From Arthrobacter sp. NIO-1057 (GTDB lineage: Bacteria; Actinomycetota; Actinomycetes; Actinomycetales; Micrococcaceae): a stretch of DNA of 64,000 nt. Positions 1 to 64,000 of the stretch are shown one piece after another. The DNA lies in the NCBI RefSeq assembly GCF_900094805.1, contig NZ_FMAT01000010.1, positions 1 to 64,000 on the forward strand. Reading direction: 5' to 3'. The notes beneath the pieces are model-generated. The model saw only the letters and a list, made by a program, of their open reading frames with translations. It was not told where the DNA came from and made no database searches. Within the stretch, counting starts at the first letter, position 1. Each line of letters begins with the position of its first letter. Both the position numbers and the translations under genes were made by a program.

Positions 1-153
<153 letters not shown>

Positions 154-300
154 AACAAAAAGCCACCGAAACCCCTCGGAAAATAAGGGAGAATCAATGA
201 AAAAATCCTGGCGAATAAAAACACTCAAGAACACTACACGGGGGTGTAATGCCTCAAGCAAATGTTATGTATTCACCAAATAAAAATAATTCGGTATCAA

Positions 301-330
301 CAAACTTGGCACACTATTGAGTTCTCAAAC
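301..330 (-). promoter_or_regulatory. Pre-16S leader antitermination-type motif
   Basis: On the minus strand this stretch contains GAGAACTCAATAGTGTG, a block strongly conserved in actinobacterial rRNA leaders between promoter and 16S and associated with boxA-type antitermination and pre-rRNA processing. It lies about 150 nt upstream of the mature 16S. The role is inferred from conservation in the phylum. Confidence 0.6.
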
Positions 331-395
331 AACAAACACTTACCGGTTCTTTACCCACCATTTCAGGCGGTAATATCGTCCAGCGTTATATTCAA

Positions 396-425
396 ATCTT
401 ATCACCGCGAATTTCTGAAAGTCAA
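396..425 (-). promoter_or_regulatory. Candidate rrn promoter
   Basis: Minus strand: TTGACT (425-420), an 18-base spacer and TAAGAT (401-396), giving a start near 389, upstream of the conserved leader motif. Other rrn promoters may lie further upstream. The stretch 426-694 holds no credible gene; it is presumably rrn upstream region and terminator surroundings. Confidence 0.4.
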
Positions 426-694
426 ATCAATTGTTTGTGATTTGAATCAGTATTCTTGGTTCCCATTCTTCAATGATTCTTCCACAGTGACCTGTGTAAA
501 ACCGTTGATTTTCTGGGGTTTTGCCTCCGATTTGCATCCGGTTATTTGTTCCGTTTTGCTCTCGGCGACAAGGAAAAACTATACACAGGTTTTGGGGGTG
601 GTGCAAATCGGGGACCTTGTTTTTCCGGGTGACCGTGCACACTTAATGACCGACGCACTCCTTGATCCCCGGTTTCTCGCGGTTTAAACCCAGA

Positions 695-738
695 AAGCGT
701 CCGATAAAAACAGTTAAAACTATTTTTATCGGACGCTT
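695..738 (-). terminator. Intrinsic terminator between EcsC-like gene and rrn
   Basis: Perfect 16-bp inverted repeat (AAGCGTCCGATAAAAA at 695-710, complement at 723-738) with a 12-nt loop. The A/T-rich inner ends give a U-rich tract in both directions. It sits just downstream of the 777-1541 gene and would insulate the rrn promoter from readthrough. Confidence 0.75.
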
Positions 739-776
739 CCCGGTCGCTTTCAGCCGCTCCGCGGAGGACTATCTTG

Positions 777-1541
777 CTATTCTTCTACGATTTCAGCTTC
801 CAGAATCCGTGGATCATCCAACGGCAAAGCGCTTGGCACCACCGTAGGGATGCCGGCAAAAGCATCGGCGGCGTTTTCGATCACTCGTTTGGCAAGATAA
901 CGGTTACCCGCTCCACCAATGACCGCGCCAACACCAAACGGAACCAAACGTCCAAGAACACTGGCAGCCTGGGTACCGATGATCTTGTGCAAGAACTTCG
1001 TCTGCATTGCGCGTTGGATACTCGTGTAGAAGCTGGTGGGCTTATTAGCACCGAAGGCCTTAGCCCATCCCTTCACCGGGCCTCCGCCACGACCGGCTGC
1101 CTGAGAGGTTAATCCGGCAATCATGGAACTGCCTTCTTCACCCATCAAGATGCCCATGACCAAGACACGAGAATGGTCGGGATTTTCGATAGCGATACCG
1201 TGCAGTTCTGCCAAGCTCTGAGCATAGAGGGCGGACGCTTCAAGGAACCCTAGGGTCGCTGCCACGGAAAGACCCAGCGCAACTCCGGTGCCGATAGCTG
1301 GGACCGCAGCCGTACCACCAACCGCTGCTCCCGATCCGGTGGCGATACGCAGGTAGTCCCGTTCAACGATCGCAGCCAGTTCAGCGGTGTCTGCTTCCGG
1401 GTGCTTTTTACGAAGGCGCTTGATGTACGCCAGTACCAACGGCCGTTGCACACCGATGCCTTTCAGAATGGCCTGCTGCACGCCGGAACGAGGCTTGCCA
1501 TCTTTGCCAATGAAAGTCATCGAAATTGGATCGTTTTTCAT
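777..1541 (-). CDS. EcsC-like hypothetical protein
   Basis: The 254-residue product has a charged N-terminus, a Gly/Ala-rich hydrophobic stretch around residues 70-105 (GSGAAVGGTAAVPAIGTGVA) and a second glycine-rich segment near 195-225 (LGRLVPFGVGAVIGGAGNRY). This two-block pattern resembles the EcsC family, whose biochemical role is unknown. The C-terminus is acidic. The start is ATG with only a weak G-rich ribosome site (GGGGGC). It stands alone between the rrn promoter terminator and a 258-bp gap. The family assignment is tentative; the reading frame itself is convincing. Confidence 0.6.
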   Translation of the reverse strand: MKNDPISMTFIGKDGKPRSGVQQAILKGIGVQRPLVLAYIKRLRKKHPEADTAELAAIVERDYLRIATGSGAAVGGTAAVPAIGTGVALGLSVAATLGFLEASALYAQSLAELHGIAIENPDHSRVLVMGILMGEEGSSMIAGLTSQAAGRGGGPVKGWAKAFGANKPTSFYTSIQRAMQTKFLHKIIGTQAASVLGRLVPFGVGAVIGGAGNRYLAKRVIENAADAFAGIPTVVPSALPLDDPRILEAEIVEE

Positions 1542-1799
1542 GATGCCCCCAGCTTATCTATATGACCCTGAAAGTTACCTTGATACTGCCGTGAATTATT
1601 CTCGGCTAACAGCGGCTACGAAAGCATGTGGAATCTCTTCCACTGAAGCCGGTCGATACAAAGCTACAAACCAACGGGCACTTATGATCAGCCGAAAGCC
1701 TCACCGGATGCGTCGTCTGCCAGAAGAGTCAGGGGAGATCGCCCTGCGCGAACAGTTGGAGATGGCGATAACTGCGCCCAATGAGTTAGTTGGAAGAGC

Positions 1800-2876
1800 T
1801 TAGAACTCGACGTCGGTCCAGATTAGCGATCCCGGTTCTTCACCAGAATCCGGAATTGCTTCACCTAGTAGCGGTTCGCTCTGTTCGATACGTCCCTGGC
1901 CAGTAATCTGCCATGAGGAATCAGGGATCAAGTAGCTCCCCGAATCGTTCAATGCATCCTCACGTGCAAAACCATTGAGGAATGCCTGTATGCCATTTTC
2001 AGAAGAATCCTGAAGATCCAACGCACCGGCCACGACAAACTTTTCATCGCCTACGCCTGCAGCCGGGCGTCCGTTATCGGTAAGAACGTAGTCCTTCCCG
2101 GCGATGTAATCTGAAATGACTTTCAATTCATCATTGTGGCGGGCTTGGGAAAAATCTTCATTCTCCCCTTCAGGCTCGGTCTGCGTAGCGACCACATGGA
2201 CTTGCTGTCCACGGAACTCAATGGGAATATCCCATAATCCGGTGTTCATCACCGGGATGGAAGCAGCCAGCACGCCTGATAAACCAGTATGGTTCTGCTG
2301 ACCGTTCTCAACGTCTTGCCACTTAAGTTTTGAAACGGCGGTAATCTTCGTTTCGTCCACTGGGTACTTGGAAAGCACCACCACGGAGCCCTGCTCTTCA
2401 AAAGCACCTTGGCCCCAAGCGTCTTCGGCGCTGCCGATCACACCATCAGAGTTCAAATCAGCACCGCTCTGCATACCCTTAGAGCCAACGGCAAGGTAAG
2501 AATACGGATAGTTAACGTCAAGACGATTATCTGCAACGTTATTCAGATACTGATCCTTGAAAGTATCAACTGCACCCTGCTCGGCGTCCATATTAGTTAG
2601 GACAACAACATCGGCATCGGCTGCGGAAATACTATCGGCCACCTGATTGGCCTGCAGGTTGTTTCCACCCATCAATTTTGCCTCTAAACCACCAGAAGAC
2701 GCGGCGGTGAGGTTGGCCTGAATGGTAGCCACACGCAAAGAAGACTGCGACAACAGTTGGGTTGGCGCTTCGGCTCGATCACTAGAACTAGTCGGTACAG
2801 CAAAGGCAGCGGTTGCCGGGAGGATCAAAAGTGCTCCCAAACTCAGGCTAGCTGTTCCGACTAAAATCTTGCGCAC
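1800..2876 (-). CDS. Secreted endonuclease/exonuclease/phosphatase-fold protein, probably catalytically degenerate
   Basis: The 358-residue product starts at GTG with a clear Sec signal peptide (residues 1-26, cleavage after AAFA). The rest follows the layout of secreted EEP proteins: VATIQANL at the first strand, DADVVVLTNMD, FRGQQVHVVAT, a DELKVISDYI helix and a C-terminal strand. The usual catalytic positions look replaced: the Glu of the NEFD-type motif is Met, the His after VVAT is Gln, the GDxN motif reads GALD, and the C-terminal SDH is missing. It starts 41 bp after the thiamine-diphosphate enzyme gene and is probably co-transcribed. Either a pseudoenzyme that binds rather than cuts, or a divergent subfamily. 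Confidence 0.75.
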   Translation of the reverse strand: MRKILVGTASLSLGALLILPATAAFAVPTSSSDRAEAPTQLLSQSSLRVATIQANLTAASSGGLEAKLMGGNNLQANQVADSISAADADVVVLTNMDAEQGAVDTFKDQYLNNVADNRLDVNYPYSYLAVGSKGMQSGADLNSDGVIGSAEDAWGQGAFEEQGSVVVLSKYPVDETKITAVSKLKWQDVENGQQNHTGLSGVLAASIPVMNTGLWDIPIEFRGQQVHVVATQTEPEGENEDFSQARHNDELKVISDYIAGKDYVLTDNGRPAAGVGDEKFVVAGALDLQDSSENGIQAFLNGFAREDALNDSGSYLIPDSSWQITGQGRIEQSEPLLGEAIPDSGEEPGSLIWTDVEF

Positions 2877-2917
2877 GGGTCAACCCTACGCCGTACCCCA
2901 ACTGTTTCGCCAGCGTC

Positions 2918-4570
2918 TTAATCGGATTGTAATGACAGTGTCGCGGCAGCTTTCTTGTTGGCCGCGAGCACTTCTTCCATATAAGGGGCACGGATCCGCG
3001 TGGATACGCGGGCATCAACCAGACACACGCCACGAGCACCGTCGGCCACCCATTGCGTGAGCCCTGTCATATCCGAGAGTTTCTCTACGCGGATACCTGT
3101 GGCACCCATGGACCTGGCGATGCCCGCAAAGTCGACGGTGGGGATCAGCATCGGGTCTTCGTGCAGGCCAATCGAACCATATTGATGGACTTCCGCTCCG
3201 TAGGCCGAGTCGTTGTAAATCACGATCACACCGCTGTCGATGGTGCGGATGATGGATTCGAGATCAGCCAACCCCATTAAGAACCCACCGTCTCCCGCAG
3301 CCAGAACAACCGTACGTCCTTGGGCTGCAGCACCGGCGCCCACCATCGAAGCGATCCCCAACCCAATCGACTGGTAAGCGGTACCCACACAGGTCAGCGA
3401 ACGTGCCCCGGTCGTCGACCAGTACATCGGTCCCCAACCAATAAAGTGTCCACCGTCCTGCACCAAGACTCGATTGGCCGGCAAAATCTTCTCTAATTCT
3501 GAAGCCACCCGACGCGGATCCAGCAGTCCGTCCTCGACCACATCTTCGCCGACCGGGCGGCTACGCAGATCACTGAGATCAAGTTCTGCACACCAATTGC
3601 TTTGTGCGTCCTTCACGGTATCCAGCAATTCTGCTGCGGCACTTTGGGCATCGGCGGTAGCGAAGTAGTCCACGCGAGCATTGGTGGCAGCCGTCCCCAG
3701 ATCAATCTGAATCAGTGTTGCCGACTGACTAATGAGCTCACCAAAGCGCATGGTGAACTGGTTCAAAGAAGCACCCAAAACCAATACGGTATCGGCCTGG
3801 GCGATGATGCGAGCATTGGCTTCGGTGGCAAAGCCCCCGGTAATACCCAGGTCGAACTCGTAGTCCAACAGGTCACGCGCCAACAAGGTTCCCGAGGTGG
3901 TGGCATCCAGCTTCTGCGCCAACGCCTTGACCTGTTCGGCGGCATCAATCGCACCACGGCCATAAAGAATATGGGTGCGCTGCGAAGCGTCGAGCTTCGC
4001 CACGATCTGAGCCAGCGCGGCGGACTCTAACCGTGGAGCTGCTGGCGCGCTAGCCAGAGAGCCAAACTCGGGAAGTTCTTCCGTCGACGCTTCGATTGCT
4101 GCCAGATCATAAGGAATAGCCAGAACCACCGGGGTTTGCTCGCGCAGTGCATGCGCTGCCGCTTCGAGAGCGATACTCCCCGGGGTGTGGCGGTCCACTA
4201 CATAGCGAGGCGCTCGAACTCCCGAATCGATGGCCGCTTGGTCCACGTCCCAGGCACGCAATCCGGTGCTGGGTGCATCCCCGGTGACAAAAAGTAGCGG
4301 AGTTTTAGCCGCTGCTGCTTCGGCCAGTGCAGTCACCGCGTTCGTGTAGCCAGCACCGTAGGTAGTGGTGGCGATGGCCAGTTTGTTCGCAATGCGGAAG
4401 TACGCATCGGCGGCCGACACCGCTGCCGACTCATGGCGGACCGCGGTGTAATCAAACCCCGCACGTACTGCGGCATCAAGGAAGTGTGCGTTGCCGTTTC
4501 CCATCAGTCCGAAGATCTGTGGAGCAACTGGTTTAAGGGCATGGGCAATGGCAGCGGAAACGCTAGACAT
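2918..4570 (-). CDS. Thiamine-diphosphate-dependent enzyme, acetolactate-synthase-like
   Basis: At 550 residues this has the three-domain length of the acetolactate synthase/benzoylformate decarboxylase superfamily. The N-terminal pyrimidine-binding domain carries the activating glutamate (RHES, Glu47). The central domain has a dinucleotide-fold remnant (ITGGFATEANARIIAQADTV), and the C-terminal pyrophosphate domain has the GDGGFLMGLADL...YNDSAYG metal/diphosphate motif. The FAD-specific segments of true acetolactate synthases are not obvious and no ilvN-like small subunit is adjacent, so biosynthesis of branched-chain amino acids is unlikely. The substrate, presumably a 2-oxo acid, cannot be told from sequence. 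The downstream partner is the secreted EEP-fold gene. Confidence 0.85.
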   Translation of the reverse strand: MSSVSAAIAHALKPVAPQIFGLMGNGNAHFLDAAVRAGFDYTAVRHESAAVSAADAYFRIANKLAIATTTYGAGYTNAVTALAEAAAAKTPLLFVTGDAPSTGLRAWDVDQAAIDSGVRAPRYVVDRHTPGSIALEAAAHALREQTPVVLAIPYDLAAIEASTEELPEFGSLASAPAAPRLESAALAQIVAKLDASQRTHILYGRGAIDAAEQVKALAQKLDATTSGTLLARDLLDYEFDLGITGGFATEANARIIAQADTVLVLGASLNQFTMRFGELISQSATLIQIDLGTAATNARVDYFATADAQSAAAELLDTVKDAQSNWCAELDLSDLRSRPVGEDVVEDGLLDPRRVASELEKILPANRVLVQDGGHFIGWGPMYWSTTGARSLTCVGTAYQSIGLGIASMVGAGAAAQGRTVVLAAGDGGFLMGLADLESIIRTIDSGVIVIYNDSAYGAEVHQYGSIGLHEDPMLIPTVDFAGIARSMGATGIRVEKLSDMTGLTQWVADGARGVCLVDARVSTRIRAPYMEEVLAANKKAAATLSLQSD

Positions 4571-4729
4571 TATGGACTCTTTTCAAAAAATGGTGCTGAA
4601 GAAAATTCCATATATGTCTGCCGTTACCAGTTGCTTCTTGGCAACGGGTATCGCCCCTTTTGAGAGCGCCGGAAACCACAAGACTGTGACTCCTGACTCA
4701 ATGATGATAGGGCACGAATACCACTTTGC

Positions 4730-4796
4730 GCTAGATGAAGGACGACGCTGGCTTCCCGTGTATCACGGTTTGTGCCAACGCCGTCCTGCATCTAGC
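4730..4796 (-). other. Long stem-loop at the 3' end of rtcB
   Basis: On the minus strand a helix of about 23 bp forms between 4796-4774 and 4752-4730, with one mismatch and two G-U pairs. It is capped by a loop that itself contains CCGTG/CACGG. The 5' arm includes the rtcB stop codon. There is no U-tract after it, so it is not a classical intrinsic terminator. It may terminate without a U-run, stabilise the mRNA 3' end, or be an RNA substrate. Confidence 0.55.
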
Positions 4797-5991
4797 CCTT
4801 GACGCACAGGATGGTCCGCAAGTGTCCGACGACCTCCACCAGATCCTTCTGCGCTTCAATGACTTGGTGAATGTCCTTGTAGGCTGCGGGGATCTCATCC
4901 ACCACTCCGGCATCCTTACGGCATTCGATACCCGTGGTCTGCTGGGCAAGATCGTTCACCGAATACATCCGCTTTGCCTGGCTACGGCTCATCCGTCGTC
5001 CTGCACCATGTGACGCCGAGAAGTACGATCCCGGGTTTCCACGACCGCGGACCACATAGGAGCCGGTTCCCATCGATCCTGGGATCAACGCCAGATCACC
5101 GGCACCAGCCCTAATGGCCCCCTTACGGGTGACCAAGAGGGTCTGCCCATCGATCTGCTCTTCATTCACGTAGTTGTGGTGCACGTTAATCGGAGCATCA
5201 AACTGAACATGCAGAGCCTCAAAGTGGTTCACCACCGCATTCTTGAACAACGCAAGCATCAGCGCCCTCGAGGCAGCGGCGTACTCCTGCGCCCACCACA
5301 GATCATGCTTATAGGCATCCATCTGTGGTGTACCTTCAAGGAAGACCGCCAGTTCCCTGTCAACGAGTCCCCGGTTGTGGCTCAATGACTTGGCGATATT
5401 GATGTGCCGATCGGCCAAGGTCTTACCGATGTTGCGCGAACCGGAATGCAGGGTGATCCACACGCGGTCCTCCTGATCCAGGCACAGCTCCAAGAAGTGG
5501 TTGCCTCCGCCGAGCGTTCCTAGCTGCCCAACGGCCTTGCTCTTCAGCTTCTGCACCTTCTCATCCAAGGAGTCGAATCTGCCGAAGAGCTTGTCCACGC
5601 CGGCCTCCATGCCGAAGCGACGCAGCTTTGGTAGCTCATCGTGCGCGTTGAAGCCCACCGGGATCGCGGTTTCTATGCTGGCGCGCAACAGGTCCAGATC
5701 CACCAGCTGGTCCGCTCGGATGCTCGTGCGCACTGCTGCCACGCCGCATCCGATATCAACTCCTACCGCGGAAGGTGAAACGGCCTGGTTCATCGCGATG
5801 ACGCTACCGATCGTCGCGCCCTTACCGACATGGACATCGGGCATGACACGCACCCCGTGCACCCAGGGTAGTGCCGCAACGCGGCGTAGCTGCTGGAGCG
5901 CGGCCTGTTCTACTTCAGTTTCGTCTGCCCACATCTGCACGCGATCCCGGCTGCCGGTCAGGGCTACCGGGAACGCTGTTGAACGATTCAT
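4792..5991 (-). CDS. rtcB: RNA-splicing ligase RtcB
   Basis: GTP- and Mn2+-dependent RNA ligase that joins 2',3'-cyclic phosphate or 3'-phosphate ends to 5'-OH ends in RNA repair or tRNA splicing. The 399-residue product shows the family signatures in order: PDVHVGKGATIGSV, GVDIGCGVAAVRT (metal Cys/Asp), LGGGNHFLEL, TLHSGSRNIG, HHNYVNEE, and SHGAGRRMSR carrying the histidine that is guanylylated. Length is that of the short bacterial form. The ribosome site GAGAGG lies just before the ATG. No archease or RtcA gene is adjacent, and no RtcR-type sigma-54 regulator is seen. A long stem-loop begins at its stop codon. Confidence 0.95.
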   Translation of the reverse strand: MNRSTAFPVALTGSRDRVQMWADETEVEQAALQQLRRVAALPWVHGVRVMPDVHVGKGATIGSVIAMNQAVSPSAVGVDIGCGVAAVRTSIRADQLVDLDLLRASIETAIPVGFNAHDELPKLRRFGMEAGVDKLFGRFDSLDEKVQKLKSKAVGQLGTLGGGNHFLELCLDQEDRVWITLHSGSRNIGKTLADRHINIAKSLSHNRGLVDRELAVFLEGTPQMDAYKHDLWWAQEYAAASRALMLALFKNAVVNHFEALHVQFDAPINVHHNYVNEEQIDGQTLLVTRKGAIRAGAGDLALIPGSMGTGSYVVRGRGNPGSYFSASHGAGRRMSRSQAKRMYSVNDLAQQTTGIECRKDAGVVDEIPAAYKDIHQVIEAQKDLVEVVGHLRTILCVKG

Positions 5992-6533
5992 TATTTTTCC
6001 TCTCTTAGGAATTCAATGCGGATAAATTCTTCTCAATTTACGTTTTCTGGCACGACAATTAGTCCCATACAAAACAATTGAATGGAAAACAAAAAGGAGC
6101 CAATGAACCATGTTCATCGACTCCCAAAGGATTCACTTTCCCGTAACTAGCATTCGCCTACTTGGCGATAGCTACCCTCACCCCATCGGAGTGAGTACAG
6201 GTCAAAGCATAATTTATCCGCCACTATTGGCGAGTAAAAGTCGATGCGCACATGGCTTCTCAAACCCGAACCGATCGAGTCGGCGGGGTTCACTTTTGCC
6301 ATTGTTCAGATTCTTGAAGCTGACGGCTTGCAGCTGATGCTGCTTTCGTTGTTCATTTTTCTGCAACGTCGCCATCTCCCTTCAAGATTTTCAGCGATCG
6401 ACAATTACTGTATTTACAATAATGGACTTTCTGTTAAATATCCACTCGAAACCAAAACATTCTTAAAACAATGCTGATTGTATTCTTCGTCGTCGTCTCG
6501 AAGTGCGCCTCGAAGGCACGTCCACCAAGCTTT
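5992..6533 (+). other. Gene-poor, AT-rich intergenic stretch
   Basis: This 542-bp gap between rtcB (leaving leftward) and the isocitrate-dehydrogenase paralogue (arriving from the right) is poorer in GC than its surroundings. It contains one good ribosome-binding-like sequence (AAAAAGGAG at 6091-6099) followed by ATGs at 6103 (15 codons) and 6110 (75 codons). Neither product looks like a known protein and codon use is not convincing. No tRNA, riboswitch or terminator was recognised. Confidence 0.4.
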
Positions 6534-7745
6534 TTATGAATCGTCGCCCAACTTCCGGGCTACGGCGTTAATAAACTCTGGAGTTCCCACTGGAGAGTTC
6601 TTACCAACCAAGAGGGTCAGATCTGGAGTCATTACCCCGTCGGACACTGTCTTGCGGATAGCATCATCGATAGCCCGGGCCGCACCCACCAGTTCGTTAT
6701 TCCCGTCCAAGGTTCCACGGTGCTCAAGTGCACGACCCCATGCGGCAATGGTGGCCACTGGGTTGGCGACGAGTTGTTCGCCACCACTCCATCGTTTGTA
6801 GTGTCTGGCGACGGTTCCATGGGCAGCCTCAAACAGGCAAGTTTTGCCATCTTCTCCGGCCAACACCGAGGCCATCAAACCTGGAGAGCCAAAACCTTGA
6901 GCGACAATATCCGCTTGCACATCACCGTCGTAGTTCTTCAGTGCCCATAAGAAACCACCAGAACTCTTGATTGCAAAGGCCACCATGTCATCGATCAGAC
7001 GGTGTTCGTAGCTGAGCCCAGCCTGGTCGAATAATGTTGCAAACTCACCCTGATAGACAGCTTCAAATGCATCAACAAATGCTCCATCGTATTCCTTGAG
7101 CACGGTGTACTTGGTAGAGAAATACAGAGGTAGCCCCAAACGCAGAGCCTGCCGGAAACAAGCCCGGGCGAAAGCCCTGATGGAATCGGTGTTGTTGTAC
7201 ATGCCCAGGGCCACACCGCCATCTGGTCCGAATGTTGCGACCTCTTGAATCACCGGTGTCGATCCGTCGGCAGGGGTGAAACTCAGTCGGAGACTTCCCG
7301 CGCCAGAAACTCTAAAGTCAGTCGCCTGATATTGATCGGCATTGGCATGCCGTGCAACAACAATGGGACGTTTCCAACCCGGCACGATCCGTGGCACGGC
7401 ATCTAACACTATGGGTTCGCGGAAGATCACCCCATTCAGAGCCTTGCGCAAGGTCGCATTCGGGGACTTCCAGCGTTGACTCAACCCATAACTCTGCACC
7501 TGCGCTGCGGTGGGTGTGATCGTTGAGCACTTCACCGCTACCTGATGCTCTTTCACTGCGGCAGCCGCCTGCAAGGTAATAGCATCGGCGGTAGCTTCCC
7601 TGTTGGATAGCGACAGGTCAAAGCTTCGAATGGGCACGTCGACGAAGGGCTTGATAATCCGTTCGCGCACCATCGTGAACATCTCGTTGGCGGCCTCGTC
7701 ACCGGTAATTTCGACGATCATCCCTGGTTCCCTGTCGTTTTTCAT
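6534..7745 (-). CDS. NADP-isocitrate dehydrogenase paralogue (eukaryotic-type dimeric family)
   Basis: Oxidative decarboxylation of isocitrate, or of a close analogue, to a 2-oxo acid with NADP. The 403-residue product aligns along the eukaryotic-type dimeric IDH: VAVKCSTITP, WKSPNATLRKALNG, the substrate arginines in IFREP and VARHANADQ, YEHRLIDDMVA and NYDGDVQAD for the metal aspartates, and AAHGTVARHYK for the NADP phosphate. Departures include SPNATLR for SPNGTIR, STKYTVLK for STKNTILK, and a diverged N-terminus (ITGDEAAN for MDGDEMTR). Its ATG overlaps the aconitase-like stop by 4 bp (ATGA), so both form an operon with a GntR-type operator. It is probably not the housekeeping TCA-cycle enzyme but part of a substrate-specific route. 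Confidence 0.85.
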   Translation of the reverse strand: MKNDREPGMIVEITGDEAANEMFTMVRERIIKPFVDVPIRSFDLSLSNREATADAITLQAAAAVKEHQVAVKCSTITPTAAQVQSYGLSQRWKSPNATLRKALNGVIFREPIVLDAVPRIVPGWKRPIVVARHANADQYQATDFRVSGAGSLRLSFTPADGSTPVIQEVATFGPDGGVALGMYNNTDSIRAFARACFRQALRLGLPLYFSTKYTVLKEYDGAFVDAFEAVYQGEFATLFDQAGLSYEHRLIDDMVAFAIKSSGGFLWALKNYDGDVQADIVAQGFGSPGLMASVLAGEDGKTCLFEAAHGTVARHYKRWSGGEQLVANPVATIAAWGRALEHRGTLDGNNELVGAARAIDDAIRKTVSDGVMTPDLTLLVGKNSPVGTPEFINAVARKLGDDS

Positions 7746-10390
7746 CGAGCAACCTCTCGGAATTGAGCCTGAGTCTTCTCCAACAAGTGCGGGATGACTC
7801 CGCCGGCCCGCAGCAAGGTCAGGTCTAGTTCAGTTTCAGCAGCTAAACGAGCCTCAAATTCTAAGTCTTCCCCGTCGCAGACTTCGACCTTTACCGGAAC
7901 CATCCCGCGTACTTTGATGGTCAACGGTTCCACCGAAATTTCGATTCGGTCCCAGGCCCTGACCTGCTGTAAGCGTGCCTTGACATGTTCAGGCACCAGC
8001 AAGGGAACCACCCCCATACCGATCAGATTAGAGCGGTGAATTCGCTCGAAACTGCCAGCCAGCACCGCACGCACTCCAAGCAAGCGCTGCGCTTTGGCGG
8101 CCCAGTCGCGCGAACTACCGGTTCCGTAACGTTCTCCGGCGATGACTACAGTGCTTTGCCCCTGATCTCGGTATCTGCTGGCAGCCTCCGTCAGCGGAAC
8201 CACTTCCCCGGTTCCCGCGTGCACGGTATGCGCCACCGGCAATCCCTCGCCAAGTTTGTTGACCAAGTTCTTGGCGTGGAAACCTCCGCGCACCATCACT
8301 TCAAAATTGCCTCGGCGGGAAGCGAAGACGTTGAGGTCATCACGGCTCTCTCCGCGTGAGACCAGGTAGTCTGCCACGAGTGAATCAGCAGGGATCGCAC
8401 TGGCTGGCGAGATGTGGTCCGTGGTGACGTCATCGCCGAGTACGAGCAATGGATGGGCGACAAATGTCCCGAGCTGGCTTCCCTCGTCCAACGCGGCAAA
8501 AGGTGGACGGCGCAGAATATTGGAGTCTTCGCTCCACTGGAACTGGGCACCACTGGGCGCATCCAGTTTTGACCACAAGGGACTGGTAGTGGCGATTCTG
8601 AAGTCACGTGCGAAGTCCTGAGCATCATGGCCCAGCTCCCACACCGCCTGCACTTCCTCACGGGTGGGTAATAAGTCGGCAAGTTTAACGGCTTTACCGT
8701 CAGCTTGTTCCGGCACGAATTCATAGGTCAATAGGTCGATGTCGGCCCGCCCAACGAGAGCAAAGGCCACCACCAACGGCGGCGAGACCAAGAACCCTAA
8801 ATCCAGCTCCGGATGGATACGTCCGGCAAAATTTCGGTTTCCCGAGAGAACCGCTACGGGTCTGACCGTGGATGAAGTTAGTTCCTGGCTGATTTCTTCG
8901 CTCAGTGGTCCGGAGTTGCCGATACAGGTGGTGCAGCCAAAGCCGACCACGTCGAATCCGGCGTACCCAAGATCTTCAAGAAGTCCTGCCCTGCGGAGGT
9001 AGCTCATGGCCGCCGGGGAACCCGGTGCCAGCGAAGTTTTCACCCAGTCTGGAACTTTTAGTCCGTGCTCTCGTGCTTTGCGAGCGACGAGTCCGGCGGC
9101 GATCAGCAGTTTAGGGTCGGTGGTATTGGTACAGCTAGTAATCGCGGCAATAGCAATAGCGAATCGAGGCAATTCTCCAGCGTCTTCAGCAACATCTTGT
9201 GCTTCGTTTTCTAAGGCTTGCGGAATCTGGGATACCTCCATCAAATCCTGCGGGCGTCGCGGACCAGCCGCACTTAAACGCACCTGGGCCAAATCCAGCT
9301 GAAGAATATCGGTATATTCTGGCTGAGCTTGGGGGTCAAACCACAAGCCTGCCGCCTGATAGTAATCCTGAACCAACCGAAGCTGATCGACGGGACGCCC
9401 GGTTTGCTTCAAGTAATCAATAACCTGCTGATCCACCGGGAAATACCCGGTGCTAGCCCCATATTCTGGTGCCATATTCGCAACCACCGCTCGCTCTCCC
9501 GCGGACAGCTGGCTAACACCGGGACCGAAGAATTCAACAAATTCTCCGCTGACCGCCCGTTCACGCAGAAGGTGTGTAACGGTCAGCGCCAGATCGGTAG
9601 CCGTAGCTCCTGCCGGCAACTTGCCAGTCAGTTGGAAACCAATAACGTCTGGGATGCGCAAAGTCGTGGGCAGACCGAACATCACCGTCTGGGCTTCGAG
9701 CCCCCCAACGCCCCAGCCGAGCACCCCAAGCCCGTTAACCATCGGGGTATGTGAATCGGTGCCGATCATCATGTCAGGGACGACCAAAGGGTGGGTTAGA
9801 TCTTCAGAACGTTCAAGGTCCAGATGCGCCACGGTAGCCAATTGCTCCAGATTCAGCGTATGCATGATCCCGGTGCCGGGCGGGTTGACGTTAACCGTTT
9901 CCATTGACTCTTGGGCCCATTTCAGGAATCTATAACGCTCTTGGTTTCTCCGATATTCATGTGCCAGATTGCGTGGAGCAGCGTCACTACGCCCGTAGTC
10001 TTCCACGGCCAGCGAGTGGTCGATGGACACCTCAACGTGTAACTGCGGATTCAGCACGCCGGGGTCGATGCCTATCTCGGCCAATGAATCACGCATGGCG
10101 GCAATATCGACCAGGGCTGGGGTGCTCGTGGTGTCATGCATCAAGATGCGATGTGGCCAGTATTCGAGTTCTGCTTCGGAAGTGTGTTTCTGCAACCAAT
10201 CTTTGAGATTGGCTACGGTTCTTGCGCTTTCTTCCGCACTGGAACGGCGCAAGGTATTTTCGGCTAACAGCCTGAGAACGACGGGGAGACGGCTAAATTC
10301 TGCGCCCAGGATCGTTCTAATATCGGTGGCCGAAAAGCTGGCGCCGCCTGACTCGAAAGTTGTGATGCGCCGTTGGCTCAGTGAAGGCAT
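7742..10390 (-). CDS. Aconitase-family hydratase (AcnA/AcnD-like paralogue)
   Basis: 4Fe-4S hydro-lyase that isomerises or dehydrates a citrate-type tricarboxylate. The 882-residue product has the full aconitase layout: an IGTDSHTPMVNGLGVLGWGVGG core, cluster cysteines in AITSCTNTTDP and GFGCTTCIGNSGPL, NRNFAGRIHP, the swivel domain with DDVTTDHISPASAI, SRRGNFEVMVRGGF, YGTGSSRDWAAKA, and SNLIGMGVVPLL. Some signatures are those of housekeeping AcnA, but RILMHD near the N-terminus and NRNFxGRIHP recall AcnD, the 2-methylcitrate dehydratase. GNFEVMVRGGF replaces the usual GNHEVMMRGTF. It is first gene of a two-gene operon with the IDH paralogue, divergent from an MFS carrier. Citrate is possible; an unusual tricarboxylate is equally plausible. 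Confidence 0.85.
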   Translation of the reverse strand: MPSLSQRRITTFESGGASFSATDIRTILGAEFSRLPVVLRLLAENTLRRSSAEESARTVANLKDWLQKHTSEAELEYWPHRILMHDTTSTPALVDIAAMRDSLAEIGIDPGVLNPQLHVEVSIDHSLAVEDYGRSDAAPRNLAHEYRRNQERYRFLKWAQESMETVNVNPPGTGIMHTLNLEQLATVAHLDLERSEDLTHPLVVPDMMIGTDSHTPMVNGLGVLGWGVGGLEAQTVMFGLPTTLRIPDVIGFQLTGKLPAGATATDLALTVTHLLRERAVSGEFVEFFGPGVSQLSAGERAVVANMAPEYGASTGYFPVDQQVIDYLKQTGRPVDQLRLVQDYYQAAGLWFDPQAQPEYTDILQLDLAQVRLSAAGPRRPQDLMEVSQIPQALENEAQDVAEDAGELPRFAIAIAAITSCTNTTDPKLLIAAGLVARKAREHGLKVPDWVKTSLAPGSPAAMSYLRRAGLLEDLGYAGFDVVGFGCTTCIGNSGPLSEEISQELTSSTVRPVAVLSGNRNFAGRIHPELDLGFLVSPPLVVAFALVGRADIDLLTYEFVPEQADGKAVKLADLLPTREEVQAVWELGHDAQDFARDFRIATTSPLWSKLDAPSGAQFQWSEDSNILRRPPFAALDEGSQLGTFVAHPLLVLGDDVTTDHISPASAIPADSLVADYLVSRGESRDDLNVFASRRGNFEVMVRGGFHAKNLVNKLGEGLPVAHTVHAGTGEVVPLTEAASRYRDQGQSTVVIAGERYGTGSSRDWAAKAQRLLGVRAVLAGSFERIHRSNLIGMGVVPLLVPEHVKARLQQVRAWDRIEISVEPLTIKVRGMVPVKVEVCDGEDLEFEARLAAETELDLTLLRAGGVIPHLLEKTQAQFREVAR

Positions 10391-10407
10391 GCGCCTCTCC
10401 CCTCAGT

Positions 10408-10453
10408 TTTTATAATTTATAAAATCGTACACCACGTCTTTCTGCATAGTCCA
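10408..10453 (-). promoter_or_regulatory. Promoter and palindromic operator A of the acn-icd operon
   Basis: A perfect 17-base palindrome TTTTATAATTTATAAAA lies at 10408-10424, 18 bp upstream of the aconitase-like start. On the minus strand TGGACT (10453-10448), an 18-base spacer and TACGAT (10429-10424) give a start point inside the palindrome. The same motif recurs at 10594 and 13926, so it is taken as the binding site of the GntR/FCD protein at 13154. Repression by blocking the start point is inferred. Confidence 0.65.
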
Positions 10454-10556
10454 TATGCGGCAAAGCATCTAATCAGAGACTGATAGTTCATCATCGTGTT
10501 GCCCGTCGGACCCCGTCGCTTGCGAAATCAACTCGCCGAAAGTGAGCGTCAGGGCG

Positions 10557-10608
10557 TTGACATGACCCATGACACACTCCTAGGCTACCCAATGTTATAA
10601 ATTATAAA
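10557..10608 (+). promoter_or_regulatory. Promoter and operator B of the MFS-lactonase-GntR operon
   Basis: TTGACA (10557-10562), an 18-base spacer and TAGGCT (10581-10586), followed by GTTATAAATTATAAA at 10594-10608, the operator motif again overlapping the predicted start. The spacer reads CATGACCCATGACACA, close to the CATGATCTGGGTCACA found at the same place in the tctC promoter and partly like a CRP/GlxR site (TGTGA-N6-TCACA). Confidence 0.6.
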
Positions 10609-10630
10609 TACCTACAGTTTTGGAGCCACC

Positions 10631-12016
10631 ATGAGCACCTCGCCCAATGTGGTCGAGTCGGCGCAGTTCGAGAAACGAACCGTCCGCAAGATCACCGGAC
10701 GCATCATTCCCTTCGTTTTTCTCCTCTACATCGTCAACTACATCGACCGGGCCAATATTGGCTACGCCTCACTGCATATGAACGCCGAGCTGGGACTAAC
10801 CAGCCAAGCTTTCGGCTTCGCCGCAGGATTGTTCTTTATTGGCTACTTCCTCTTTGAGGTTCCAAGTAACGTTGCACTGGCAAAATTTGGGGCGAGAGTT
10901 TGGATTGCGCGCATCCTTCTAACCTGGGGCGTGCTGGCCGTACTCATGGGATTCGTGCAAAACGATCTCCAGCTGTTCATCATTCGATTTCTCCTAGGCG
11001 TGGCCGAAGCCGGATTCTTCCCAGGCATTATCGTGTACCTGAGCTTCTGGTTCCGCTCAAAAGACCTCGTCACCGCCACCTCATTATTCGTGGCCTCCAT
11101 CCCCGTCTCGTACATCATCGCTTCACCGCTCAGCACCCTGATCATGGAAACTGTCAATTGGTTTGGTCTTAGCGGTTGGCGCTGGATGTTCATTCTCGAA
11201 GGATTCCCCGCCGTACTACTAGGGATCGCATGTTTCTTCGTCCTGACAGGATCACCAGCGGAAGCCAAATGGCTTAGTACCGAAGAACGCAACTGGCTGG
11301 TCTCAGAGCTCAAAGCCGAGCGCGAAGCAGCCTCCGAACATACCCAGCACCTCAGCTTGTTCAAGACCCTGGCCAACAAGAAGGTTCTCTACCTGGGCAT
11401 CATCTATTTTGTGTATCAGGTAGGAAGCCTCGGTGTGGGTTACTGGCTGCCACAAATCATCAAGTCATTGGCGGATACGCTCACCGCGATGCAAATTGGT
11501 CTCATCGGCATGGTTCCGTACATAGTTGCCACCATCGCAATGATCTGGTGGGGACGCCACTCCGATCAAAAGGCCGAGCGAAAACTGCATTGCTACCTAC
11601 CCATGGGTGTTGCCGCCATAGCAATGTTCGCCGCAGCGATTTTCGAATCTCCCGTCCTAGTCATTTCGTCGATCACCATTGCCCTCGCCGGACTCTACGC
11701 ATTCAAATCACCCTTCTGGGCGGTACCCGGCCAGTTCCTCTCTGCAGCCACCGCAGGAACAGCTGTTGCGGCCATCAACTCCATCGGGAACCTCGGAGGC
11801 TTCGTCGGCCCTTACGCCCAGGGAATCATGATGGACGTTGTGGATGACCCACGGGCCGGCCTGTACCTGTTCGGGTTCCTTCTAGTTCTTTCCACCACGA
11901 TGATGTTTCTGATTAAACTTCCAGCAACGAGTAAAAGAGGTGGCGTTCGAGTCACCGCTACAGGGCACGGAATACCCCCCACGACTTCCGGTTCAGGAAA
12001 GGTAGAGAGCAAATGA
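10631..12016 (+). CDS. MFS transporter, anion:cation symporter (ACS) family
   Basis: Inner-membrane carrier of 461 residues with twelve predicted hydrophobic segments. The ACS-type signature is seen at the N-terminus (RIIPFVFLLYIVNYIDRANIG, around residues 25-45), with FFIGYFLFEVPSN and RFLLGVAEAGFFPGIIVYLS following. The family transports organic anions such as tartrate, phthalate, glucarate and other carboxylates by proton symport. It heads a plus-strand operon and overlaps the lactonase gene by 4 bp (ATGA), so carrier and lactonase are probably made together. Its control region is shared with the divergent aconitase-like operon. The substrate is probably a carboxylate or its lactone; which one is not visible. 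Confidence 0.88.
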   Translation: MSTSPNVVESAQFEKRTVRKITGRIIPFVFLLYIVNYIDRANIGYASLHMNAELGLTSQAFGFAAGLFFIGYFLFEVPSNVALAKFGARVWIARILLTWGVLAVLMGFVQNDLQLFIIRFLLGVAEAGFFPGIIVYLSFWFRSKDLVTATSLFVASIPVSYIIASPLSTLIMETVNWFGLSGWRWMFILEGFPAVLLGIACFFVLTGSPAEAKWLSTEERNWLVSELKAEREAASEHTQHLSLFKTLANKKVLYLGIIYFVYQVGSLGVGYWLPQIIKSLADTLTAMQIGLIGMVPYIVATIAMIWWGRHSDQKAERKLHCYLPMGVAAIAMFAAAIFESPVLVISSITIALAGLYAFKSPFWAVPGQFLSAATAGTAVAAINSIGNLGGFVGPYAQGIMMDVVDDPRAGLYLFGFLLVLSTTMMFLIKLPATSKRGGVRVTATGHGIPPTTSGSGKVESK

Positions 12017-13089
12017 TCCAAAGCTTCGCCTACGTGGGCACCCGCACCACTAAACGACGTGGTCACGGCAAGGGAATCTACGTGTATCAGGTTCATGACG
12101 AGCACCAATGGAATCTAATCCAAACGGTCCCCGCGGTGAATCCCGGATTCCTCGCGGTGAATGAAACAAACAGTGTTCTCTACGCTGCCAGTGGCGATCA
12201 TGATTACCTGACCACATACAAGATAGGTGACGACGGACGACTCGACGAACTAGGACGAACCCCCAGTGGTGGAATCAATCCTGCGCACATCACGCTGGAC
12301 CCCACCGGGAAATGGCTGTTGGCCGTCAACCACAACTCTGGCTCGCTCGTAGCTTTCCCCATTAAACCAGACGGTTCACTAGGCTCTGAGTCCTCTCGCA
12401 TTGATTTCACCGGTGAGCCCGGACCACATCGCACCGACCAAACCGGTGCTAAGCCACACCATATAGTCTTCAGTCCTGATGGGCAGTGGATCGCGATTCC
12501 GGACAAGGGTCTAGATCTCGTTCACCTGTGCCACCTCGACCCGGTGGATGGCAGGCTGTCCCAGTCTGATTCTGTGCCATCGACGAGCATGTCTGGACCG
12601 AGACACGCTGTCTTTGGCAACGACTCAACGCTTTATGTGCTCAACGAATTATCCAATACCGTTGGATGCTACGTTCGCGATCAGGATACTACTCAATGGT
12701 CGCTGATCCAGCTGCTACCCACGATGCCAGATACCGATCCCCGTGACTCGAGAGCCGCGGAAATTCTCATTACTCATGATGGCACCAGGGTACTAGCGAC
12801 AAATCGCAGTGGCGCCGGTGACCACACACCCGGTGGTCCCAGAGCAGATACCCTTGCCTGCTTCAGAGTCCAAAAGGACGGCTACTTGAAACTGGACTCT
12901 CATATTTCGGCCGCGGATATCCGCCCCCGTTTCGCGATTCAGTCACCAGACGGCCAAATTCTGGTTGCTAACGAAAAATCGGATCAAATCCTCAACCTTG
13001 GCCCCGTCGATTCGCCCACTAGCTCCCGAGTTATTGTTAACGTTCCCTCACCGGTTTGCGTCGTCTTAGCCAAAGGCTACCATTTATAA
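12013..13089 (+). CDS. Seven-bladed beta-propeller lactonase family protein
   Basis: The 358-residue product has the repeating blade pattern of the 6-phosphogluconolactonase/carboxymuconate-cyclase family: LDPTGKWLLAVNHNSGSLVAFPI, PHHIVFSPDGQWIAIPDKGLD, PRHAVFGNDSTLYVLNELSNTV, and RPRFAIQSPDGQILVANEKS. Such proteins hydrolyse or form lactones in the cytoplasm. There is no signal peptide. Translation is coupled to the upstream MFS gene. The pentose-phosphate role is unlikely here because the neighbours are a carboxylate carrier, a tricarboxylate transporter and aconitase/IDH paralogues; opening a tricarboxylate lactone would fit better. That substrate is inference only. Confidence 0.8.
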   Translation: MIQSFAYVGTRTTKRRGHGKGIYVYQVHDEHQWNLIQTVPAVNPGFLAVNETNSVLYAASGDHDYLTTYKIGDDGRLDELGRTPSGGINPAHITLDPTGKWLLAVNHNSGSLVAFPIKPDGSLGSESSRIDFTGEPGPHRTDQTGAKPHHIVFSPDGQWIAIPDKGLDLVHLCHLDPVDGRLSQSDSVPSTSMSGPRHAVFGNDSTLYVLNELSNTVGCYVRDQDTTQWSLIQLLPTMPDTDPRDSRAAEILITHDGTRVLATNRSGAGDHTPGGPRADTLACFRVQKDGYLKLDSHISAADIRPRFAIQSPDGQILVANEKSDQILNLGPVDSPTSSRVIVNVPSPVCVVLAKGYHL

Positions 13090-13153
13090 AAAGGATGTTG
13101 CACTTTGTAAGATTCTCTAACCTTATTCCTCGACCGCCCGAAAGAGATCGCTC

Positions 13154-13822
13154 GTGAGCCAAGCTGCGCTGACTAAAAACGCCTACGCCTATCAGAGCGT
13201 CAGGGAGCTGATCATGAGCGGTGAACTGCCACCAGGTGAAGCCTTGGCGCAGTCACAGCTCGCAGCCGATCTTGGCGTCAGCCTCACGCCCATGCGCGAA
13301 GCCTTGCGCAAGTTGGAAGCCGAAGGTTTGATTACCATCGACGCCCACCGCAACGCCAAGGTTGCCCCGCTGACCGCTCAGGAGGCCACCAACCTCTTTC
13401 AGGTGCGTGAACGACTAGATCCCATGGCGGCAGCGTTGGCCGCCACCCACCGCACCGATCACGATATTCTGCGAATGAAGGCCGCAGCCGAAAAAATGCG
13501 TCCACTGGCCCCAAATCCAGACCTCACTTCTCTGGCTGCACACCGCGAATTCCATCGGTCGATCTACACCGCTTCACATAACGACCTGTTGATCAACATG
13601 CTTGAATCCTTGTGGGATAAGGCTGATCGGTACCGTCAAGTCGGTCTGTCTGCCCGTCAGGACTCTGCTGCGGACAAGAAACGCGTGGCCGCTGAACACG
13701 AACGTATCCTCAAAGCAGTTATCGCTGGCAACGCTGCCAAAGCCGAAGAGGAAATGACCAAGCACGTTCAGGGCAGCCTAGGTCGCCGAGCCATCGACGC
13801 GTTGGATTCTAGAACTTCCTAA
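13154..13822 (+). CDS. GntR-family transcriptional regulator (FCD/FadR subfamily)
   Basis: A 222-residue DNA-binding regulator starting at GTG. The N-terminal winged helix (residues 10-75) shows the GntR pattern AYQSVRELIMSGELPPGEALAQSQLAADLGVSLTPMREALRKLEAEGLI. The C-terminal FCD all-helical domain (about 85-215) has the metal/ligand histidine pattern (HREFHRSI, AEHERILKAVIAGNAAKAEEEMTKHVQ). FCD proteins usually sense carboxylic acids. It closes the MFS-lactonase operon and is followed by a terminator. The three AT-rich palindromes at 10408, 10594 and 13926 are its likely operators, making it the local repressor relieved by a tricarboxylate or a pathway intermediate. Confidence 0.85.
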   Translation: MSQAALTKNAYAYQSVRELIMSGELPPGEALAQSQLAADLGVSLTPMREALRKLEAEGLITIDAHRNAKVAPLTAQEATNLFQVRERLDPMAAALAATHRTDHDILRMKAAAEKMRPLAPNPDLTSLAAHREFHRSIYTASHNDLLINMLESLWDKADRYRQVGLSARQDSAADKKRVAAEHERILKAVIAGNAAKAEEEMTKHVQGSLGRRAIDALDSRTS

Positions 13823-13837
13823 CTTCGAACCACCACT

Positions 13838-13874
13838 AATGCCCCCAGTATTTTGCTTGCCGGGGGCATTTTCT
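13838..13874 (+). terminator. Intrinsic terminator after the GntR gene
   Basis: AATGCCCCC (13838-13846) pairs with GGGGGCATT (13862-13870) and is followed by T residues. It separates the MFS-lactonase-GntR transcript from the tctC promoter. Confidence 0.8.
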
Positions 13875-13891
13875 GCATCCACGACCAGCAC

Positions 13892-13940
13892 TTGACATGA
13901 TCTGGGTCACAACTTATGGTCATTAACTATAATTTATAAT
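13892..13940 (+). promoter_or_regulatory. Promoter and operator C of the tct operon
   Basis: TTGACA (13892-13897), exactly 17 bases, TATGGT (13915-13920), then ACTATAATTTATAAT at 13926-13940, the third copy of the palindromic operator, again covering the predicted start. The spacer holds CATGATCTGGGTCACA, similar to the promoter at 10557 and to half of a CRP/GlxR site. Confidence 0.65.
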
Positions 13941-13987
13941 TTGTAATATCCAACAGCGCCTCATCACTCGGGCGCGAAAGGATCACC

Positions 13988-15010
13988 ATGACTCTTAAAA
14001 ACACACGTACCCTAAAACCCCTATCAAGCCCCTTGCGCAAAATCCTTCGCACGACAGCCATCGTGGCCAGCGTTGCCGTGGTCGCCGGGGCAACATTTAA
14101 CGCGGCCAGCAGTGGCAACGGCGATGATGCCCGAGCACAGCTAACCCTCATTGCCCCGGCGGGCGCAGGGGGAGGTTGGGATGGTGCAGCCCGCGAAGCC
14201 CAGCAGGCCATGCGCGCACAATCCATCGTCAACAATGCGCAGGTCGTCAACATCCCTGGAGCCGGCGGCACCATTGGCCTGAATAAATTCGCCGGAATGG
14301 ATGGTGAAAAATCCAGCCTCATGGTCATGGGAATTACGATGCTCGGCGCCATTAACATCAACGGTTCGCAAACCACCATCCAAGATGTCACCCCGATCGC
14401 CCGGATCACCGATGACTACGATGTCCTGGTTGTTCCGGCCGACTCCCCCTATAACTCGGTGGACGAATTGCTCACCGATTGGGGTAAAGATCCCAACTCC
14501 TTCGCTTTCGGCGGCGGTTCGCTGGGCAGCGTCGACCAGATGATCGTCACTCAGTTAGCTCAACACGCGGGCATCCAACCCACCGCGGTGAACTACATCG
14601 CCTACTCAGGTGGCGGAGAACTGGCCACCAGCCTGCTGAGCGGGACCATCAAAGCTTCAGTATCCGGGTGGGTAGACTTCGCCGATCAGATCGAAGCCGG
14701 AAAGCTCAAAGCCCTAGCCGTATCCGCCCCCGAACCGGTTCCAGCCACCGGAGTATCCACACTCAAGGAACTCGGATACGACATCGAGCTGACCAACTGG
14801 CGCGGCATCGTCGCCCCACCGGGACTCAGCGATCAAAACATCAAAGAGCTCCAACAGATCGTCACCGAAACCGTCAATACACCGCAATGGGCCGATGCCC
14901 TAGAACGCAACCAATGGGCCGATACCTTCTTGACCGGACCAGAATTTGAAGAATTCCTTGAATCTGAGCGACAAAGCGTCGACGCCATTTGGAATGACCT
15001 GGGCTACTAA
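13988..15010 (+). CDS. tctC: Tripartite tricarboxylate transporter substrate-binding protein
   Basis: Extracytoplasmic solute receptor of a TctABC system. The 340-residue product has a long basic N-terminus followed by a hydrophobic export segment (about residues 22-40, TTAIVASVAVVAGATFNAA), then the TctC fold: LTLIAPAGAGGGWDGAAR, the ligand loop VVNIPGAGGTIGLNKFA, PADSPYNSVDELL, FAFGGGSLGSVDQM, YIAYSGGGELATSLLSG and LTNWRGIVAPPGLSD. No lipobox cysteine is evident, so it may be anchored by an uncleaved signal or released. It is the first gene of tctC-usp-tctB-tctA and has its own promoter with the GntR-type operator. Known ligands of the family are citrate and other carboxylates; the ligand here is unknown. 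Confidence 0.92.
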   Translation: MTLKNTRTLKPLSSPLRKILRTTAIVASVAVVAGATFNAASSGNGDDARAQLTLIAPAGAGGGWDGAAREAQQAMRAQSIVNNAQVVNIPGAGGTIGLNKFAGMDGEKSSLMVMGITMLGAININGSQTTIQDVTPIARITDDYDVLVVPADSPYNSVDELLTDWGKDPNSFAFGGGSLGSVDQMIVTQLAQHAGIQPTAVNYIAYSGGGELATSLLSGTIKASVSGWVDFADQIEAGKLKALAVSAPEPVPATGVSTLKELGYDIELTNWRGIVAPPGLSDQNIKELQQIVTETVNTPQWADALERNQWADTFLTGPEFEEFLESERQSVDAIWNDLGY

Positions 15011-15032
15011 CCACCAAGAAACTGGAGACACC

Positions 15033-15410
15033 ATGACCACATTGGTCGGATACACCCACACCGCCGAGGGCGCCGCCGCCCTGCGGCACGCTCTGAGCCT
15101 TGCCGAGCTAACCAACCACGAAGTTGCACTCTTTCCGCTCTTTGATCTCAACGGCGAGACTTGGCCGAGCACGGAGCTCACCACGAATTTGCAGGGCAAA
15201 GCCCGCTTCCTACAGCCCCGGGCCAACTCACCGCGCGCCGCGGAGGAACTGATCGATCTGAGCAATGAACTCGACGCGCAGTTGATCGTCATCGGGGTTC
15301 GGTCCCGATCGCGGGTAGGGAAAATGCTCATGGGCTCCGATGCCCAAGCAGTAATCCTCGGGGCCAGCGTCCCGGTGCTGAGTGTAAAGGCCGGCGATCA
15401 TGAGCACTGA
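15033..15410 (+). CDS. Universal stress protein (UspA family) within the tct operon
   Basis: The 125-residue cytoplasmic protein starts at the ATG at 15033, preceded by CTGGAG. It shows the Usp fold: LVGYTHTAEGAAALRHALSLAE at the first strand/helix, DAQLIVIGVRSRSRVGKMLMGSDAQAVILGASVPVLSV at the C-terminus. The latter matches the ATP-binding G-x-x-G-x(9)-G-S/T region only partly (RSRVGKMLMGSDAQAVI). It lies between tctC and tctB and overlaps tctB by 11 bp, so it is translationally coupled to the transporter. Usp domains are known to regulate some transporters; a regulatory role for TctAB is inference. Confidence 0.85.
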   Translation: MTTLVGYTHTAEGAAALRHALSLAELTNHEVALFPLFDLNGETWPSTELTTNLQGKARFLQPRANSPRAAEELIDLSNELDAQLIVIGVRSRSRVGKMLMGSDAQAVILGASVPVLSVKAGDHEH

Positions 15411-15921
15411 AACTTCACATAGCGCACCTCCCCAGTCGGCCTTCGGCACCGGGCGCAGTGGTCTAGTCTTGCCAGCCATCCTATTGCTGCTAGGTATCTA
15501 CCTGAGCATCGGTATTATCACCATGGAGGTCCCGGACGGGGCTAAACAGCCTGGCCCAAAGTTTTTTCCGATCCTGATCACCATTGCGATTTTCATTCTC
15601 GCGGCGCTGTTGAGCATGCAATTACTGCGGAATCCGGAACCGGTCCCCGACGATCGTCAGGGATACCGCAGTTATTCAGACTGGAAAACCGTGGCCCTGG
15701 TCGCCGCTGGTTTCTTAGCTTTTGCCCTGCTCTTGGTTCCCGCCGGGTGGCTGATTAGCGCCAGCTTGCTGTTTTGGACTGTAGCTTTTGCGCTGGGAAG
15801 TAAGAACTGGGCCCAAGTACTGGCCATCGCCGTGGTTTTCGCCTCCGTTATCCAATTGGCCTTCGGAGCGGCACTCGGCCTAAACCTGCCTAGCGGCATC
15901 TTGGAAGGACTGATCGGCTAA
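15400..15921 (+). CDS. tctB: Tripartite tricarboxylate transporter small membrane subunit
   Basis: The 173-residue protein has four hydrophobic segments (about residues 20-42, 57-75, 98-118 and 123-165), matching the small TctB subunit, with the family-typical PGPKFFPILITIAI stretch after the first segment. It overlaps the Usp gene upstream and its stop shares one base with the tctA start (TAATG), indicating coupled translation and a stoichiometric complex with TctA in the cytoplasmic membrane. Confidence 0.88.
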   Translation: MSTETSHSAPPQSAFGTGRSGLVLPAILLLLGIYLSIGIITMEVPDGAKQPGPKFFPILITIAIFILAALLSMQLLRNPEPVPDDRQGYRSYSDWKTVALVAAGFLAFALLLVPAGWLISASLLFWTVAFALGSKNWAQVLAIAVVFASVIQLAFGAALGLNLPSGILEGLIG

Positions 15922-17426
15922 TGGAATCTCTCACCTTACTTCTTGAAGGTTTTTCCCAGGCCCTGACCCCGATGAACCTGCTCTGGGTGTTCATTGGAGC
16001 TTTCCTTGGCACTGCCGTAGGCGTCTTGCCTGGTCTGGGTTCCTCCATGGCGGTGGCCCTGCTACTACCGATGACTTTTTCGCTGGACCCGGTCGGCGCC
16101 TTCATCATGTTTGCCGGCGTGTATTTTGGCGGGCTTTTTGGTGATTCCACCATGGGTATCTTGATGAATACTCCCGGTGGTTCCACGGCCATCGCTACCA
16201 CCTTTGAAGGCCATCGCATGGCTAAAGATGGGCGAGCACCTCAAGCGCTGGCCACCAGCGCCATCGGCGCTTTCATTGGCGGTATGATCGCCACCACACT
16301 CGTGGTATTTTCTGCCCCTAAGTTGGCGGGAATCGCGGTGGTTTTTGGGCCAGCCGAGTACTTTGCCTTAGCGGTTTTCGCGTTTATCGCCACCGCTTCG
16401 GTGGTTTCCGACTCGGCGTTGAAGGGTTTGGCCTCGCTTCTGGTGGGTCTGGCCTTGGCGGTGGTGGGCATCGACGGAATTTCCGGCGCTTCTCGCTTCA
16501 CCGCGAATGTACCTCAGCTCTTTGATGGGGTCAGCATCATCGTGATTACCGTGGGCGTATTAGCATTGGGCGAAGTACTGCATGTGGCCTCGCGTATTCA
16601 CCGTGATGAGAAGCTGACGGCCATTTCCGTTTCTGGCCGGCCCTACCTGTCCCGTTCCGAAGTGCGCGAAGCGATCCCTGCTTGGTTGCGTGGCACCGCT
16701 TTCGGCGTGCCCTTCGGTGTGATCCCTGTCGGTGGCGCCGAAGTGCCGACCTTCTTGGCTTGCGGCACCGAACGCCAGTTGGACCGCAAACGGCGTACCC
16801 CCAAGTTCGGCACCGGTGCGATCCGCGGTGTGGCTGCCCCGGAAGCTGCCGGCAATGCCACCAGCGGTACCGCCATGGGTGCGCTTCTGGCCTTGGGGTT
16901 GCCCACCTCTGCCACGGCCGCCATCATGCTCGCCGCCTTCCAACAATATGGATTGCAGCCAGGTCCCATGCTTTTTGAACGCAATGCGGACCTGGTCTGG
17001 GCGCTGTTGGCCTCGCTCTTTATCGGCCTCGTGATGTTGTTGGGACTGAATCTGCCCTTTGCACCGCTCTGGGCCAAGCTTTTGCTGATTCCCAAGCCGT
17101 ACCTGTTCGCAGGTATCACCGTCTTCTGCGGCCTGGGCGTGTACGCCACCGGCGCCTCGGTGGTCGACCTACTGCTAGTACTGGTGATCGGCTTCATCGC
17201 ATTTCTGATGCGCCGTTACGGTTACCCACTGGCACCGGTGATGATCGGCGTGGTGCTCGGTCCGTTGGCCGAAACGAGCCTGCGCAATGCGCTGATGTCC
17301 AGTGGCGGTGAACTCTCGATCTTGGTCGGTTCGGCGATCACCATCGTGCTGTACGCCCTGTTGGTCGCGATGATTGGCTACACCCTGTGGCGCCGGGTCG
17401 CTTCCCGACGCCGCCAGGACGTATAG
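15921..17426 (+). CDS. tctA: Tripartite tricarboxylate transporter large membrane subunit
   Basis: The 501-residue polytopic protein is the ion-coupled permease of the TctABC uptake system. Family hallmarks are visible: GVLPGLGSSMAVALLLPMTF near residue 35, YFGGLFGDSTMGILMNTPGGSTAIATTFEGHRMAKDG, PFGVIPVGGAEVPTFLACGTER, the repeat motif AAPEAAGNATSGTAMGALLALGLPTSATAAIMLAAF, and MRRYGYPLAPVMIGVVLGPLAE near the C-terminus. It is the last gene of the operon. Its stop codon directly abuts the stop of the convergent amine-oxidase gene, with no room for a terminator between them. Confidence 0.93.
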   Translation: MESLTLLLEGFSQALTPMNLLWVFIGAFLGTAVGVLPGLGSSMAVALLLPMTFSLDPVGAFIMFAGVYFGGLFGDSTMGILMNTPGGSTAIATTFEGHRMAKDGRAPQALATSAIGAFIGGMIATTLVVFSAPKLAGIAVVFGPAEYFALAVFAFIATASVVSDSALKGLASLLVGLALAVVGIDGISGASRFTANVPQLFDGVSIIVITVGVLALGEVLHVASRIHRDEKLTAISVSGRPYLSRSEVREAIPAWLRGTAFGVPFGVIPVGGAEVPTFLACGTERQLDRKRRTPKFGTGAIRGVAAPEAAGNATSGTAMGALLALGLPTSATAAIMLAAFQQYGLQPGPMLFERNADLVWALLASLFIGLVMLLGLNLPFAPLWAKLLLIPKPYLFAGITVFCGLGVYATGASVVDLLLVLVIGFIAFLMRRYGYPLAPVMIGVVLGPLAETSLRNALMSSGGELSILVGSAITIVLYALLVAMIGYTLWRRVASRRRQDV

Positions 17427-19097
17427 CTACAGCGCCTTGGGACCAATCTCGGCCAGGAACTGACCCGGGCCGGGGTTGGCCTGCGCGTCCGATCCGCCCA
17501 GGTGCTTCACGACGCCCCACAGGGCATTCAACCCCGTGGTCACCGCACCCTCGGCCCAGCCAGCAGTCCACGACACATCATCACCGGCAAGGAAGATGCC
17601 ACGGTGTTCGGCAGGCATCTGCTGCTGATCGAAGTGGGTGTACAGGCGCTGCTGGTAGCGGTAGTGGCCGGGCAGGTTGGCCTTAAACGCGCCCATGAAG
17701 TTCGGATCGGACTCCCAAGACACGGTGATTGGCTGACCGACGATGTGGCTACGGATATCCACGCCCGGGTAGATCTTCTCCAGCGAGTGCAGCATGAGCT
17801 CCATGCGGCGTTCGGCCGACAGGGAGAGCCACTTGAGCGCGTCATCGTTCCAGGTGTAGGAGAGCAGGATGACCGCTGGCTGATCATCACCGTTATCCAG
17901 CAGGTAGGTGGCGCGGTTCAGTCGATCGGTGAGCGTCATGGACATGAGGTATTCACCGGTGAGCGGGTCGCGGTCCTTCCAGAAGGGGCGGTCCACCATC
18001 ACGAAGGTTTTGGAGGACTGCATGTAGTGGCTGCGCTCGATCGCGGTCCACAGTTCCGGCGCAAAGAGTTCTTCATCGGTGTCGATCCCGGTGGACAGCA
18101 GCCAGGACTGCACGGTGGAAACTACGGCAGCAAATTCTTGGGTGCGACCAAAACGTTCGGTCACCTCGATGGTGTTCGCCCCGTTAAAGCCCGGGTTCTC
18201 GGTGCGGTAAACCTTGGATACCGCACCGCGTGGGGCTCCGCCGTGCAATGAGGACAGCGAAGTGCCCGCTGGCCAGTGCGCCATCTTTTCCGGCGCATGG
18301 TTAAACAGTGCTTCGGGGAGCTTGGCCGCGCCGCCGGTGATGCCACGGTGATAATCGTCGGCATCGGTGTAGACCACGCGCAGGATTTCTAGGATCGAGT
18401 TCGGGAAGTCCGTGTCCCAACCGCCGGAGCCAAAACCTACCTGGCCAAAAGCCTCGCGGTGTTCAAAACCGGCCTCCTTAAAGGCCTTCGAGTTGGCGAT
18501 AAACCCGTAGAAGCTTTCCTCGTCGAACTCTTCAAGGATCGAGTTCCACAGCTCCTTGATGCGCTGGGTGTCTCGCTCGCGGATGGCCTGCTGCATCTGC
18601 TCAAAGTGGGCATCTTCGCGCAATGCCTGCTTCCAGGCGTCGGCGACTTCCTGGTAGAAAACCGGCAGGTCGGCCGGGTCTTCCACATAGATCTTTTGCC
18701 CCTTCAGCTCGATCACCGTGGAATCGGTAGGCTCAGCTAGCGGGTTCGGGAAGTCATAGGTCTCCAGGCCCAGCAGCTCGATGTAGTGGTAGAGCGCCTT
18801 GCTGGAGACCGGGAAGCGCATGCCACCTAAATCGCAGGTGATCTGTGGAGCCGCGGCGAAGCTGGCGGTACGCAGGCGGCCGCCGATCTGATCGGCCTCG
18901 TAAATTACTGGCTTGAGCCCCAGCTTCATCAGTTCATAGGCGGTCACCAGGCCTGAAAGTCCTGCGCCGATCACTGCCACCTCGGTGCCGTAGAGCGATT
19001 CAGGCACCGAGCCTAGGCCGGCGTCGCTGTCCAGGTAGTGGTCGTAGCTGAACGGGAAGTCCGGGTTGAGCATGGTGATGGGGAGGTTGTTGTTCAT
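17427..19097 (-). CDS. Flavin-dependent monoamine/amino-acid oxidase
   Basis: The 556-residue FAD enzyme belongs to the amine oxidase superfamily. It has the Rossmann motif VAVIGAGLSGLVTAYELMKLGLKPVIYEA (about residues 36-65), GGRLRTASF, and the C-terminal FAD motif GIFLAGDDVSWTAGWAEGAVTTGLNALW. The length and the long central helical insertion recall tryptophan 2-monooxygenase/L-amino-acid oxidase relatives more than short putrescine oxidases. No signal peptide is present. An APC permease gene starts its transcript 16 bp upstream and a PucR regulator is divergent, so it probably oxidises an imported amine or amino acid used as nitrogen source. The substrate is unresolved. Confidence 0.88.
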   Translation of the reverse strand: MNNNLPITMLNPDFPFSYDHYLDSDAGLGSVPESLYGTEVAVIGAGLSGLVTAYELMKLGLKPVIYEADQIGGRLRTASFAAAPQITCDLGGMRFPVSSKALYHYIELLGLETYDFPNPLAEPTDSTVIELKGQKIYVEDPADLPVFYQEVADAWKQALREDAHFEQMQQAIRERDTQRIKELWNSILEEFDEESFYGFIANSKAFKEAGFEHREAFGQVGFGSGGWDTDFPNSILEILRVVYTDADDYHRGITGGAAKLPEALFNHAPEKMAHWPAGTSLSSLHGGAPRGAVSKVYRTENPGFNGANTIEVTERFGRTQEFAAVVSTVQSWLLSTGIDTDEELFAPELWTAIERSHYMQSSKTFVMVDRPFWKDRDPLTGEYLMSMTLTDRLNRATYLLDNGDDQPAVILLSYTWNDDALKWLSLSAERRMELMLHSLEKIYPGVDIRSHIVGQPITVSWESDPNFMGAFKANLPGHYRYQQRLYTHFDQQQMPAEHRGIFLAGDDVSWTAGWAEGAVTTGLNALWGVVKHLGGSDAQANPGPGQFLAEIGPKAL

Positions 19098-19113
19098 GAA
19101 ACTTCCTGCGTAG

Positions 19114-20598
19114 TTACTTGCGATTATTCAGGTGAGAGTCGATATATTCTTGCTTGCTCAGCGCTCCGAGCACCGAGCGTCGGCGCCCATAACCCAGATA
19201 GATCCCGATGCCCACAACCATCCAGGCGCCGAAGACCAACCAGGTGTGCCATCCCAGCTGGCTCATCAAGAACAGGCAGGCGGCCACACCGAGGATCGGG
19301 GTGATCGGGTAGAGCGGCACCTTGAAGGTGCGTGGCGCCAGCGGCTGCTTGCGGCGCAGGTACATCACCGAGACACCCACCAGCGCGAAGGCGAACAGGG
19401 TTCCGATGCTCGTGGCGTCGGCCAGTGCACCCAGTGGGATGAAGCCGGCGGTGATCGCCACCAGAATACCGGTGATCAGGGTGCCGATCACCGGGGTTCC
19501 GGTGCGCGGCGAGACCTTGCCGAAGGCGGCCGGCACCAGCCCATCGCGGGACATGGACAGCAGGATACGGGTCTGCCCGTAGAGTACGGTGAGCACTACC
19601 GAGGCGATGGCCAGCACCGAGGCCAGCGCGAAGACCAGCACCAGCCATGGCTGTCCGGTAATTTCGCCGACGATCTGCACCAGGGCCGCTTCGGTCCCTT
19701 CAAACCAGGTCCACTCACGCGCGCCGATGGCCGAGACGGCGACCAATACATAGGTCAGCGTGACGATCAGCATCGAGAGCATAATTGCCCGGGGTAGATC
19801 GCGCTTGGGATTTTTGGCTTCTTCACCGGCCGTGGAGGCCGCGTCAAAACCGATATAGGAGAAAAACACGCTGGAGGCCGCCGCGGTCACCCCGGCAGCA
19901 CCCATGGGCAGTAGGGGTTCGAAGTTGCCGGCGTTGAAGGCGCTGAAGGCGACGAGCGAGAAGAAGACCAGGATGCCGGCCTTGATGATGACCACGATGG
20001 TGTTCACGATGGCCGATTCGCGGGCCCCGCGCACCAGCAGCAAGGTCGCCAACACCACCACAATCAGCGCAGGCAGGTTCACCACGCCACCTTCGGCCGG
20101 TCCCCCGGCGAGCGCGTCGGGAAGCTGCAGGTTGAAGGCGCGCAATGCCTCGTTGACGTATTCGCCGGCACCTACCGCCACGGCCGCCACGGAGACCGCG
20201 TATTCCAGGACCAGGCACCAACCGCAGATCCAGGCGATCCCTTCGCCCATGGTTGCATAGGAATAGGAGTAGCTGGAGCCGGCTACCGGGACCATGCCTG
20301 CCATTTCCGCGTAGGACACGGCTGAAAGCAATGCCGTCAAGCCGGCGATCACGAAGGAGATCCAAATCGCTGGCCCGGCGATCGGCACGGTGGCCCCGAG
20401 GATCACCAAAATTCCGGTGCCCATGGTGGCGCCGACGCTGATCATCGTCAGCTGCCACATGCCGAGGGTGCGGCGCAGCGTGCCACCGGAGGAGTTCGCT
20501 TCGGCGTCGCCGATCATCTGCTGGATCGACTTACGCCGCCGTAGCTGCGGCCCAAGGCCAGTGGCTGGTCGCGGCCTGGCGCTAGTGGTGCTGTTCAT
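19114..20598 (-). CDS. APC-family amino acid/amine permease
   Basis: Twelve-segment cytoplasmic-membrane carrier of about 494 residues from the ATG at 20598, chosen because GAGG lies 7 nt before it; an upstream ATG at 20616 lacks such a site. The first membrane segment has the APC signature VGATMGTGILVILGATVPIAGPAIWISFVIAG and the later FSYIGFDAASTAGEEAKNPKRDLPRAI, typical of the cationic amino acid transporter group. It is co-transcribed with the downstream amine oxidase, 16 bp away, suggesting uptake of the oxidase substrate. Confidence 0.9.
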   Translation of the reverse strand: MNSTTSARPRPATGLGPQLRRRKSIQQMIGDAEANSSGGTLRRTLGMWQLTMISVGATMGTGILVILGATVPIAGPAIWISFVIAGLTALLSAVSYAEMAGMVPVAGSSYSYSYATMGEGIAWICGWCLVLEYAVSVAAVAVGAGEYVNEALRAFNLQLPDALAGGPAEGGVVNLPALIVVVLATLLLVRGARESAIVNTIVVIIKAGILVFFSLVAFSAFNAGNFEPLLPMGAAGVTAAASSVFFSYIGFDAASTAGEEAKNPKRDLPRAIMLSMLIVTLTYVLVAVSAIGAREWTWFEGTEAALVQIVGEITGQPWLVLVFALASVLAIASVVLTVLYGQTRILLSMSRDGLVPAAFGKVSPRTGTPVIGTLITGILVAITAGFIPLGALADATSIGTLFAFALVGVSVMYLRRKQPLAPRTFKVPLYPITPILGVAACLFLMSQLGWHTWLVFGAWMVVGIGIYLGYGRRRSVLGALSKQEYIDSHLNNRK

Positions 20599-20728
20599 CT
20601 CGGGTCCTCGCTGCACTGTGGTTGTACTGCACTGTGGTTAATAGGGCACTGTGGTTTTTCTTCCGCCTTCAAGCCTAAATCTGTGACCCGGCTCTCAATA
20701 TGGAAGTTTTGAACTAAAATAGTGTCTC

Positions 20729-22312
20729 ATGGGACTTTCCGCACCATCGCCATCCGCGCTCACCGACGAGCCCACCGGCATCACCCTGAGCCGTTTCCTC
20801 CGTCAGCTACCTCCAGAAATCACCCTGCTCCACGACGCGGGCGATCGCCGGCTGCGCTGGGTGGAAGCCAGCGATATGGACGATCCCAGCGACTACCTGC
20901 TCGATGAGGAAATGATCCTCACCAGCGGTTTCCCGTTGCTCGGCCACGAAAATGATCCCGAAGAAGTCCGCGCGTTCATCGCCCGCCTCGCCCAGGCGAA
21001 GGTCAGCGCGCTAGGTTTTGGGCTCGAACCCTACTTCACCGAAGTTCCCGCAACGGTCCTGGACGCGTGCCGCGAGAACAATCTACCCCTGCTGGAAATC
21101 CCAGCCACCGTTCCCTTCGCCGCCATCGGCATCGCTTTCGCGCAACTGCTCGAAGCAGATAGCGCCGCCCGGCTACGCACCAGCGCCGAAGCGCACCGGG
21201 CACTGATGCGTTGCCTGACCCACAAAGACCCCGAGGCCCAACTGATCGCCACCCTATCGCAGCGGCTCAAGGCTAGCGTCCGACTGCTCGACGCGCAGGG
21301 ACAAGTCCGCCACGAAGCCTCGATCGCCGAGAACGCCACCCCGAACCACGACCTGAGTTCTGAACTTTTTACCCAAGCCTCGAACAGTCAGAAATTCGCC
21401 ATGCGCAGCGAAGATTCACTGGTTGATCTCGCCTTCCCGCTGCGCGCCACGATGACCGCCGGCACCCACCCTCCGGTGCTCGGCGTACTATCCGTCGGCT
21501 TCGCGCGCACCCCGTCAGCCTCAGACCACAACCTGATCACCACCGCGCTGGGGCTGCTCGACGTTCTGGCTCGTCAACGCGTGACCAGCTCATCGACCAC
21601 CGAACAGCTCGCCACCACTCTGCTTCTGCACCAACGCACGCCTCTTGATCCCCACACCCTGAATCTCCTGCGCAAGAGCCTCGGATCTACCACCGCAGAC
21701 TCGGTCCGGGTTGCGGTCATTTCCCCGCTGAATAACATCGCCGATCAGGATCCCGACCTCCATCTTCCCCACCTTCAGACGCTTCTTGCCACGGAACTGG
21801 TGACTTTAAACGCCGATCACTTCGTGGCACTGACCAACGTGGAGCCTACCCACGAGTTGTTCGAACATCTAAAATCTTCCGGCTACCTCGCCGGCTTTAG
21901 CCTCCCGGAACCGGCCGACCGCCAACTCGGTGACAAGTTGCCTGATCTACTAGCCCAGGCCACCGGCCTACTCCCCCAAATGCGCGAAAAACGCCAAAGC
22001 CTCGATACCACAGCCATCCCGCGCTCGTTCGCTTCCCTCCTGCCACCCGAAGCTGGTAAACAGCTCGCCGAAGAACTGCTCGCACCCTTACTTGATCTCC
22101 CCGAAGCCCGTCGCGACCTGTATCTCGACGTGCTTCGAGGATGGCTAGAAGCCAATGGCTCCTGGGATCAAACCTCAAAAAACATCGACCTTCATCGCAA
22201 CTCCGTGCGCCGCCATATCGCCACCATCGGCGAGATCCTCGACAAAGACCTCAACCACGCCGCGGTGCGCCAGGACCTCTACCTCGCGCTATCCTTCCTC
22301 GCCAATCCCTAA
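20729..22312 (+). CDS. PucR-family transcriptional regulator
   Basis: The 527-residue regulator has an N-terminal PucR ligand-binding domain (about residues 18-135: ITLSRFLRQLPPEITLLHDAG ... LLEIPATVPFAAIGIAFAQLLE), a central GGDEF-like/linker region and a C-terminal PucR helix-turn-helix (about 460-520: LYLDVLRGWLEANGSWDQTSKNIDLHRNSVRRHIATIGEIL). Such proteins control use of purines, polyamines and amino acids. It diverges from the permease/amine-oxidase operon and is its obvious regulator. A TAAAAT box at 20715-20720 sits 8 bp before the ATG, which suggests a leaderless mRNA. Confidence 0.88.
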   Translation: MGLSAPSPSALTDEPTGITLSRFLRQLPPEITLLHDAGDRRLRWVEASDMDDPSDYLLDEEMILTSGFPLLGHENDPEEVRAFIARLAQAKVSALGFGLEPYFTEVPATVLDACRENNLPLLEIPATVPFAAIGIAFAQLLEADSAARLRTSAEAHRALMRCLTHKDPEAQLIATLSQRLKASVRLLDAQGQVRHEASIAENATPNHDLSSELFTQASNSQKFAMRSEDSLVDLAFPLRATMTAGTHPPVLGVLSVGFARTPSASDHNLITTALGLLDVLARQRVTSSSTTEQLATTLLLHQRTPLDPHTLNLLRKSLGSTTADSVRVAVISPLNNIADQDPDLHLPHLQTLLATELVTLNADHFVALTNVEPTHELFEHLKSSGYLAGFSLPEPADRQLGDKLPDLLAQATGLLPQMREKRQSLDTTAIPRSFASLLPPEAGKQLAEELLAPLLDLPEARRDLYLDVLRGWLEANGSWDQTSKNIDLHRNSVRRHIATIGEILDKDLNHAAVRQDLYLALSFLANP

Positions 22313-22390
22313 GCAAAACCGCCGTGAACCTCGGTAAAGTTTTCCACAATGTTCGAAGACATATTCGAGATAGCGGAATATAATTGAAAT

Positions 22391-23851
22391 ATGTCCGAAG
22401 CAAAGGCGCAGGAGGGCAGCCTACCTCCAGCAGGAGAACCAGGGGATTTCGAAAGCCACTGGCTCGCACTGCAAAAAGATCTGACGTGGATTCAAGACCA
22501 CGGCAGTAAAGCCGACTGTCTGCAGGCCATTGAAAGACTTGAATCCCTCGTCGCTGTCGCCCGTTACCAGCAGGCTTGCCTTGCTCACCAAACCGAGAAG
22601 GAATTTATTCGCGATCATGAAGAACGCGGAGTCAATCTCGACGACCAAACCCGGGGTGCCGCAGGTAGCGTGGCCATCGCCCGCAAACAATCCCCTACCG
22701 GATTCCGCAGTTATCTCGTCAACTGCCGAATCTTGCTAGAAGACACACCCAACATTGCGGCGGCTTTCTCACGCGGCGAATTTACCGAACCCCAAGTAAT
22801 GTCAATCCTCACCGAGTTGCAGACCGTCAAAGCACTACGACGTACAGAATTTGATGCGCTCTTCGCTCAGAACCCAGACATGTTTGAGTCCAAGGGGCGG
22901 AACCAGATTAAAGACACCGTGCGAAAGTTTACGCTCTCCTTCAATTCTGATCCGGTGTCTAAAGAGCACAAGACCGTTGAGGAAAGCCGGTTCGCTCGTA
23001 TGGAAATCGATGATAAAACCGGCTGCGTCAACCTCACGGCGCAGTTCCCGCTACTTCCTGGCATGGGGTTGAGAAACTACCTCTACGAGGAATCGCGTAA
23101 GCTCAAGAAAAAGGGTGACAAGCGAACCCTCAAACAGATCAGGGCGGACATTCTCTTCAGTTACATGATGATCGGTGAGCCCACAAAGATGCCTATCAAT
23201 TTGCAGGTTGGCGTCATTATGACTGACCGAGCATTGTTTCAAGGCGAAAGGGAGCCGGCTCTTCTTGAAGGGTACGGATACATCCCCGCACAGGAAGTGC
23301 GTGAATGGATCGGTGGCCATCAGATCGAGAACGAACTGACGTTTGAAGAGATGGATGCAAAGCTCACCCCAGAACACATCGAACAAATCGAAGTGCTCAC
23401 CGAGCTCTCTAGGATCTACACGGCTCCCGGGGACCAAGATCTAATAAGCATGGACTCCAAAGCTCGAATCTTCCCGCAGAAGCTCAAGAAATTCATCAGC
23501 ATTCGAGACCGACATTGTCGAACACCTTTTTGCGACGGAATCGTTGAAGAAGCAGACCACGTAAAGCAGTACGCGAAGGGTGGAAAGACCACCGCGCGCA
23601 ATTGCTGTGGTCGTTGCGCCCTCTGCAACAAGACCAAGCAGGCCGAAGGCTGGTTCGAATACACGATGCTGAAAGATGAGCACGCGATGTTGATCAACCC
23701 AGTATCCGGGATGTCATATCGGTCCACAGCCCCACCGGCAACTGGATACGCTCACAAACCTTTTCCTCAGCTCGCCGCCGATTCACAATGGTTCAAAGAA
23801 CTCAGAGACAAGTTGAACCGGAACGATGCCCCGGAAGCCACCGCGGCCTAA
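22391..23851 (+). CDS. DUF222/HNH endonuclease-domain protein (13E12-type)
   Basis: The 486-residue protein has an N-terminal DUF222-type helical region (LTWIQDHGSKADCLQAIERLESLVAVARYQQACLAHQ) and a C-terminal HNH domain (about residues 365-425: RDRHCRTPFCDGIVEEADHVKQYAKGGKTTARNCCGRCALCNKTKQ). The HNH core histidine and four cysteines for zinc are present, so it looks intact. This family is multicopy in many actinobacteria and behaves like a mobile or selfish gene. A perfect TATAAT box at 22379-22384 lies 6 bp before the ATG, implying a leaderless transcript. AT-rich promoter and stand-alone position fit independent acquisition. Confidence 0.88.
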   Translation: MSEAKAQEGSLPPAGEPGDFESHWLALQKDLTWIQDHGSKADCLQAIERLESLVAVARYQQACLAHQTEKEFIRDHEERGVNLDDQTRGAAGSVAIARKQSPTGFRSYLVNCRILLEDTPNIAAAFSRGEFTEPQVMSILTELQTVKALRRTEFDALFAQNPDMFESKGRNQIKDTVRKFTLSFNSDPVSKEHKTVEESRFARMEIDDKTGCVNLTAQFPLLPGMGLRNYLYEESRKLKKKGDKRTLKQIRADILFSYMMIGEPTKMPINLQVGVIMTDRALFQGEREPALLEGYGYIPAQEVREWIGGHQIENELTFEEMDAKLTPEHIEQIEVLTELSRIYTAPGDQDLISMDSKARIFPQKLKKFISIRDRHCRTPFCDGIVEEADHVKQYAKGGKTTARNCCGRCALCNKTKQAEGWFEYTMLKDEHAMLINPVSGMSYRSTAPPATGYAHKPFPQLAADSQWFKELRDKLNRNDAPEATAA

Positions 23852-23858
23852 GACTCTA

Positions 23859-23897
23859 GGATGTTCCCGCACGACGCTGCGCCTTGCGGGAACATCC
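23859..23897. terminator. Bidirectional stem-loop between convergent genes
   Basis: GGATGTTCCCGC (23859-23870) pairs perfectly with 23886-23897. It lies between the stops of the HNH gene and the amidase gene. No strong T-run follows on either side. Confidence 0.55.
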
Positions 23898-23911
23898 AGC
23901 AAACCACTTCA

Positions 23912-24706
23912 TTATTTCGATTGCCACTGAGCATAGAGATCTCGACGCGCTTCCGCGAGGTACGGAACTTCCGATTTGATTTGCTCCAAAGTGCTCACAT
24001 CGATGTCAGCGGTAAGAAGTTCCGTACCAGAGCCAGCTTGCGCCAAGATCTCTCCGTCAGCACCGGCGATCACGCTAGTTCCGGCCAACTCAAACCCAGC
24101 TTCAGTTCCCTTGTGGTTTGCATAGGCGATGAAAAGCTGACTCTCCATGGCACGAGTAGGGACCAGACGAGTGCACACCTGCTCATAACCACGTCCCATA
24201 GCGGTGGGAACTAGCAACAATTGCACCGAACGTCGCGCTGCTTCACGGACAATTTCTGGGAATTCCACATCAAAGCAGATCACCATACCCAGCGTCATTC
24301 CCGCATAGTCGAAGGACGCAGGAGGATTAGTTCCAGCGACAAATACCTCGTGCTCTTCAGCGCCGAATAACTGAACTTTCTGATAATGGCCAAGCTTGTC
24401 CCCACGTTCATCAAGGAATGTTGAAGTGATCAGCCACCCATCCGCAGTGATCTCCGGCAGTGAGTAGACCAACGCGATCGAGTGCTCCGCCGCGATCTGC
24501 GACAATCGTTCACGCACTGAAGGCAACAACGCGACATCCAGAGAATCACGTAAAACATAAGGAGCATAGCCCACGGCAAAAAGCTCGGAAGTGAGCAAGA
24601 TTTTTGCTCCATTTTCGGAAGCACTCTGCGCAGCACGATCGATTGCGTCGAGATTGCGCTCAATCCCCAAGACCTCCGCCTCGTCCTGCAGTACAGCGAT
24701 GCGCAT
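23912..24706 (-). CDS. Carbon-nitrogen hydrolase (nitrilase superfamily amidase)
   Basis: Cytoplasmic hydrolase of about 264 residues acting on amide or nitrile C-N bonds. The catalytic triad is visible: Glu41 (LLTSELF), Lys in HYQKVQLFG, and Cys in MVICFDVEFPE. The start at 24706 is favoured over the ATG at 24724 because AAGGAG precedes it by 5 nt and the protein then begins directly with the first beta strand (MRIAVLQDEAEV). The substrate cannot be predicted; relatives include omega-amidases and (R)-amidases. Its 3' end converges on the HNH gene. Confidence 0.88.
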   Translation of the reverse strand: MRIAVLQDEAEVLGIERNLDAIDRAAQSASENGAKILLTSELFAVGYAPYVLRDSLDVALLPSVRERLSQIAAEHSIALVYSLPEITADGWLITSTFLDERGDKLGHYQKVQLFGAEEHEVFVAGTNPPASFDYAGMTLGMVICFDVEFPEIVREAARRSVQLLLVPTAMGRGYEQVCTRLVPTRAMESQLFIAYANHKGTEAGFELAGTSVIAGADGEILAQAGSGTELLTADIDVSTLEQIKSEVPYLAEARRDLYAQWQSK

Positions 24707-24823
24707 GTGGCTCCTTCCGAGCATCTTTGATGACTAGGTTTAACCCTATTCCGAAGACACCACTCGCTAGTTAGGGTATTTGGCACCGGAGCATTGTAGA
24801 TAAGTGCTTTTCGCACCAAGAGC

Positions 24824-24856
24824 AGTGCCGCCCAGACTGAGCATCTGGACGGCACT
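24824..24856 (-). terminator. Stem-loop terminator after the D-lactate dehydrogenase gene
   Basis: AGTGCCG-CCCAGA at 24824-24836 pairs with TCTGGACGGCACT at 24844-24856 with one mismatch. It lies 8 bp beyond the stop of the 24864 gene; the U-tract is weak. Confidence 0.5.
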
Positions 24857-24863
24857 GAAACTG

Positions 24864-27695
24864 TTACTTGGACGCAGCTTCAGCCAAGAGTTCAACTACG
24901 TGACGGTACTCTTTGCCGGTAGCTCGCGACATCCCCAACTCGCAGGTTCGGTTGCATGAAGCATGCGCTTCGGCATCAAGTTGGCGGACCTCGGCAGCTT
25001 CACGCGCGGTGGCCGAGTCGGTCAATTCTGGATGCAACATTCCACGGTCTCCCGCGAATGCGCAGCAACCCCAATTCACCGGGGTATTCACGGTCTGGGC
25101 AACAGTCTCTGCGATCTTTTGCAGGTCTGGGTTGAGGCCCATCTGGGTCGAGGAACAGGTCGGATGCAAGGTCAGTGAAGAAATCTTCTCAATTTCAGGC
25201 AGTTTGCCTAGCAAATGCTTGGTCGTGAAAGCCAACAAGTCAACGACTTCGTACCCATGCTCTTCTAGGGTGTGGGCGAAGCCTTCCGTGCAACTGGAAG
25301 CATCGGAGATCACCGGCAGGTTCTTTCCTGGCATGGCAGAACGCACTTCTTCCAGGACCCGCTGCGCCATGACATCGTGCCCATCAGCGTATCCCTTGGA
25401 AGTCCACGGGGTACCGCAACAAGTAGATTCGATGCCTTGCGGAACAAATACCGAAACGCCAGCAGCATGCAACAGCTTGGTGAAGGCCGCGGAGACACCA
25501 TCACCGTCCCCGGCCGGGCCGAACATCGAGTTCACACAGGCCGGCAGGTAGATGGCCAGTGGTTCAGTTCCTGCAGCGCCTAAGTTACCGGACATTGGTT
25601 TACGGGCCTTGCCACCACCGGGCAGGTCTGCATCATAGCGAGGCATGACATCGGTGCTGATGACCTTGCGGGCAACGTCGGTCACCCCTCGAACCAGTGG
25701 CGCAGGGAATTTGTCGGCAACACTCAGGGCCATCGATCCAACGCGCGTGGCAGGGCCCCAGCCCTTGGCCGCGCCCTTGAATCCGGCCGCCAACACGGGA
25801 TGCGCATCTTCGCGGCGTAGGCGCTTGACCAGCAGACCGGTGTTGATACCTACTGGGCAGGCGGTGACACACATGCCATCAACTGCGCAGGTCTGCACGC
25901 CGTTGTATTCGTAGTCGAGTTCCAGCTCAGCTGCCAGTTCGGTGTTGCCTTCGGCCTCGGCCTTGGCGATCGCACGGCGCACCACGATGCGCTGACGTGG
26001 AGTCAGAGTCAGGTCTTTGGAAGGGCAAACCGGCTCACAATAACCGCATTCCACACAGCGATCAGCTTCAACTTCGATGGTTTCATTGAGTTTGATATTG
26101 CGGATGTGCGCGGCGTGGTCTTCGTCGATGATCACGCCCGGGTTCATCATCAGGCGTGGGTCGCAGGCAGCTTTGAGTTCTAGGTGAACTTCGTAGAGTT
26201 CATCGCCGTATTGTGCACGGACAAATGGGGCCATGGCGCGACCGGTGCCATGTTCTGCCTTGAGGTTGCCACCCTTGGAGAGGATCAGTTCGACCATCTG
26301 GTCATTGAAAGAGTTGTAGCGGTTCAGCGCCGCGTCGCCTTCAAAACGATCGGTGAGCATGAAGTGAATGTTGCCGTCCTTGGCGTGCCCGAAGATCACC
26401 GAATCTTCGTAACCGTACTGGGTGAACAGTTCCTGCAGGCTGCCGCAGGTTTCGGCCAGTGACGCGACCGGGACGACCACGTCTTCAAGCAACGCGGTGG
26501 TTCCCGAAGCTCGGGCGCCAGCCACCGAGGCGTAGAGGCCCTTGCGGAATTTCCAGGCGGCTTGGCGGTTGGTGGCATCCTGCGAAAGTAGTGCCGGCGC
26601 ACGCAGCGCGGCAGAATCCAGCAGGTGTTGGCCGGCAGTTTGCAATCCGCTGAGTTCTTCAGCCGTGTCGGCGTGATATTCGACGAGCAGTGCAGCCTGC
26701 TGATCCACGTCAAAGCCCATAATTGCATCCGGAACACCGGGCAGTTCCTGGCCCACGCGCAGTGAGGTGGAGTCCATGAGTTCCAGGGTGGCCGCCCCGG
26801 AATCGAGCAATTCTGGCAGCGCGCGGGTAGCTAAATCAAGGTTGTCAAAAACGGCCAGGGTGGCAATGGCCAGTTTACGGATGGGCACGGTGCGGAAGAC
26901 CGCTTCAGCGACAAAGGCCAGGGTTCCTTCGGAGCCGATGATCAGGTGCGCCATCAACTCGGCTGGGGTGTCGTAGTCCAAGAACGCGTTGATGCCGTAA
27001 CCCATGGTGTTTTTCAGCGCGAAGTGCTTCTGAATTTTGGCGACCGATGATGGGTTATTGCGTACGCGCTTGAGCAGTCGGTCAAGGGTGGCGACCAGTT
27101 GTGGCTCGGCAGCGGCCAGTTGGCGATCGGCATCGGGATCGGCGGTGTTAATCATGGTGCCTGAAGGCAGCACGAAGGTCATGGATTCCAGGGTGCGGTA
27201 GGTATTAAATTCGGTACCGCAGGCCATACCCGAAGAGTTGTTGGCGATGACGCCACCGATAGTGCAGGCCGCTTCACTTGCTGGGTCAGGGCCCAGTTTG
27301 GTGCCGTAGACGGCCAAGCGCGCATTGACCTGACGGACCGTGGCTCCGGGCTGAACGCGCACGCGCGCACCATCATCGAGTACCTTGATGTCCCGGAAAT
27401 TGCGACGTACGTCGATCATCAGTCCATCGCCACTGGCCTGGCCTGCCAGCGAAGTACCACCCGAGCGCAGGGTGACCGGTTGGTTCTTGCTGGCGGCCGC
27501 ACGTAGCAAGGCCGAGACTTCAGCGGCGTCTTTGGCTAGGATCACTGCCTGCGGGGTGTACAGATAGTGGGATGCATCCGAGGCATAGGCGACCCGGTCG
27601 ATGGATCGGGTTTTGACACGGCCCGGTTCGTTCACGAGGTCGAGAATTTCAGAGGAAACGGTGGATTCTCCGAGTGCTGGCGTGCTCAATGCCAT
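24864..27695 (-). CDS. FAD-linked D-lactate dehydrogenase/oxidase with Fe-S domains
   Basis: The 943-residue flavo-iron-sulfur dehydrogenase has an N-terminal PCMH-type FAD domain (AVILAKDAAEVSALLRAAAS ... LRSGGTSLAGQASGDGLMIDVRRNF), the GlcD-like C-terminal cap (HAKDGNIHFMLTD, EHGTGRAMAPF), a two-cluster ferredoxin segment (CVECGYCEPVCPSKDLTLTPRQR and CAVDGMCVTACPVGINTG) and C-terminal cysteine-rich CCG regions (STCCGTPW, HPTCSS, WGCCAFAGDRG). This composite matches quinone-linked D-lactate dehydrogenases of Dld-II/GlcDEF-fusion type. The ATG at 27695 has AGGAG in front; an ATG 66 nt upstream lacks one. A GntR/FCD gene is divergent and probably lactate-responsive. Confidence 0.9.
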   Translation of the reverse strand: MALSTPALGESTVSSEILDLVNEPGRVKTRSIDRVAYASDASHYLYTPQAVILAKDAAEVSALLRAAASKNQPVTLRSGGTSLAGQASGDGLMIDVRRNFRDIKVLDDGARVRVQPGATVRQVNARLAVYGTKLGPDPASEAACTIGGVIANNSSGMACGTEFNTYRTLESMTFVLPSGTMINTADPDADRQLAAAEPQLVATLDRLLKRVRNNPSSVAKIQKHFALKNTMGYGINAFLDYDTPAELMAHLIIGSEGTLAFVAEAVFRTVPIRKLAIATLAVFDNLDLATRALPELLDSGAATLELMDSTSLRVGQELPGVPDAIMGFDVDQQAALLVEYHADTAEELSGLQTAGQHLLDSAALRAPALLSQDATNRQAAWKFRKGLYASVAGARASGTTALLEDVVVPVASLAETCGSLQELFTQYGYEDSVIFGHAKDGNIHFMLTDRFEGDAALNRYNSFNDQMVELILSKGGNLKAEHGTGRAMAPFVRAQYGDELYEVHLELKAACDPRLMMNPGVIIDEDHAAHIRNIKLNETIEVEADRCVECGYCEPVCPSKDLTLTPRQRIVVRRAIAKAEAEGNTELAAELELDYEYNGVQTCAVDGMCVTACPVGINTGLLVKRLRREDAHPVLAAGFKGAAKGWGPATRVGSMALSVADKFPAPLVRGVTDVARKVISTDVMPRYDADLPGGGKARKPMSGNLGAAGTEPLAIYLPACVNSMFGPAGDGDGVSAAFTKLLHAAGVSVFVPQGIESTCCGTPWTSKGYADGHDVMAQRVLEEVRSAMPGKNLPVISDASSCTEGFAHTLEEHGYEVVDLLAFTTKHLLGKLPEIEKISSLTLHPTCSSTQMGLNPDLQKIAETVAQTVNTPVNWGCCAFAGDRGMLHPELTDSATAREAAEVRQLDAEAHASCNRTCELGMSRATGKEYRHVVELLAEAASK

Positions 27696-27825
27696 GGTGC
27701 GCTCCTGTGCAGTTGGCAAGCGGCGCTTGCCAGATACGGAAATTGTCTTACAAGTACACATGCCATAGTAGTACCATTCGTGGGATACTCGTTAGGTAAA
27801 TTTTCCGCGGCTCGAAAGGACCCTT

Positions 27826-28476
27826 GTGGCAGCCCGTTTAGGTGTCGTTTCCGTAGTCCAGGCGGTCATCCGATCGTTGCGCGCCCGGATTTTCAGCGGC
27901 GAACTAGCACCCGGCACCTCGCTGGCCGAGGTCGATGTCGCCACGCACTATGAAGTTGCCCGCCCCACCGCCAAGGCCGCCTTGGAGAACCTTGTCGCAA
28001 GCGGCCTGCTGACGCGCAATGCGCACCAGACCGCAAGGGTTACGCTGCTCTCCTCACGCGATGCGATCGATATCTACCGCACCCGCGCCATCATCGAAGC
28101 AGAGGCCGTGCGCCTGTTGGCCGCCCAACGCGAGGTCCCGTCCGAGGCGCGGGAAGCCAATGCAGAAATCACCGAACTGGTCGGCGCCTCGCCGATCGAC
28201 ATCATCGATCCCGACATCCGCTTCCATGCCGCCCTGGTCCAGGCGCTTGGCTCCCGGCGCACCAGCGCAATCTATGCGCAGCTGACCGACGAGATCCGCC
28301 TCTGCATGACCCACGTGCAGGATGCCACGCTGCTGTCCACCAAGGACATTGCTGCGGAGCACGCGCGGCTGCTGCAACTGATCTCCGAGGGCGAGGCAGC
28401 CGCCGCGGCGAAGGTGCTGGAAGAACACCTGCACACCGCCAGCAACAAGCTGGCTGAGCATTTGGAGAGCCTGTAG
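27826..28476 (+). CDS. GntR-family transcriptional regulator (FCD domain)
   Basis: The 216-residue regulator starts at GTG, preceded by AAAGGA. The winged helix (residues 1-70) reads VVQAVIRSLRARIFSGELAPGTSLAEVDVATHYEVARPTAKAALENL; the FCD domain follows with DIRFHAALVQALGSRR and AAEHARLLQLISEGEAAAAAKVLEEHLH. It is divergent from the D-lactate dehydrogenase gene, 130 bp away, and is therefore likely an LldR-like lactate sensor for it. Its 3' half shows the strong third-position GC use that continues into the sulfur cluster. Confidence 0.85.
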   Translation: MAARLGVVSVVQAVIRSLRARIFSGELAPGTSLAEVDVATHYEVARPTAKAALENLVASGLLTRNAHQTARVTLLSSRDAIDIYRTRAIIEAEAVRLLAAQREVPSEAREANAEITELVGASPIDIIDPDIRFHAALVQALGSRRTSAIYAQLTDEIRLCMTHVQDATLLSTKDIAAEHARLLQLISEGEAAAAAKVLEEHLHTASNKLAEHLESL

Positions 28477-28478
28477 GC

Positions 28479-28925
28479 ATGGGACTGTTCGGCCGGAAGC
28501 CGCAGTTCAGCTTCGATCAGATCGACTTGCTCATGTCGCGGATCCCTGATCTGCAATTGGGCGCAGTGAAGTTCTCGGCCCACGCGCTCGCAGCCGGATG
28601 GAGGAAGACCACTCCCAAACCGCGCATCGACCTGACTACGTGCGGGCTGACCGGCTGGCTGGAGCTTGAAGAAACCCTGCGCTTCACCGAGGGCACGCTG
28701 TCGGTGCATGAAACCTGGACCGGCTCGCCCGCACTGTTCTTCATCTCCACCCCGGCGAGCGCTCCGGCGGATTCCGCAGCCGGCGAAGCGCTGGCCGGCG
28801 TTCCCGAAGACCACGCGGGCATCCTGCATCCCGGCGAGGACGGAAATCTTCAGCTTCTTGCCACCCTGGACCCGGTGCAGCTGGGGCAGCTGGACCGGTG
28901 GATGCGCACCTTCCCGAGACTGTAG
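28479..28925 (+). CDS. Hypothetical protein downstream of GntR
   Basis: The 148-residue product is not recognised. It begins 2 bp after the GntR stop, so it is co-transcribed. It reads MGLFGRKPQFSFDQIDLL and later contains segments that look like beta strands (TGWLELEETLRFTEGTLSVHETW, PALFFIST) and an Ala-rich linker; no membrane segment, no metal motif and no signal peptide. Codon use is strongly GC-biased. The 190 bp after it hold the promoter of the sulfur operon. Confidence 0.55.
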   Translation: MGLFGRKPQFSFDQIDLLMSRIPDLQLGAVKFSAHALAAGWRKTTPKPRIDLTTCGLTGWLELEETLRFTEGTLSVHETWTGSPALFFISTPASAPADSAAGEALAGVPEDHAGILHPGEDGNLQLLATLDPVQLGQLDRWMRTFPRL

Positions 28926-29052
28926 CGCCCTGCCTGGCAGGCAGGAAGGCTCCGCGTTGAGTGCCGCAACCTGACGCGGGATTTTCCACCAGATTCCACC
29001 ACCATCAGCACAGTCATTCGACACGCCTTCACGCATACCCCCACCCCTATTT

Positions 29053-29083
29053 TTGACATACCCCTGGGGGTATAGTTTAGGGT
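29053..29083 (+). promoter_or_regulatory. Promoter with CsoR/CstR-type operator for the persulfide operon
   Basis: TTGACA at 29053-29058 is followed directly by ATACCCC-TG-GGGGTAT (29058-29073), the G-tract palindrome bound by CsoR-family repressors, and TAGGGT at 29078-29083 as a possible -10 (19-base spacer). The operator fills the promoter spacer, as expected for repression by the CstR-like protein at 32487. Confidence 0.75.
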
Positions 29084-29114
29084 AGTTCCAGACACCCCCA
29101 CGAAAGGACATCCC

Positions 29115-30512
29115 ATGCTTCTGGAACGCTTCTACGACGAAGACTTGGCGCAGGCCAGCTACTTCATCGGCTGCCAGGCCAAGGGCGAGGCGATCGTCGT
29201 CGATGCCCGCCGCGACATCTCCGAGTACCTGGCGCTGGCCGCCAAGCACGGGATGCGCATTGTTGCGGTGACCGAAACGCACATCCACGCCGACTACCTC
29301 TCCGGCACCCGCGAACTGGCCGCCGCCACCGGAGCGGCCACCTACGTCTCGGGTGAGGGCGGGGCCGACTGGCAGTACGGCTTCGAGGCCGAACGCCTGA
29401 TGGACAAGGACACCATCGCCCTGGGAAACATCACCGTGACCGCGCACCACACCCCGGGCCACACCCCGGAGCACCTCTCGTTCCTCATCACCGACGGCGC
29501 CTTCAGCGACCAGCCCGGCTACATGCTCTCCGGCGACTTCATCTTCGCCGGCGACCTGGGCCGCCCGGACCTGCTGGACGAGGCGGCCGGCGGCGTGGAC
29601 ACCCGCTTCGCCGGGGCCAAGCAGCTCTTCGCCTCGCTGAAGAACGTCTTCCTGCAGCTGCCCGACCACATCCAGGTCTACCCGGGCCACGGTTCGGGCA
29701 GCGCCTGCGGCAAGGCGCTGGGCGCCGTGCCCTCCACCACCGTGGGCTACGAACGCAACTTCGCTTGGTGGGGCAGCTACCTGGCGAGCAACGACGAGGC
29801 AGGCTTCATCGCCGAGCTGCTCGACGGCCAGCCCGACGCCCACGCCTACTTCGCCCGCATGAAGCGCCAGAACCGCGATGGCGCCAAGGTGCTCGGCCCC
29901 CTGCCCGAGCTCGTCGAGTTCACGGCGGAGCAGATCCTCGAGCAGACTGCCGCGAATGACGCGGTCTTCGTCGACACCCGCGGACACCTGGCAGTGGCCG
30001 AGGGCACCGTCGCCGGCGCGCTGGCCATCCCCGCCATCACCAAGATGGCGAACTTCGGAGCCTGGGCCTTCGACCCGGAAGCCGATGACCGCCAGCTGAT
30101 CCTGTTCGCCGAGGACCTCCAAGCCGCGCAGCAGATGCGCGATCACCTGATGCGCGTGGGCATCGACGCGGTGTCCGGCTACGCGACCAGCCTCGAGGGG
30201 CTGCCGGCCTTCACCCCGCCAAGCGTGGCCCCGGCCGAGCTGGAGAATTTCGAGCACGCGCTGCTGCTGGACGTGCGCAACCGCAGCGAGTTCGCCGCCG
30301 GCGCCATCCCGAACGCCAAGCACATCTCCGGCGGGCGCGCCCTGTGGTCCCTCGACGTACTGCCGGCCGACGGCAAGATCGTCACCTACTGCCAGAGCGG
30401 ACTGCGCAACTCGATCGTCGCCAGCGCCCTGCGCGATGCCGGCTACGACGTAATCGAGCTGGCCGGAAGCTATGCCGGCTGGGCCGCAGCCATGCACAAG
30501 ACCAACGCCTGA
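29115..30512 (+). CDS. cstB: CstB-like persulfide dioxygenase-rhodanese fusion
   Basis: Fe(II) metallo-beta-lactamase-fold persulfide dioxygenase fused to rhodanese domains, 465 residues. The N-terminal domain (1-250) has THIHADYLSG (residues 55-64), TPGHTPEHLSFL and SGDFIFAGDLGRPDLLD for the mononuclear iron. A middle rhodanese-like domain (about 265-355) lacks an active cysteine; the C-terminal one (about 365-460) has YCQSGLRNS with Cys426. MBL, inactive rhodanese, active rhodanese is the CstB architecture of staphylococcal sulfide-stress operons, where the enzyme converts low-molecular-weight persulfides to thiosulfate. It is first gene of the operon, behind the CstR-type operator. Confidence 0.9.
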   Translation: MLLERFYDEDLAQASYFIGCQAKGEAIVVDARRDISEYLALAAKHGMRIVAVTETHIHADYLSGTRELAAATGAATYVSGEGGADWQYGFEAERLMDKDTIALGNITVTAHHTPGHTPEHLSFLITDGAFSDQPGYMLSGDFIFAGDLGRPDLLDEAAGGVDTRFAGAKQLFASLKNVFLQLPDHIQVYPGHGSGSACGKALGAVPSTTVGYERNFAWWGSYLASNDEAGFIAELLDGQPDAHAYFARMKRQNRDGAKVLGPLPELVEFTAEQILEQTAANDAVFVDTRGHLAVAEGTVAGALAIPAITKMANFGAWAFDPEADDRQLILFAEDLQAAQQMRDHLMRVGIDAVSGYATSLEGLPAFTPPSVAPAELENFEHALLLDVRNRSEFAAGAIPNAKHISGGRALWSLDVLPADGKIVTYCQSGLRNSIVASALRDAGYDVIELAGSYAGWAAAMHKTNA

Positions 30513-30544
30513 CCCATCCCGAACCCCAAGGAAGCACCCGAAAT

Positions 30545-31150
30545 ATGAGCACCCCCATCAACGTCATGGACCCCGCGACCCTGAAGAACCTGCTGGCCGC
30601 CGAGGATTCGGCCGTCGCAGTCCTGGATGTGCGCACCCCCGCAGAATTCGAATCCGTGCACATCCCCGGCTCGTACAACCTGCCGCTGGACCTGGTAGCG
30701 GAACACGCCCACGACGTGACCCGCAAGCTGGCCAAGCAGATCGTGCTGGTCTGCCAGTCCGGCACCCGCGCTGGGCAGGCGCAGCAGAAGCTGGCCGACC
30801 TCCAGATCGAATCCGGCAGCGTGCTGGATGGCGGCATCTCCGCCTGGGAGAAGTCCGGCGGCGCGGTGGTGCGCGGCACCCAACGCTGGGCCATGGACCG
30901 CCAGGTCCGCATGACCGCAGGCTCGCTGGTGCTGCTGGGCTTCATCGGCTCCAAGCTGGCCAGCCCCAAGCTCGGCTACCTGTCCGCGGCCATCGGCGCG
31001 GGCCTGGTCTACTCCGCGGCCAGCAACTCCTGCGCCATGGCCAGCGTGCTGTCCAAGATGCCGTGGAACAAGGCAAGCACCAATGGCAAGGCCAACCCGC
31101 TGGCGCAGATCCCCGACGCCGGGCAGCAGCTGAACCCGCACGGCAAGTAG
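30545..31150 (+). CDS. Rhodanese-domain protein with C-terminal membrane segment
   Basis: The 201-residue product starts at the ATG at 30545, 32 bp after cstB. An N-terminal rhodanese domain (1-115) has VLDVRTPAEFESVHIPGSYNLPLD and the active-site loop VCQSGTRAGQ. A C-terminal part (about 125-175) has two hydrophobic stretches (MTAGSLVLLGFIGSKL, YLSAAIGAGLVYSAASNSCAMASVL), resembling the DUF2892 inner-membrane extension often fused to rhodaneses. It probably carries sulfane sulfur at the membrane between CstB, thioredoxin and the TauE exporter. Confidence 0.87.
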   Translation: MSTPINVMDPATLKNLLAAEDSAVAVLDVRTPAEFESVHIPGSYNLPLDLVAEHAHDVTRKLAKQIVLVCQSGTRAGQAQQKLADLQIESGSVLDGGISAWEKSGGAVVRGTQRWAMDRQVRMTAGSLVLLGFIGSKLASPKLGYLSAAIGAGLVYSAASNSCAMASVLSKMPWNKASTNGKANPLAQIPDAGQQLNPHGK

Positions 31151-31159
31151 GCGCGGGCA

Positions 31160-32047
31160 GTGGAACCATTATTGATTCTGGTCCTGGCCCTGTCGGTCGT
31201 CGTCGGCCTGGCCCTGGGCCTGTTCGGTGGCGGCGGTTCCATCCTGATGGTTCCACTGCTCACCTACGTGGCGGGGATGGACGCCAAGCAGGCCATCACC
31301 ACCTCGCTGTTCGTGGTGGGCGTGACTTCGCTGGCCAGTCTGCTGCCGCATGCGCGGGCCCGCAATGTCCGCTGGGCCGCAGGCCTGGTCTTCTCCGCTT
31401 CGAGCATGAGCGGCGCGCTGCTCGGCGGCCTGGCCAGCGCCGCCATTCCCGGTGGCGTTCTGATGGCGGCCTTCGCCATCATCATGCTGGCCAGCGCACG
31501 GAACATGATCCGCGGACGGAAGAAGGACAACGTTGCCGCGGCCAAGGGGCGGTCGCTGCTGCTGTACATTCCCGTCGGACTGGCAGTCGGCATGGTTACC
31601 GGATTGGTGGGGGCCGGCGGCGGATTCCTCATCGTTCCGGCCCTGGTGCTGCTGGCAGGGGTGCAGATGAAGCACGCGGTCGGCACGTCCTTGCTGGTCA
31701 TCTCCCTGAATTCGACCTCCGGAATGCTGGGGCACCTGAATTCCACTTCGGTCAACTGGCCGTTGGCGCTGTTCATTACCGCGGCGGCGATCATCGGCTC
31801 GCTGGTCGGGGCACGGCTGACCGCCCGGGTTCCGGAGCAGAAGCTGCGCCGGGGATTCGGCTATTTCGTCCTGGCCATGGGCATCTTCGTCCTGTCCCAG
31901 GAACTGCCGAATCCGGCAGGACTCGTCCTTGCCAGTGCCGCCACGGTCGTCGCCGTTGCCTGGGTGCTGTGCACCAAGGTCCCGGCAGTGGCCGCCATCT
32001 GCCCCTGGCGCAAAGCCCCCGCTGGCCCGGCCCCGACTGCGGGCTAG
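31160..32047 (+). CDS. TauE/SafE-family sulfite/thiosulfate exporter
   Basis: The 295-residue membrane protein starts at GTG 9 bp after the rhodanese stop. It has about eight hydrophobic segments with the internal duplication of the TSUP family: VVGLALGLFGGGGSILMVPLLTYVAGMDAKQAITTSLFVVG in the first half and VGMVTGLVGAGGGFLIVPALVLLAGVQMKHAVGTSLLVISLNS in the second. In cst-type operons this carrier is proposed to export sulfite or thiosulfate made during persulfide oxidation. Operon position supports that role. Confidence 0.88.
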   Translation: MEPLLILVLALSVVVGLALGLFGGGGSILMVPLLTYVAGMDAKQAITTSLFVVGVTSLASLLPHARARNVRWAAGLVFSASSMSGALLGGLASAAIPGGVLMAAFAIIMLASARNMIRGRKKDNVAAAKGRSLLLYIPVGLAVGMVTGLVGAGGGFLIVPALVLLAGVQMKHAVGTSLLVISLNSTSGMLGHLNSTSVNWPLALFITAAAIIGSLVGARLTARVPEQKLRRGFGYFVLAMGIFVLSQELPNPAGLVLASAATVVAVAWVLCTKVPAVAAICPWRKAPAGPAPTAG

Positions 32048-32072
32048 CTCGCATCTACCCATAGGAATACCC

Positions 32073-32444
32073 ATGAAACCGCTAGAATTGACCGAGACGA
32101 ACTTCGCTGAAACCGTCAAGTCCTCCCAGATGCTGCTGGTCGACTTCTGGGCAGCCTGGTGCGGCCCGTGCCGCAACTTCGCGCCCGTCTTCGACACCGC
32201 GGCCGGCCTGCACGAGGACGTGGTCTTCGGCAAGGTCAACACCGAGACGCAGCAGGACTTGGCGGCCGCCGCCCAGATCACTTCCATCCCGACGCTGATG
32301 GCATTCAAGGACGGCGTGCTGGTTTACTCCCAGCCCGGCGCACTGGATTCCCGAGGCCTAGAAGAATTGGTCGTCTCGCTGAAGAACCTGGACATGGACG
32401 CCGTGCACGCCGAACTGGCCGCCGCTCAGACGTCCGAGCCATAA
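32073..32444 (+). CDS. Thioredoxin
   Basis: The 123-residue cytoplasmic protein has the thioredoxin fold and an intact WCGPC active site (Cys30, Cys33) in LLVDFWAAWCGPCRNFAPVF, plus the cis-proline loop SIPTLMAFKDG. ATG at 32073 follows a weak AGGAA site. As part of the persulfide operon it probably reduces persulfidated rhodanese or releases sulfide from sulfane sulfur; it need not be the housekeeping thioredoxin. Confidence 0.9.
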   Translation: MKPLELTETNFAETVKSSQMLLVDFWAAWCGPCRNFAPVFDTAAGLHEDVVFGKVNTETQQDLAAAAQITSIPTLMAFKDGVLVYSQPGALDSRGLEELVVSLKNLDMDAVHAELAAAQTSEP

Positions 32445-32486
32445 CCCCGGGGTCCGCCCCACGGTCTTTTCGAAATGGAGCACATC

Positions 32487-32765
32487 ATGCGCAATGCGGA
32501 TGAAGCCACACGCAAGCGAATCCTGAACCGCCTGAAGCGGGCCCGCGGCCAGCTTGATGCTGTCATCAACTCGGTGGAGGGCGACGGCAAATGCCGCGAT
32601 GTGGTGACCCAGCTTTCCGCCGTATCCACCGCGCTGGACCGCGCAGGATTCGCCATCGTTTCCTCGGCCATGCAGCACTGCCTGGTTGATCCGGAGCAGA
32701 CCGCCGAAGCCGAAGACGGCTTGACCATCGAGGAGCTGGAAAAGCTCTTCCTTTCACTTTCATAG
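32487..32765 (+). CDS. cstR: CstR-like persulfide-sensing repressor (CsoR family)
   Basis: The 92-residue all-helical regulator has the CsoR-family pattern KRILNRLKRARGQLDAVINSVEGDGKCRDVVTQLSAV. Numbered from the ATG at 32487 it keeps Cys36 and Cys65, but the position of the copper-binding histidine (61 in mycobacterial CsoR) is alanine. Two cysteines without the histidine is the CstR pattern, in which reactive sulfur links the thiols and releases DNA. The start at 32487 has GGAG 6 nt upstream; the ATG at 32475 has no ribosome site. It closes the operon whose promoter holds the matching palindrome, giving autoregulation. Confidence 0.87.
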   Translation: MRNADEATRKRILNRLKRARGQLDAVINSVEGDGKCRDVVTQLSAVSTALDRAGFAIVSSAMQHCLVDPEQTAEAEDGLTIEELEKLFLSLS

Positions 32766-32800
32766 ATCTACGGCTATCACGCCAGAAAAGGAGGCACCCG

Positions 32801-32962
32801 ATGTGCCGACAGGTTTCCTGCAAGAAATGCGGCAAGACCACATGGGCCGGGTGCGGCCAGCACGTTGATTCGGTCATGCGCGGCGTTCCCGCCCGCGACC
32901 GCTGCCAGGGCCACGAGAACGAGCAGAAAACCGGCTTCTTCAGCCGCCTGTTCGGCCGCTAG
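32801..32962 (+). CDS. Small cysteine-rich protein
   Basis: A 53-residue product with a very strong ribosome site (AAAAGGAGG) before the ATG. Cysteines lie at residues 2, 7, 10, 18 and 35 with histidines at 20 and 38; VSCKKCGKTTWAGCG looks like half of a zinc ribbon. The C-terminus ends FFSRLFGR, an amphipathic, membrane-touching tail. Similar small proteins are widespread as hypotheticals in actinobacteria. It follows cstR by 35 bp and may belong to the sulfur operon, where its thiols would be relevant; that link is inference. Confidence 0.7.
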   Translation: MCRQVSCKKCGKTTWAGCGQHVDSVMRGVPARDRCQGHENEQKTGFFSRLFGR

Positions 32963-33031
32963 AACCTGCCTTCGCCCCCGCCCATCCACCACAGATGCCT
33001 GCGCGGGGGCCGCGGCAGCTCGCGTTGTTCA

Positions 33032-33061
33032 CACAATGGTCCCGATAAGCCAACCATTGTG
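33032..33061. repeat. Inverted repeat in the 293-bp gap before ddh
   Basis: CACAATGGT (33032-33040) and ACCATTGTG (33053-33061) are perfect inverted copies separated by 12 bp. They may be an operator or a weak stem-loop after the small Cys-rich gene. No promoter elements were firmly recognised around it. Confidence 0.4.
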
Positions 33062-33255
33062 GCAACGATGAGCCGTGGCAGTTGCATAGCTGCCCAAGAT
33101 ACCCAGACGACATAGTCAGCTCGCAGTTACCCTGCGCCAGCGTTCTTTGGAATAATCCGAGGTAATGACCATGCGCGTGCTGTAGATCGGATGCTCCGCG
33201 GGTCAGCGAGGCATCCGGCACCGCGCCCGGCTGACCCCAAAGGAATCCCACCATC

Positions 33256-34240
33256 TTGACCTCTAGAATCCGTATTGGCCTCGCTGGCTACGGCAACCTC
33301 GGCCGCGGCGTGCAGGCCGCGATCGCGAGGAACCCGGACATGGAGCTGGTCGGCATCTACACCCGACGCGACCCGCAGGACCTGCAGCTGGCCAGCCCGG
33401 CACCGTGTTTCGCCATCGCCGAGCTTCAGCAGCACACCGACCAGATCGACGTGCTCATCCTGTGCGGCGGCTCGAAGTCGGACCTGCCGGAGCAGGGCCC
33501 GAAGTACGCGGCGCTGTACAACACGGTGGACAGCTTCGACACCCACGCGCGCATCCCGGAATACTTCGAAACCGTGGACGCCCCGGCCAAGGCCGCCGGC
33601 AAGACCGCGTTGATCTCGGCCGGCTGGGATCCGGGAATGTTCTCGATCAACCGCGTGTACGGCGAGGCTTTGCTGCCCGACGGGGAGACCTATACCTTCT
33701 GGGGCCCGGGGGCTTAGCCAGGGCCATTCGGATGCTGTGCGCCGCGTGCCGGGTGTCGCCGCCGGCGTACAGTACACGATCCCCCGCCAGGAAGCGATCG
33801 ACCGCGTGCGGGCCGGCGAGCGCCCGGCCCTGGGCACCCGCGAAAAGCACCAGCGCGAATGCTTCGTGGTGCTTCAGGACGGTGCGGACACCGAGGCGGT
33901 GCGTGAAGCGATCGTCACCATGGAGCACTACTTCGACCAGTACGACACCACGGTTGAATTCATCGACCAGCAGACCCTGGCGGCCGAGCATTCGGCGATG
34001 CCGCACGGCGGTTTCGTGATCCGCTCGGGCAACACCATCGATGCGCAGAAGCAGGTCATCGAGTATTCGCTGGCGCTAGGCTCGAACCCCGAGTTCACTT
34101 CCAGCGTGCTGGTGGCCTACGCCCGCGCCGTGCACCGCATGAACCAGGCCGGGATCACCGGCGCGCAGACCGTCTACGATGTGGCCCCGGGGCTGCTCTC
34201 GCCGAAGTCGGCGGCACAGCTGCGCGCGGAACTGCTCTAG
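33256..34240 (+). pseudogene. ddh: meso-Diaminopimelate dehydrogenase, frameshifted
   Basis: NADPH-dependent reductive amination of tetrahydrodipicolinate to meso-DAP, the one-step branch of lysine/peptidoglycan precursor synthesis. The first part (TTG start at 33256 with AAAGGAA before it) has the nucleotide motif RIGLAGYGNLGRGVQAAI, LCGGSKSDLPEQGPKYA, SFDTHARIPEYF and ISAGWDPGMFSINRVYGEALL up to FWGPG. There it hits TAG at 33715 because of a run of five G at 33708-33712. Removing one G restores GLSQGHSDAVRRVPGV and continues in frame through VQYTIPRQE, EFIDQQTL, MPHGGFVI and VAPGLLSP to 34240. Either a real loss of function or a homopolymer sequencing error. Strong GC3 bias like the neighbouring sulfur genes. 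Confidence 0.88.
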
Positions 34241-34689
34241 GAAGCGGCCAGCGGGTCCTTCTCCCAGGACTCCACCGGTCCCGGGACCTGCACGAACAGC
34301 GGATGCAGGGCCAGCTGGCCGGCTGGTTCCAGGCGGACGATGCGCGCAGGATCCCGGACGGCCAGCTTGCGCAGCAGGTGTTCGCGCTCGAAGCGCACCT
34401 GCCCGCCGGTGACCGGGATCTTCTGCAGCTGCGCGGGGGCTGCCGGATGCAGGATCTTGGCGGCGTCGAAGCGATAGCCCCGGGCATCGGCCTCGTCTAG
34501 CAAGCCCTGCAGGTAGCCGCCCAGATGCACCAGCGGAGCGGGCTGCGCTTTGAACCGCAGCAGCTGCGGGTGCTCCGTGTACCCCTTGGTCTGGCCCTCC
34601 AGCGCCTTCTGCGCCAGCAGGGTTTCACGCCAGCAGGCGACGAGCCCTTTGGCGTCGAGCAGTGAGGGGTGCAGGGACCAGAGGCGCAT
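34237..34689 (-). CDS. Pyrimidine-dimer DNA glycosylase-family protein
   Basis: The 150-residue product begins MRLWSLHPSLLDAKGLVACWRETLLAQKALEGQTKGYTEHPQLLRF, the signature of the Pyr_excise family related to phage T4 endonuclease V. Those enzymes remove UV-induced pyrimidine dimers using the N-terminal amine; many bacterial members are unstudied and may do something else. The stop codon overlaps that of ddh on the opposite strand through a shared CTAG. It lies 21 bp after the DUF779 gene on the same strand and could be the tail of the alcohol-oxidation transcript. Confidence 0.75.
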   Translation of the reverse strand: MRLWSLHPSLLDAKGLVACWRETLLAQKALEGQTKGYTEHPQLLRFKAQPAPLVHLGGYLQGLLDEADARGYRFDAAKILHPAAPAQLQKIPVTGGQVRFEREHLLRKLAVRDPARIVRLEPAGQLALHPLFVQVPGPVESWEKDPLAAS

Positions 34690-34710
34690 AGGCCCAGACT
34701 AGTGCCAGTG

Positions 34711-35124
34711 CTAGCCGGCAGGGAATTCGATGATCTCGCTGCGGATCAAGAAGCGCTTGCCTTCCGGTGCCTCCACGGAGAAGCCGGAGCCTCGGCCGTT
34801 GACCACGTCGACGGTCAGCTTGGTGTGCTGCCAGTATTCGAACTGCTCCTTGGACATCCAAAAGTCGATCTCGCCCAAAGCGGCGCCCTCGTCATCGTCC
34901 AGGGAGAGCACACCGAGCAGGATGTCCGAGCCGCCCGTGCGGAATTCCCCGGCCGGATAGCACATGGGCGAGGAACCATCGCAGCAGCCCCCGGATTGAT
35001 GGAACATCAGCGGCCCGTGGATCCCCCAGAGCTTGCGCAACAGCTCCAAGGCCTCGGGGGTGAAGGCCACCCGGGAGAATTCCTCCCCGGCAATAGCGGC
35101 CCTGGTTTCGGTCACGGTGCTCAT
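34711..35124 (-). CDS. DUF779 protein
   Basis: The 137-residue protein has the DUF779 signatures GPLMFHQSGGCCDGSSPMCYP and DFWMSKEQFEYWQHTKLTVDVVNGRG...FSVEAPEGKRFLIRS. The CC-D-x(4)-C cluster suggests a bound metal or disulfide. Genes of this family nearly always accompany NAD-aldehyde dehydrogenases of the ExaC/AldA type, as here, but their function is unknown. AGGAG precedes the ATG. It follows the alcohol dehydrogenase gene by 134 bp. Confidence 0.85.
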   Translation of the reverse strand: MSTVTETRAAIAGEEFSRVAFTPEALELLRKLWGIHGPLMFHQSGGCCDGSSPMCYPAGEFRTGGSDILLGVLSLDDDEGAALGEIDFWMSKEQFEYWQHTKLTVDVVNGRGSGFSVEAPEGKRFLIRSEIIEFPAG

Positions 35125-35258
35125 GGTTCACTCCTGCGTGAAGTTGTTGTTGCCAGTGTCCTCCATAAACGTTGTGCAGTCCATGGCGTTGGCGAAGCAG
35201 AAACCCCGGACCTGCCTGGCTGGTTGCCGCAGCAGGCAGGCCCGGGGTTCCAGGCTGG

Positions 35259-36290
35259 CTATTTCATGCCGGTGTAGTCAATCACGACGCGACCATCGAT
35301 CTTGGCATGGCGCATTTCGTCAAAGACCGCGTTGATATCTTCGATCGGACGGGTATGGAAGGTCGGCTTGATCTTGCCTGCCGCGTAAAAGTCCAGCGCT
35401 TCAATCATGTCCTGGCGGGTGCCGACGATCGAACCGCGAATGGTCAGACCCTTGAGCACAATGTCGAAGATCGGTGCCGGGAAATCGCCAGCTGGTAGGC
35501 CGTTGAACACGATAGTTCCGCCGCGTCGGGTCATGCCGATCGCCTGGCCGAAGGCCTTCGGGTGTACCGCGGTCACCAGCACTCCGTGGGTTCCGCCGAC
35601 CTTCTCCTGGATCACTTCGGCAGGATCTTGCGCGAAGGCGTTCACGGTGATTTCCGCACCGTGCTTCTTAGCCAAGGCCAGTTTGTCATCCGCGACGTCG
35701 ATGGCGATCACTCGCATGCCCATGGCGACCGCGTACTGTACGGCAATGTGCCCCAGTCCGCCGATGCCCGAGATGGCGACCCATTGACCCGGCTTGACCT
35801 CGGTCATCTTCAGACCCTTGTACACCGTCACACCGGCGCAGAGTACCGGGGCGATTTCGTGAGGGTCCGAGCCTTCAGGGATATGCGCCGCAAAACGGGC
35901 ATCAACCAGCATGTACTCGCCGAAGGAGCCATCCACCGAGTAGCCGCCGTTGGTCTGGGACTCGCACAGTGTTTCCCAACCGGTGCGGCAGTACTGGCAG
36001 TGGCCACAGGCACTGGCCAACCAGGCATTGCCGATCAGGTCGCCCACGGCGACTTCGGTGACCTGGTCGCCGATTTTTTCGACAATTCCAACGCCCTCGT
36101 GGCCTGGGATCAGTGGAAGTTTTGGCTTGACCGGCCAGTCACCTTCAGCGGCGTGAAGGTCTGTGTGGCAGACGCCGGAGGCGATCAGTTTGACCAGCAC
36201 CTGACCGGGACCCGGCTCGGGAATTGCGGTGTCCTTTACCTGAAATTCTTCGCCGAAGCCTTCAACTATTGCAGCTTTCATCGTGCTCAT
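35259..36290 (-). CDS. adhP: Zinc-dependent alcohol dehydrogenase (AdhP-like)
   Basis: Cytoplasmic NAD-linked medium-chain dehydrogenase of 343 residues. Catalytic zinc ligands are in SGVCHTDLHAAEGDW and PGHEGVGIVEKIG; structural zinc cysteines in CGHCQYCRTGWETLC; the cofactor motif is GIGGLGHIAVQYA with Asp in VIAIDVADDK. The ATG at 36290 is preceded by AAAGGA; the ATG 18 nt upstream is not. It is downstream of the aldehyde dehydrogenase, so the pair oxidises ethanol or similar primary alcohols through the aldehyde to the acid. A nested stem-loop sits between the two genes. Confidence 0.92.
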   Translation of the reverse strand: MSTMKAAIVEGFGEEFQVKDTAIPEPGPGQVLVKLIASGVCHTDLHAAEGDWPVKPKLPLIPGHEGVGIVEKIGDQVTEVAVGDLIGNAWLASACGHCQYCRTGWETLCESQTNGGYSVDGSFGEYMLVDARFAAHIPEGSDPHEIAPVLCAGVTVYKGLKMTEVKPGQWVAISGIGGLGHIAVQYAVAMGMRVIAIDVADDKLALAKKHGAEITVNAFAQDPAEVIQEKVGGTHGVLVTAVHPKAFGQAIGMTRRGGTIVFNGLPAGDFPAPIFDIVLKGLTIRGSIVGTRQDMIEALDFYAAGKIKPTFHTRPIEDINAVFDEMRHAKIDGRVVIDYTGMK

Positions 36291-36313
36291 GTACTTTGTC
36301 CTTTGCATGGGCT

Positions 36314-36398
36314 TCGAAGGTGCGAGGCAGTTGGCGATACCCGGGAATTGAGACCAATCGCGTCCCGGGTACTACCGTGATTGACCCCGCACCTTCGA
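36314..36398 (-). other. Nested stem-loop between aldehyde and alcohol dehydrogenase genes
   Basis: Outer 11-bp perfect stem TCGAAGGTGCG (36314-36324) with CGCACCTTCGA (36388-36398); inner 9-bp stem TACCCGGGA (36338-36346) with TCCCGGGTA (36363-36371). It lies 40 bp after the aldehyde dehydrogenase stop and ends 24 bp before the adhP start. It may be a processing or attenuation element setting the ratio of the two products. Confidence 0.55.
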
Positions 36399-36437
36399 GG
36401 TCTACGTGTTTTTGATGTTGTTTGGGTAGTTTTCGGC

Positions 36438-37961
<1,524 letters not shown>

Positions 37962-38084
37962 GGTTACACGACTCCTTCGTCAGTGACTGCTGCCGGGAAT
38001 TCTGCTGCCCGACCTCTTGAGTGTGACTCTAATCACAGCAACGTTGCAGATAGGTTGCAACGTGATGCAACTGCTTGCAACCAG

Positions 38085-39305
38085 TTAGGATTCGAGCTCT
38101 TGAATCTCCGCGACGATCAATGAACGGGCCGGGGAACTGGCCGGAAGTTCGCGCAATGCGGCACGCAGCAGACCAGAATCGGCGAGCTGGCGACCGAGAT
38201 TGAGCAGTTGCTGGGCGGAACCGCGGTCCATGACCAGCTCGCGGAGTGCCGCTTCGGCGCGGTAGCGCAACACGAGGATGCCAGGAGCCTGGGATCGTTC
38301 AAGCATGCCCGGAGAGTAGAGCTGCAACGCGGATTCAACGTCGCCGTTTTCCAGTGACCGCCACAAGCGGCCAATGGTCGTTTGAAGTTCCCATTGCAGG
38401 CGGTAAGGTCGAGAGGTCAAGGTCCGCCCGGGCGTACCCGCCAGAACCTTGCGCAACCGGACCATTTCGGCGCGCACGGTTCCTTCGGCGGCCGAGTCTG
38501 GTCGCTCAAAGAGTTCTTCTACCAGTTGCGCGCTAGTCAGCCCATCGCGGTGCTGGGCCAGCAGGGTCAAGATTTCAGCATGACGCAGGGAAACGGGGTG
38601 AGACCCCAGGTGCGCACCATCAGGTCGACCCAAATCAAGGTAGTCAGGGTCGGCGACGACTCCCGCGCCGGGCAGCAGTAACTGTGTTTCTGCGGCCATG
38701 ACGGCCGCCTGTAGCAGCGGCAAGGAATGGGCCGCGATAGCTTCCGGTCCTCCGGTCAGATCGATGGCTCCGATCACCTGGCCGCTACGCAGATCCCTGA
38801 TCGGCACGGCCGAACAGCTGTACTGCTGGGCTTGCTCATAAAGGTGTTCGGCGCCAGAAACCTGAGAGCCAGACCCGGTGGCCAAGGCCATTCCGGGTGC
38901 AGAGGTTCCCACGGAGCGCTCCGCCCAATCGGCACCTGCCATAAAGCCCACGTGCTCTGCCTGGCTCATGGAGCTACTGCTTCCCGCGACCCACAACAAG
39001 GTTCCGCCGGCATCGGCCAGGGCCACCAGAAGATTGGCGTCGGTCGCTGCGGGAACCAGGAGTTTTTCAAATACCGGCCAGATTCGCTGCAGTTCACTAC
39101 GTTCACGGGCAAGACGCAGGCGATCGTTACTGAGCACCGGCGGGCCCTGCACCAAACCATCTTGAGCTAGCGAACGTTTCCATGATTCACGCACATCTGT
39201 ACGCAGTGGCAGATCGCCAATTCCGGCTTCTTGGGTGGAAAGCAGCTCACGCGCTTGTTGTGCTCGACGAGTTGTGTTGGACCAGTCAATGGCGGACGTA
39301 CCCAT
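38085..39305 (-). CDS. GAF-domain transcriptional regulator of the AcoR type, without AAA+ domain
   Basis: The 406-residue product begins with the AcoR-like N-terminus (RESWKRSLAQDGLVQGPPVLSNDRLRLARERSELQRIWPVFEKLL), a GAF sensor domain (about 80-210, with GADWAERSVGTSAPGMALATGSGSQVSGAEHLYEQAQQYSCSAVPIRD) and a winged-helix-like output region (about 235-310: HPVSLRHAEILTLLAQHRDGLTSAQLVEELFERPDSAAEGTVRAEMVRLRKVLAG). The sigma-54 ATPase domain of true AcoR is absent. It is 123 bp upstream of the aldehyde dehydrogenase and probably activates the alcohol-oxidation operon. Confidence 0.83.
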   Translation of the reverse strand: MGTSAIDWSNTTRRAQQARELLSTQEAGIGDLPLRTDVRESWKRSLAQDGLVQGPPVLSNDRLRLARERSELQRIWPVFEKLLVPAATDANLLVALADAGGTLLWVAGSSSSMSQAEHVGFMAGADWAERSVGTSAPGMALATGSGSQVSGAEHLYEQAQQYSCSAVPIRDLRSGQVIGAIDLTGGPEAIAAHSLPLLQAAVMAAETQLLLPGAGVVADPDYLDLGRPDGAHLGSHPVSLRHAEILTLLAQHRDGLTSAQLVEELFERPDSAAEGTVRAEMVRLRKVLAGTPGRTLTSRPYRLQWELQTTIGRLWRSLENGDVESALQLYSPGMLERSQAPGILVLRYRAEAALRELVMDRGSAQQLLNLGRQLADSGLLRAALRELPASSPARSLIVAEIQELES

Positions 39306-39512
39306 TACTCCCTCTTCACCTCGTCGGAAAGCTGATTTTATGCGGTCTCACTAGACTAGGCGAACACTGCAGGGTTGAGAAGAGTGTAGGGCGGATACGA
39401 AGAGCAAATATATGATAAATCTACTGAAATACTCGCGTTTTTCGGGTGACTTATCTACCTGTTTATTAAAAACTTGCACCAGCCTCTTTACTCGCGGTTC
39501 CACCCGGGCGTA

Positions 39513-39536
39513 ACATACAACCAAATGGTTGTATGT
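39513..39536. promoter_or_regulatory. Palindromic ArsR operator overlapping the start codon
   Basis: ACATACAACCA (39513-39523), two bases, then TGGTTGTATGT (39526-39536), a perfect 11-bp inverted repeat. The ATG of the ArsR gene at 39525 lies at its centre. ArsR repressors of ArsR-AHSA1 pairs use similar ACAACC-N-GGTTGT sites, so autoregulation is likely. Confidence 0.75.
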
Positions 39537-39863
39537 GAGTTGAGCGAAGAACAGACAAACAAGGTCTTCCGCGCCTTGGCAGACGCCACACGACGAGACA
39601 TCGTGCGGCGGACGCTTCGCGGCGAAGTCAGTGTTTCTGGACTTGCAGCACACTACGACATGTCTTTTGCAGCAGTGCAAAAGCATGTGGCAGTACTAGA
39701 AGCTGCTTGCCTGGTCACAAAAATCGCACGTGGTCGCGAACGCATCGTTCGTGGGCAGCCGGAGACCCTCCGGCAAGCACAAGTACTACTGACCTCGCTC
39801 GAAGACATCTGGCGCCAGCGCATCAGCCGGCTCGATGATTTCCTCGCCGAGACAGAGAACTAA
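39525..39863 (+). CDS. ArsR-family transcriptional regulator
   Basis: The 112-residue winged-helix repressor has the pattern NKVFRALADATRRDIVRRTLRGEVSVSGLAAHYDMSFAAVQKHVAVLEAACLVTKIARGRERIV. There are no metal-binding cysteines of the ArsR/SmtB alpha-3 type, so it belongs to the non-metal branch usually paired with AHSA1/SRPBCC genes. The ATG at 39525 is chosen because upstream codons have no family similarity and the operator centres on it; the transcript may be leaderless. The AHSA1 gene follows 11 bp downstream. Confidence 0.85.
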   Translation: MVVCELSEEQTNKVFRALADATRRDIVRRTLRGEVSVSGLAAHYDMSFAAVQKHVAVLEAACLVTKIARGRERIVRGQPETLRQAQVLLTSLEDIWRQRISRLDDFLAETEN

Positions 39864-39874
39864 GGAGCAAGACC

Positions 39875-40846
39875 ATGCCCGTCACATCCGTAGTCAAAGA
39901 CCCCGAAACCCTCTCGCTGACCGTGCACGCAGAATTTCCGGTGCCGGTGTCCCGCCTCTGGGATGCCTACCTTGACGCCCGACAAATCGAAAAATTCTGG
40001 GGGCCGGTCGAATGCCCTGCAACCTTCACCCGCCACGACGCCACCGCAGGCGGCCGATCCAACTACCACATGACCTCGCCCGAAGGTGAAGAACACCATG
40101 GATACTGGATTTGGCACGAAGTCGTTGAACACAAGTTCTTCGAAGTCAGTGACGGCTTCGCGTACGCCGATGGCACCGAGAACACGACGCTGCCAGTTAA
40201 CCGCATGGTATTCACCTTCGACCCAACCCCCGAGGGAAGCAAACTGAGCGTTAGCGCCGTGTTCGAGACCGTAGAAGACCTGGAGAAGGTCGTCGCTATG
40301 GGCATGATTGAAGGAACCCGCTCGGCCATGAGCCAAATCGAACAGGTCCTGGCAGACCTGCGCGACTACGCGCAGAACTTCAGCACCGACACCCAAATCC
40401 TCTCCGACACCCAAGTGCGCGTCACCCGCCTGATTCGCGGATCGGTGGCGCAGGTGTGGCAGGCCCATCACGATGAACAACTCATGAAACGCTGGATGCT
40501 CGGTCCAGATGGTTGGGAAATGACCGAATGCGTCACGGCCAAAAATGTCGGTGAGACCTACCGTTACTGGTGGGAACCGGTAGCAGCCGACGCCGGGACA
40601 GGATTTGGGTTCACCGGCACCGTTTTGGAAATCTTGCCGCAGTCTTATTCAAGGACCACAGAGCAAATGATCGATACCGATTACCCGGGGACGGTCAACG
40701 GACTCACCCTGACACCCAATGACAGCGGCACCCTGCTGACCGTGCTGATCACCTATCCGGATGCACAAACCCGCGATATGGTGCTTGCCACCGGAATGAC
40801 CGAAGGCATGGAGGCCAGCTACGCACGGCTCGAATCCATTCTTTAG
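39875..40846 (+). CDS. Tandem AHSA1/SRPBCC-domain protein
   Basis: The 323-residue protein consists of two consecutive AHSA1-type START-like domains. The first (about 10-155) reads FPVPVSRLWDAYLDARQIEKFWGPVECPATFTRHDATAGGRSNYHMTSPEGE; the second (about 170-320) reads RGSVAQVWQAHHDEQLMKRWMLGPDGWEMTECVTAKNVGETYRYWWEP. These folds form a deep hydrophobic pocket; bacterial members have no settled function. It is co-transcribed with the ArsR gene, an arrangement frequent in actinobacteria. Confidence 0.87.
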   Translation: MPVTSVVKDPETLSLTVHAEFPVPVSRLWDAYLDARQIEKFWGPVECPATFTRHDATAGGRSNYHMTSPEGEEHHGYWIWHEVVEHKFFEVSDGFAYADGTENTTLPVNRMVFTFDPTPEGSKLSVSAVFETVEDLEKVVAMGMIEGTRSAMSQIEQVLADLRDYAQNFSTDTQILSDTQVRVTRLIRGSVAQVWQAHHDEQLMKRWMLGPDGWEMTECVTAKNVGETYRYWWEPVAADAGTGFGFTGTVLEILPQSYSRTTEQMIDTDYPGTVNGLTLTPNDSGTLLTVLITYPDAQTRDMVLATGMTEGMEASYARLESIL

Positions 40847-40905
40847 AGGGCGATTCGCCCCACACCCGGCGCCGAGGCGCGCGCAAATATGAAACACTTA
40901 GACCC

Positions 40906-41607
40906 ATGAGTTCTCACAATGCGCGCGCAGGCCTGGATAAGAAGGCCGATCAGGTTCAGGACATGTTTGACAAGCTGGCTCCACGCTACGACTTGCTCAA
41001 TACCTTGATGACCGGTGGCATTGTGAACTACTGGCGCAAGATCACCACCGAGGCCATCGCCCCGAAGCCCGGCGAGCGCATCCTCGATCTGGCTGCAGGC
41101 ACCGGTTCTTCCTCGGTTCCATTAGCCGAGGCCGGCGCAAAGGTTACCGCCTGCGATATGTCGCACGGAATGCTTGCCGAGGGACGCAAGCGCTACCCAC
41201 AGTTGGACTTTGTTTATGGTGATGCCCATGAACTTCCCTTCGAAGATGACACCTTTGACGCAGTGACCATTTCCTACGGCTTGCGCAATATTGACGACAC
41301 CGAGAAGGCTCTCTCCGAGTTGCGTCGTGTGACCAAGCCGGGCGGGCGCATCGTGGTTGCTGAGTTCTCCACCCCAACGGTGACCCCCATCAAGGTTGCT
41401 TACCAGCAGTTCTTGCCACGGGCCATCCCAGCGTTGGGCTACCTGGTCTCGCCAAATCCTTCGGCGTACGCTTACCTGGCTGAGTCCATCGCGGCCTGGC
41501 CAAATCAGGAAGACCTGGGCGCAAAGTTCGTCAATGTTGGCTGGAAGAATGTGGAATACCGCAATCTGACCGGCGGTATCGTGGCGGTACACCGCGCATG
41601 GAAGTAA
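40906..41607 (+). CDS. menG: Demethylmenaquinone methyltransferase
   Basis: SAM-dependent methylation of demethylmenaquinone, the last step of menaquinone synthesis. The 233-residue product has the UbiE/MenG signature FDKLAPRYDLLNTLMTGGIVNYWRK, motif I ILDLAAGTGSSSVPLAEAGAKVTACDMS, SYGLRNIDDTEKALSELRRVTKPGGRIVVAEFS and the C-terminal YRNLTGGIVAVHRAWK. Length is typical. It is monocistronic here, ending at a strong terminator. Confidence 0.95.
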   Translation: MSSHNARAGLDKKADQVQDMFDKLAPRYDLLNTLMTGGIVNYWRKITTEAIAPKPGERILDLAAGTGSSSVPLAEAGAKVTACDMSHGMLAEGRKRYPQLDFVYGDAHELPFEDDTFDAVTISYGLRNIDDTEKALSELRRVTKPGGRIVVAEFSTPTVTPIKVAYQQFLPRAIPALGYLVSPNPSAYAYLAESIAAWPNQEDLGAKFVNVGWKNVEYRNLTGGIVAVHRAWK

Positions 41608-41627
41608 TTCCTCGCTAAATTTTAGCT

Positions 41628-41670
41628 TTTCGGCTCGCACCGGGTTATCGGTGCGGGTCGAAAGTTCTTT
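41628..41670 (+). terminator. Intrinsic terminator after menG
   Basis: TTTCGGCTCGCACC (41628-41641) pairs with GGTGCGGGTCGAAA (41650-41663) with two G-U pairs, followed by GTTCTTT. It separates menG from the ABC-F leader. Confidence 0.7.
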
Positions 41671-41695
41671 AACGACGAGCACGGCAAGATCTTGT

Positions 41696-41872
41696 TACAC
41701 TCAATGCCATGGATACCTACTAAGCCAGCCAATGACCCTGCGCCCGTCACTTTCGGCGCAACCTGATCATTTTGGCTACCGGCTACGGTATCCGTTTTTG
41801 GTTCCCTGTGGGTTGAGCCAGCTTTTTGATTCCGCCAGTCGGCAGCCTCTTCACCAAAAGTGGGAGGAATAT
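41696..41872 (+). promoter_or_regulatory. Long leader of the ABC-F gene with possible short upstream ORFs
   Basis: A TACACT -10-like box at 41696 would start transcription near 41708, leaving about 165 nt before the ABC-F ATG. Two short frames start here: ATG at 41709 (MDTY, stop; essentially leaderless) and ATG at 41704 (20 codons, MPWIPTKPANDPAPVTFGAT). Antibiotic-inducible ABC-F genes in Gram-positives are often controlled by such leader peptides or attenuators. No -35 is clear and no strong antiterminator pair was found. Confidence 0.35.
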
Positions 41873-43477
41873 ATGTCTTTGACTCCACCAATTACCCTGC
41901 ACAACCTTAGTTTCGAATGGCCTTCCGGGCAGCGCGCGCTCACTGACCTGGATGGCACTTTTCCTTCCGGACTCGTGGGCCTGACCGGTCGCAACGGGAG
42001 CGGAAAATCCACGCTACTGAAACTCATTGCCGGACGCTTAACACCAACAAGAGGCTCAGTCGAGGCCAGTGCCCCGATCGGCTACCTGCCACAAATGATC
42101 ACCTTGGAAAAGGACGCGACGGTGGCGCAGTTGCTGGGAGTCGACGCAGTCCTGACCGCGTTAAAAGCTATTGAGGCAGGCAGTGTCGAACCGGCTGATT
42201 TTGACGCGGTGGGTGATAACTGGGATGTAGAAGCACGCGTTGAGGCTGAACTGAACCGACTGGGCTTGGGACAGGTGAGCCTAGATCGCAAAGTTGGTTC
42301 GCTTTCCGGCGGAGAAGCGATGCTGTTGGCGGTTCTTGGACTGCGCCTGGCCGGTCATGAAATCACCCTGCTTGATGAGCCCACCAATAATTTGGATCAG
42401 CCCACACGAGCGTTGCTCTACGACCTGGTGAAATCGTGGAAGGGAACCCTGATAGTGGTCAGCCACGACCTTGAACTCTTAGAACTCATGGAACACACCG
42501 TTGAGCTGCATGCAGGGGAACTTCGCGTATTTGGCGGCCCATACAGCGCTTACCTTCAACAGTTAGATACCGAGCAACAGGCCGCCCAGCAGGCAGCCAA
42601 AACGGCTCAGGCTACTTTGAAGGTAGAGAAGCGTCAGCGCGTTGAGGCTGAAACGAGGTTGGCGCGCGCGAAGCGCAAAGGCCGGGCCGAGCAACTCGGG
42701 GGCAACATGCCTCGAATTCTCGCGAACTCACTCAAACAAAAAGCGGAGTCCAACGCCGGAAAGATGCGTTCCGGGTTGGATGGGAAGGTAGAAAGCGCGC
42801 AGGCGAAGGTTGATGCTGCGGATAAGAAAGTCCGAACAGTAGAGCACATCAATCTGGACTTGCCTGACCCGCAATTGCCTGCAGGTAAAAATGTCGCCAT
42901 CATTTCTTCGCAGACAACCCAGCAGATTATTCAGGGTCCTGAACGTGTGGGACTGATCGGACCTAATGGTTCGGGCAAGAGCACCCTGTTACGGCAGATG
43001 ATCTCCGGTGAGCCAACCCGTTCGGTGCTCAAGGGTGAAATCTATCTTGATCGGGTCGGTTTTTTGCCCCAACGTTTGGTTGGTCTGGATGATCAGGTCA
43101 GCGCCATGGACAATGTTGTTGCGGTCGCTCCTTCGGCAACCAGTGGGGAAATTCGCAATATGTTGGCCAGGCTTTTACTGCGTGGAGCCAGTGCGGATCG
43201 ACCTCTTAGTTCCCTCTCCGGTGGTGAGCGGTTCCGTGTTTATCTGGCCACCTTGTTGTTGGCCGAGCCTCCTGCGCAATTGCTCATCCTCGATGAGCCA
43301 ACCAACAATTTGGATATCGATAGTGTGCGCCAGCTTGCTGAAGCACTCCAGGCGTATCGTGGCGCGTTATTGGTAGTCAGCCACGACCAGAGGTTCCTAG
43401 AACAACTCAACCTTGACTATTATCTAGAAATTTCAGCGCAAGGAACCCTGACTAAGTCCTACCCCAACCCGGTTTGA
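41873..43477 (+). CDS. ABC-F family ATPase
   Basis: The 534-residue cytoplasmic protein has two ABC ATPase domains without membrane segments. Domain 1: GLTGRNGSGKSTLLK (Walker A), LSGGEAMLLAVLGLRL, LLDEPTNNLD. Linker of about 100 residues rich in Lys/Ala/Gln (coiled coil, TEQQAAQQAAKTAQATLKVEKRQRVEAE). Domain 2: GLIGPNGSGKSTLLRQM, LSGGERFRVYLATLLLAEPPAQLLILDEPTNNLD. ABC-F proteins act on the ribosome, either as translation factors or by displacing antibiotics. GGGAGG is 6 nt before the ATG at 41873. The long leader favours a resistance-type protein, but no specific class can be assigned. Confidence 0.92.
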   Translation: MSLTPPITLHNLSFEWPSGQRALTDLDGTFPSGLVGLTGRNGSGKSTLLKLIAGRLTPTRGSVEASAPIGYLPQMITLEKDATVAQLLGVDAVLTALKAIEAGSVEPADFDAVGDNWDVEARVEAELNRLGLGQVSLDRKVGSLSGGEAMLLAVLGLRLAGHEITLLDEPTNNLDQPTRALLYDLVKSWKGTLIVVSHDLELLELMEHTVELHAGELRVFGGPYSAYLQQLDTEQQAAQQAAKTAQATLKVEKRQRVEAETRLARAKRKGRAEQLGGNMPRILANSLKQKAESNAGKMRSGLDGKVESAQAKVDAADKKVRTVEHINLDLPDPQLPAGKNVAIISSQTTQQIIQGPERVGLIGPNGSGKSTLLRQMISGEPTRSVLKGEIYLDRVGFLPQRLVGLDDQVSAMDNVVAVAPSATSGEIRNMLARLLLRGASADRPLSSLSGGERFRVYLATLLLAEPPAQLLILDEPTNNLDIDSVRQLAEALQAYRGALLVVSHDQRFLEQLNLDYYLEISAQGTLTKSYPNPV

Positions 43478-43552
43478 TCACCGGCAGGCGGTGTGCTTCC
43501 GGTTTAGACTTGAGCAAAGCACACCGCCGCGGATCTCGAAAGCAAGTGGAAC

Positions 43553-43804
43553 ATGTCCTATCCCCAGCGCACCGTTGAAGTAGTAAAGACCGGTCTGGTT
43601 ATTGACCAGTCGGCGACCTTGCTCTGGAGCGACATCAAACGTGCATTCATTTACGAGACCGAATCTGAACAAGAAGTCCTCACCTGCGCAGAGTTCATGC
43701 TGGTTGAAGGCTACAGCGTAGAAATCAACAGCCAAATGCCCGGCTGGGACACCGCTCTTGAGCATCTGCCCCAGCGAATCAACAACCTCGTCGACGAACG
43801 CTAG
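43553..43804 (+). CDS. Small hypothetical protein
   Basis: The 83-residue product is not recognised. It is acidic, without membrane segment or cysteine motif (one Cys), and looks like a mixed alpha/beta domain (VEVVKTGLVIDQSATLLWSDIKRAFIYETESEQEVLTCAEFMLVEGYSVEIN). It lies 20 bp before the dienelactone hydrolase gene on the same strand and is probably co-transcribed. Ribosome site is weak (GTGGAAC). Confidence 0.55.
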   Translation: MSYPQRTVEVVKTGLVIDQSATLLWSDIKRAFIYETESEQEVLTCAEFMLVEGYSVEINSQMPGWDTALEHLPQRINNLVDER

Positions 43805-43824
43805 CGACCTCTAGGAGTACGCTC

Positions 43825-44415
43825 ATGGCCACCATCGTTTTGTTCCACCACGTCCAAGGTCTCACCCCAGGCGTCCAGGCAATGGCGGCAGAATTACGTG
43901 CCGCCGGGCATACCGTGCACACGCTGGACCTGTTTGCAGGAAAGCTTCCCAAAGATCTCGAGGCCGGCATTCGCATGGCTAACAAACTTGGCGAAGACAA
44001 GATCCAAGAACGCGTTGATAAGTTGTTTAGCAAACTGCCCGACGAGCTGGTCTACATTGGCACTTCGTGGGGTGCCGCATTAGCTCAACAGTGTGCGCAG
44101 CAGCGTGAAGGAACGGTGGCCGCCGTCTTGCTGGAATCATTTGTGGACTTGGACGCTGAATGGAGCTTCGGTCCGTGGCCAGAGAATGTTCCGGTACAGA
44201 TTCACGGCATGGACGAAGACCCTTTCTTTGCCAAGGAAGGCGACTTGGAAGCTGCGCAGAACTTCGTTGGAGGCGAAGGAAAAGACGTGGCTCAACTGTT
44301 CACCTATCCGGGAAACAAGCACCTGTTTACCGACAGCTCGTTGCGTTCCCATGACCCTGAAGCTCGCGCTTTGGTGATGGAGCGCGTGATTAAGTTCTTG
44401 GAACCGTACGTGTAA
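43825..44415 (+). CDS. Dienelactone hydrolase-family protein
   Basis: The 196-residue alpha/beta hydrolase starts MATIVLFHHVQGLTPGVQAMAAELRAAGHTVHTLDLFAGK, the family N-terminus. The nucleophile position in the elbow reads GTSWGA rather than the Cys of classical dienelactone hydrolases, giving a serine nucleophile; the catalytic His is in GNKHLFTD and the acid in IHGMDEDPFF. A general esterase role is more likely than chloroaromatic degradation since no such genes are nearby. GGAG precedes the ATG. The gene ends at a bidirectional terminator. Confidence 0.87.
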   Translation: MATIVLFHHVQGLTPGVQAMAAELRAAGHTVHTLDLFAGKLPKDLEAGIRMANKLGEDKIQERVDKLFSKLPDELVYIGTSWGAALAQQCAQQREGTVAAVLLESFVDLDAEWSFGPWPENVPVQIHGMDEDPFFAKEGDLEAAQNFVGGEGKDVAQLFTYPGNKHLFTDSSLRSHDPEARALVMERVIKFLEPYV

Positions 44416-44463
44416 CCTGTGTCGCGAGAACTGAACTTGCGAACTTCGCAGCAAACTAAAAAA

Positions 44464-44491
44464 CTGGATCCGACTCGAAAGTCGGATCCAG
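44464..44491. terminator. Bidirectional intrinsic terminator
   Basis: CTGGATCCGACT (44464-44475), loop CGAA, and its 12-base perfect complement (44480-44491), flanked by AAAAAA on the left and TCTTCTTTT on the right. It serves both the dienelactone hydrolase gene (+) and tRNA-Lys (-). Confidence 0.9.
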
Positions 44492-44502
44492 TCTTCTTTT
44501 GG

Positions 44503-44575
44503 TGCGCCCTGCGGGGATCGAACCCGCGACCAATGGATTAAAAGTCCAGTGCTCTACCAGCTGAGCTAAAGGCGC
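44503..44575 (-). tRNA. tRNA-Lys (anticodon TTT)
   Basis: The 73-nt minus-strand gene folds as a full cloverleaf: acceptor GCGCCTT/AGGGCGC, D-arm AGCTCAGCTGGTAGAGC, anticodon loop ACTTTTAAT with TTT, and T-arm GCGGGTTCGATCCCCGC. The discriminator is A and CCA is encoded next to it (44502-44500). A strong terminator follows. Confidence 0.97.
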
Positions 44576-44701
44576 ACGGCACAAGGCCAAAATCCATACT
44601 ACCTGATGGAAGCGCGTGAGTATTAATCGGCGGTGAGAGCGGGCCAAGCGACGCAAAATCCGTTAATGGAGCGCCAAGGTGCAGCGAGTATTCTTGAGCC
44701 C

Positions 44702-45367
44702 ATGAGAGGTGCACGCGCAGGATCAAAAGTTGCCCAGGTAGCGGGTTTTCGTCATCACAAACCACGCCCATTTGCTCCCGAAGAATTCGAGCCCTACGAA
44801 GGTGGGGCCGATCCAGCGCGCGTGTCTGAAGCCGCCCATCTTTCCGCTCAAGCCTTTGTACGTCGCGGCATTGAGAACAATGACCCAGAAGTCTCAAACC
44901 GACTGATCAAAGTCGCTGAGAGTGAAGGCTTAGAAGTTCTTGCCGAGTTATGGAGTGAAGCCCCGGCCCGCTCCCTACCTGGTGCGTTGTGGCGATTGTA
45001 TGCCGTTCGCGCTGCAACCATGAACAAACCGGAGATGCATTCGGCACGTTTCCAAGCTGGTGCTCACCGCGCGCAGGTAGAACGCATTGTTGCTGGCGTC
45101 GCCGAGCCACCCACGGCCGAAGAGCTCAAGAAGATGACCGATTCGATTCTTTCTGGCGCTTTTGACGGTGACTTTGCTCACGCGCTCGAACGCACCGCCG
45201 CCTATTGCCGGGTACTGGTTCTGGGGATGACCGAGCATGCAGACGCCGCCGATCTGTCCAATAGCGAGCGCGGTACCAAGCTCACCGGTCAGGCTCGCGC
45301 TCTAAGCAAAACTGCGGAGGACTTGGAAGCCTGCGCCCGCTTGTGGCGCCAAGACGCATTGGACTAA
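44702..45367 (+). CDS. Conserved actinobacterial hypothetical protein
   Basis: The 221-residue product from the ATG at 44702 is not assigned to a named family with confidence. It has a basic N-terminus (MRGARAGSKVAQVAGFRHHKPRPFAPEEFEPYEGGADPARVSEAAH) and is then all-helical (ARSLPGALWRLYAVRAATMNKPEMHSARFQAGAHRAQVERIVAGVAEPPTAEELKKMTDSIL), without membrane segments. Single gene between tRNA-Lys and an MFS gene on the same strand. Good codon use supports it being real. Confidence 0.65.
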   Translation: MRGARAGSKVAQVAGFRHHKPRPFAPEEFEPYEGGADPARVSEAAHLSAQAFVRRGIENNDPEVSNRLIKVAESEGLEVLAELWSEAPARSLPGALWRLYAVRAATMNKPEMHSARFQAGAHRAQVERIVAGVAEPPTAEELKKMTDSILSGAFDGDFAHALERTAAYCRVLVLGMTEHADAADLSNSERGTKLTGQARALSKTAEDLEACARLWRQDALD

Positions 45368-45422
45368 AAACCACGTCACAGTCCTAGGATGGGTGAGGAA
45401 CTAATCCCATATATTTAGGCAG

Positions 45423-46640
45423 GTGCGTGTGGGCGCTGGATCAAAAGCGGATTCTTCGGGGATTATGCGGTGGTTATTGATTCTCATCGCCACGGGACTA
45501 CTCTCCCAAGCAGCACTTAACCTCATCCGCCCGGTCACCACCTACAAACTCATTTCCTTTGGTTCAGGCTCCTTCACCGTTGGTGCGGTGACCGCGGCCT
45601 ACGCCATTTTGCCGTTGTTTACCGCCATGATGTTGGGGCGGGTCAGTTCACGCATCCGCCGTATCCGCTTCCTCATGGTCGCCGGCGTCATGCTGATTGC
45701 CGTGGGTGGATTAGGCATTGCACTCTCACCCAACGCGGTCACCGTGGCCTTGGCCAGCGCGGTATTGGGTCTGGGGCATCTAATGTTCACCATCGGTGGG
45801 CAATCATCCATTGCCCGATACTTCCCGGATAGTGATCTCGATAAGGGCTTCGGATGGTTTACCGCCGCCTATGCGGCCGGGCAGTTTATTGGCCCACTGA
45901 TCGCCGGGTTGGTGTTGGGCACCGGGACCGATGCGCACTCGGCGCAACGAATTTCGGATATTGGGCGGGCCCTGTGGATCGGTGTGGGTTGTTCACTCAT
46001 CGCCGTCCCCTTCTTATTACCTAGCTGGCAGCCACGTACTACCAAGAGCGTGGCCTCAGCGCCGGCCGCGCGCTCCACGGCATCGATTGGTTCGATCCTG
46101 CGGGTCAAAGGCATGCTCTCGCACATGTTTGCGTCACTGACTTTATTGTCGATGTTGGACATCCTGACCGCCTTCCTGCCACTGGTTGCCGAGAAACATG
46201 ACGTCACACCAGCAGCAGTTGGTGTGCTTTTGGCCATTCGCGGTTGCGCGTCGGTGGTCTCCAGATTGTTCATTCCCAAGCTCTCCTCGCACTTTGATCG
46301 GCGACAAATGCTGGTGGCGAGCTTGTACATTTCGGGTGTAGCCATCGCTCTAGCCCCGATATTTATCGATGTGCTGTGGGTCGCCGGGCTGTCATTGCTC
46401 ATCGGTGGGTTCTTCTTGGGACTGGGACAGCCGATGACGATGACAATGATTTCCACCTCCGTGCCCACCGTGGATCGCGGTTCAGCATTGGCGGTGCGAC
46501 TGATGGGAAACCGGCTCGGACAAGTAGCTTTGCCGGTGATTTCAAGTTCGGTGGCTGCCGGTTTGGGGCCTGCTGGCGCCATTTGGTTCTGTTGCGCGCT
46601 GTTGTGCCTCAGTGGCGCGGAGAAGAATCTGCGGCGTTAG
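45423..46640 (+). CDS. MFS transporter
   Basis: The 405-residue membrane protein has about twelve hydrophobic segments and the loop 2-3 motif in a degenerate form (ILPLFTAMMLGRVSSRIRRIRFL). Other visible features are GGQSSIARYFPDSDLDKGFGWFTAAYAAGQFIGPLIAGLVLG and a central basic loop near residue 200. It belongs to the drug/metabolite efflux type of MFS; substrate unknown. Start is GTG at 45423; a second GTG 6 nt later is equally possible. Confidence 0.85.
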   Translation: MRVGAGSKADSSGIMRWLLILIATGLLSQAALNLIRPVTTYKLISFGSGSFTVGAVTAAYAILPLFTAMMLGRVSSRIRRIRFLMVAGVMLIAVGGLGIALSPNAVTVALASAVLGLGHLMFTIGGQSSIARYFPDSDLDKGFGWFTAAYAAGQFIGPLIAGLVLGTGTDAHSAQRISDIGRALWIGVGCSLIAVPFLLPSWQPRTTKSVASAPAARSTASIGSILRVKGMLSHMFASLTLLSMLDILTAFLPLVAEKHDVTPAAVGVLLAIRGCASVVSRLFIPKLSSHFDRRQMLVASLYISGVAIALAPIFIDVLWVAGLSLLIGGFFLGLGQPMTMTMISTSVPTVDRGSALAVRLMGNRLGQVALPVISSSVAAGLGPAGAIWFCCALLCLSGAEKNLRR

Positions 46641-46879
46641 CGTGAGAAAACGCACGCGTCGTGCGCTGTGGTTGACAGCAGGGGCATGGGGCGAGAAAAC
46701 TAGATAACGGTGTCGGGCCGCTGGTAACCCCGGGCTCCAAAATTCTGCCGCTTCGAGCGGCCTTCCGCCGAGAGGCGTTCCCGGTCCGACATCATCAATA
46801 CCCCGGCGTTAACTTCCACGTCGTAAACTGTTCTCCAGTTGGTACCAACAGCAGTCGATCCGAATGGTGCGCCCAAAAA

Positions 46880-47494
46880 GTGAAGTTCCAGGTCTTTCCT
46901 TCCGCCTCGCGTGGCATTGAGCTACTCCGCTCGCTGACCACCACGATTCGTGGTTCAGTTGAGAGCGTGGCCGAAATGATCGGCAGCCCGAGTACACGTA
47001 CCGAGCGACTGCGCGATTTGGCCAGCGCCGAAGCCGAAGCCTCTGATTTATTGCACGCGGTACTGACCCACTTGCGTACCAGCTATATCAGCCCGTTGCC
47101 CCGCGAGGACATGTATGCGCTCTCCCGCTTCTTGCACGCGACCATGGAGCATTTGCGCGGTACCGGCGAGCTGATCATGACCGTTGGTTCCACTCCCCTT
47201 TCGGAACGCTCCTCCGAGCAGTTGGAGCTAGTCTCACAACTTGCCGAGCTGGCCTCCGATGCGGTGCAACGCCTGAACAACCTTGATGACTTGGAAGATC
47301 ACTGGATGCAGATGCTGCAATTTTCCAAGCGTGCAGCACGGACCCATCTGGTGTGGGGCAATGAGATCGCAAACTTTTCCAAGGCCAGCACCATCCATCG
47401 GCACCAGCAGGTTGCCGACCAATTGATGCTCACCGTTAATACCCTGCGCCAATTCGCTGACCACCTCGGTCGCGTCTTGGTCAAGGAGTCCTAA
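46880..47494 (+). CDS. DUF47/PhoU-like phosphate transport regulator
   Basis: The 204-residue all-helical cytoplasmic protein starts at GTG and has the DUF47 organisation (KFQVFPSASRGIELLRSLTTTIRGSVESVAEM ... LLHAVLTHLRTSYISPLPREDMYALSRFLHATMEHLRGTGELI), with acidic helices that bind metals in PhoU relatives. It directly precedes the PiT permease gene by 5 bp, the usual partner, and is thought to modulate it. Upstream (46808-46836) there are two PHO-box-like heptamers 22 bp apart (GTTAACT, GTTCTCC), weaker than those at pstS. Confidence 0.87.
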   Translation: MKFQVFPSASRGIELLRSLTTTIRGSVESVAEMIGSPSTRTERLRDLASAEAEASDLLHAVLTHLRTSYISPLPREDMYALSRFLHATMEHLRGTGELIMTVGSTPLSERSSEQLELVSQLAELASDAVQRLNNLDDLEDHWMQMLQFSKRAARTHLVWGNEIANFSKASTIHRHQQVADQLMLTVNTLRQFADHLGRVLVKES

Positions 47495-47499
47495 TACCC

Positions 47500-48528
47500 A
47501 TGACCCTCATTTCGGTCCTCACTGCGATTGCCGTGGTCTTGACCCTGGCTTACGGCACGCTCAATGGTATGCGTGACGCTTCCACAGCGGTGGCGGCATC
47601 GGTCAGGACCCGAGCGTTGCGACCGGCCATTGCGGTGTCGGTGGCGGCTTTTTTCGCTTTCCTTGGCACCATGGCGACCTCGGGTTTGAGTGTGGCCTTG
47701 GTGCAGGAGCTGAACTTCAATGTACCCTCTGGGGTCCTGGGCCTGAAACTGCTGATCTGTAGCCTGCTGGTGGCCGGCATTTGGGGTATTTACTGTTGGT
47801 GGCGTGGTCTGCCGATTAGTTCCACCCATGCGCTGCTTTCCGCGGTGGTTGGTGGTAGTGGCGCTTCGGCCTTGATGGGCGATGAGTCGATCAGCGACGC
47901 GTGGGGATTGTTGCTCTCCTCGGTGATTCTTCCGATGGTGCTCGCCTCGGTCATTGCCTATGTGCTCTCCTACTTGCTGGTCATTCCGGCGACCAGAATG
48001 CTGCGGCACAACACTTCTCGGTCGGTTAATGAAGGTTCACGTGCCGGGCAGGCCATGGCCGCCGGAGCGGTGGCCCTGGGACTAGGGCTGCAGGATGGTC
48101 AGCGTACCGGTGCGCTACTGAGTTTGGTGCTCATTACCGGGCACATGATCGATCCGGGACCGCTGACCCTAGCCATCCAACTCTCGGCTGCGTCTGCCTT
48201 GAGTTTTGGAGTGCTACTGGGCGGTTGGCGGATCACCTACACGCTGGGCCGTCGCCTAGTGAACTTTGATCCCTTGCGCGGCATGATTGCCCAGGGTGTG
48301 GCTGCTGGCATGCTTTTTGTTGGTTCCCTGGTATTGCACCTGCCACTATCAACCACGCAGTCGGTAACCAGTGGCATTGTCGGCGCAGGTCATAATCAAG
48401 CCTTTGAGTCGGTAGTGTGGCGCAACGTGTTCCGTGTGGTGCGGCATTGGCTTTTGACTCCCGTGGCCTGCATGGCTGGTGGCGCAATCTTGACCTTGGC
48501 GGTCAGGCCTCTCTTCCTTGCTGGCTAG
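47500..48528 (+). CDS. pitA: PiT-family inorganic phosphate permease
   Basis: The 342-residue membrane protein has about ten hydrophobic segments and the inverted repeat of the PiT family: LAYGTLNGMRDASTAVAASVRTRALRP in the first half and LPLSTTQSVTSGIVGAG with WWRGLPISSTHALLSAVVGG elsewhere. The N-terminal signature is altered, with DAST where most relatives have DAAN/DTAN. It is translated with the DUF47 gene upstream, and its stop overlaps that of the convergent HTH gene through a shared CTAG. Expected role: low-affinity phosphate (metal-phosphate) uptake coupled to protons. Confidence 0.87.
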   Translation: MTLISVLTAIAVVLTLAYGTLNGMRDASTAVAASVRTRALRPAIAVSVAAFFAFLGTMATSGLSVALVQELNFNVPSGVLGLKLLICSLLVAGIWGIYCWWRGLPISSTHALLSAVVGGSGASALMGDESISDAWGLLLSSVILPMVLASVIAYVLSYLLVIPATRMLRHNTSRSVNEGSRAGQAMAAGAVALGLGLQDGQRTGALLSLVLITGHMIDPGPLTLAIQLSAASALSFGVLLGGWRITYTLGRRLVNFDPLRGMIAQGVAAGMLFVGSLVLHLPLSTTQSVTSGIVGAGHNQAFESVVWRNVFRVVRHWLLTPVACMAGGAILTLAVRPLFLAG

Positions 48529-48722
48529 TCCTGCTCAGGAATGAAGAGGTCTTCAATCCGGCAGGCAAACAGCGCAGCAAGCTTGAACGCCAGTGGCAGG
48601 GACGGGTCATAACGCCCCTTTTCTAGGGAAATGATGGTCTGCCGGGAAACGCCGAGCTCATCGGCCAAGGCCTGCTGGGAGTATCCGAGTTCCTTGCGAT
48701 ACTCGCTGAGGTTATTCTCCAT
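48525..48722 (-). CDS. XRE-family helix-turn-helix regulator (YozG-like)
   Basis: A 65-residue single-domain DNA-binding protein with the HTH_3 pattern LSEYRKELGYSQQALADELGVSRQTIISLEKGRYDPSLPLAFKLAALFACRIEDLFIPEQ. Its ATG overlaps the stop of the upstream membrane-protein gene (TAATG). Such HTH plus small membrane protein pairs are common in Gram-positives and usually autoregulated. Confidence 0.9.
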   Translation of the reverse strand: MENNLSEYRKELGYSQQALADELGVSRQTIISLEKGRYDPSLPLAFKLAALFACRIEDLFIPEQD

Positions 48723-49186
48723 TAGCTCTGTGCCCGTTTGATGAACAGGTAACGTAGCGCAAAATCCGCCAGAACGACCAGCAGAATGCCCACTAGGGTC
48801 AGCCCCAGTGAAACGCTGACCTGAACGAAGGAAAATAACGCTGCTCCCAGGCCACAGATAATCAGCAGATCTTGGAAAACACCGATGGCCGCTTTGTCAT
48901 ACCACTGGCTCTCCACCGATATTTCCGGGTTCTTCGTGGCGCCTTTCAAGCTGTCACGATCCACCAAGAGGGCCCAGCAGGCCGCGCTGAGCACTGGTAG
49001 CAGGCAGGCGCTCATGATGGTTGCCACCAGGGTGAACTGCTCTGAGGCGTTGAGTCGAGCGAAGAGTAGGCCCGCGATAACGGAGAGTACTAGGCCGATG
49101 CCTAGGCTGGTACTGATCAAGGTGGCCGAGCTACCGCCAAAGCGAGAGATGCCCCACCGGGTTTTGGGTGATGCCTTTGTTGTCAT
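48722..49186 (-). CDS. Four-segment membrane protein paired with HTH regulator
   Basis: The 154-residue protein from the ATG at 49186 (AGGAG 8 nt before it) has four hydrophobic segments (about 20-43, 50-72, 100-120 and 122-145) joined by a hydrophilic loop (DRDSLKGATKNPEISVESQWYDKA). No family name is certain; the arrangement resembles DUF2975/DUF2178-type membrane partners of YozG-like regulators. Translation of the downstream HTH gene is coupled to it. Confidence 0.7.
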   Translation of the reverse strand: MTTKASPKTRWGISRFGGSSATLISTSLGIGLVLSVIAGLLFARLNASEQFTLVATIMSACLLPVLSAACWALLVDRDSLKGATKNPEISVESQWYDKAAIGVFQDLLIICGLGAALFSFVQVSVSLGLTLVGILLVVLADFALRYLFIKRAQS

Positions 49187-49287
49187 GGTGTCCGCTCCTT
49201 GGGATTGGTCTTTACACCACCCTAATGACAAGCACCCTTTACAGTCAAGCGTGCTTTACATACCCGTTTAGAGGCACAGCTTAAAAA

Positions 49288-49318
49288 CCAGCGGCGCACT
49301 AACATAGTGCGCCGCTGG
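49288..49318 (-). terminator. Intrinsic terminator of the pst operon
   Basis: Perfect 14-bp stem CCAGCGGCGCACTA (49288-49301) with 49305-49318 and a 3-nt loop; on the minus strand it is followed by TTTTT. It lies 83 bp beyond the pstB stop. Weaker hairpins lie between it and pstB. Confidence 0.88.
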
Positions 49319-49400
49319 TGGTGATCCCCTCCAGGATCCCCGGAAGACCCCCCTTCCGGTTCGTCTATCGCCAACTCAAAGGTGGCGATATCCGAAATCT

Positions 49401-50180
<780 letters not shown>

Positions 50181-50228
50181 GATTTATCCTTGAAAAAAAT
50201 TTAGGTGGGTCAGGGACGGAGCCTTAGC

Positions 50229-51371
50229 TCAACGACCCTTCTTAGGAGCGAAGATCGAAGCGACCAGGCGGGCGATCAGGTTCAGTGCCATCACCATCAG
50301 GATCAGCAGCAGGGCTGCTGCCCAGGCACGCTGTACCGATGGGTCAACGTTGGTCGGGCTGGTCGGGGTCAGGATCTGGTAGTAGATGAAGGTCGGCAAC
50401 GTGGACATCCAGTTGGCGAAGACATTCAGGTTGATGTTGCTTGCGATACCGGCGGTGACCAGGATCGGAGCAGTCTCACCAATCACGCGGGCGATAGCCA
50501 GGGTGACACCCGAGGCGATACCGGAGATCGCGGTTGGGATGACCACCTTCAAGATGGTGCGCCAGCGGCGCACGCCCAGTGCGAAGGAGGCTTCACGCAG
50601 TTCGTTCGGGACGATCTTGAGCATTTCCTCGGTGGAGCGAACCACTGTCGGGATCATCAGCACGCTCAAGGCCACCGCGGCGACAATACCCATGCGGGCG
50701 TTGGGGCCGAGGATGATGCCGAACAGTGCGGCTGCGAACAGACCGGCCACGATCGAAGGGATACCGGTCATCACGTCGACGAAGAAGGTGATGGCCTTGG
50801 ACAGGGCCTTACCCTGACCGTATTCGACCAGGTACACCGCGGTGAGCATGCCCACCGGAACTGAGATCAAGGTGGCCCAGAGGGTGATCAGCAAGGTACC
50901 CATCACCGCGTGGTAGGCGCCGCCGATTACTGGCTCGCCGTTGGCTACGGTCTGGTTATCAACCGCACCGGTCACACCGTTCATCGAGCTGAACAGGAAG
51001 TGGCTGTTGATACCCGGCAGGCCCTTCTGGAGCACCGTGTAGAGTACCGAAGCCAGTGGGATCAGGGCGACAATGAAGGCCGCGTAGATCAGGTAGGTCC
51101 ACATGGCGTTCTTACCGCGACGCTTGCCTTCGACCACGGTGGTGATGACCGAGGCGGCGATCAGGAAGATGATGGCCGAGTAGATGGCGAAGCTGGCAAC
51201 GTTGAAGCCGGTCAGCGTGGAAGCAGCAGCACCGAGCACGATGGAGCCGGCAGCAATAGCCCAGATGGCCCACTTTGGTAGTTTGCCCTTGGCCAAGGAA
51301 TTGCGCTTACGCACTGGTGGTGCGGAATTGCCGTTGGCCTTATTGTTCAGGTTAGTTGTGGTGGCACTCAT
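50229..51371 (-). CDS. pstA: Phosphate ABC transporter permease PstA
   Basis: The 380-residue permease has a long N-terminal extension with two hydrophobic segments before the usual six-segment core. The core has the binding-protein-dependent permease loop EEMLKIVPNELREASFALGVRRWRTILKVVIPTAISGIASG (EAA motif) and MTGIPSIVAGLFAAALFG. Its ATG overlaps the pstC stop by one base, showing coupling; the two permeases form a heterodimer. Confidence 0.95.
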   Translation of the reverse strand: MSATTTNLNNKANGNSAPPVRKRNSLAKGKLPKWAIWAIAAGSIVLGAAASTLTGFNVASFAIYSAIIFLIAASVITTVVEGKRRGKNAMWTYLIYAAFIVALIPLASVLYTVLQKGLPGINSHFLFSSMNGVTGAVDNQTVANGEPVIGGAYHAVMGTLLITLWATLISVPVGMLTAVYLVEYGQGKALSKAITFFVDVMTGIPSIVAGLFAAALFGIILGPNARMGIVAAVALSVLMIPTVVRSTEEMLKIVPNELREASFALGVRRWRTILKVVIPTAISGIASGVTLAIARVIGETAPILVTAGIASNINLNVFANWMSTLPTFIYYQILTPTSPTNVDPSVQRAWAAALLLILMVMALNLIARLVASIFAPKKGR

Positions 51372-52306
51372 CAGTTAGCTCCCGAGAATTCCTTGTGGCG
51401 GGCGATGATGCCACGGGCGATCATGTTCACCAGCAAGGTGATCAGGAACAGGACCAGGCCGGCAGCAATCAGCTCCGAGAGACGTAGCCCAAAGGCTTCG
51501 GGGAAGTTCAAGGCGATTTCCGCGGCGATGGTTTGGTTACCGGTCTTGATCAGCGATGGGATCAGGTTACCGGTGGAGAGTACCAGCGCCACGGCCATGG
51601 TTTCACCCAGTGCGCGACCCAGACCCAGCATGACAGCCGAGATGATGCCCGGGCGGGCGAAAGGGATCACGGCGGTGGTGATCATTTCCCAGCGGGTGGC
51701 GCCCAAGGCGAGGGCGGCTTCCTCGTGCAGCTTTGGAGTTTGCAAGAAGATTTCGCGGGATAGCGAGGTGATGATCGGCAGCACCATCACGGCCAGCACA
51801 ATGCCGGCGGTGAGCATGGTCTTACCGGTCTGGCTGGCAGGACCTTCGAAGATCGGAATGAAACCCAGGTACTGGGCCAGCCATTCATACCCTGGAACCA
51901 AGGCAGGTGCCAGGACCATGTAACCCCAAGCGCCGTAGATCACCGAAGGGATCGCGGCGAGCAGGTCGATCAGGTAGCCCAGTGGGCCAGCAACCTTACG
52001 TGGAGCAAAGTGTGAGATGAACAGTGCCACACCGATACCGATCGGGGTAGCTACAAGCAGCGCAATTGCTGCTGCGATGATGGTGCCGATAACAATCGGC
52101 CAGATGTAAGCGAAGAATCCTTGGCCGCCGGAAACCTTTGCCGGATCGGCGAAGAACGTCGGAAGAGCCTGGATCAGCAAGAAGACTGCAACCGCGAAAA
52201 GAGTAACAAGAATCAGGACACCGGCAGCCAATGCGGCACCGGAGAAGATCTTGTCACCTGCGCGGCCTGAAGTCGATGACTTGCTTGTCAAAGCATTGGT
52301 AGTCAT
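51371..52306 (-). CDS. pstC: Phosphate ABC transporter permease PstC
   Basis: The 311-residue permease from the ATG at 52306 (AAAGG 8 nt upstream; an earlier ATG 39 nt upstream lacks one). It has six main hydrophobic segments, IDLLAAIPSVIYGAWGYMVLAP and the EAA loop QTPKLHEEAALALGATRWEMITTAVIPFARPGIISAVMLGLGRALGETMAVALV. Second gene of the pst operon, 117 bp after pstS. Confidence 0.95.
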   Translation of the reverse strand: MTTNALTSKSSTSGRAGDKIFSGAALAAGVLILVTLFAVAVFLLIQALPTFFADPAKVSGGQGFFAYIWPIVIGTIIAAAIALLVATPIGIGVALFISHFAPRKVAGPLGYLIDLLAAIPSVIYGAWGYMVLAPALVPGYEWLAQYLGFIPIFEGPASQTGKTMLTAGIVLAVMVLPIITSLSREIFLQTPKLHEEAALALGATRWEMITTAVIPFARPGIISAVMLGLGRALGETMAVALVLSTGNLIPSLIKTGNQTIAAEIALNFPEAFGLRLSELIAAGLVLFLITLLVNMIARGIIARHKEFSGAN

Positions 52307-52423
52307 GGCTAAAGCCTTTACGAAACGGGGTGAAGCAGTTTTCACTGCTGGGGGTGGAGGGGTGTTGCTGGTGCGGGTGGGTTAGTCCCACCCGCACCTG
52401 ATACCGGTCAACCGGTAGGAGAA

Positions 52424-53536
52424 TTACTGAGCTACGGTGATCGAGTCGATCGCCTTGGTAGCCTTCTCGGCAATGCTGGTCGAGATTGGGGCGTTACCAG
52501 CCGACTCCTGAGCGGTCTTCTGACCCTCATCGGAAACTACGTAGTTACCGAAAGCCTTGACCAGGTCAACGGTTGCCTGATCCTTGTAGGTGCTGCAGTA
52601 GATGTGGTAAGAAACCAAGACGATTGGGTATGTACCAGCTTCGGTGGTGTCGCGCTGCAGTTCCAGTGCGAGATCGTTCTCGGCTGCGCCTTCAACTGGG
52701 GTTGCGGTATCCAGTGCCTTAGCAGCAGCTTCAGCCGAAATCTTGGTGTAGTCGTCGCCAACCTTGACGTTCACGGTGGACAGGTTGCCCACTGCGGAGA
52801 AGTCAGCGTAGGTGATAGCGCCATTGGTGGAGGTGGTGGTCGAAACCACGCCGGAGGTGCCCTTAGCGTTTTCCGACTGGATGTCGCTTGGCCAGTCACC
52901 GGAAACGTCGTAGGTCCAAACGTCGGCAGCGGCTGCCTTCAGGTACTCAACGAAGTTCTCGGTGGTGCCGGACTCATCGTTACGGTGAACAACGGTGATG
53001 GCGGTGTCAGGCAGGTCCGCATCTGGGTTCTGCTTGGCGATTGCATCATCGTTCCACTTGGTGATTTCCTTCTTGAAAACCTTGGCGATGGTGTCGGCAT
53101 CCATGTTGATTTCGTCAACGCCATCAAGGTTGAAAGCGATAGCGATCGGCGAAACGTAAGCTGGGATGTTGAAGGCGCCGTCTGGGCCGCAAACTTCCTT
53201 AGCCTTGGTTGCTTCTTCTGGCTTCAGCGAAGCATCCGAGCCAGCGAACTGTGCGCCACCAGCCAAGAAAGCTTCGCGGCCTGCGCCCGAGCCATCTGGC
53301 GAGTACTGTACGTTGGCGCCGGAGTTAGCTGCCTTGAAGCCGGTGATCCAAGCTTCCATGGCAGAGGTCTGGCTGGAAGCGCCGATGCCGGTCAGGGTGC
53401 CGGTTACGCCCGAAGCTGCGGAGCTGGAGGTGCTCTCAGAGCTGGTGGCGGTTGGGCTGTCTGAACCGCAAGCGGTCAGTGCGATTGCTGCGACAGAAAG
53501 GACGGCAGCTGCACTGCCAAGGCGATTGAGCTTCAC
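52424..53536 (-). CDS. pstS: Phosphate-binding lipoprotein PstS
   Basis: Extracellular high-affinity phosphate receptor of 370 residues. The N-terminal signal ends in a lipobox LTAC (Cys23), so it is lipid-anchored. Phosphate-binding elements are seen in GIGASSQTSAMEAWITGF, YSPDGSGAGREAFLAGGAQFAGSDASL and VVHRNDESGTTENFVEYL. A Ser/Thr/Ala-rich linker follows the lipid anchor. First gene of pstSCAB, behind a PHO box. Strong, uniform codon use suggests high expression. Confidence 0.96.
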   Translation of the reverse strand: MKLNRLGSAAAVLSVAAIALTACGSDSPTATSSESTSSSAASGVTGTLTGIGASSQTSAMEAWITGFKAANSGANVQYSPDGSGAGREAFLAGGAQFAGSDASLKPEEATKAKEVCGPDGAFNIPAYVSPIAIAFNLDGVDEINMDADTIAKVFKKEITKWNDDAIAKQNPDADLPDTAITVVHRNDESGTTENFVEYLKAAAADVWTYDVSGDWPSDIQSENAKGTSGVVSTTTSTNGAITYADFSAVGNLSTVNVKVGDDYTKISAEAAAKALDTATPVEGAAENDLALELQRDTTEAGTYPIVLVSYHIYCSTYKDQATVDLVKAFGNYVVSDEGQKTAQESAGNAPISTSIAEKATKAIDSITVAQ

Positions 53537-53623
53537 GAGTTGTACTCCCCATGTTGAAATACGTGTTGAATGAAAACCTTCAGCGGAGTCGTCCCCGCTT
53601 CATCTATGACGCTAAAGAGCCAA

Positions 53624-53663
53624 GGTAACCAGTTCCCCCGGCAAAGGTGAACAAGAGGTTAAC
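53624..53663 (-). promoter_or_regulatory. PHO box upstream of pstS
   Basis: On the minus strand GTTAACC (53663-53657) and GTTCACC (53652-53646) are direct repeats with an 11-bp period, and GGTTACC at 53630-53624 keeps phase two turns further. This matches the actinobacterial PhoP direct-repeat unit (GTTCACC, 11 bp), about 90-125 bp before the pstS start. PhoP activation under phosphate limitation is inferred. Confidence 0.72.
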
Positions 53664-53753
53664 AGCTTCTACGTCGGCTGGTGATCCTGCTCACCCAAGC
53701 AATATGGGTGCAGGTTCATCGGTCTCACGGCCAGTCCGTGGGAGACTGTGCCT

Positions 53754-54908
53754 ATGGCTAAAGGGAGCACTTCAGGGAGCACTTCGCAGCGAATGCCGGC
53801 AAAACTGGCAGGCTTTTTAGCTGCACGGAACCGCTCAGGACTGGTGCGCGCCCGCAATTCGCTACCAAGAATCCTGCGCATGACCCTCGGCGCTATCGGT
53901 GCCTTCTGGATTGCAGAAAGCATCTGGGGGCATACCCAACCCATCTTTGCTGCCACCAGCGCGCTGATCTCCCTGGGCTTTGGTGCCTCCACCACGGTAC
54001 GCAAAACCGCCGAAGTAGCTTTGGGCTGCACCCTTGGTGTGGCTTTAGGCGATACCTTGATGCATTGGTTCGGTCAGGGAATTTGGCAGGCAGCGCTGGT
54101 GATGTCACTGAGTTTGGTCATCGCCCGCTACTTGGATTCGGGAGCGATCTTCTCCACCCAGCTGGGAATGCAGTCGGCCCTGGTGGTGTTATTGCCGGTC
54201 AGTGTTGACGGGCCCTTTGCCAGATCCATCGACGCATTAACTGGCTCGCTACTGGCATTGCTGGTGATCATCGTTTGGCCCAGTGACCCGCGCCGTACCC
54301 CGGTGGCAGCACTCAGTGACCTACTTAAAGAACTCTCCGAAGCAATTCTGGAGTGCTCCTGGGCCATCCGTGATGACGACCGTCGTTCCGCGTTCCACGC
54401 CCTTATTAAAGCCCGTGCAACCCAAAAACACCTGGACAAGCTGCCCAGCGCCTTTAGTGCTTCCAAAGAAATCGCCATGATCTCCCCGGTCGGCCGCCGG
54501 CACCGCCACGAACTGAACCGGCTCTCGCAACGCTATAACCACTACGACTGGACCGCGCGTAACCTCCGTGTTTTTGCCCGTCGTCTCGCTTCGGTACTCA
54601 CCAATAGCGCGCTGACACCTGAGGGTGCCGAGGCACTGGCCCCACTGCTACGTGAGGTCTCGGAAGCAGCAAATTCCCTGGCCCATTCGGTCCGTGAACC
54701 AAGCCTTGCCGGGCAACTTAAGTACGAGAAGGCTGCCGTAGTACAGCTTGAAAGCGCTGCCGCGCAGCTTAACCCCCAAGCCCTGGGAGTTGAAGGCCTG
54801 CAGGGTGAAGGTCTAGTGCTCTTGTTGCGGCCGATGATTGTGGACCTTCTGGAAGCGGCAGGGCGTGATCACGAAGACGCCGTCGCGGCGCTACCCAAGC
54901 TGTCTTGA
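53754..54908 (+). CDS. FUSC-family membrane protein
   Basis: The 384-residue protein has an N-terminal block of hydrophobic segments (about 40-175: MTLGAIGAFWIAESIWGHTQPIFAATSALISLGFG ... VVLLPVSVDGPFARSIDALTGSLLALLVIIVWP) typical of the FUSC/aromatic-acid exporter domain, followed by a long helical cytoplasmic region (about 180-380). Family members export aromatic acids or are of unknown role. The ATG at 53754 is preferred over a GTG 6 nt upstream. It is divergent from pstS and shares its control region. Confidence 0.82.
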   Translation: MAKGSTSGSTSQRMPAKLAGFLAARNRSGLVRARNSLPRILRMTLGAIGAFWIAESIWGHTQPIFAATSALISLGFGASTTVRKTAEVALGCTLGVALGDTLMHWFGQGIWQAALVMSLSLVIARYLDSGAIFSTQLGMQSALVVLLPVSVDGPFARSIDALTGSLLALLVIIVWPSDPRRTPVAALSDLLKELSEAILECSWAIRDDDRRSAFHALIKARATQKHLDKLPSAFSASKEIAMISPVGRRHRHELNRLSQRYNHYDWTARNLRVFARRLASVLTNSALTPEGAEALAPLLREVSEAANSLAHSVREPSLAGQLKYEKAAVVQLESAAAQLNPQALGVEGLQGEGLVLLLRPMIVDLLEAAGRDHEDAVAALPKLS

Positions 54909-54943
54909 GCAATTTTGTCGGCCCGGCTCGATAGCATGGGCCT

Positions 54944-56338
54944 ATGGCCAAAACCTCCACACGCAGCAAATCTTCACCAACATTCAAATGTTCGGAATGC
55001 GGTTGGAGCACCATCAAATGGGTGGGACGCTGCGGCGAATGCCAGGCCTGGGGCACCGTTGAAGAGGTAGGCGTCGTCTCAGCGCGCACCGTTGCCGCGG
55101 CCAAGGTGGCGCACCCGGCCAAACCCATCGCACAGATCGACGGCTCCGAGGCAGCTTTCCGACCCAGTGGGGTTTCTGAACTAGACCGCGTCCTCGGTGG
55201 CGGGCTCGTTCCGGCCGCAGCCATCCTGCTGGCCGGTGAACCGGGCGTTGGCAAGTCCACCCTGCTCTTAGATGTAGCAGCAAAGGCCGCACAAACCGGG
55301 CTTCGAGTGCTATACCTGACCGGCGAAGAGTCAGCAGCCCAGGTCAAATCCCGCGCCGAGCGGATCAACGCCATTGCCGACACCCTCTATCTCGCAGCCG
55401 AAACCGATCTGGCCTTGGCTTTGGGACAGATTCAAGAAATTGATCCACAACTGTTGATCTTAGACTCGGTGCAGACCTTCTCCTCGGCAGAAGTTGATGG
55501 TGCTGCCGGCGGTGTCTCACAGGTGCGTGAGGTTGCTGCCTCGATCATTAACGCGGCCAAAACCCGCGCCATGTCCACCATCATGGTGGGGCACGTGACC
55601 AAGGAAGGTTCGGTAGCCGGCCCGCGCTTGCTCGAACACCTGGTTGATGTGGTTTGCCAGTTCGACGGCGAGAAGCATTCACGACTGCGTATCCTGCGTG
55701 CACTGAAAAACCGTTACGGTGCCACCGATGAGGTGGGCTGCTTTGATTTGAATGAAGACGGCATCGAGTCACTGACCGACCCGTCAAAGCTTTTTGTCAC
55801 CCGCACCCGCAATCCGGTACCAGGCACCTGCATCACCGTGACCTTGGAGGGGCGACGCCCCCTGGTGGCCGAGGTGCAGACCCTACTCTCACGCAGTAAC
55901 GCCCCGGCGGCCCGGCGTGCTACCAGTGGGTTGGATGCGGCCCGGGCACAGATGGTGGTTGCGGTATTGCAGGCCCGCGCGCATATGGACCTGTCCTCCA
56001 TGGACTCCTATATCGCCACGGTCGGCGGGGTGAAAATTGCCGAGCCTGCCTCGGATTTGGCCTGCGCGCTAGCCTTGGCCTCCTCGATGAACGAATTCCC
56101 TTTGCCACAGGACTTTGTGGCCTTTGGCGAGGTGGGGTTGGCCGGTGAAGTCCGCCAGGTGCCTGAGATCTCTCGGCGCATTACCGAGGCGCAGCGCCTG
56201 GGTTTCTCCTTTGCCATGGCCCCAGCCACCCCGGAACCGCTGAAAAATATCCCCGACGGGATCCGCGTATTCCAGGTGGAGAACATCGCCCAAGCCCTCG
56301 ATATTGCCTTCACTCAACGGCAGAAACCGGCACGATAA
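54944..56338 (+). CDS. radA: DNA repair protein RadA
   Basis: RecA-like/Lon-like protein that promotes branch migration in homologous recombination. The 464-residue product has the N-terminal C4 zinc finger (FKCSECGWSTIKWVGRCGECQAWG), Walker A GEPGVGKSTLLLD, the diagnostic KNRYGATDEVG motif, and a C-terminal Lon-protease-like domain (DLSSMDSYIATVGGVKIAEPASDLACALALASS) without the catalytic Ser-Lys pair. It is followed 34 bp later by disA, the usual actinobacterial and firmicute partner. Confidence 0.96.
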   Translation: MAKTSTRSKSSPTFKCSECGWSTIKWVGRCGECQAWGTVEEVGVVSARTVAAAKVAHPAKPIAQIDGSEAAFRPSGVSELDRVLGGGLVPAAAILLAGEPGVGKSTLLLDVAAKAAQTGLRVLYLTGEESAAQVKSRAERINAIADTLYLAAETDLALALGQIQEIDPQLLILDSVQTFSSAEVDGAAGGVSQVREVAASIINAAKTRAMSTIMVGHVTKEGSVAGPRLLEHLVDVVCQFDGEKHSRLRILRALKNRYGATDEVGCFDLNEDGIESLTDPSKLFVTRTRNPVPGTCITVTLEGRRPLVAEVQTLLSRSNAPAARRATSGLDAARAQMVVAVLQARAHMDLSSMDSYIATVGGVKIAEPASDLACALALASSMNEFPLPQDFVAFGEVGLAGEVRQVPEISRRITEAQRLGFSFAMAPATPEPLKNIPDGIRVFQVENIAQALDIAFTQRQKPAR

Positions 56339-56372
56339 ACTTGAGTGTTGTCGCCCGCCGAAAGGACGCACC

Positions 56373-57446
56373 TTGAAAATGAACCCATCCGCCGGATTCC
56401 TTGCCGTCCTGGCGCAAATCGCTCCAGGCACCGAGCTCGCCCAGGGACTCGAGCGCATCCAACGCGGACGTACCGGTGCGCTGATCGTGCTGGGACATGA
56501 CAAGGTGGTTGAATCCATTAGTTCCGGCGGTTTTCGGATCAACACCGATTACACCCCCACACGCATTCGTGAATTAGCCAAGATGGACGGGGCGATCATC
56601 CTTGATGGCACCGCCCGCCAGATCCTGCAGGCCGGGGTGCAACTGATGCCCGACGCGCAGATCGACACCCAGGAGTCCGGCACCCGTCACCGTACCGCAG
56701 AACGTGTGGCCGCGCAGACCGGCTTCCCGACCATCTCGGTGTCTCAATCCATGCAGACCATCACGCTCTATGCTGCCGGCGAGCGCCACGTGCTTGAACC
56801 AGCCGAACGCCTCTTGGCCCGAGGAAACCAGGCAATCGCCACCCTGGAGCGCTACCGTCACCGTTTAGATCAGGTCACCAGCGCCCTGTCCGCAGCGGAA
56901 ATCGAAGATGTGGCCACCGCCCGCGAAGTCCTCGCGGTATTGCAGCGCACCGAAATGTTGCGTAGAACCAGCGAAGAAATCTCTCGCTATGTTCTGGAAT
57001 TGGGCATGGATGGGCGCCTTTTGGCCGCACAGCACGCAGAATTGCTCTCCGGAATTCAGGTTGATAACCAGTTGCTGATGCGTGACTACGCGCAGGCCGA
57101 AGGCCAGGAGCTGGATATTGATATCGCTTTGGAGCGGCTACATGAAGTCTCTGATGCGCAGCTGATCGATCTTGACGGGCTTACCAAGATCTTGTTCCCG
57201 CAGGGCACCATTGGGCACGATGATCAGCTCACCCCAAAGGGTTACCGGTTGCTCTCGCAAATTCGGACGGTGCCTAAGGCTGTGGGTGACCGGATGGTCG
57301 CGTCCTTTGATAATTTGCAGTTGCTGATGGCCGCATCCACCACCGCTTTGATGGAAATTGAAGGGGTGGGTGAACAGCGTGCGCGGTCCATCCGTGAGGG
57401 GCTGGCCCGCATGGCCGAGTCTTCGCTGCTAGACCGCTATATCTAA
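56373..57446 (+). CDS. disA: DNA integrity scanning diadenylate cyclase DisA
   Basis: Makes cyclic di-AMP and monitors DNA structure. The 357-residue product has the DAC domain motifs DGAIILDG and SGTRHRTAERVA, a central helical spine, and a C-terminal helix-hairpin-helix (TTALMEIEGVGEQRARSIREGLARM) that binds branched DNA. The TTG at 56373 is chosen because AAAGGA lies 6 nt before it; the ATG two codons later would have a 12-nt spacing. It follows radA and converges with the 57451 gene 4 bp away. Confidence 0.95.
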   Translation: MKMNPSAGFLAVLAQIAPGTELAQGLERIQRGRTGALIVLGHDKVVESISSGGFRINTDYTPTRIRELAKMDGAIILDGTARQILQAGVQLMPDAQIDTQESGTRHRTAERVAAQTGFPTISVSQSMQTITLYAAGERHVLEPAERLLARGNQAIATLERYRHRLDQVTSALSAAEIEDVATAREVLAVLQRTEMLRRTSEEISRYVLELGMDGRLLAAQHAELLSGIQVDNQLLMRDYAQAEGQELDIDIALERLHEVSDAQLIDLDGLTKILFPQGTIGHDDQLTPKGYRLLSQIRTVPKAVGDRMVASFDNLQLLMAASTTALMEIEGVGEQRARSIREGLARMAESSLLDRYI

Positions 57447-57450
57447 GGAA

Positions 57451-58056
57451 TTACTCCAGGGTGAAGCTGACCGGCTTAGATTCAAATTCGCCGATGGCTG
57501 CGGTGAACTTGTAGGTACCCGGGCCCGGCTGTACGCTCACGGCCTTGCACCCCGGGGCTGAACGCTCCCTGTTCCAGGTAAAGCGGGCATTTTCCTTTTG
57601 CCCGGCAGCGAAGGTTAGTGACACGTCTTCGCCGTCTTGCAGGCAGTCCACGGTGGAAAAGACCCTGTCGCTGCCACTGGAGATCAAGAATTCTTGCTTA
57701 TTGGTGCCGACGTTGATGTCGCATTCGCGCTTCGAAGTGTTTTCGACGGTCAAGATCAGCACCGGCTCTTTGCCCGTGGCATAACTCTTGGCGTCGGTCG
57801 TGGCGGTGACCTCTACCTCGTCGGATTTACACTTTTTAGCCGCATCTTCTTCCGATTGCGTACTTTCGGCCGGCGCACTGGTTTGCGCGGTAGCCTGAGG
57901 GGCCGCTGAACCTTCCTGATCTGATGAGAAGAGTCCGGCAACGGCAATGACACCCCAGATGATCAAGCCCACCAGTACCACGGCGATCACCGCAACGGTG
58001 ATGCGCCGGCGCCGATAGACGCTGGCCGGAAGCTTTCCCCCTGATGCATTGCTCAT
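57451..58056 (-). CDS. Membrane-anchored hypothetical protein with extracellular Ig-like domain
   Basis: The 201-residue product has a basic cytoplasmic N-terminus, one membrane segment (about 21-43), an Ala/Ser/Gln-rich linker and a C-terminal beta-rich domain (about 85-200). That domain has four cysteines (KKCKSDEV, KRECDINV, VDCLQDG, APGCKAV) likely forming two disulfides and ends GPGTYKFTAAIGEFESKPVSFTLE. It resembles DUF4232/BsuPI-like domains; function unknown. Confidence 0.75.
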   Translation of the reverse strand: MSNASGGKLPASVYRRRRITVAVIAVVLVGLIIWGVIAVAGLFSSDQEGSAAPQATAQTSAPAESTQSEEDAAKKCKSDEVEVTATTDAKSYATGKEPVLILTVENTSKRECDINVGTNKQEFLISSGSDRVFSTVDCLQDGEDVSLTFAAGQKENARFTWNRERSAPGCKAVSVQPGPGTYKFTAAIGEFESKPVSFTLE

Positions 58057-58139
58057 GGCTTAAGGCTAGTTCATTCACGGTCTCGATCCCGGTAATGGCA
58101 GGGGAATCGGGGCCATGAAGCCTCGTTAGCTACAGTAGT

Positions 58140-59051
58140 GTGGTGCAACAAATCCATCACCGTATTAATCATTGGTATCTGCAGAACTCCCGCGACCTAC
58201 CTTGGCGTCGAGAAGGCGTGAGCGGTTGGGAAGTGATGGTCAGCGAGTTTATGTTGCAGCAGACCCCTGTGGTGCGTGTTTTGCCGGTCTGGGAAGAATG
58301 GATGCGCCGTTGGCCGCGGCCCCAAGACCTTGCCGCCGAACCATTATCCGAAGCGCTGAAGGCCTGGGGCCGATTGGGTTATCCGCGACGGGCTCAGCGT
58401 CTGCATGCGGCAGCGGTGGAAATCACCACCGAATATAACGGTGAGGTACCGCGCACCGAAGAGGCTTTACGGGCACTACCCGGTGTTGGAGACTATACCG
58501 CTGCGGCCATTGCCTGTTTTGCTTTTGGCGAGCCTACGGTCGTGGTTGATACCAATATCCGTCGGGTGCATGCCCGGCTCTTTGGCGGCATGGCCCTTCC
58601 TGAGCCTAGCCCACGGGCCAGTGAGTTCGCCCGTGCCAAAGACGTGCAACCAGCAGATCGGACTGCAGCAAATCTGTGGAATGTCTCGGTCATGGAACTT
58701 GGTGCGCTGGTGTGTACTGCCCGTAGCCCAAAATGCGATGCCTGTCCGGTCTTTGAGCAGTGTGCCTGGATTGCTGCCGGGCAGCCGGCGCCACACTACA
58801 CTCCCAAGGGCCAAGCATGGAAGGGTACCGACCGTCAGGTGCGCGGTGCCATCATGGCGGTTTTACGGGAGCATGATCATCCGGTACCGCAGGATTCTTT
58901 CCTTGCCGATCTGGGCCGGCAAAGTCACGCCACCTATGTGGCACTTGAAAAATTGCAGTCCGAATCTAGTCAGCGCGAACGGGCCCTGGCTGGATTGCTC
59001 AAGGATGGTCTAGCAGTGCTCGAAGATGACGGCGTGCGCTTGCCATCCTAG
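58140..59051 (+). CDS. mutY: A/G-specific adenine glycosylase
   Basis: Removes adenine mispaired with 8-oxoguanine. The 303-residue product has SRDLPWRREGVSGWEVMVSEFMLQQTPVVRVLPVWEEWM (catalytic Glu in SEFMLQQT), the helix-hairpin-helix LPGVGDYTAAAIACFAFG followed by the catalytic Asp in VVVDTNIRRVHAR, and the 4Fe-4S cluster cysteines C-x6-C-x2-C-x5-C in VCTARSPKCDACPVFEQC. The C-terminal 8-oxoG domain is short, as usual in actinobacteria. Start is GTG; 58140 and 58143 are equally possible. Confidence 0.95.
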   Translation: MVQQIHHRINHWYLQNSRDLPWRREGVSGWEVMVSEFMLQQTPVVRVLPVWEEWMRRWPRPQDLAAEPLSEALKAWGRLGYPRRAQRLHAAAVEITTEYNGEVPRTEEALRALPGVGDYTAAAIACFAFGEPTVVVDTNIRRVHARLFGGMALPEPSPRASEFARAKDVQPADRTAANLWNVSVMELGALVCTARSPKCDACPVFEQCAWIAAGQPAPHYTPKGQAWKGTDRQVRGAIMAVLREHDHPVPQDSFLADLGRQSHATYVALEKLQSESSQRERALAGLLKDGLAVLEDDGVRLPS

Positions 59052-59064
59052 TTATGCTTAGCGC

Positions 59065-59865
59065 ATGAATTCTTCTGTTGATCCGGCAAAGGCCGCCCAT
59101 CAGGCTGCGCGGCACCCGTGGTTCGAGCGCCTGGCCCGCTTGGGTTATGTCGCCAATGGCATCTTGCACGCCACCTTGGGGGTGCTGGCCGCGGTGGTGG
59201 CCACCGGCGGGCAGGCGCAGGCCGATCAAAGTGGAGCCATGCGAGCCTTGTCCGCGCAACCTTTTGGCATCGTGCTGTTGTGGATCTGCGCTATTGGTGC
59301 CCTGGTGCTGGGATTGTGGTCACTGGCGCAAATGCTACTGCCCGAGAAAGAACTGCGGGACCGACTCAAATTTTCGGGTACCGGCATCGTTTTTCTGGCC
59401 GTAGGGTTCGCCTTCACCCGATTCGCTCTAGGTGATCCCAGTGATTCGGGAGAAACCGCGACGAGTTTGAGCGGTGAACTGATGAAGTCTGTGGCTGGAC
59501 GCGCGGCTTTGATCGTTTTTGGGGCGGTGTTGTTGGTGATGGCCGGGTATTACATCTACAAGGGCGTGAGCAAAAAGTTCCTTGATGATCTTCATGGCTC
59601 CAGCCGGAACGAGATTTCTTCAGCTATCCGTTATTCCGGGATGATCGGCTACCCAGCCAAGGGGCTGGTCTTGGGCGCCTTGGGTTTGTTGTTCATCGTG
59701 AGCACCCTCCAAGGTGATCCCGAGGAAGCCAGTGGTATCGATGGCGCGCTCAAAGCGGTCCGGGACCAAACTTTCGGTTCGGTGGCGCTGGCGATCATCG
59801 CCGCGGGCCTGATCATTTATGCCTTGTACCTTTTCTTGCGGGCACGTTATGACCGGATGGACTAG
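59065..59865 (+). CDS. DUF1206 membrane protein
   Basis: The 266-residue protein has six hydrophobic segments arranged as three repeats of a two-segment DUF1206 unit, each starting with an R-x-G-Y-x-A/x-K-G-like motif (ARLGYVANGILHATLGVLA, FSGTGIVFLAVGFAF, RYSGMIGYPAKGLVLGALGLLF). Common in actinobacteria, function unknown. It is 13 bp after mutY. Its stop overlaps that of the convergent acetyltransferase through CTAG. Confidence 0.88.
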   Translation: MNSSVDPAKAAHQAARHPWFERLARLGYVANGILHATLGVLAAVVATGGQAQADQSGAMRALSAQPFGIVLLWICAIGALVLGLWSLAQMLLPEKELRDRLKFSGTGIVFLAVGFAFTRFALGDPSDSGETATSLSGELMKSVAGRAALIVFGAVLLVMAGYYIYKGVSKKFLDDLHGSSRNEISSAIRYSGMIGYPAKGLVLGALGLLFIVSTLQGDPEEASGIDGALKAVRDQTFGSVALAIIAAGLIIYALYLFLRARYDRMD

Positions 59866-60371
59866 TTCAGGGCGATAATCATGCGAGTATTGCCCAGCGT
59901 ATTGGGTTTAACCCGGGCGAGGTCCAAGAATTCAGCGACGCCCTCATCCCTTGAGAGCAAGATTTCTTGGTACACCGAAGGGTCTACGGCACTTTGATCT
60001 GCCATCACGCTAAATCCTTGGCGTTCAAAGAAGGCAACCTCAAAGGTCAGGCAGAAGACCCGAGCAACACCGACAGCCTTGGCCCGGCCTAGGAGTTCTT
60101 GCAGCAGTAAGTGCCCCACGCCCTTGCCACGGACCGTATTAGAAGTGGCCAGAGTGCGGATCTCAGCAATGTCTTCCCAGATCACGTGCAGGCCTCCACA
60201 GCCAACCACATTTCCGTCCGCGTCTTGGGCTACAACGAATTCCTGAATTGATTCGTAGTAGGTGACCGCTTCCTTATCCAGCAAGATGCGTTCTTCGGCC
60301 AGGGGTCGCACAAGATCGCGAATGGCCGGTACATCACTGGTTTTGGCGGAGCGGACGGTAAAAGTATTCAC
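59862..60371 (-). CDS. argA: N-acetylglutamate synthase-like GNAT acetyltransferase
   Basis: The 169-residue GNAT protein matches the short actinobacterial amino-acid N-acetyltransferase that starts arginine synthesis: VRSAKTSDVPAIRDLVRPLAEERILLDKEAVTYYESIQEFVVAQDADGNVVGCGGLHVIWEDIAEIRTLATSNTVRGKGVGHLLLQELL. The acetyl-CoA motif is VRGKGVGHLLL, and FCLTFEVAFFERQGF follows. No amino-acid-kinase domain, as in mycobacterial ArgA. No other arg genes are nearby, so the name rests on motif similarity. Confidence 0.82.
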   Translation of the reverse strand: MNTFTVRSAKTSDVPAIRDLVRPLAEERILLDKEAVTYYESIQEFVVAQDADGNVVGCGGLHVIWEDIAEIRTLATSNTVRGKGVGHLLLQELLGRAKAVGVARVFCLTFEVAFFERQGFSVMADQSAVDPSVYQEILLSRDEGVAEFLDLARVKPNTLGNTRMIIALN

Positions 60372-60499
60372 CTGTTAAATCCTATGCCTGTCGGCGTGCA
60401 GATTCTAAGCCGTTGCTAGATATGTCATAGTGTCCAAGAAGCGAGAATAACTATGCAAAACTTAGCTAGTAGCACGCGAGCACGAAGCTAAGGATGAGG

Positions 60500-61726
60500 A
60501 TGAAAGCCAAAGAAGCACGCCCCGGATTTGGGCTGCTGTCCATCCTGCTAGCTGCCGTAGGTATCGCACCACTGCTCAACTATGGGCTGAGCGCCACCAG
60601 TGATCTAGTGATCCGGGACTTGGGTCTTAGTGAATCACAGTTCGGCCTGCTGGCTACCGCCTGCTTTGGATGTGCGGCGATCGGCAATGTGGCTTTTGGG
60701 AAGTTCTCCGACAGGCAACCGGATTCCCGTTTGATGCTGATCATCTTTGGTACCGCGGCTTTGGCTATGGCCCTGGCTGCGGTGGACGCTGGCTACGTAA
60801 TGCTCTTGGCAGCCTCTGGAATTGCCGGTTTTGCCCAGTCATTTCCCAATGGCGTGACCAATCGAATCTTGGCCCAACGTGTTCCCAGCGCACAGCGCAT
60901 CACCTGGACCGGGATTAAGCAGTCTGGAGTTCAGGTCTCTCAATTGGTCGGTAGTCTCGGCTTCCCGATGCTGGCGGCGGTGATCGGCTGGCAAGGTGCT
61001 TCCTTGGCCGGTGCAGTGCTGGCAGCTGCCCTGGCGTTCTTTGCACTTCGCATTGTTAATGCCACACCTTTCCTCGCTTCCCCGGCTCCCAAGAAGAGCA
61101 GTCCGGTCACTGCAAAAACAAGCACACCAGTGGTCGATGAGGCCAGCTCTACTCGGTTCATCATTTACGCGCTCTGCCTCTTCGGGTTCATCAATGGTGT
61201 GGGTGTACAGGCCACCAACGTTTATCTGGCGCTCTTTGCGGTGCGTGAACTGGACTTCTCTCTGGTCGCTGGTGGACTGACTGCGGCGGTGGCCGGCATC
61301 GTGGGAGTCAGTGCGCGTGTTGGTTGGGGGCGCATGATGTCCCGTGGAGTTGCGGCGCCCAAGCTATTGCTTTTGCTGGCGGTTTTGGCCATGTGCGGTG
61401 GCGCAACCTTCTTGCTCGCTGGGCAATTACACTCATCGGTTCTGTTGTGGGTTGCAGTGGCATTGCATGGCGCTTCGGCGCTGGGTGTCTCGGTGGTGTT
61501 GATGGCGGGACTGCTTCGCGTGGTTCCGGCCAATCGTTTAGGCAGTGCTAGTGGTCTAGTTTCAGCTGGGCAATTTGGTGGCTTCACCGTAGGGCCTTTG
61601 GCCATGGGGCTCTTGGTAGGTTCTGCTGGTGGTTTCACGGCAGGATGGATTTGCGTCATCGGCGTTTATCTCTGTTGCACGGTGCTGGGCATCTTCTTGG
61701 TGCTGCGCGCAGCACGGAAGGCCTGA
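60500..61726 (+). CDS. MFS transporter
   Basis: The 408-residue permease has twelve hydrophobic segments, with LLSILLAAVGIAPLLNYGLSATSDLVIRDLGLSESQFGLLATACFGCAAIGNVAFGKFSDRQ at the start and a hydrophilic central loop (residues about 195-220, PKKSSPVTAKTSTPVVDEA). The ATG at 60500 has AAGG 6 nt upstream; the ATG at 60494 overlaps that site. An AraC-type regulator gene follows 3 bp later, so regulator and carrier are co-expressed. Substrate unknown. Confidence 0.85.
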   Translation: MKAKEARPGFGLLSILLAAVGIAPLLNYGLSATSDLVIRDLGLSESQFGLLATACFGCAAIGNVAFGKFSDRQPDSRLMLIIFGTAALAMALAAVDAGYVMLLAASGIAGFAQSFPNGVTNRILAQRVPSAQRITWTGIKQSGVQVSQLVGSLGFPMLAAVIGWQGASLAGAVLAAALAFFALRIVNATPFLASPAPKKSSPVTAKTSTPVVDEASSTRFIIYALCLFGFINGVGVQATNVYLALFAVRELDFSLVAGGLTAAVAGIVGVSARVGWGRMMSRGVAAPKLLLLLAVLAMCGGATFLLAGQLHSSVLLWVAVALHGASALGVSVVLMAGLLRVVPANRLGSASGLVSAGQFGGFTVGPLAMGLLVGSAGGFTAGWICVIGVYLCCTVLGIFLVLRAARKA

Positions 61727-61729
61727 ATC

Positions 61730-62128
61730 GTGGATACTCAAGTTCTGAAAGTTTTAGCGCATCTGCGACGGGCCAAAGATCTGATGGACCGTAACTATGA
61801 TCAACCGCTGGATGTCCCGGCGATGGCCAGCAAAGCGTTAATGTCTCCGGCACATTTTTCACGCGAGTTTAAGCGGGTTTATGGGGAGACGCCCTATTCT
61901 TATATGCTGACTCGTCGAATTGAGCGGGCCATGCATCTTTTGCGTTCCGGGGTGACGGTCACCGATACCTGCATGCAGGTGGGTTGGAGTTCTTTGGGGT
62001 CCTTCAGTTCACGTTTTACCGAGGTGGTGGGTGAAACGCCGACCGCTTATCGGGAACGTGCGCACCAGGACTCTGAACAGATCCCGGCCTGCATTGCCAA
62101 GATCTTATTGCGCCCCGCCAGATTCTGA
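61730..62128 (+). CDS. AraC-family regulator (DNA-binding domain only)
   Basis: The 132-residue product is essentially the C-terminal double helix-turn-helix of AraC proteins: LRRAKDLMDRNYDQPLDVPAMASKALMSPAHFSREFKRVYGETPYSYMLTRRIERAMHLLRSGVTVTDTCMQVGWSSLGSFSSRFTEVVGETPTAYRER. No effector domain, as in SoxS/MarA-like members. GTG start. It is coupled to the upstream MFS gene and followed by a VOC gene, forming a small operon. Confidence 0.9.
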   Translation: MDTQVLKVLAHLRRAKDLMDRNYDQPLDVPAMASKALMSPAHFSREFKRVYGETPYSYMLTRRIERAMHLLRSGVTVTDTCMQVGWSSLGSFSSRFTEVVGETPTAYRERAHQDSEQIPACIAKILLRPARF

Positions 62129-62175
62129 GCAGTTTTGAAGAAGCACGCATTGCGCTGCGTCCATAGGCTTTAGCC

Positions 62176-62592
62176 ATGACAAAGATTTCAGTTCAATACA
62201 TTCCCGTGACCGTGCTCGATGTTGATGAGGCGCTGACCTTCTACCGTGACGGCCTGGGCTTGCCCGTGGTCTCGGACGTGGCTAATGCTGGCTTCCGTTG
62301 GGTCAGCCTTGCGGTGCCTGGCCAAGAAGGCTTGAACCTGGTGCTCTCCGCTCCAGGCGCTGGACGCTCCGATGAGGATGCACAGGCTTTGGCTGAGCTT
62401 GTCGCCAAGGGCGCCTTGGGCGGTTTGGTGCTCAGCGTTGATGAGTTGGATCCCCTATTTGATTCCTTGAGTGCTTCGGGCGCGGAGGTTCTCCAAGAAC
62501 CCATGGATCAGCCGTGGGGACCGCGTGATTGTGCCTTCCGTGATCCTTCGGGAAATATGGTGCGCATCAATCAGGCAGTGAAGGGTCAGTAA
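62176..62592 (+). CDS. VOC-family (glyoxalase/bleomycin-resistance-like) protein
   Basis: The 138-residue protein has two beta-alpha-beta-beta-beta units: YIPVTVLDVDEALTFYRDGLGLPVVSDVANAGFRWVSLAVPG and GGLVLSVDELDPLFDSLSASGAEVLQEPMDQPWGPRDCAFRDPSGNMVRINQ. The second ends with the family RDPSGNxVRI motif. Role may be metal-dependent isomerase, dioxygenase-like or drug binding. Downstream of the AraC gene and 2 bp before the truncated DUF1801 gene, a frequent VOC partner. Confidence 0.87.
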   Translation: MTKISVQYIPVTVLDVDEALTFYRDGLGLPVVSDVANAGFRWVSLAVPGQEGLNLVLSAPGAGRSDEDAQALAELVAKGALGGLVLSVDELDPLFDSLSASGAEVLQEPMDQPWGPRDCAFRDPSGNMVRINQAVKGQ

Positions 62593-62594
62593 AA

Positions 62595-62921
62595 ATGAGC
62601 AGTGCAGAACAAGAGGGATTCAGCGCCGCCGAGAAGGCCGCCATGAAGGAACGTGCCGCCGAGGTACGTGCTCCCAAGAAGCGCATGACCAAGGAAGAAA
62701 AGGCTGCGCAGGCTCGCAAAGACGTTGAAGAGAAGATCGCTTCATTTGAAGGTAACGACAAGGTGCTCGCGGAAAAGCTGCATCAGATCATTACCAGCAC
62801 TGCCCCAGAATTAGAGCCGAAGACTTGGTATGGCATGCCCGCCTATGCTTTGGACGGGAAAATTCTCTGCTTCATTCAGGACGCCAAGAAGTTTGATGGC
62901 TCTTCAGAAATAAGAGTGTAA
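62595..62921 (+). pseudogene. DUF1801-family protein, C-terminally truncated
   Basis: The 108-residue product keeps the charged N-terminal extension (EKAAMKERAAEVRAPKKRMTKEEKAAQARKDVEEKIASFEGNDKVLAEKLHQII) and the start of the DUF1801 fold (PELEPKTWYGMPAYALDGKILCFIQDAKKF). Full-length relatives continue for about 35-40 residues with a segment ending in a WP-type motif; here the family sequence stops at KKF and is replaced by DGSSEIRV and a stop. The break coincides with GGCTCTTCAG at 62898, which recurs as part of an inverted repeat further on. Probably a disrupted gene. Confidence 0.65.
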
Positions 62922-62989
62922 CGACCTAAACCGGCTCTTCAGGATTGACCCTTCAATGGGTTCTGTAAAGGGGTCAATCCTGAAGAGCC
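62898..62989. repeat. Insertion-sequence-like inverted repeats beside the broken DUF1801 gene
   Basis: GGCTCTTCAG occurs at 62898-62907. A 19-base copy GGCTCTTCAGGATTGACCC lies at 62933-62951 and its perfect complement at 62971-62989, separated by 19 bp. Ends beginning GGCTCTTC are typical of ISL3-type elements in actinobacteria. No transposase and no 8-bp target duplication are seen, so this would be a relic or a minimal element; a plain terminator hairpin is the alternative. Confidence 0.45.
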
Positions 62990-63040
62990 CATTTGGTACG
63001 GCACAGATACTAGGTCTGCCCTGTAAATAGGTGTTAAAGC

Positions 63041-63082
63041 AACAAGCCGCGGAACCAGTTTCATCTGGTTCCGCGGCTTGTT
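63041..63082 (-). terminator. Terminator of clpC
   Basis: Perfect 18-bp stem AACAAGCCGCGGAACCAG (63041-63058) with 63065-63082, 6-nt loop, 17 bp beyond the clpC stop. The U-tract on the minus side is short (GCTTTAA). Confidence 0.8.
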
Positions 63083-63098
63083 CTTCGCTATTTAGAGG

Positions 63099-64000
63099 TT
63101 AGCTTTCCAGCGCAGCCGGTGCTGGCTCGCCTTCTAGCTGGCCCTGTCCACCTTCAGCGTGGAAGACGAACTTCTGGTCCGCTCCTTCGCCTTCGACGTC
63201 CACGGTGACCTTCTGTCCTGCGGTGATCTGGCCGAAGAGGATTCGCTCGGAGAGCTGATCTTCGATGTCGCGCTGGATGGTACGGCGTAGTGGACGGGCA
63301 CCCATTGCTGGGTCGTAGCCACGCTGTGCCAACAGGCTGCGGGCAGCCTGGGTCAGCTCGATGGTCATCTCGCGTTCCTTCAGGCGCTTGGCCAGGCGGC
63401 CAACGAACAGGTCGACGATCTCTTCGATCTCTTCCTGGTTCAGCTGCGGGAAGACCACGGTGTCATCAACACGGTTCAGGAATTCTGGGCGGAAGTGCTG
63501 ACGTAGCTCTTCCTGCACCTTGGCCTGCATGCGCTCATAACCGGTCTTGGTATCCGCGGCCGACTGGAAGCCGGTCATGACACCCTTAGAGATGTCGCGG
63601 GTACCGAGGTTGGTGGTCATGATGATGATGGTGTTCTTGAAGTCCACCACGCGGCCCTGGGAGTCGGTCAAGCGACCGTCTTCCAGAATCTGCAGCAGCG
63701 AGTTGAACAGGTCAGCGTGGGCCTTTTCAACCTCATCGAAGAGTACGACGGAGAACGGACGACGACGGACCTTCTCGGTCAGCTGTCCGCCTTCTTCGTA
63801 GCCGACGTAGCCTGGAGGGGCACCGAAGAGACGGGAAACGGTGTGCTTCTCCGAGTATTCGGACATGTCCAGGGTGATCAGCGCGTCTTCTTCACCGAAG
63901 AGGAACTCTGCCAGTGCCTTAGCCAGCTCGGTCTTACCCACACCGGTTGGACCGGCGAAGATGAACGAGCCGCCTGGGCGGTTTGGATCCTTCAGACCTG
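63099..64000 (-). CDS. clpC: ATP-dependent Clp protease ATPase ClpC, C-terminal part
   Basis: Unfoldase of the ClpCP protease. The window holds about the last 300 residues: the second AAA+ domain with [20 protein letters not shown] (Walker A), [54 protein letters not shown] (Walker B and pore loop), the NLGTRDI sensor 1 and [24 protein letters not shown] (sensor 2). The C-terminus ends in an acidic/Glu-Ala tail. The open frame continues past 64000, so the start is outside. Confidence 0.96.

Follow-up and report, generated by a model that had tools for sequence, protein, structure and literature searches.

Aconitase and isocitrate dehydrogenase paralogues in a candidate regulon for a tricarboxylate other than citrate in Arthrobacter sp. 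NIO-1057

Why should a bacterium keep genes for an aconitase and an isocitrate dehydrogenase (IDH) next to two kinds of importer, a lactonase and a regulator? This question is raised by a locus within the 64,000-nucleotide stretch of Arthrobacter sp. NIO-1057 DNA that we analysed (the window). The reading that we favour, with a probability of roughly 60%, is that the locus forms a catabolic regulon under GntR control and serves the use of a tricarboxylate other than citrate, which occurs partly as a lactone. On the minus strand, the gene for a eukaryotic-type, NADP-type IDH paralogue of 403 aa (6534..7745) overlaps by four bases that of an aconitase-clade hydratase of 882 aa, hereafter Acn (7742..10390; PF00330, PF00694, PRK12881). 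Opposite to these, on the plus strand, lie genes for an MFS carrier (10631..12016; PF07690), a seven-bladed beta-propeller lactonase (12013..13089; PF10282, 233.8 bits) and a GntR/FCD regulator (13154..13822; PF00392, PF07729). They are followed on the same strand by the tct operon, with tctC for the substrate-binding protein (13988..15010; PF03401), usp for a universal-stress-type protein (15033..15410; PF00582, the ATG at 15033 being its likely start), tctB for the small membrane subunit (15400..15921; PF07331) and tctA for the large one (15921..17426; PF01970, 461.5 bits). This layout, described in the earlier note, was confirmed with Pfam support, and the tripartite tricarboxylate transporter is complete, all three subunits being Pfam-positive. 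The nearest named models for the MFS carrier are TIGR00893 and HpaX, and its scores lie under both cut-offs. The gene families, together with the paralogy, operators, clade signature and recurrent linkage presented below, are established by sequence comparison.

The earlier note pointed out that, if the genome held no other acn or icd gene, these two would be the enzymes of the TCA cycle. A second aconitase (C3), 43% identical to the window Acn, and a monomeric IDH (C4) were found elsewhere in the genome; acn and idh are therefore extra paralogues, and plain TCA cycle enzymes in disguise are ruled out. Acn belongs to a clade (support 100) that is 38-46% identical to other AcnA and to AcnD. This clade is rare, occurring in 17 of 390 Micrococcaceae genomes, and is also present in Proteobacteria, in part on large plasmids. 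The window Acn scores 1141.9 bits against PRK12881 (cut-off 905) and 907.5 bits against the AcnA equivalog model TIGR01341, under a cut-off of 945 that the clade members from Ramlibacter (952.4) and Bosea (961.5) narrowly exceed. Assignment as AcnD was rejected (TIGR02333, 670.2 bits versus a cut-off of 1419.85). In the alignment, the window Acn retains the Fe-S cysteines and the DH, DSH, NRN, TTDH and SSRDW motifs, which we take to be catalytic. It differs from ordinary aconitases at two positions. His85 (codon 10136..10138), which stands in place of an active-site Gln, presumably corresponds to the substrate-binding Gln72 of mAcn, before a conserved Asp, and Thr178 (codon 9857..9859), which adjoins the catalytic-site His, also replaces a Gln. 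Both residues are invariant in the 44 intact clade members compared, a set that leaves out the interrupted acn of G105. Among ten other AcnA, position 85 is Gln in nine and Pro in one, and it is His in AcnD and in an AcnA of Priestia; position 178 is Gln in all ten, in AcnD and in the Priestia AcnA. The latter, in spite of its Gln-to-His change, groups among ordinary AcnAs, apart from the Acn clade. If the locus serves hydroxycitrate breakdown, as considered below, the His that replaces Gln72 may signal acceptance of a 2-substituted citrate by all three, the Acn clade, AcnD and the Priestia AcnA.

The window IDH scores 480.5 bits against TIGR00127 (cut-off 397.15) and 510.1 bits against PRK08299 (cut-off 335). 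The residues that we take to bind isocitrate and NADP, including those presumed to act on the gamma-carboxylate of isocitrate, are retained in 9/9 cluster IDHs, so that plain isocitrate is a possible substrate of the window enzyme. The IDH gene lies directly 3' of acn in nine of the 17 Micrococcaceae carriers, and beside acn in nine of 44 loci overall.

The claim that all three transcripts share one palindrome at their start was borne out. Motif searches located exact copies of TTATAAWTTATAA at the promoters of acn (10410..10422) and of MFS-lactonase-GntR (10595..10607), and two overlapping copies with one mismatch each (starting at 13927 and 13934) at the promoter of tctC (13927..13946); the distances to the gene starts are 19, 23 and 41-48 bases, respectively. 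These four are the only matches with up to two mismatches in the 64 kb, where 0.11 would be expected, and none of 100 shuffled sequences yielded four. The site is kept in relatives: with up to three mismatches, it was found upstream of acn in all eight IDH-bearing genomes, at the promoter of tctC in 5/5 with a separate one, and in none of the three where GntR has its own promoter. The number of mismatches is two in L094 and four in L095, and similar sites, judged by eye, lie ahead of the MFS gene in G186. As the palindrome includes TATAAT, it could in part be a promoter box. Co-occurrence, which the earlier note suggested searching for, was followed in the 17 Micrococcaceae carriers: a GntR homologue is present in the acn stretch of every one of them, the MFS and lactonase genes being optional. 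The GntR/FCD protein probably serves the regulon as its repressor or sensor. The usp gene is likewise kept within the tct operon of 8/8 IDH-bearing relatives.

The MFS and lactonase genes, which are missing from the two nearest relatives (G142 and G254), do cluster with acn in the genome of G186 and in those of several Proteobacteria. The window lactonase scores 99.3 bits against the 6-phosphogluconolactonase model PRK11028, under its cut-off of 370; its identity with the lactonase of G186 is 50%, and with the L009 and L116 lactonases 34%. The window MFS carrier shares 69% identity with that of the G186 acn cluster, 60% with one in a Neisseria MAG and 58-59% with those of four fetched plasmid acn loci. 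A lactonase gene or remnant occurs at most 4.4 kb from acn in 13 of the 44 loci, some of which, such as those of P. sabiae and P. phymatum, are not fully independent; in the other 31, the search over 8 kb around acn, or up to the end of shorter stretches, revealed none. All eight loci with an MFS carrier of at least 50% identity also have the lactonase. On plasmids, each of the nine lactonases that share 49% identity or more with that of Neisseria lies within 1.7 kb of a clade-type acn, so that by position the lactonase is near acn in 9/43 plasmid acn records. We fetched 16 of these 43, 14 among the best 25 and two (Roseomonas and Rhizobium CB3171) via the MFS search, and the remaining 27 were placed in the clade by score alone; the seven lactonases among the 16 give a rate biased by how the records were picked. 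Nine other plasmid records, whose lactonases are less similar (38-48%), fall outside the 43, and two of these nine strains (Sinorhizobium americanum) bear a clade-type acn on another plasmid.

The tct genes accompany acn in 13 of the 17 Micrococcaceae carriers. The window resembles known TctCBA operons in having TctC, TctB and TctA, and differs from them in that, to our knowledge, those have no aconitase and IDH of their own. A gene for an RraA-type protein lies beside acn in 3/17 Micrococcaceae carriers, and none lies beside acn within the window. These RraAs resemble the common RraA of the Micrococcaceae, and their motif differs from that of the eight free RraAs of the same type examined by a D to G change in the alignment, at the site of what we take to be the second of the two motifs described in the literature. 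Two more distant free RraAs (G254 C1:1942147 and G030 C8) have neither motif. Because of the resemblance to the common RraA, we first doubted the value of this neighbour as strong evidence, and partly restored it after two further cases and the difference in motif came to light. On a Priestia plasmid, a lactonase, an RraA with the ordinary motif, an IDH-family gene and citrate:H+ symporters are grouped with the different, His-bearing AcnA mentioned above. A cytosolic SBP_bac_3-like protein is encoded in 11/44 acn loci, and has only two weak matches in the host genome; an identity as aconitate isomerase is not supported, its structure matches including cyclohexadienyl dehydratases among many binding proteins.

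From these features we infer transport, enzyme order, inducer and substrate as follows. The open acid would be taken up by TctCBA, and the acid or its lactone by the MFS carrier, the lactone then being opened by the propeller lactonase. Acn would isomerise or dehydrate the opened acid, and the NADP-IDH paralogue would catalyse the oxidative decarboxylation of its product, or the decarboxylation of a product of the oxalosuccinate type. Binding of the inducer by the GntR/FCD protein would free the palindromes at all three promoters. The earlier proposal of a route for an unusual tricarboxylate is partly supported, by the extra, co-regulated paralogues beside tricarboxylate importers and by a lactonase subfamily tied to the Acn clade in several bacterial groups. 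In our view, hydroxycitrate or its lactone fits best among the substrates first proposed, aconitate, citrate and isocitrate lactone being candidates as well. Among specific compounds, we tentatively rank first 2-hydroxycitrate, in the form of garcinia acid, hibiscus acid or their lactones; it might enter metabolism via oxalosuccinate to 2-oxoglutarate, or via hydroxy-isocitrate to hydroxy-2-oxoglutarate, to be split by an RraA-type aldolase.

A different function, which we consider rather unlikely, is the inducible scavenging of citrate, isocitrate or aconitate, with the additional Acn and IDH raising flux or resisting an inhibitor such as trans-aconitate. All the isocitrate residues checked in the IDH are those expected here, and several rhizobial loci consist of TctCBA-GntR-acn alone, making them compatible with any tricarboxylate. 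In 2/44 loci, acn has a PrpF gene, as expected for aconitate isomerisation, no more than 7 kb away. However, plain citrate use offers no obvious role for the His and Thr changes found throughout the clade or for the specific linkage to the lactonase, and no PrpF-family protein was found by Pfam among the ten window proteins scanned, isomerases of other families being possible.

The intact IDH residues would also suit catabolism of isocitrate or alloisocitrate lactone, in which the MFS carrier and lactonase supply the IDH and Acn processes co-imported citrate and aconitate. Isocitrate forms a gamma-lactone readily, yet Acn would be superfluous in such a pathway, whereas acn is the search anchor of the loci and the IDH is optional, which makes this explanation improbable. 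We give still less credence to homocitrate or its lactone as the substrate; Acn would then work as a homoaconitase, and the IDH-type enzyme, in the role of homoisocitrate dehydrogenase, would yield 2-oxoadipate. Homocitrate forms a lactone and is produced in the nodules of legumes, many plasmid carriers of acn are rhizobia, and an Ensifer IDH-family gene 1.2 kb from acn is 58% identical to a host gene whose best model is isopropylmalate/isohomocitrate, with a score under its cut-off. However, the window IDH retains the residues for the gamma-carboxylate of isocitrate, RraA would be left without a role, and the plasmid collection probably contains a disproportionate share of rhizobial megaplasmids.

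Full-text searches of the open-access literature turned up no described system with such a content, in agreement with the earlier note, and nothing direct on bacterial genes for hydroxycitrate breakdown or on the role of the active-site Gln. Among the closest known systems is the AcnD/PrpF pathway, in which AcnD acts on a 2-substituted citrate, 2-methylcitrate (PMC5690661). Both Acn and AcnD are hydratases of the aconitase family that share His at the active-site position discussed above, but Acn forms a separate clade, has no PrpF among its ten neighbours and is paired with an IDH and a lactonase. The tarRAB system of Bacillus assimilates trans-aconitate and relies on an aconitate isomerase (PMC11495376). 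It likewise combines an MFS importer and a regulator for a side acid that feeds the TCA cycle; the window cluster, unlike it, has Acn, IDH, lactonase and Tct, and none of the ten proteins scanned was recognised as an aconitate isomerase. A hydroxycitrate-converting enzyme of Micrococcus (112 kDa, Km 0.35 mM) is cited, solely as an activity, in a review (PMC4945632). By name, Micrococcus belongs to the same bacterial family as the host, and the conversion of hydroxycitrate to 2-oxoglutarate is the expected outcome of an aconitase-like dehydratase followed by decarboxylation by IDH. It is possible, at odds clearly below even, that the locus encodes a pathway for hydroxycitrate or its lactone, running from the lactonase through the modified aconitase to IDH and/or an RraA-type lyase, and that the Acn clade is the enzyme behind the Micrococcus activity.

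The lactonase, RraA and IDH-family enzymes that recur around altered aconitases provide a short, testable parts list. If our reading is true, it would assign genes to hydroxycitrate conversion, until now cited as a biochemical activity alone, and would provide enzymes for a plant acid of commercial interest. The Acn clade, automatically annotated as plain AcnA, would act on another substrate, and acnA copies in the genomes of soil bacteria and symbionts, some of them on large plasmids, would not necessarily be enzymes of the TCA cycle.

Our analysis confirmed the organisation of the locus described in the earlier note: the aconitase-clade gene acn (7742-10390, minus strand) overlaps by four bases an IDH gene (6534-7745, minus strand), and opposite this pair lie genes for an MFS carrier, a PF10282 lactonase and a GntR/FCD regulator, followed by those for TctC, Usp, TctB and TctA. 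The palindrome TTATAAWTTATAA, claimed for all three transcripts, has four matches with at most two mismatches in the 64-kb window, every one at the three promoters, versus 0.11 expected; four matches were reached in 0 of 100 shuffles. It lies 19 bases from the start of acn, 23 from that of the MFS gene and 41-48 from that of tctC, a position that could suit a block of transcription by a repressor. A similar copy (at most three mismatches) occurs upstream of acn in all eight IDH-bearing relatives and at a separate tctC promoter in 5/5 relatives; the GntR promoter lacks the palindrome in the three loci having GntR behind tctA. At the relatives' loci L094 and L095 the palindrome has two and four mismatches, respectively. 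In another relative, G186, such sites were read by eye at acn/GntR and before MFS-lactonase, suggesting that in two genomes, the host and G186, the lactonase operon is part of the acn regulon. Elsewhere in the window, positions 3-346, where the contig starts, match parts of several Arthrobacter-type plasmids at about 88-93% identity and are probably a repeat where the assembly broke. A thiamine-pyrophosphate enzyme is encoded at 2918-4570, and both relatives of the same genus (L046, L047) retain it near the locus.

The host genome (3.54 Mb, 13 contigs, 100% complete) encodes a second aconitase on contig C3, 43% identical to the window Acn, a third aconitase-family gene of LeuC size on the same contig, and a monomeric IDH on contig C4 (1283.5 bits). 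Because a second aconitase and a monomeric IDH are present elsewhere, the window genes are not the only acn and icd of this genome, the case in which the proposal of dedicated paralogues would have fallen. A second TctCBA set (C4, locus L061, 3835-10469; TctA 65% identical to the window TctA) has as close neighbours an aldehyde dehydrogenase gene and an IDH-family gene, the latter with the isopropylmalate/isohomocitrate model as its nearest. This IDH-family gene has relatives near acn in Ensifer adhaerens (58% identical, at 1.2 kb; L198) and in G508 (60%, at 2.1 kb; L095), a hint that a second pathway may be linked to the first.

Our alignment comprised 44 intact members of the clade, 10 AcnA-type proteins from outside it, one AcnD (2-methylcitrate dehydratase) and the AcnA of Priestia. 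At the Gln of LMQDFTG in E. coli AcnA, which we take to be the substrate-recognition residue Gln72 of mitochondrial aconitase, all 44 clade members have His, as do AcnD and Priestia AcnA; the other AcnA-type proteins have Gln (nine) or Pro (one). The residue following a conserved His (presumably His147 of the mitochondrial enzyme) is Thr in 44/44 clade members and Gln in all other proteins aligned, and the variable residue of NRNFxGR is Pro (37), Ala (5) or Thr (2) in the clade, and Glu in all 10 AcnA-type proteins outside it and in Priestia. AcnD shares the His at the Gln72-equivalent site but differs in its Gln after the conserved His and its Asp in NRNFxGR. The clade has an SH-aLRT support of 100, and its members in a separate alignment retain the cluster cysteines and catalytic residues. 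A quick tree with long branches places Priestia AcnA among the ordinary AcnA proteins (support of 99 with one of them), so that its His would seem to have arisen separately.

The residues that we take to bind isocitrate and NADP in human IDH are retained in 9/9 cluster IDHs, so the product of Acn should, judging from these residues, resemble isocitrate or oxalosuccinate. IDH copies in eight other Micrococcaceae loci checked (51-57% identical) have no acn or Tct neighbours. The acn clade is present in 17/390 sampled Micrococcaceae genomes (9/32 genera), in 3/396 of the host's order, the host included, and, at 63% identity or more, in 4/300 of the order of Ramlibacter, Ramlibacter included. A pattern-limited search of a species collection added named genomes, eight in all (Ramlibacter, Caenimonas, a Neisseria MAG, three Bosea and two Rhizobiales bacteria), and 43 plasmid records, chiefly from rhizobia, match at E <= 1e-250. 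Directly 3' of acn, the 17 Micrococcaceae carriers have IDH (nine), an RraA aldolase/decarboxylase-type gene (three) or neither (five). MFS and lactonase are missing from the acn loci of the nearest relatives, G142 and G254 (Acn 87-88% identical; acn-idh, GntR and Tct in the window's order). They were therefore gained in the window lineage, between operator and GntR, or lost in those relatives; in G030 both are reduced to fragments, across tct on the far side. Two other loci may be mentioned: in L180 (169-6775, G105), a stop interrupts acn, whose neighbours resemble, by eye, genes for glyoxylate carboligase, tartronate semialdehyde reductase and hydroxypyruvate isomerase; L117 (2681-17961, G1009) combines in 16 kb three aconitase-family genes with those for PrpF, several TctC and an SBP_bac_3-like protein.

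A recount over all 44 acn loci with a single query set located a PF10282 lactonase or remnant no more than 4.4 kb from acn in 12, or 13 with the SMP-30/SGL lactonase (Pfam) of G966; these loci are not all independent. Zero or one main gene separates lactonase and acn in 11/13, and two (GntR, MFS) in G186; the thirteenth is G030 with its fragments beyond tct. An MFS at least 50% identical occurs in eight loci, all with lactonase. PF10282 genes are sparse, with two in the host and none in G142. Searching plasmids with the Neisseria lactonase gave 19 records at E <= 1e-60. In all nine that are at least 49% identical to it (Comamonas, Variovorax, two Paraburkholderia, a Comamonadaceae isolate, Roseomonas and three Rhizobium), an acn from the 43 plasmid records lies no more than 1.7 kb away, and the Priestia lactonase (46%) adjoins that plasmid's AcnA with its His. 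None of the nine remaining records (38-48%) belongs to the 43 with acn; two of these strains (S. americanum) carry such an acn on another plasmid. The second host lactonase (C6, L132, 7129-8193) has the motif GSRTTKERNARGEG, common to some acn-linked lactonases, and its neighbours, named by eye, are transporter, cupin, aldehyde dehydrogenase and GntR-like genes.

Other partners recur. Of the 44 loci, 11 encode, no further than 8 kb from acn, a cytosolic SBP_bac_3-like protein about 240 residues long (L008, 12649-13368; L009, 7963-8703; L095, 11970-12683; and eight others; Pfam assignment for four), which is possibly an uncharacterised enzyme built from a binding-protein fold, since its solved relatives include cyclohexadienyl dehydratases. 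RraA-type proteins form an aldolase/oxaloacetate decarboxylase family, according to PMC5065237; the three 3' of acn in Micrococcaceae have the motif G-X20-R-D-X2-E, and the eight free copies of the same type that were looked at, like that of Priestia, D-X20-R-D. The Priestia megaterium (Bacillota) plasmid cluster (L189, 5944-16655) comprises an Ldh-family enzyme, a citrate:H+ symporter, an IDH-family enzyme, MFS, RraA, LysR, AcnA, lactonase and a second symporter.

Citrate and aconitate are not known to form stable lactones, and the presence of a lactonase therefore argues for a tricarboxylate whose chain is longer or which has a second hydroxyl. Against this we counted that the cluster IDH could be used on plain isocitrate, that in 31/44 loci no lactonase was found near acn and that the specificity of TctC is not readable from sequence. 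The use of plain citrate or aconitate is a less likely reading, at perhaps one chance in four by our estimate. The His common to the clade and AcnD points, by analogy, to a substituent on the citrate arm; AcnD dehydrates 2-methylcitrate, the product being argued to be 4-methyl-cis-aconitate in PMC5690661. 2-Hydroxycitrate would meet both points, and is our favourite among the candidate substrates; catabolism of isocitrate lactone appears improbable, and that of homocitrate lactone more so.

Two routes from hydroxycitrate are proposed, in every enzymatic step. It would either be dehydrated to the enol of oxalosuccinate for conversion to 2-oxoglutarate by IDH or by an RraA-type decarboxylase, or be isomerised to hydroxy-isocitrate, which IDH would convert to hydroxy-2-oxoglutarate for aldol cleavage to pyruvate and glyoxylate. 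Searches of open-access literature turned up no account of a comparable system. The paralogues, the operator, the altered Acn and the lactonase linkage strengthen the suggestion that an unusual tricarboxylate, or its lactone, has its own dedicated route here, with hydroxycitrate as the exact substrate standing as favourite only. The review PMC4945632 attributes a hydroxycitrate-converting activity to Micrococcus, which, by a tie of name only, would fit well with the bacterial family of the host.
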